Positions 1 through 18,543 of a DNA stretch of 18,543 bases are shown here, one piece after another. How positions within the stretch are numbered: the first letter of the stretch is position 1; each line of letters opens with the position of its first letter. Both the position numbers and the translations under genes were made by a program. This DNA comes from Sulfurovum sp. (GTDB lineage Bacteria > Campylobacterota > Campylobacteria > Campylobacterales > Sulfurovaceae). The notes below the pieces were generated by a model, which was not told the origin of the DNA, searched no databases, and was given only the letters and a program-made list of their open reading frames with translations. The stretch covers positions 17,139 to 35,681 of the forward strand of contig JALVGO010000088.1 of the NCBI GenBank assembly GCA_027029065.1, given 5' to 3'.

Positions 1-2
1 AG

Positions 3-1013
3 ATGCAGGAAAATACCCAAAAGAGTGTCGGCTACGGTTTGCTCGTCATGGCGGCGGTGGTGATTGTGCTTGCCGGTGTCAAGACCGCTTCAGTGATTGT
101 CGTACCCTTTCTGCTTGCCCTTTTTCTTGCCATTATCCTCTCGCCGCTTTTCTTGTGGCTCAAATCCAAAAAGGTACCGCAGGGTATCGCACTGCTGCTG
201 ATTGTACTGCTGCTCTTCCTCTCTGTCGGTACGCTTGTGATGCTCATTGGCAGTTCGGTACAGGACTTTACCCACAATGTCCCCGCCTATGAAGCCAAAC
301 TGCGTACCGATTTCAGCCACTTTCTGGGAGTGCTTGAGCGGTATAACATCCAAATCCCCAAAGAGGACATTCTCTCCATGTTCGCTACCGACAGCATCAT
401 GGAGTACATTGCCCATACACTCAAATCACTCGGCGGTCTGCTGACCAATTCGTTTATGATCATCCTGACCGTGATCTTCATGCTGATGGAGATCGGAAAT
501 TTCAGCAAAAAACTCCAAAACTCCGGAAGCCTCGGACTTCAGTCACTGCTGAAGGTGAGTGATGACATCAAACACTTCATCCTGCTCAAATCCCTAACCT
601 CCGCAGCAACTGGTCTTACAATCACCATAGCACTCAAATTCATCGGCATAGACTATGCCATACTCTGGGGTGTGGTCGCTTTTTTGCTCAACTACATCCC
701 CAATATCGGCTCCATCCTCGCTGCCGTACCTGCTGTACTGATGGCACTGGTACAGTTTGACATAGGCACGGCACTCATGGTTGCCGGTGTGTACCTCTTT
801 GTCAACATCCTCATCGGCTCCATCCTTGAACCGCGCATCATGGGTCAGGGACTTGGACTCTCAACCCTTGTGGTCTTCCTCTCCTTGATCTTCTGGGGAT
901 GGCTGCTCGGTCCGGTAGGCATGCTGCTCTCCGTACCGCTGACGATCATGGTCAAGATCATTCTCGATGCGAAAGAGGATACACGTTGGATTGCAACACT
1001 GTTGGGGAATTAG
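3..1013 (+). CDS. AI-2E family transporter (PF01594-type membrane protein)
   Basis: A 336-residue, very hydrophobic inner-membrane protein. Two N-terminal helices (about residues 11-53) are followed by another at 60-84, a polar segment at about 85-145, and a cluster of C-terminal helices. The family signatures are visible: NYIPNIGSILA at 230-240 and EPRIMGQGLGLS at 276-287, followed by the WGWLLGPVGMLLSVPL block. The length is normal for the family. Members have been linked to AI-2 export, Na+/H+ exchange and other transport, so the substrate cannot be named. The ATG lies two bases from the window edge, so no ribosome site is visible and the true start could be upstream. The gene ends cleanly and is followed by a REP-like hairpin that could act as its transcript end. 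Confidence 0.9.
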   Translation: MQENTQKSVGYGLLVMAAVVIVLAGVKTASVIVVPFLLALFLAIILSPLFLWLKSKKVPQGIALLLIVLLLFLSVGTLVMLIGSSVQDFTHNVPAYEAKLRTDFSHFLGVLERYNIQIPKEDILSMFATDSIMEYIAHTLKSLGGLLTNSFMIILTVIFMLMEIGNFSKKLQNSGSLGLQSLLKVSDDIKHFILLKSLTSAATGLTITIALKFIGIDYAILWGVVAFLLNYIPNIGSILAAVPAVLMALVQFDIGTALMVAGVYLFVNILIGSILEPRIMGQGLGLSTLVVFLSLIFWGWLLGPVGMLLSVPLTIMVKIILDAKEDTRWIATLLGN

Positions 1014-1037
1014 TACGGTTTTGTGCGGCATAACGTG

Positions 1038-1064
1038 TTCCCACGCAGAGCATAGGAGTGGGAG
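1038..1064. repeat. Degenerate REP-like hairpin
   Basis: TTCCCAC (1038-1044) pairs with GTGGGAG (1058-1064), one pair being a T-G wobble, across a 13-nt loop that includes GCAGAGC. It resembles the dispersed TTCCCACGCAGAGCGTGGGAA-type palindromes common in proteobacterial genomes, and has the same arm as the element at 1631-1652. It sits just after the AI-2E gene and before the promoter of the DUF4160 gene, and could protect or terminate the upstream transcript. Confidence 0.5.
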
Positions 1065-1102
1065 GCAAAAATTTAGAGAACAAAAAGTGCAAAAATTTTT
1101 GT

Positions 1103-1108
1103 TATAAT
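1103..1108 (+). promoter_or_regulatory. -10 box of the DUF4160-DUF2442 pair
   Basis: A perfect TATAAT preceded by an A/T-rich tract (AAAAATTTTTGT), which fits the Campylobacterota sigma-70 pattern of a strong -10 with a poorly conserved -35. The expected start point is near 1115. This gives the small pair its own promoter and rules out a translation start at the TTG at 1111. Confidence 0.6.
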
Positions 1109-1134
1109 ACTTGAAACGAGATGAGGATGAATAT

Positions 1135-1362
1135 TTGCCGACTTTACTCAATGAAAAGGGTTTTAAGTTTTTCTTTTATGCAAATGAACATGCACCAAAA
1201 CATATCCATGTGATGAAAGGTGAAGGATTTGCCAAAGTTGAATTGGAAAATTTAAAAGTAGTCCAAAACTACCTAAAACCTAAAGATTTGAAAACGGCAT
1301 TAGAGATCATTGAAGAGAATCGAGAGAATTTTATAAGGGTTTGGAATGAATGGTTTAGTTAA
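1135..1362 (+). CDS. DUF4160 family small protein
   Basis: A 75-residue protein starting PTLLNEKGFKFFFYANE after the initiator, with the family's HAPKHIHV motif at about 17-24. DUF4160 proteins usually begin M-P-T-x-L, which places the start at TTG 1135. The GAGG at 1123-1126 is spaced correctly for it, and the in-frame TTG at 1111 lies before the expected transcription start. The gene overlaps the following DUF2442 gene by 17 bp. DUF4160 and DUF2442 genes often occur as neighbours and have been suspected to form toxin-antitoxin-like pairs; I know of no settled function. The coding sequence is much richer in A/T than the genes on either side, suggesting acquisition. Confidence 0.8.
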   Translation: MPTLLNEKGFKFFFYANEHAPKHIHVMKGEGFAKVELENLKVVQNYLKPKDLKTALEIIEENRENFIRVWNEWFS

Positions 1363-1588
1363 AGGTAAAGAAGTTCATTTTGATGATGAATATCTACATG
1401 TAAAACTTGAAGATGGCAGAATAATATCTACTCCGATGGACTGGTACAAACCACTCAAAGAAGCTTCAATATCGGAACTGAAGAACTACAGTTTTATTTG
1501 TATGAATACCGGTATTGAATGGGAATCTATTGATTACCATCTCAGTATAGAAAGTATGTTAGCACTTTCATCAGAAAAAGTTGCATAA
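1346..1588 (+). CDS. DUF2442 family small protein
   Basis: An 80-residue protein with the DUF2442 layout: VHFDDEYLHVKLEDGR, then a PMDWYKPL block and a C-terminal IEWESIDYHLSIESML block, where the family typically has IHWPxLDEDLSVExLL. The ATG lies inside the last codons of the DUF4160 gene (17-bp overlap), with an AAGGG ribosome site about 8 nt upstream, so the two are very probably co-translated. DUF2442 includes DNA-binding-like domains and is often found beside DUF4160, which makes an antitoxin-like or regulator role conceivable. That is inference only. Confidence 0.8.
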   Translation: MNGLVKGKEVHFDDEYLHVKLEDGRIISTPMDWYKPLKEASISELKNYSFICMNTGIEWESIDYHLSIESMLALSSEKVA

Positions 1589-1630
1589 AGATATTGCAAA
1601 TCAGAGAACAGGAATTATGAAACTAACTTA

Positions 1631-1736
1631 TTCCCACGTTCCCGCGTAGGAATACATACATGAGTTCCAGGTACAAAGCTTCTCATTCCACACAAACACG
1701 CATATGCACTCTCATACATGAGCATGGGAGCGAGAG
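1631..1736. repeat. Degenerate REP-like palindromic unit
   Basis: The left arm is a hairpin of TTCCCACG (1631-1638) with CGTAGGAA (1645-1652), one mismatch, loop TTCCCG. The right part contains the dyad CTCATACATGAG (1711-1722) followed by GCATGGGAGCGAG. The whole resembles a decayed inverted pair of the TTCCCACGC...GCGTGGGAACGAG repeat type that is often mobilised by REP-associated (RAYT) transposases. No transposase gene is present here. The right end runs into the 3' end of the NUDIX gene. Confidence 0.45.
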
Positions 1737-2143
1737 AGATATACCTTGAGAATATCAGCATGGTCAAAGACCAGCTTCTCAAACGGTATGGTATCGGGTG
1801 TATAGACAAATGCCTCTTTCGCATCGTCTCCTGCTTTTGGTTCCCCTTCGGCACGGGCGACAAAGACTGCACTTGCCGTGTGGAAGCGCGGGTCACGCTT
1901 CGGGTCGGAAAAGATGCCAAGCAGCCGGGCAATCTGCACATCCAGCCCCGTCTCCTCTTTCATCTCCCGCACCAGTGCCTGCTCAACACTTTCGCCCACA
2001 TCTACAAAACCGCCCGGAAGTGCCAGCCCGACAGGCGGGTTTTTACGTGCAATCAGGACAATACCGCGAAAAGTATCACCATCATACAGTTCGATAATAC
2101 CGTCAGTTGTCAAGTAGGGTGTTTTAGGAGTGAAGTGTGCCAT
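1712..2143 (-). CDS. NUDIX hydrolase
   Basis: A 143-residue protein with a complete Nudix box at residues 45-67 (G-x5-E-x7-REMKEETGL), which binds the metal ions that drive hydrolysis of a nucleoside diphosphate linked to another group. The flanking sequence ([11 protein letters not shown], then [19 protein letters not shown]) is typical of small ADP-ribose-type or house-cleaning Nudix enzymes, but the substrate cannot be fixed from sequence. The ATG directly follows the stop codon of bioV, so it is the last gene of the aroB operon. The last residues (SRSHAHV and stop) are encoded by the right end of the REP-like repeat, so the tail is probably not original to the protein. Confidence 0.88.
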
Positions 2144-2659
2144 TCAACGCTCTTTTAACAGATGTCCGGCATCTTTGATGTAGTAGGTGGTTGTCAAAGG
2201 TGCGAAAAAATCAAGTGCCGCTTTGGCATCGATGATCTTGTCTTTTCCACCGAGAAAGACCTCTATGACAGTACCTCGCTGCTGTATCGTCCGTATCTTC
2301 TCCTCCTCCCACACATAACCAAGCAGCGCTTCAAGCGCACTGCTGCTGCCAACCTTTAGAAACGGGGTCATATCTTCACGGGAAGGGTACGCCACGTTTT
2401 TCAGAAACTGTGACACATAGGCATCTTTGTCTGCCTCAAAGTAGCGCAGCTGTGCCCGGACAAATGCCGGTTTCTGGTTTTGGAAAAATGCAGGAGAGAG
2501 CAAAATGAGTCTGTCTACCCTTCTATCGGTCTGCAGCACATACTCCAGTGCCTGCTGTGCACCGTAGCTGAAGCCTGCCACACACATCTCACTCTTGATG
2601 AGCCATTCCTCAAAAAAGCCCTCCTCTCCCTTGAGGGAGAAACCGTTAAAATATCTCAA
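2144..2659 (-). CDS. bioV: BioV-type pimeloyl-ACP methyl ester esterase
   Basis: A small alpha/beta hydrolase of 171 residues. BioV-type enzymes remove the methyl group from pimeloyl-ACP methyl ester, freeing the biotin precursor in Campylobacterota that lack BioH. The nucleophile elbow G-F-S-Y-G places Ser31. Likely acid and base are Asp140 (GGKDKIID) and His166 (AGHLLKER). I chose the TTG start at 2659 because it gives the N-terminus MRYFNGF, which matches my memory of the family, and has AGGA 8-11 nt upstream; it overlaps the end of the FtsH-like gene by 14 bp. An upstream in-frame ATG at 2740 would add 27 residues unlike the family. The assignment to BioV rather than another short hydrolase is by resemblance and context-free. 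Confidence 0.7.
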   Translation of the reverse strand: MRYFNGFSLKGEEGFFEEWLIKSEMCVAGFSYGAQQALEYVLQTDRRVDRLILLSPAFFQNQKPAFVRAQLRYFEADKDAYVSQFLKNVAYPSREDMTPFLKVGSSSALEALLGYVWEEEKIRTIQQRGTVIEVFLGGKDKIIDAKAALDFFAPLTTTYYIKDAGHLLKER

Positions 2660-4316
2660 GGAGTATCTTCCTGCACGCTTCATGGGTGATATTCTCATGC
2701 TCAAGCAGATAGGCAGAGACTTCATCAAGTGCCCGATCAAGGGTCTTCAGGAGGGCTTTAAGTTCTGAAACCACATCTTTGAGCAGTGTCTCCTCCTCCG
2801 TCGGTGTCACAACAAAGTTCTCACTCATCGCATACTCATACACCACTTTCCGCACCAGCTCTTTTGCCTGATGAATATCGTGGCTGGCATTGGTAAACTG
2901 TTCGTTGTAGCGCATCTGTGTCGCGATGCTTCCGGCAAGATAGACTTTGATGCGGTTAAGCAGTGCCGAACGCGAAAGTATCTCATGCTCCTGAATGGCA
3001 AGCCGTGTATTGACAATACCGATCTTCTCGAACTCCACATCCAGCCATGTGGCAATGAGCGCCTTGGCACCCTGATAGACCGCCTGAATGTGGCGTTCTT
3101 CATCGGTAAAACTGAGGATCTTGCGCTTGCCAAGCAGTACTTTCTCCTTAACTGCTTCAAAATCGGAAGTCTCTACCACACTGCGTCCCTCACGCATGGC
3201 AAAAATCGCCGCTTCATTTGTCAGCGTATCAAGTGCGGCGGAGCTGAACCCTACCGTCATGCGCGCGACATGCTCGATATCGACATTGTTGGGTTTGTGT
3301 GCGAGATAGAGTTCGAGTGTCTTTTTTCTATCTTCCAGATCGGGCAGAGAGATGTGGATGCGGCGGTCAAAACGTCCCGCACGCAGCAGCGCCTCGTCAA
3401 GTACATCGATCTTGTTGGTCGCACCGATGACAATAACCCCGGAACTCTCTTCAAAGCCGTCCATCTCCGTCAACAGCTGATTGAGCGTCGCTTCACGCTC
3501 ATCATTACGAAGCTCTCCCCTGCTCTTGCCTACCGCATCGATTTCGTCAATAAAGACGATGCTCGGTGCATGCTGCTTGGCTTTCTGGAAGAGTTCGCTC
3601 ACACGCTTAGCACCCATACCGACATAGATGTGTACAAAAGAGGCACCGCTTTGGTAGAAGAAAGGCACTCCCGCCTCTCCGGCAACCGCCTTGGAGATAA
3701 GGGTCTTCCCGACACCCGGAGGCCCCACCAGCAGCACCCCTTTGGGAAGCCGGATGTCAAGCTTCCTGTACTTTTGCGGTTCACGCAGAAAATCGATGAT
3801 CTCCTCAAGCTCCTCTTTGACATCTTTGATACCTGCAACATCATCAAAGGTCACATGCGACGTGATCGGTCTGATAGGGGTATCATTATGCTCAGTACCC
3901 GAAGAGACACTCTCAAGCTGTTTTATCTGCTGCAAACGGCTCTCTTTCATAAACTTGAAAAGGTACAGAAAGGCTCCGGCAAGAATAAGCAGTGACAAAA
4001 GATCGTACAGATTGGATGTATCGCTTTTTGCTTCAACAAGATATTTGCTGAAAAAAGCATTTTTGTTGATAGCGTCCTTATAGACCTTGTAGCGCCCTTT
4101 AGGGGTGACAATGCGGATGTAGTCACCATCTACGATCAGTTTTTCGATCTTCTTTTTTGTGTAGAGGGCATTTGCCTCTTTGTGTGTAATGAGCCTGTCG
4201 GTATCACGCATTATCGCAAAGGCAAGAAGCAAAATAAAGACAACGAGCAGCCCGCTGATAATACGCAGCTTTTTTCTGTTTACATGTTTAAGACTATAGT
4301 TTCGCACGGTTGCCAT
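2646..4316 (-). CDS. FtsH-like membrane AAA ATPase lacking the protease zinc motif
   Basis: A 556-residue FtsH paralogue. It has two membrane helices (about 18-36 and 104-121) enclosing a small periplasmic domain, then a full AAA module: Walker A GPPGVGKT (198-205), pore loop FVHIYVG (227-233), Walker B VFIDEID (254-260), and the second region of homology with arginine fingers R312 and R315. In the protease domain the HEAGH motif is replaced by Y-Q-G-A-K (414-418), losing both zinc histidines and the catalytic glutamate, though the Asp of the third ligand region is kept (D480, SHDIHQA). It therefore should unfold or remodel proteins but not cut them, unless it works with an active FtsH in mixed hexamers. 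It overlaps mtaB by 23 bp and bioV by 14 bp. As I recall, H. pylori has a similar second FtsH-like gene in the same place. Confidence 0.9.
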   Translation of the reverse strand: MATVRNYSLKHVNRKKLRIISGLLVVFILLLAFAIMRDTDRLITHKEANALYTKKKIEKLIVDGDYIRIVTPKGRYKVYKDAINKNAFFSKYLVEAKSDTSNLYDLLSLLILAGAFLYLFKFMKESRLQQIKQLESVSSGTEHNDTPIRPITSHVTFDDVAGIKDVKEELEEIIDFLREPQKYRKLDIRLPKGVLLVGPPGVGKTLISKAVAGEAGVPFFYQSGASFVHIYVGMGAKRVSELFQKAKQHAPSIVFIDEIDAVGKSRGELRNDEREATLNQLLTEMDGFEESSGVIVIGATNKIDVLDEALLRAGRFDRRIHISLPDLEDRKKTLELYLAHKPNNVDIEHVARMTVGFSSAALDTLTNEAAIFAMREGRSVVETSDFEAVKEKVLLGKRKILSFTDEERHIQAVYQGAKALIATWLDVEFEKIGIVNTRLAIQEHEILSRSALLNRIKVYLAGSIATQMRYNEQFTNASHDIHQAKELVRKVVYEYAMSENFVVTPTEEETLLKDVVSELKALLKTLDRALDEVSAYLLEHENITHEACRKILLEIF

Positions 4317-5541
4317 CGGGGGTTACCTCCACATCGTTTAACAGTACCCAGTTGCTGCTGAGATCCTCACTGCTTGCTACCTCTACTTTGTTGAAATACT
4401 GGTCAAACCCATGAAAAACACCATCTTTGCCTGTCTCCAGAAGCACTTCAAGGTTTTGGTTGTGACTTCGCCTGAAGGCATAGTTCTTCGCCTTGACAAG
4501 GGCAGTCAGTTCCCGGTGGCGCTCTTTGGCAATGTTGCCCCGTACTTCCGGTTTCATCGTTGCAGAAGCGGTATTGTCGCGCTTGGAGTAGGAGAAGACA
4601 TGCACATGGGTAAGCGGCAGTTCCCTGACACGCCCGATGGCTTCCTTCCACTCCTTCTCCCCTTCGCCGGGATGCCCTACGATGAAGTCCGTACCCAATG
4701 CATAACCGCGTTCTGCGATCTTGTTGAAGAGGACAATATCACTCTCGAAACGGTTACGGCGGTTCATCAGTTCCAGCATCCTGTCCGAAGTGTGCTGCAA
4801 CGCAATATGCAGATGCTTCGCCATCCACGGTTCATCCAGCAGCTCCATAAACGCATCATCTATCTGGATAGGCTCCAGACTGCCTATGCGGATACGGCGC
4901 ACCCCGCGGATCATGCTCATCTTCTGCAGTAGCTGCGCCATACCCGTACCGTGGTCTTTGCCGTAGCTTCCGACATTGGTTCCTGTCAAAATGAACTCCC
5001 CAAACCCGTTGGCAGCCAGCTTGCGTACCTGTTCGAGTACCGTCTCTTCCCGGTGGGAGCGGGCATCTCCGCGTACCGCGGGGATAATACAGTACGAACA
5101 GCGGAAGTCGCACCCCTCCTGTATCTTGATAAACGCACGGCTTTTGCCGACAAACTCCTCTACGATCGTCTCGTCAATATGCTCCAGATCACCGATCTGA
5201 TAAAAGGGTGTCTCGTGTTTGAGGATCTCATTGATCTTCTCTTTCTCCGAGTGCCCCATGACACCAAATACCTTGCCATCCTCAAAAAGTGCTTCTCCTT
5301 TGGAGTGGGACCCGCATCCGGCAAGGATGATCTTGGCATCAGGATTTTTTCTTTTCATCGAGGAGATGTAGTTGCGTACCGATGAGTCCGCACCGTTGGT
5401 GACGGTACAGGAGTTGACCACAATGATGTCTGAACTGTTCTCATCCTGTGTCAGTTCAAACGCTTCGAGTCTGGACATCATCACCTGTGTATCGAACTGG
5501 TTGGTACGACAGCCAAATGTTTTGAAAAAGACCTTTTTCAT
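4294..5541 (-). CDS. mtaB: tRNA t6A37 methylthiotransferase MtaB
   Basis: A 415-residue radical-SAM methylthiotransferase. MtaB adds a methylthio group to t6A at position 37 of tRNAs that read ANN codons. The N-terminal UPF0004 domain supplies cluster cysteines C11 (KTFGCRTNQ), C45 (NSCTVT) and C76 (LAGCGS). The radical SAM domain has C144-x3-C148-x2-C151 (CDFRCSYC), followed by PAVRGDARSH. The ending is somewhat short for a full TRAM domain but resembles Campylobacterota homologues. The choice of MtaB over MiaB or RimO rests on the first motif (FGCRTNQFD) and the VNSCTVT block. It starts at ATG overlapping the stop of the channel gene by 4 bp (ATGA), so the two are translationally coupled. 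Confidence 0.92.
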   Translation of the reverse strand: MKKVFFKTFGCRTNQFDTQVMMSRLEAFELTQDENSSDIIVVNSCTVTNGADSSVRNYISSMKRKNPDAKIILAGCGSHSKGEALFEDGKVFGVMGHSEKEKINEILKHETPFYQIGDLEHIDETIVEEFVGKSRAFIKIQEGCDFRCSYCIIPAVRGDARSHREETVLEQVRKLAANGFGEFILTGTNVGSYGKDHGTGMAQLLQKMSMIRGVRRIRIGSLEPIQIDDAFMELLDEPWMAKHLHIALQHTSDRMLELMNRRNRFESDIVLFNKIAERGYALGTDFIVGHPGEGEKEWKEAIGRVRELPLTHVHVFSYSKRDNTASATMKPEVRGNIAKERHRELTALVKAKNYAFRRSHNQNLEVLLETGKDGVFHGFDQYFNKVEVASSEDLSSNWVLLNDVEVTPDGNRAKL

Positions 5542-7190
5542 GCCTCTTCCCCATCAAACAGTGTCGGTTGCTGTATCTCTGGCTTACGTACATCTTTGTC
5601 GATGTAGATAGATTGTGTCGGGAATGCCAGTGTAATATCCTCTTCTGCCTGAATCCGCTCGATGATCTCCATGGAGATGGTACTACGCAGGGTCAGTGTC
5701 GCATAGGCGTTGGTATGGTACCACGCCGAAATCTTGATACCGTAGGGCTCGATAAAGCTATAGATACGCGGTTCGACATTGGTGTTTTTCATGCTGTACT
5801 GACTGCGTAGTTTATTGAGCTGTTTTCGGGTAATATCCGTATATCCCTTAGAGTATTTTTTAGTAACTTCCTTGGCAATTTGACTGGCTTTATTCGCATT
5901 GGAATCAAAAGTGATCATAAAGTCAATACCATCCCATACGGTTTTAAGCCCGGCATGGGAATAGTTTGCGATCATATCTGTAAAGACATAGTTGTTAGGA
6001 ACAAAAATGATACGCCCCGCCCTTCGGTTATGCATATAGGTGGTCAGGGTAATATCTTCCTGAATCGTCATACGCAACAGTGAAATATCGACAATATCAC
6101 CCACATACTCCATGCCGTTGCGAACAAACTTCACCCGGTCGCCTACATGTACCGCACCGCCTATCACGATCACGAACCATCCCATCAGCGACATGAACCA
6201 GTCTTTCATTGCAATAGCGATACCGGCAGATGCAAATCCGAGTATGGTCACAAGGTAGTTGACATTTTCAATATAGGCAAAGAGTAAAATCAGTACGGCA
6301 AGTGTTACAAACGTGATGTTGAGAAACTTGTTGATCGTATAGAAACGCTCATTGTCTGACATATAGCGGCGTACAAGATATTTGATCAGGAAGATAATGA
6401 TCAGAAAGATCAGAATAATAATCCCTATTGTGGTAGCCTTTTCAATCTCTTTCTTGATCTCCTCCTGAAGATTGAGTTTGATCTCGTCAATCTTCTTTGT
6501 ATAGACGTTCTGTGTCGTTTCAAATATCTCTTTGACAGGTGTGAAGGTTGCTATCTGATCTCTGGTATCTTCAAGTTCTTTCTTATAGTTTGTATTGTTT
6601 GGATCATGTTTTAGGAGTGCAAGCAGCACCTTCTCTTTCTCTTTCAGCTCACGCATGACTAACTTGATAGATTCAAAACGGCTCTGATACTCCTGTGCAT
6701 CATTATTGAGTCTCTCCTGAAATGAGAGTGCCGAAATGATCGCAAAAGGGTTTCCTACCTGCGGAACATCACCGATGGGAGGCGGGGTAAGAAACTTTTT
6801 GAAAGGATTTTTCTCATACTCTTTCAGCAGTTGCAGCTTCCCTTCCAGAATCTTCTTCTTGCTTTTGAGTGATTCCAATACCTCACGCTGCGCCTTGTTT
6901 AAGCGTCGTCTTTTTGAAAGTGCGTTCAACTGATCGATCTTCTTTGCAAATGCCTCTTCTTCAGATTTGAGCTGCTTGTAGATATGGTAGTTGCTGTAGA
7001 TCTTCGACCATATATTATTCTCTTTCAAGTCTGTGTCGAGCTGTTTTTTCTCTTCAAGCAGATGGGAAACAGCAATAGACTGAGACCCTGTGTCGAAAAT
7101 ATGGCTGTTTCCTGCAACAGCATCGGATACTTCAGGCTGTGCGGCAAGAAGCGTCAAAGCGCACAGCAGTCCCGAAATCAACCGCAGCAT
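5538..7190 (-). CDS. MscS-family mechanosensitive ion channel with coiled-coil periplasmic domain
   Basis: A 550-residue channel protein. Residues 1-26 form a probable signal sequence (LRLISGLLCALTLLAA). Residues about 45-250 are charged and helical with strong coiled-coil character and should lie in the periplasm. Membrane helices follow at about 254-271, 290-307 and 313-345, the last being the pore helix (GFASAGIAIAMKD), then the MscS beta domain (HVGDRVKFVRNGMEYVGDIVDIS) and a cytoplasmic C-terminus. MscS channels open under membrane tension to release solutes in osmotic downshock. The stop overlaps mtaB by 4 bp and the start overlaps the aroB stop by 1 bp (TGATG), so it is coupled on both sides. 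The long extracellular coiled coil is an elaboration over E. coli MscS. Confidence 0.9.
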   Translation of the reverse strand: MLRLISGLLCALTLLAAQPEVSDAVAGNSHIFDTGSQSIAVSHLLEEKKQLDTDLKENNIWSKIYSNYHIYKQLKSEEEAFAKKIDQLNALSKRRRLNKAQREVLESLKSKKKILEGKLQLLKEYEKNPFKKFLTPPPIGDVPQVGNPFAIISALSFQERLNNDAQEYQSRFESIKLVMRELKEKEKVLLALLKHDPNNTNYKKELEDTRDQIATFTPVKEIFETTQNVYTKKIDEIKLNLQEEIKKEIEKATTIGIIILIFLIIIFLIKYLVRRYMSDNERFYTINKFLNITFVTLAVLILLFAYIENVNYLVTILGFASAGIAIAMKDWFMSLMGWFVIVIGGAVHVGDRVKFVRNGMEYVGDIVDISLLRMTIQEDITLTTYMHNRRAGRIIFVPNNYVFTDMIANYSHAGLKTVWDGIDFMITFDSNANKASQIAKEVTKKYSKGYTDITRKQLNKLRSQYSMKNTNVEPRIYSFIEPYGIKISAWYHTNAYATLTLRSTISMEIIERIQAEEDITLAFPTQSIYIDKDVRKPEIQQPTLFDGEEA

Positions 7191-8239
7191 CAGGCACCAC
7201 CAAACATACCGAGCACACGTTTGACAACCGAAGCATCGATATCCTCTACAATGCGGTGCGACCCGATGCCCTCAGGCAGGATAAACTTGATACGGTTGTT
7301 GGCACTCTTTTTATCAAGGAAGAAGTGTTCATAGAATGCATCGACATCTTCAATCGTATAGGTTGTCGGCAGATCCGCTTGCTCAAGCAGTGTTTTGACT
7401 TCATCTGCTTCTGACTGTTTCATCATCCCCAGTTCAACTGCAAGGGCATTTGCCATCACCATACCTATGGCAACCGCTTCTCCGTGCAGATAGGCAGTAT
7501 AGTTTGTTTCATTCTCTACAACATGCCCAAAGGTGTGTCCGTAGTTCAGCACCGCCCTGATACCTGCCTCTTTCTCATCCTGATTGACAACCCATGCTTT
7601 GAGTTCGACACTCCGGCGTATCGCCTCTTTCAACTGCTCTGTATCGGTCAGGTCTGCTGTTTTGAGGAATTCAAAGTAGTCTCTGTCAAACATTACTGCC
7701 ATCTTGACGATCTCTGCAAATCCGGCAGCAAACTCACGTTTTGGCAGTGTTTTCAAAAATGCCGGGTCGATGTAGACCGCTTTTGGCTGGTAGAATGCCC
7801 CGATAAGATTTTTGCCGTATTTGTTGTTTACCCCTGTTTTGCCACCCACACTTGCATCGACCTGGCTCAGCAGTGTCGTAGGGATCTGCACAAAATCGAT
7901 CCCGCGCTGATAGAGGCTCGCCGTAAATCCGGTCATATCCCCGATCACGCCGCCGCCAAAGGCAATAAGAAGCGATTTTCTGTCGAGCTTCTGCTCGAAA
8001 CACTCGTTGAGGATACTCTCCACTGTCTCCAGCGTTTTGTACTGCTCTCCGTCAGGTACAGTCACCACATGCAGCTGCGGTGCTTCTATGTGGGACAGAA
8101 GCATATCAAGGTGCAATCCCGCTACAGTCGGGTTGGTTACGACAACGACTTTTGTATGGTAAACGAGTTTGGGAAGTGCATCAATGGTAATGTCATATTT
8201 TACCGGTTTTGGCGGCTGCAGTTCAATTGGGACGATCAT
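7190..8239 (-). CDS. aroB: 3-dehydroquinate synthase
   Basis: A 349-residue enzyme of the shikimate pathway that converts DAHP to 3-dehydroquinate using NAD and a divalent metal. The NAD-binding glycine motif GGGVIGD lies at 95-101 and GGKTGVN at 132-138. The metal ligands are E176 (GFAEIVK), H235 (NYGHTFGH) and H252 (HGEAVAIGM), all present. The length and order of motifs are normal. It is the first gene of the six-gene minus-strand operon, 40-50 nt from a good promoter, and its stop shares a base with the next start. Shikimate flux therefore appears to be co-expressed with a channel, a tRNA modifier and a chaperone-like AAA protein. Confidence 0.97.
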   Translation of the reverse strand: MIVPIELQPPKPVKYDITIDALPKLVYHTKVVVVTNPTVAGLHLDMLLSHIEAPQLHVVTVPDGEQYKTLETVESILNECFEQKLDRKSLLIAFGGGVIGDMTGFTASLYQRGIDFVQIPTTLLSQVDASVGGKTGVNNKYGKNLIGAFYQPKAVYIDPAFLKTLPKREFAAGFAEIVKMAVMFDRDYFEFLKTADLTDTEQLKEAIRRSVELKAWVVNQDEKEAGIRAVLNYGHTFGHVVENETNYTAYLHGEAVAIGMVMANALAVELGMMKQSEADEVKTLLEQADLPTTYTIEDVDAFYEHFFLDKKSANNRIKFILPEGIGSHRIVEDIDASVVKRVLGMFGGA

Positions 8240-8286
8240 CGGGAAAAACCTTGAAGTATTTAAGATAATAATGTGCTTTATTTTAT

Positions 8287-8315
8287 CTTATATGCCCTTA
8301 AAAAGAGCCTCTCAA
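8287..8315 (-). promoter_or_regulatory. Promoter of the aroB operon
   Basis: On the minus strand TTGAGA (8315-8310) and TATAAG (8292-8287) are separated by exactly 17 bp. The expected start near 8280 leaves a leader of about 40 nt before the aroB ATG. It lies entirely in the 91-bp gap after the TrkA-like gene, so the operon can be transcribed independently of it. No strong terminator is visible in this gap, so read-through from the TrkA gene is also possible. Confidence 0.5.
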
Positions 8316-8330
8316 GACCGTTCTCCTGCA

Positions 8331-11117
<2,787 letters not shown>

Positions 11118-11151
11118 CACTACTCTTACTCTAACATCCATTTATAACTTT

Positions 11152-12345
11152 CTAATATAAAAATCCAAATAGCCACAAAGGTATCTTCTGTTGGAACCCT
11201 ACTTCAATACCATCCGAAACCACATAAGAGTTATTCATATCTTTGATCTGTTTGAATCCTTTGTCTTTTCCTCCAATCTCAAACGTATATTGCCCATCCG
11301 CCACAAAGTCTCCTTTTTTCGGATAACTCAGTGTATGACCTACCGATAACATATTCAAAAAATACTCCTCCCGTATGGTACCCACTTCGCTTTCTTGGCA
11401 GTAGCAGTTGTTAAGGTTTGGATTATTCAAATAGAGCTTTGCAGGTTTTGAAAAGACGGTATCACCTTTACCTTTTGCTTCAAGCCGGCTAAAAATATTT
11501 CCCAATGTCAAATAATATATATACTGGTAGAGTGTTTTTCGGTTAATACCTATTTTTTGCGCCAAAGATGTTAGGTTTAGTTCATAAGGTTTAGAAGTAC
11601 AGATATAGGCAGTCAACTGTTTGAGTTTATGTATATTTGATGGCTCAATATTGAAAATAATAGGTAAGTCACTCTCAATGACAGTATTGATAATCTCCTC
11701 AAGTTTAATGCAGTAGTTCTCTTTTGATTCAAAATAAAACGGATAGTACCCCACACGAAGGTATTCTTTAAAATGTTCAAGGGGTTTGATTTCTCGTACT
11801 ATCTCTTTAGCAATCAAAACATGATTGTCCAAAATTTCATGAAGTGTGTAGGAGGGAAACGATTTACCCAGCTTAAATGCCAAAAACTCTCTAAAACTGA
11901 GCCCCTTGAGTCTGTATATCATAGCTCTGCGGCTTAAATCCGATTTTTTGTGCTCCAAAACAATGGCACTGCTACCGCTGAATATCACCTGAATATCCAA
12001 GAAATCATAGATCTCTTTTAGCTCCACTTCAAAGTCTTTATATTTGTGTATTTCATCTATGACCAAGACTTTCCCACCAATATTATAAAAATCTTCTGCT
12101 ATATCAAAAAGTTTCATATTACTTGTTGTGATGCTGTCTACACTAAAATAGAGTTTCTTCTCTTCATCGATATCAAGCGATTGAAGATATTGAAGCAAAA
12201 ATGTTGTCTTACCTATTCCTCTTGCTCCGATAAGACCAATAAGCTTTTCATTAAAATCTACCACATTAAAAAAATATCTTTTATACGATATGTTTTCTAT
12301 TTTTTTATAGATATATGCCTGTTTTCTAAAGAGACCCTCTAACAC
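11152..12345 (-). CDS. AAA ATPase with DUF4143-type C-terminal domain
   Basis: A 397-residue protein with Walker A GARGIGKTT (40-48) and Walker B VLVIDEIH (93-100), followed by a sensor-like stretch IFSGSSA and then LSFREFLAFKLG, typical of the AAA_14 domain. The C-terminal half carries a helix-turn-helix-like piece (LTSLAQKIGINRKTLYQYI) and an endonuclease-like EIGGKDKGFKQI block, typical of DUF4143. These ATPases are widespread, patchy in distribution and mostly uncharacterised. The start is GTG at 12345 with AGGA about 6-9 nt upstream and a TATATTAT-like -10 near 12365 on the minus strand. The gene is much A/T-richer than tgt, suggesting transfer. Confidence 0.85.
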   Translation of the reverse strand: MLEGLFRKQAYIYKKIENISYKRYFFNVVDFNEKLIGLIGARGIGKTTFLLQYLQSLDIDEEKKLYFSVDSITTSNMKLFDIAEDFYNIGGKVLVIDEIHKYKDFEVELKEIYDFLDIQVIFSGSSAIVLEHKKSDLSRRAMIYRLKGLSFREFLAFKLGKSFPSYTLHEILDNHVLIAKEIVREIKPLEHFKEYLRVGYYPFYFESKENYCIKLEEIINTVIESDLPIIFNIEPSNIHKLKQLTAYICTSKPYELNLTSLAQKIGINRKTLYQYIYYLTLGNIFSRLEAKGKGDTVFSKPAKLYLNNPNLNNCYCQESEVGTIREEYFLNMLSVGHTLSYPKKGDFVADGQYTFEIGGKDKGFKQIKDMNNSYVVSDGIEVGFQQKIPLWLFGFLY

Positions 12346-12498
12346 GATTATCCTTTTTTGTATAATATAAACAACATTATTTTATATTTTTGTTTCTTAA
12401 AGTATAATATTTTTGACTAAAAGATCAAATTATGAAACACAGAAATCATCTTGAATGATACATTTATCTCTTATACTATATTATTAATACCATCTCAT

Positions 12499-12511
12499 GT
12501 ACAATGTGTAC
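12499..12511. promoter_or_regulatory. GTACA-ATG-TGTAC dyad, possible operator
   Basis: A perfect 5-bp inverted repeat with a 3-bp centre, about 20 bp upstream of a TATAAT (12532-12537) and 37 bp upstream of the methyltransferase ATG. The position is where a repressor or activator site would sit. The 200-bp gap that holds it is very AT-rich and also contains TATAAT at 12403-12408 and TATACT at 12472-12477. Confidence 0.25.
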
Positions 12512-12547
12512 GTAAAATATGGAAATCCCTTTATAATCAGGTATACA

Positions 12548-13126
12548 ATGATCCCCTTTAACAAACTCGGATGGGCATTTCACCGTTTTGGCAAGCGTAT
12601 CTACCCAAAGGAGGTACGTCAAAGTCTCTGCCGTTTTCTTGACACGCTCCCAACAGAGGCAAAGGTACTCGATGTCGGGGCAGGGACAGGAGTGCTGTGT
12701 GAGCTTTCACTGGCATGCCGAAATGACCTTGTACTTACCGCTGCCGATCCTGCTGAAGGAATGCTCCAATATTGTAGTGACCGTGTGCAAACGGTAGTTT
12801 CTCCTGCCGAAGCACTTCCTTTCGACAACGACAGCTTCGATGCCATCATGATGGGTGAAGCACTGCACCACTTTCGGGATGTCGATGCAGCCTTTCTGGA
12901 GATAGCACGCATCCTCAAATCAAATGGGATGCTCTTTATCTACGACTTCAACCCCGAGAAATTCATGGGCGGACTCATTGCAAAAGGTGAAGTACTGCTT
13001 GGCGAACCCGGCAACTTCTTTACACCTGCTATGCTTGAAACCAAACTTTCAGCCTTCGGGTTTGAAACAAAGTGTGAACAATACGGATACCGCTACACCG
13101 TTCATGCCAAAATGCTACCGCAGTAG
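12548..13126 (+). CDS. Class I SAM-dependent methyltransferase
   Basis: A 192-residue protein with motif I VLDVGAGTG (40-48), the acidic end of strand 2 (AADP at 65-68), motif DSFDAIMMGEALHHF (95-109) and the post-IV block LEIARILKSNGML (117-129). It belongs with small UbiE/Ubie-like enzymes of the Methyltransf_11 type; the substrate is unknown. The start at ATG 12548 gives MIPFNKLGWAFHRFG, a natural beginning for this type. A TATAAT at 12532-12537 would put transcription only a few bases upstream, so the mRNA may be nearly leaderless; upstream promoters could also serve. The gene is followed at once by an intrinsic terminator. Confidence 0.85.
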   Translation: MIPFNKLGWAFHRFGKRIYPKEVRQSLCRFLDTLPTEAKVLDVGAGTGVLCELSLACRNDLVLTAADPAEGMLQYCSDRVQTVVSPAEALPFDNDSFDAIMMGEALHHFRDVDAAFLEIARILKSNGMLFIYDFNPEKFMGGLIAKGEVLLGEPGNFFTPAMLETKLSAFGFETKCEQYGYRYTVHAKMLPQ

Positions 13127-13138
13127 CATTGCTTCTTT
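13111..13138 (+). terminator. Intrinsic terminator of the methyltransferase gene
   Basis: AATGCTAC (13111-13118), loop CGCA, GTAGCATT (13123-13130) form a perfect 8-bp stem followed by GCTTCTTT. The stop codon lies inside the 3' arm, so the terminator is built into the end of the gene. Confidence 0.6.
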
Positions 13139-13156
13139 CATTGCACATGATATGAT
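13129..13156 (+). promoter_or_regulatory. Possible promoter of the HicA-like gene
   Basis: TTGCTT (13129-13134) and TATGAT (13151-13156) are 16 bp apart, 20 bp ahead of the ATG of the HicA-like gene. The -35 overlaps the end of the preceding terminator. The ribosome site AAAGGAG lies 6 nt before the ATG. Confidence 0.35.
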
Positions 13157-13176
13157 GCTGAAAAAAAGGAGTAAAC

Positions 13177-13440
13177 ATGAGTCACAGACATAAAGCAAAG
13201 ATAGAAAAGGTATTTGAACATCCAATATCATCCAATATTGACGTCAAAAAACTGATTGCTGCGCTTGAGCACTACGGTGTGAAGGTAGAACTTACCAAAA
13301 AACACAAAGCAAAGCTCTTCTACAATGAAAGTGAGTTTGTCCTGCCGCTTCCACACGGTGACCACTTAACCAAAGATGAAGTGGTCATGCTGAGACACTG
13401 GCTTGAAGAGATCGGTCTAACACCTGAAAATGTCGAATAA
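13177..13440 (+). CDS. HicA-like small protein, no HicB partner
   Basis: An 87-residue protein. The second half follows the HicA mRNA-interferase pattern: a lysine/histidine-rich KKHKAKLF segment at about 41-48 where HicA has its GSHHIF catalytic histidine, then FVLPLPHGDHLTK where HicA has VPVHGNKELK, and a final helix VVMLRHWLEEIGLTPENV. The N-terminal HKAKIEKVFEHP piece matches the longer HicA-like form found in many proteobacteria. No HicB gene is present on either side: upstream is a methyltransferase, downstream a convergent gene. It is therefore an orphan that may be inactive, chromosomally tamed, or a dsRNA-binding-fold protein with another role. The family assignment is by pattern only. 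Confidence 0.6.
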   Translation: MSHRHKAKIEKVFEHPISSNIDVKKLIAALEHYGVKVELTKKHKAKLFYNESEFVLPLPHGDHLTKDEVVMLRHWLEEIGLTPENVE

Positions 13441-13456
13441 ATTCTTGGAAGTATCT

Positions 13457-13495
13457 ATTCCCGTATCTTTTTACACGGGAATGGAAAATATTTCC
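13457..13495. terminator. Bidirectional terminator-like hairpins between convergent genes
   Basis: ATTCCCGT (13457-13464) and ACGGGAAT (13475-13482) form a perfect 8-bp stem with a 10-nt loop; a second small dyad GGAAA-ATA-TTTCC follows at 13483-13495. The hairpin sits between the plus-strand HicA-like gene and the minus-strand nucleoside-hydrolase-like gene. There is no clear T-run on the plus strand. The arm sequence recalls the REP-like hairpins near 1038 and 1631. Confidence 0.45.
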
Positions 13496-13505
13496 CTTAT
13501 CATTT

Positions 13506-14876
13506 CTATTTTCCCTTGGGCAACTTGTACAGTAACTCTTCTACCTGTTGTTTCCAGATATCACCATATGCAAAAGTAGTCTTCTCCAGATAAAACTCCA
13601 ATCGTCCACAGGATGTGTTACCGGCAACTACAGCACCAGATGCTTTGATACGAAAACACGATTGTATCTCCTGGGTATACTGTGTACCATCCGGAGCAAA
13701 ATCTCCTCTTACACCGTATAAAAGTGCTTCTGTATCACTCAAGCCGTGATCGCCGTATACACCGTATCGATCCACTGACAAGATAAAAGCCATTGGGGAG
13801 TTTTGAAAGCGGTCTGCTCTATACATATCAGCTACCCGTTTATCACTCATGTCTATGTTCGGTATTGTCGCGATCACCACTGGAACATTTGGCGGTCTAT
13901 GTGCAAAAAAGTATTTGCTGGCATCAGATGCACTGTTTGGTTTGGAAGTCCCTTCAGAAAAATTCATTTCCGGTTCTCCTGAAGTACGACTTTTCCAACC
14001 ATTTGCCAAAACAATTTTATCCACTTTTTCAGAAACAAGCTGTTGCCCGTTGCAGACTTGTGTTTCTGCCAATATATTGGCAACATTGTGCAAATGTCCT
14101 CCCACTATCCACGTCACCTTTTCATCCGATTGTCTTAAAATTTCACATACCATGTTATTTGCTTCATTAAGCCCCACACAAATCGAATAATCCAAACACT
14201 GATACGACTGAAATTCATCTATATTACGAAAACTTCCCCGATAATCAACATGTCTTGGGTTAGGATTTGTTACATCCAATGCATACGTACGCATATCCTG
14301 ACGTACATTCAGTCCTATAGAAATATCTTTTCTGTCATAATAGTGCAAAATAGAACTATATGCCATCCCCTGTTTGCGATTAACATCTCTTCCTGTAAGA
14401 AGTACACCGGCTATATTGGCTTCACAGTTCTGTTCCATGCCCAATGCAGTGGCCAACATAATGACCCAATCAGGATCAAAAGCATCATTATCCAAAATAA
14501 TATTTTTCATATGATTCACTTTATTGGATATCTTTTGGATCATCACTTTTGAATCAACATTCTCTCCTTCATCCAATATTGCCTGATTCATTAGCTCAAG
14601 ATTCAATTCATTGACACATTTGATCTCTGCTTTTTCATAATCCTGTAGTGTAGGTTCTGGGTTGCTTGGATTTTTTGCATATGCAATAATTTTTTCTTCA
14701 CCTTCGGTATTTCTGCTTTCGGAACTATCTAACAGCATCGTAATAATAGGTATCAAAAAGTCTGTATTGGTTTTTTTCTGGGCTTGAGATGATATTGCTT
14801 CAGTACTTTCTCCCATCAAATACGAGATACTTAGACACATACCAAAAAAAATACTTTTGTTTACAATAAATTTCAC
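13506..14876 (-). CDS. Secreted nucleoside-hydrolase-like protein (divergent)
   Basis: A 456-residue protein with an N-terminal export signal (FIVNKSIFFGMCLSISYLMG). From residue 126 it resembles inosine-uridine nucleoside hydrolases: IILDNDAFDPDW (126-137) in place of the DTDPGIDDA calcium motif, IAGVLLTGRDVNRKQG (155-170) in place of GITTVAGN..., VTWIVGGHLHNVANIL (254-269) in place of the GPLTNLA block, and DTEALLYGV (381-389) near the place of the HDPLA motif. Three Asp of the first motif are kept (D129, D131, D136) but one is displaced, so activity is uncertain. The first 120 residues are a unique polar region. The start is GTG 14876 with an AGGA upstream. It is transcribed alone. Eight or so cysteines fit an exported protein. 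The family call is by pattern only. Confidence 0.5.
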   Translation of the reverse strand: MKFIVNKSIFFGMCLSISYLMGESTEAISSQAQKKTNTDFLIPIITMLLDSSESRNTEGEEKIIAYAKNPSNPEPTLQDYEKAEIKCVNELNLELMNQAILDEGENVDSKVMIQKISNKVNHMKNIILDNDAFDPDWVIMLATALGMEQNCEANIAGVLLTGRDVNRKQGMAYSSILHYYDRKDISIGLNVRQDMRTYALDVTNPNPRHVDYRGSFRNIDEFQSYQCLDYSICVGLNEANNMVCEILRQSDEKVTWIVGGHLHNVANILAETQVCNGQQLVSEKVDKIVLANGWKSRTSGEPEMNFSEGTSKPNSASDASKYFFAHRPPNVPVVIATIPNIDMSDKRVADMYRADRFQNSPMAFILSVDRYGVYGDHGLSDTEALLYGVRGDFAPDGTQYTQEIQSCFRIKASGAVVAGNTSCGRLEFYLEKTTFAYGDIWKQQVEELLYKLPKGK

Positions 14877-14976
14877 TAATTTAATCCTGTTTTTCTATAT
14901 ATTATGCCATATTACTATTTTATAAATAAATTAAATCATATTTTAGTAAACTTCCTTAACATTGGATTGAATAGTA

Positions 14977-15351
14977 TTAACTTCTGCGTCTTTCAAGTAT
15001 CCATTCCCGCGCCTCTTTGCGCTGGGAGAACGGAAAGTGTTTCACTTCTGCAGCAACAAAGTGCGATCCGATCTTCTCTGCAAAATCACCTATAGGGGAA
15101 TCTGTTACAAAAGCAAGACGTTTGACCTTTTTGTGATGGTTTTTGATAAACTTCAGATGCTCACTCAATGCGGAAAAGTCTTCCCATCCGGGAAAAGATT
15201 CTGCCGCAATGATCAATCCTGACAATTTGCCGTGTTCTTCTATAAAGGGATCTATGACCTTTACTGCCGACTCAAAATCTGCCACACTCAATGCGCCATC
15301 GGGCTCAAGTGTCACAACTGCCTTTTCTCTGTCCAGAGTGATGCTTAACAT
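14977..15351 (-). CDS. SpoIIAA-like (STAS-fold) protein
   Basis: A 124-residue protein of the SpoIIAA-like type (PF11964-like): VVTLEPDGALSVADFESAVKVIDPFIEEHG, then a buried LSGLIIAAESFPGWEDFSALSEHL block and VKRLAFVTDSPIG. In this group the fold is a lipid- or nucleotide-binding relative of STAS anti-sigma antagonists; a role here is unknown. The start at ATG 15351 is chosen because AAAGGA lies 6 nt upstream and MLSITLDREKAVV is a natural first strand; an upstream in-frame start at 15384 adds 11 residues without a good ribosome site. It stands alone on the minus strand. Confidence 0.75.
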   Translation of the reverse strand: MLSITLDREKAVVTLEPDGALSVADFESAVKVIDPFIEEHGKLSGLIIAAESFPGWEDFSALSEHLKFIKNHHKKVKRLAFVTDSPIGDFAEKIGSHFVAAEVKHFPFSQRKEAREWILERRRS

Positions 15352-15437
15352 TTGGTTTCCTTTATCGATTACTGTTGTCTCCAACAGACATGATAACAGA
15401 TTAAAGCTAAAAATAAATCTTATTATATTATTTTTAT

Positions 15438-16331
15438 TTATTTTTTAACATAAGGTACTTTTGCAGAAGGGGTCTTCTGTGAGGTTTTTTTCAGATGCAC
15501 ATCCTGATCATCGAAAAAGATATCTGCCTTGAACGACTTGACCACCCTGCGCTTTTCCACACCGCCAAGGAAAAACGCCTCATCAACCCGAACATCCCAC
15601 GCATCAAATGTGCGGATCACCCTTTCAAAAGTTGAAAAATCCCGTGCAGTAATCAATGCCGTTTTGATCGGTGCCTTCTCCATAGGGAAGCGCTGCTGTA
15701 TCTGGGAGATCACTTTTAAAAGCTTGGCAAAGGGACCTTTTGGCAGCGGATTTTTGGCATTTTTACGTTCATGCTTCAAAAAGGCTTCCAGTCCATGCTT
15801 TTGGTATATCTTCTCCGATTCATCTGAAAAGAGTACCGCATCGCCGTCAAACGCGATACGGACATCTTTCCGCTTGCCTCTCTTTTTATATTTTTTGGGG
15901 ATGATCCGTGCGGCAGCGATCCCCTCATTGATTGCCCTTTGGACATCCTCCTCATGTGCCGAGAGAAAAAGATCAACATCAAAGGCTTTGAGATAGTTGC
16001 TGATCGGTGTACCCGCTGTCCAGCCTGCCCGCTCGATGTCAAGCCCATACTTCTCTATGGAGTTGCGTATCCTCAGTCCTGTAGCTGCATTGTTGCGCGA
16101 AAGAACAATCACTTCGATAAGCTTGTCGTCAAACGCTTTGTTGATACGCAAAATATTACGCACAAAATCAAATGCCGCGCCGCGTTTGAGCACGCTGTTT
16201 TCATGCGCAATCTGGTAGCGGTAGTACTTCTCCAGCCCCTTTTTCTCAAAAAGCCTGTTCTCCTCTTCCAAATCAAACAGTGCCCGGGAGGAGATCGCTA
16301 TTACCAGCTTGTTCTTCAGATCGTATGCCAT
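15438..16331 (-). CDS. Cytosolic 5'-nucleotidase (PF06189-like)
   Basis: A 297-residue HAD-like protein. It has the layout of the bacterial cytosolic 5'-nucleotidase family: VIAISSRALFDLEEENRLF at 10-28, VIVLSRNNAATGLRIRNSI at 75-92, WTAGTPISNYLKAFDVDLFLSA at 104-125, a DGDAVLF block at 162-168 with the HAD-type aspartates D162 and D164, and VDEAFFLGG...KADIFFDDQ near the end. Such enzymes dephosphorylate nucleoside monophosphates. The start at ATG 16331 (MAYDLKNK) lies about 14 nt downstream of a minus-strand TATACT (16357-16352); longer frames to 16496 add an unrelated tail that runs over the divergent gene. It is divergent from the cyclotransferase gene. Confidence 0.85.
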   Translation of the reverse strand: MAYDLKNKLVIAISSRALFDLEEENRLFEKKGLEKYYRYQIAHENSVLKRGAAFDFVRNILRINKAFDDKLIEVIVLSRNNAATGLRIRNSIEKYGLDIERAGWTAGTPISNYLKAFDVDLFLSAHEEDVQRAINEGIAAARIIPKKYKKRGKRKDVRIAFDGDAVLFSDESEKIYQKHGLEAFLKHERKNAKNPLPKGPFAKLLKVISQIQQRFPMEKAPIKTALITARDFSTFERVIRTFDAWDVRVDEAFFLGGVEKRRVVKSFKADIFFDDQDVHLKKTSQKTPSAKVPYVKK

Positions 16332-16351
16332 ATCTCTACTTTTTTTCCATA

Positions 16352-16357
16352 AGTATA
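16352..16357 (-). promoter_or_regulatory. -10 box of the 5'-nucleotidase gene
   Basis: The minus strand reads TATACT (16357-16352) in an A/T-rich stretch, predicting a start near 16345 and a short leader before ATG 16331. Confidence 0.4.
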
Positions 16358-16412
16358 ACGTAAAAAAATTTTCCAATATCCATAGAAATACTGCTCCAAA
16401 GTTGTATTGCGA

Positions 16413-16418
16413 TACAAT
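16413..16418 (+). promoter_or_regulatory. -10 box of the cyclotransferase-like gene
   Basis: TACAAT, 30 bp before the TTG start at 16443. The predicted transcription start near 16425 excludes the in-frame TTG at 16407 as the translation start. Confidence 0.35.
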
Positions 16419-16442
16419 CCCACCCAAAAACGGAGCATTGTT

Positions 16443-16790
16443 TTGGAAACCCTCTTTGTCTACGGTACATTGATGCCGGGATGTCCAAACGGACATGTAC
16501 TTGAAAACATTGTCGGAAAGTTTGTTCCTGCAACAGTCAGAGGCAACCTGATCGGTGCAGGATGGTCAGCCTCCATGGGATACCCGGGTATCAAACTCGA
16601 TCCAGAAGGTGACACAGTACACGGGTACCTTTTCTACTCTCATAACCTCTGCGATCACTGGGAGTATCTCGATGCCTTCGAGGGAGAAGAGTTCGTACGT
16701 ACGGAAGTGACAGCAGAACGTTACGATGAACTCGATGTCGATACCTTCATCTATGTGCTCAAAGAAGAGAAAGAACACCTTGAGGAGTAG
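16443..16790 (+). CDS. Gamma-glutamylcyclotransferase-like (AIG2/GGCT fold) protein
   Basis: A 115-residue protein opening with LFVYGTLMPGCPN, the phosphate/backbone-binding YGTL motif of the GGCT-like fold, with DAFEGEEFVRTEV near the end carrying the family's likely catalytic glutamate (E80). These small enzymes cyclise gamma-glutamyl amines or act on related adducts; the substrate here is unknown. The start is TTG 16443, since GGAG lies 7 nt upstream (16432-16435) and the YGTL strand usually begins within five residues of the N-terminus. It is followed within 3 bp by the next gene. Confidence 0.8.
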   Translation: METLFVYGTLMPGCPNGHVLENIVGKFVPATVRGNLIGAGWSASMGYPGIKLDPEGDTVHGYLFYSHNLCDHWEYLDAFEGEEFVRTEVTAERYDELDVDTFIYVLKEEKEHLEE

Positions 16791-16793
16791 CCT

Positions 16794-17138
16794 GTGTACC
16801 CGATGAAAAAGAAAGAGAGACTTTACATCAGTGACCTGCTGGAAGATCCGGCGTTTTCCTACCCATCCTACTACACGCTCTCCTCTGCCATGATGAAAAA
16901 CGAGATGCTGCACAGCGCTATTGTTGCCCTCCACAGTTTTAACTTCTCCTACTATGAAACCCCAAGAAGCTTCGATGATATTTTCAAAATGTTTGAAAGT
17001 GGTACCTTTCCTATCTTTAAAGAGAAGTATATTGTCGGGTATTTTGGCGGGAAAATGATGTATCTTGAAAGCAACGGATGGAAGGGTATGCCCGCTACGG
17101 AGGCGCTTTTTCAGCTGGAAAACTGGCTGGTTTTTTAA
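16794..17138 (+). CDS. Unrecognised 114-residue protein coupled to the cyclotransferase gene
   Basis: I do not recognise this protein. It begins at GTG 16794, six nucleotides after a GAGGAG ribosome site that lies within the end of the preceding gene; an ATG at 16803 is possible but too far from that site. The protein is soluble-looking, with aromatic stretches (PAFSYPSYYTLSSAM, FNFSYYETPRSFDDIF) and ends GWKGMPATEALFQLENWLVF. It has no evident catalytic motif, signal sequence or membrane helix. Tight coupling suggests it works with the cyclotransferase-like enzyme. A T6 run follows the stop codon. Confidence 0.7.
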   Translation: MYPMKKKERLYISDLLEDPAFSYPSYYTLSSAMMKNEMLHSAIVALHSFNFSYYETPRSFDDIFKMFESGTFPIFKEKYIVGYFGGKMMYLESNGWKGMPATEALFQLENWLVF

Positions 17139-17198
17139 ATAAGTTACACAAAAAACAATTATTATTTTCTAATTAAGACTAATTTTATCTTATTTAGT

Positions 17199-17204
17199 TA
17201 TACT
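17199..17204 (+). promoter_or_regulatory. -10 box of the candidate small RNA
   Basis: TATACT in an AT-rich region. The predicted start at about 17211 is the very first base of the RNA's closing stem, which is the best single argument that the plus strand is the transcribed RNA. Confidence 0.45.
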
Positions 17205-17210
17205 TTCGCC

Positions 17211-17328
17211 ATATCTTAGGTATCGGCAAAGACTTTTTTCATTCTTCCTCCTTTTTAAAAGTTTTTGTTGTATCGACCACCCTCGTACAATCTATTCTAT
17301 AGCCCGTCGGTACCTAAGATTACTTTTT
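17211..17328 (+). ncRNA. Candidate structured small RNA with anti-ribosome-site loop
   Basis: Predicted from base pairing, about 118 nt. The closing stem P1 pairs 17213-17226 with 17307-17320: ten Watson-Crick pairs, ATCTTAGGTA with TACCTAAGAT, then four more including two wobbles. Hairpin P2 pairs CAAAGACTTTT (17227-17237) with AAAAGTTTTTG (17257-17267), 11 pairs with one wobble, and displays a 19-nt loop whose core is TTCTTCCTCCTTT. Hairpin P3 pairs TTGTA plus CGA with TCG plus TACAA (17268-17290, one bulge) around the loop CCACCC. P1 is followed by T5 at 17324-17328, as in an intrinsic terminator. A -10 box precedes it correctly. It matches no RNA family that I know. The opposite strand is an alternative, described in the findings. 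Confidence 0.5.
17220..17243 (-). CDS. Possible eight-codon leader peptide inside the structured element
   Basis: On the minus strand an almost ideal ribosome site AAGGAGGAAGA is followed directly by ATG and eight codons reading MKKVFADT, then TAA. Ribosome site and AUG both fall in the P2 loop when the minus strand is folded. The peptide is too short to judge as a gene. It may be coincidental, because the plus-strand loop is simply its complement. The coordinates cover the ATG to the last sense codon; the stop is adjacent at about 17217-17219. Confidence 0.2.
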
Positions 17329-17347
17329 CACTCCAAAATCCTTCAAA

Positions 17348-17353
17348 ATTATA
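17348..17353 (-). promoter_or_regulatory. Possible antisense -10 box facing the RNA element
   Basis: The minus strand reads TATAAT (17353-17348), with an expected start near 17341, about 20 nt before the P1 stem. It would produce an RNA antisense to the small RNA, carrying the ribosome site and the eight-codon ORF at 17220-17243. Confidence 0.3.
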
Positions 17354-17403
17354 TCTTTTTCATCTAAATCGGATAAAACCTATCTTTTTTTCAAAAAACC
17401 TGC

Positions 17404-17409
17404 TATAAT
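17404..17409 (+). promoter_or_regulatory. Extended -10 promoter of the helicase gene
   Basis: TGCTATAAT: a perfect TATAAT with an upstream TGn extension. The predicted start is near 17416, leaving a leader of about 190 nt before the ATG at 17609. Confidence 0.6.
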
Positions 17410-17414
17410 GCGGC

Positions 17415-17608
17415 ACTTTTCTGCAAGAGTGTACTGAACTCCTTTATTTGAGACGCATTGTCTCCTCTATTTTCCACGCTTTAAGCGTGTGACACCAGTT
17501 TGGTATCGGTTGCATAAAACAGGGTTTTACGCCTCTTACATACCGTTGGAACTTTCCAAACGAAGCAAGACAACTTCAACACCGACCATTTTAACACAAA
17601 GACAACAC
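17415..17608 (+). promoter_or_regulatory. Long structured 5' leader of the DEAD-box helicase gene
   Basis: Several hairpins lie in series: CACTTTT/AAGAGTG with loop CTGC near 17415-17432; GAGAC/GTCTC (17450-17464); CACGC/GCGTG within the palindrome CACGCTTTAAGCGTG (17475-17489); TAAAAC/GTTTTA (17515-17529); and TTGGA/TCCAA (17546-17559). The last 50 nt before the ATG are unstructured, A/C-rich and contain no Shine-Dalgarno. In other bacteria, helicase genes of this type have long leaders that control expression at low temperature or by the helicase itself; that this leader does so is inference. Confidence 0.5.
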
Positions 17609-18543
17609 ATGACATTTTCAGATTTCAACCTCAAAGATACGATCCTCGCAGCAGTAACCGAAGCAGGATTCAAAGAACCAAGCCCCGTACAGAAAGAGGC
17701 GATTCCACTTGTGCTTGAAGGGCACGACATGATCGCACAGGCACAGACAGGAACAGGCAAAACCGCAGCATTCGGACTGCCTATCATGAGTATGATGAAA
17801 GCAGACGGTTCTGTTGAAGGGCTGGTTATCGTACCTACCCGCGAACTTGCGATGCAGGTAAGTGACGAGCTTTACCGTTTTGGTAAACTCTCAGGACTTA
17901 AAACCGCCACCGTCTATGGAGGTACCGCTTACGGTAAACAGATCGAGCGTATCAAACAGGCTTCTATCGTCGTTGCCACGCCGGGACGTCTTCAAGACCT
18001 TCTTATGAGCGGAAAGATCAAACTAAACCCCAGGTTTGTCGTACTGGATGAAGCGGATGAAATGCTTGATATGGGCTTCCTCGATGAGATCAAAAACATC
18101 TTTACTTTCCTGCCAAAAGAGCGTCAAACCCTGATGTTTTCCGCAACCATGCCAAAAGCCATCAGAAGACTTGCCGAAGAGATCCTTGAAAACCCCAAAA
18201 CAGTTTCCATTACCAAGTCTGAAAGCACCAACTCAAAAATCACCCAATACTACTATGTCGTACAGGAACGTGAAAGAGATGATGCACTGGTCAGGCTCAT
18301 TGACTACAAAAACCCGGACAAGTGTATTATCTTCTGCCGTATGAAAAAAGAGGTTGACAGACTGGTTGCGCACCTTACCGCACAGGGCTTCAAAGTCAGC
18401 GGTCTGCATGGAGATATGGAGCAGAAACAGCGTGAAGTGACCATCAGAGCCTTTAAAAGCGGCGGTATCGACATCTTTGTAGCAACCGATGTGGCTGCAC
18501 GCGGACTCGATGTCAACGACGTTACGCATGTCTTCAACTACCA
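17609..18543 (+). CDS. deaD: DEAD-box ATP-dependent RNA helicase (cut by the window edge)
   Basis: The open frame runs from ATG 17609 to the window end, giving 311 codons plus two bases, so the 3' part is missing. All motifs expected so far are present: Q-motif around Q28 (PSPVQKEAIP), motif I AQTGTGKT (45-52), Ia PTRELA (76-81), TPGR (124-127), DEAD (147-150), SAT (178-180), and in the second RecA domain GLHGDMEQKQR and VATDVAARGLDV. It unwinds RNA duplexes in ribosome assembly and mRNA turnover, often at low temperature. Naming it deaD is by general resemblance; cshA or rhlE types cannot be separated without the C-terminus. There is no ribosome site before the ATG, but this start gives the standard MTFSDFNL N-terminus. 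Confidence 0.92.
   Translation, partial: MTFSDFNLKDTILAAVTEAGFKEPSPVQKEAIPLVLEGHDMIAQAQTGTGKTAAFGLPIMSMMKADGSVEGLVIVPTRELAMQVSDELYRFGKLSGLKTATVYGGTAYGKQIERIKQASIVVATPGRLQDLLMSGKIKLNPRFVVLDEADEMLDMGFLDEIKNIFTFLPKERQTLMFSATMPKAIRRLAEEILENPKTVSITKSESTNSKITQYYYVVQERERDDALVRLIDYKNPDKCIIFCRMKKEVDRLVAHLTAQGFKVSGLHGDMEQKQREVTIRAFKSGGIDIFVATDVAARGLDVNDVTHVFNY

Follow-up and report, generated by a model that had tools for sequence, protein, structure and literature searches.

Anti-Shine-Dalgarno (anti-SD) small RNAs are exemplified by alpha-r14/NfeR1 of Sinorhizobium meliloti, which is described as carrying a conserved anti-SD motif (CCUCCUCCC) that stays unpaired in hairpins with variable stems, as pairing with translation initiation regions and blocking several mRNAs in this way, and as being both activated and repressed by transcription regulators (PMC10746234). 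For Helicobacter pylori, the regulator HP1043 is reported to bind TTTAAG-5bp-TTTAAG in promoters without a -35 box, with the site lying at -42 to -26 in the promoter that was examined closely, and its targets are reported to include cytochrome c553 and the small RNA CncR1 (PMC5253667, PMC8345958); a consensus has also been published for CosR of Campylobacter jejuni (PMC3139631).

The locus described here lies in a stretch of 18,543 nt of Sulfurovum sp. (henceforth called the window), in which an earlier model reading of the letters and open reading frames (the sequence-only reading) had proposed a small RNA. With a probability of roughly 0.7, the locus is an undescribed, free-standing, trans-acting anti-SD small RNA of about 110 nt that is under HP1043/CosR-type control and blocks translation. 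In this mechanism, a regulator of the HP1043/CosR type, bound at about -39 to -23, would together with the -10 box drive transcription from about 17211, and the RNA would close on itself via its outer helix, P1. The P2 hairpin would display the loop AUUCUUCCUCCUUUU, which would pair with the Shine-Dalgarno region and the spacer of selected mRNAs and keep ribosomes off them, and P3 would present a second C-rich loop. We infer that the RNA is expressed, that it represses translation in trans, which mRNAs it may target and where its 3' end may lie.

Structure of the element in the window

The interval 17211-17328 (plus strand) folded into a three-way junction of three helices with a minimum free energy (MFE) of -31.5 kcal/mol (z -7.1; as stable in 0 of 200 shuffles), and the minus strand of the same interval gave a weaker fold (z -2.4). 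The small RNA gene was delimited by fold, alignment and covariance model as 17211..17322 (plus strand), i.e., the stretch used for the alignment described below, with +1 at about 17211 and a putative 3' end. P1, supported by fold and covariation, has 15 pairs between its 5' arm (17213..17227) and its 3' arm (17306..17320). The P2 hairpin (17228..17266), supported by the fold and a comparison with shuffled flanks, has ten pairs (stem 17228-17237/17257-17266) and a loop at 17238-17256 that reads CAUUCUUCCUCCUUUUUAA; the part of this loop at 17239..17253, conserved and predicted to be unpaired, is the candidate anti-SD seed. The P3 hairpin (17267..17291), seen in the fold, has nine pairs and one bulge (17267-17276 with 17283-17291) and closes on the loop CCACCC (17277-17282), which is CUACC or CCACC in relatives. 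All of these features are on the plus strand. The three helices named in the sequence-only reading were recovered, but not its pair numbers, which had been given as 14 for P1, 11 for P2 and 8 for P3.

In a GC-corrected scan of both strands of the window, 7 of 1844 stretches of 118 nt were as stable as the element or more so; stability alone is therefore not distinguishing, and it is conservation that sets the element apart. A search against Rfam yielded nothing at gathering score in the window, the best match around the element (E 3.4) belonging to an unrelated family, in agreement with the earlier statement that the RNA fits no known family.

Search set and distribution among genomes

The search set comprised 175 genomes of one Sulfurovum-like family, reached via loci related to the window; the closest relatives of the helicase encoded in the window were found at L001 (epsilonproteobacterial MAG, 93%) and L002 (Sulfurovum MAG, 90%). 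BLAST with 17160-17335 as query matched 119 of the 175 genomes, many of them at the promoter box only. For a covariance model, 42 copies (alignment A1) were hand-picked from 63 distinct sequences found by script, with near-duplicates and the most distant copies left out, so that the invariance seen in A1 overstates that of the whole set. At a cut-off of E<=0.01, the model matched 82 of the 175 family genomes, the weakest matches (E 0.001-0.01) being uncertain, and 80 of these 82 genomes had a single match. The RNA was also found by script or by eye in G159, G162, G163, G165, and G167, where the model missed it.

Presence followed blocks of genomes when these were ordered by handle number, with 3 in G001-G004, 0/29 in G005-G033, 6/7 in G034-G040, 0/26 in G041-G066, 57/74 in G067-G140, and 16/35 in G141-G175. 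In a sample of the phylum, 12 of 397 genomes matched the model, and 11 of these were already in the family list; an apparent copy outside the family (G425, L245) was rejected, as by eye it resembles a chance inverted repeat. No described small RNA of Sulfurovum was found in the open-access literature searched, judged by titles and the starts of abstracts.

Conservation of stems and strand

In A1, double changes occurred in 11 of the 15 P1 pairs and 96.8% of the cells were paired (42 rows). The covariation score of P1 was 0.387 versus 0.160 in shuffled alignments, none of 500 of which reached it, and versions slid along the alignment scored 0.05-0.09. When all 77 distinct sequences (of 79) were considered, 13 of the 15 pairs had double changes. 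Evidence from pairs 1-10 is partly circular, because these pairs were used in locating the arms; pairs 11-15 were not so used, and 329 of their 385 cells were paired (77 sequences), compared with a shuffled mean of 212.6 and a shuffled maximum of 236. Re-coded P1 stems were seen in L097 and in distant clades carrying AUCUUAAGUAG/CUACUUAAGAU or AUCUCGGG/CUCGAGAU.

RNAalifold recovered P1 alone. A P2 hairpin whose loop contains the anti-SD core was present in 56 of 78 MFE folds (61 of 78 by a slightly different count) versus 21% when the flanks were shuffled. The P3 hairpin was not more frequent than in its control (77/78 vs 94%), and its motif, CUACC or CCACC, was present in 53 of 78 elements. 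Covariation had been suggested as a check on all three helices: it holds for P1, P2 draws its support from the folds against shuffled flanks, and P3 did not rise above its control. The proposal of a structured small RNA is borne out by the fold in the window and the covariation of P1. Across the 78 elements, the mean z was -5.0 on the plus strand versus -2.95 on the minus strand, with the plus strand folding better in 73; the preferred strand is the plus strand.

A functionless inverted repeat, mobile or due to chance, which the seven window stretches of equal stability for their GC content would allow, is scarcely credible in view of the single model match in nearly all matched genomes, of stems that covary while the loop stays, and of the conserved promoter described below. 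The element is conserved like a gene, and it is a real, undescribed small RNA family.

Conservation of the P2 loop

Every row of A1 (42) carried the loop core AUUCUUCCUCC, as did 59 of 79 sequences in the whole set, and this core was unpaired with a mean probability of 0.94 versus 0.42 for the whole RNA (42 rows). CCUCC was retained at the P2 site by 76 of 78 variants, the exceptions being L147 and L175, and the 5' flank of the loop core varied in more distant copies. The conserved, unpaired anti-SD loop that had been claimed is thus present, and the free drift of the loop that had been set as the refuting outcome was not seen. Two or three anti-SD-like stretches per RNA were found at L167, L174, L178, and L179.

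The sequence-only reading had also taken the loop as the complement of AAGGAGGAAGAATGAA, i.e., of a Shine-Dalgarno sequence, a spacer and AUG. This is correct in the window, and the core is kept across relatives, but the part facing the AUG is lineage-specific: the CAU is not conserved, with 12 of 78 elements reading TTCATTCTTCCTCCT (TTCATTC) and 43 of 78 reading TTTATTCTTCCTCCT (TTTATTC) before the core. The same positions bear on the notion of a functional minus strand, on which AAAGGAGGAAGAATG would begin a short peptide, MKKVFADT. In the window, that strand does carry a good Shine-Dalgarno sequence and an ATG, but the ATG is absent from most copies (those with TTTATTC), the conserved promoter faces the other way and the plus strand is the better folding one, all of which makes a minus-strand function extremely improbable.

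Promoter and upstream box

The -10 box TATACT lies at 17199..17204 (plus strand). A loose TATAMT-like -10 pattern was found in all 78 elements, and in 62 of them its first base lies 14 nt ahead of P1, so that P1 begins at about +2/+3; the earlier claim that the RNA bears its own promoter agrees with this pattern and its fixed distance. Upstream of the -10 box the sequence reads TAATTAAGACTAATTTTATCTTATTTAG (17170-17197), and it contains, in place of a -35 element, the box ATTAAG-ACTAA-TTTTAT (17172..17188, plus strand), which relatives also keep ahead of the RNA and which is a candidate HP1043/CosR-type site. If +1 is 17211, the box occupies -39 to -23. Compared with the H. pylori HP1043 consensus, spacing and place fit, and the second half fits TTTAAG weakly. 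At L177 the -10 box is present and the upstream box is degenerate. A Fur box, an informal first idea for the identity of the upstream box, was dropped once the spacing was seen to fit HP1043.

The box was also found upstream of other genes. Twenty sites drawn from the better-scoring matches listed stood ahead of 11 tpx-like genes, 4 small cytochrome c genes, 3 TPP riboswitches, and 2 other genes. One example each was checked, with the thiol peroxidase scoring above the NCBIfam cut-off and the cytochrome c above the Pfam cut-off (Cytochrom_C), and the remaining box-preceded tpx and cytochrome c genes were named by likeness. L121-L140 form a box-defined candidate regulon of tpx, small cytochrome c, and TPP-riboswitch-led genes.

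In G067, the one RNA-holding genome examined for regulators, 23 Trans_reg_C matches were found. One of these, L411, is clearly orthologous to HP1043/CosR (PDB 8uvx, E 3.7e-91; PDB 2hqr, which we take to be HP1043, E 2.5e-77), and L410 encodes a second, more distant HP1043-like regulator (PDB 2hqr, E 5e-33). The 8uvx entry is described as C. jejuni CosR with DNA (PMC10936212). Judging from the box and its position, an HP1043-type protein would bind and control the promoter of the RNA.

Neighbouring genes and 3' end

In the window, the gene downstream of the RNA is a DEAD-box helicase on the same strand, an arrangement that would suit a leader, as a riboswitch or attenuator, acting in cis on that gene. 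Across 76 loci, however, the nearest downstream ORF (>=60 aa, script calls) was on the opposite strand in 39 and the identity of the gene varied, which points to a free-standing RNA, and the helicase of the window has a -10-like TATAAT of its own at 17404-17409 (read by eye). The RNA is independent of the downstream gene, and a role as its leader is very unlikely.

The helicase leader (17404-17608 in the window) is long and conserved in L001 and L002, with a fold z of -1.3, and a terminator-like hairpin lies within it at 17450-17464; it is possible that this leader is attenuated or autoregulated. On the other side of the RNA, the window encodes a 114-aa gene without Pfam match (16794-17138), which ends with a terminator-like site at 17111-17130; by tblastn, its 113-aa homologue was located just upstream of the RNA at 47 of 76 loci.

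A T5 run (17324-17328) lies 3 nt past P1 and had been pointed out in the sequence-only reading. Runs of at least five T within 15 nt after P1 were found in 13 of 78 elements, so that a canonical terminator is absent from most copies; the T5 run, a local feature of the window, is not supported as a terminator.

Search for target mRNAs

The exact complement of the loop with AUG (a 16-mer) gave 14 matches in 14 genomes when all 175 were searched; 11 of these fell on the RNA gene itself, and the three elsewhere (L191, L202, L203) had no gene in common, so that no exact target recurred. With its AUG part lineage-specific, the complement of Shine-Dalgarno sequence and AUG is not supported as a defined target site. 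When three mismatches were allowed in 20 genomes, at least 231 matches were obtained versus at least 66 with the reversed pattern, RNA loci included, and an HU-like gene recurred among the matches listed.

For tests of loop tuning, pairing rank and shuffled flanks, start codons were assigned by script, and 656 start regions, taken from two genomes (400 kb of each), served as background. The loop flank AUUCUU was not tuned to average starts, as 6 and 10 of 30 permutations were as good. A nirS-like gene (cytochrome cd1 by Pfam) was present in 88 genomes, and 30 loci were tested. Comparison of nirS starts with the loop region gave 28 nt at 97% (G101) and 30 nt at 94% (G119); the mean pairing over the 30 loci was -14.5, which 2 of 40 flank-shuffled loops equalled, and 22 of the 30 starts ranked within the best 10% of the 656 start regions. 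As a target, nirS was rejected, with -14.9 in 15 RNA holders versus -14.1 in 15 others (p 0.22). The starts of nosZ ranked within the best 10% of the 656 regions at 24 of 25 loci, and this gene was rejected because 14 of 40 flank-shuffled loops were as good (25 loci). The nosZ start at L347 (G039), AAGGAGGAAGAATGATG, is a near full loop complement (-23.8 kcal/mol) and pairs more strongly than the other 24. An oxidase-subunit-I-like gene, below all NCBIfam cut-offs, had 7 of 14 starts in the best 10% of the 656 and was likewise rejected (37 of 40 flank-shuffled loops as good; 14 loci).

The HU-like gene belongs to the HU/IHF family, its best NCBIfam match being HU-beta, below cut-off. Having first drawn notice by its complementarity, it was tested in 30 further genomes, with a match in 28. 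The mean pairing was -13.6 in 13 RNA holders versus -7.7 in 15 others (p 5e-4), a difference that is suggestive of the HU-like gene as a target but confounded by kinship. G072, which lacks a start codon where one was projected, remained in this count, and the holders G073 and G086 were without a match; in G106 the HU-like site is present without a covariance-model match.

A loop so strongly conserved without a secure mRNA target would also suit a sponge or protein-binding RNA, i.e., a structured RNA that uses its pyrimidine loop to bind a protein, the ribosome or another small RNA instead of mRNA starts. Against this reading, which we consider unlikely, stand the CCUCC core, which is the anti-SD seed core of published small RNAs as they are described (PMC10746234), and the extra anti-SD-like stretches at four loci.

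Starts that share the upstream box pair poorly with the loop, with means of -6.0 kcal/mol for tpx (11) and -6.8 kcal/mol for cytochrome c (4). A doubtful, though conceivable, extension of the anti-SD reading is that the RNA is an arm of the essential HP1043/CosR-type regulon that silences other genes, with the HU-like gene as first candidate, and spares tpx and cytochrome c. The regulator would then act directly on tpx and cytochrome c and, via the RNA, mask the ribosome sites of another gene set; the poor pairing of their starts with the loop would spare the co-regulated tpx and cytochrome c mRNAs. In the same extension, P1, closing both ends, would serve as a stabilising element in place of a terminator hairpin.

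Comparison with known systems

A conserved anti-SD RNA in Sulfurovum would extend an alpha-proteobacterial strategy to another phylum, where its architecture is different. It would also provide a regulator family that is essential but little understood with a testable post-transcriptional output.

CJnc230 of C. jejuni, from the same phylum, is described as repressing mRNAs at the ribosome-binding site by a putative anti-SD (CCUU), but there the anti-SD is single-stranded between two stem-loops, and the RNA lies downstream of flgE, is processed and has flagellar targets (PMC11187230). RepG of H. pylori likewise has a C/U-rich loop, by which it base-pairs with the leaders of mRNAs; according to its description, this loop lies in the terminator hairpin and addresses a G-repeat, whereas the loop of the Sulfurovum RNA lies in the internal hairpin P2, and RepG adjoins hp1043 (PMC8295292), a gene not seen beside the Sulfurovum RNA. 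CncR1, also from H. pylori, resembles the Sulfurovum RNA in being a small RNA whose promoter is bound by HP1043, for which the Sulfurovum promoter has a candidate site; it is set apart by its description as an RNA of the cag region with a terminator (PMC5253667, PMC11821409).

Like alpha-r14/NfeR1, as that RNA is described, the Sulfurovum RNA holds an anti-SD motif in an unpaired loop, here with CCUCC almost throughout. The alpha-r14/NfeR1 RNA has three consecutive hairpins, all of which carry the motif, whereas here a three-way junction is closed by the covarying P1, and there is usually one such loop, with AUUCUUCCUCC, the extra anti-SD-like stretches being confined to the four loci named above. 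In addition, alpha-r14/NfeR1 is alpha-proteobacterial, and the Sulfurovum RNA belongs to another phylum, is without an Rfam match and has an HP1043-type box. On the best reading of this comparison, the Sulfurovum RNA would work like alpha-r14/NfeR1 without being a member of that family.
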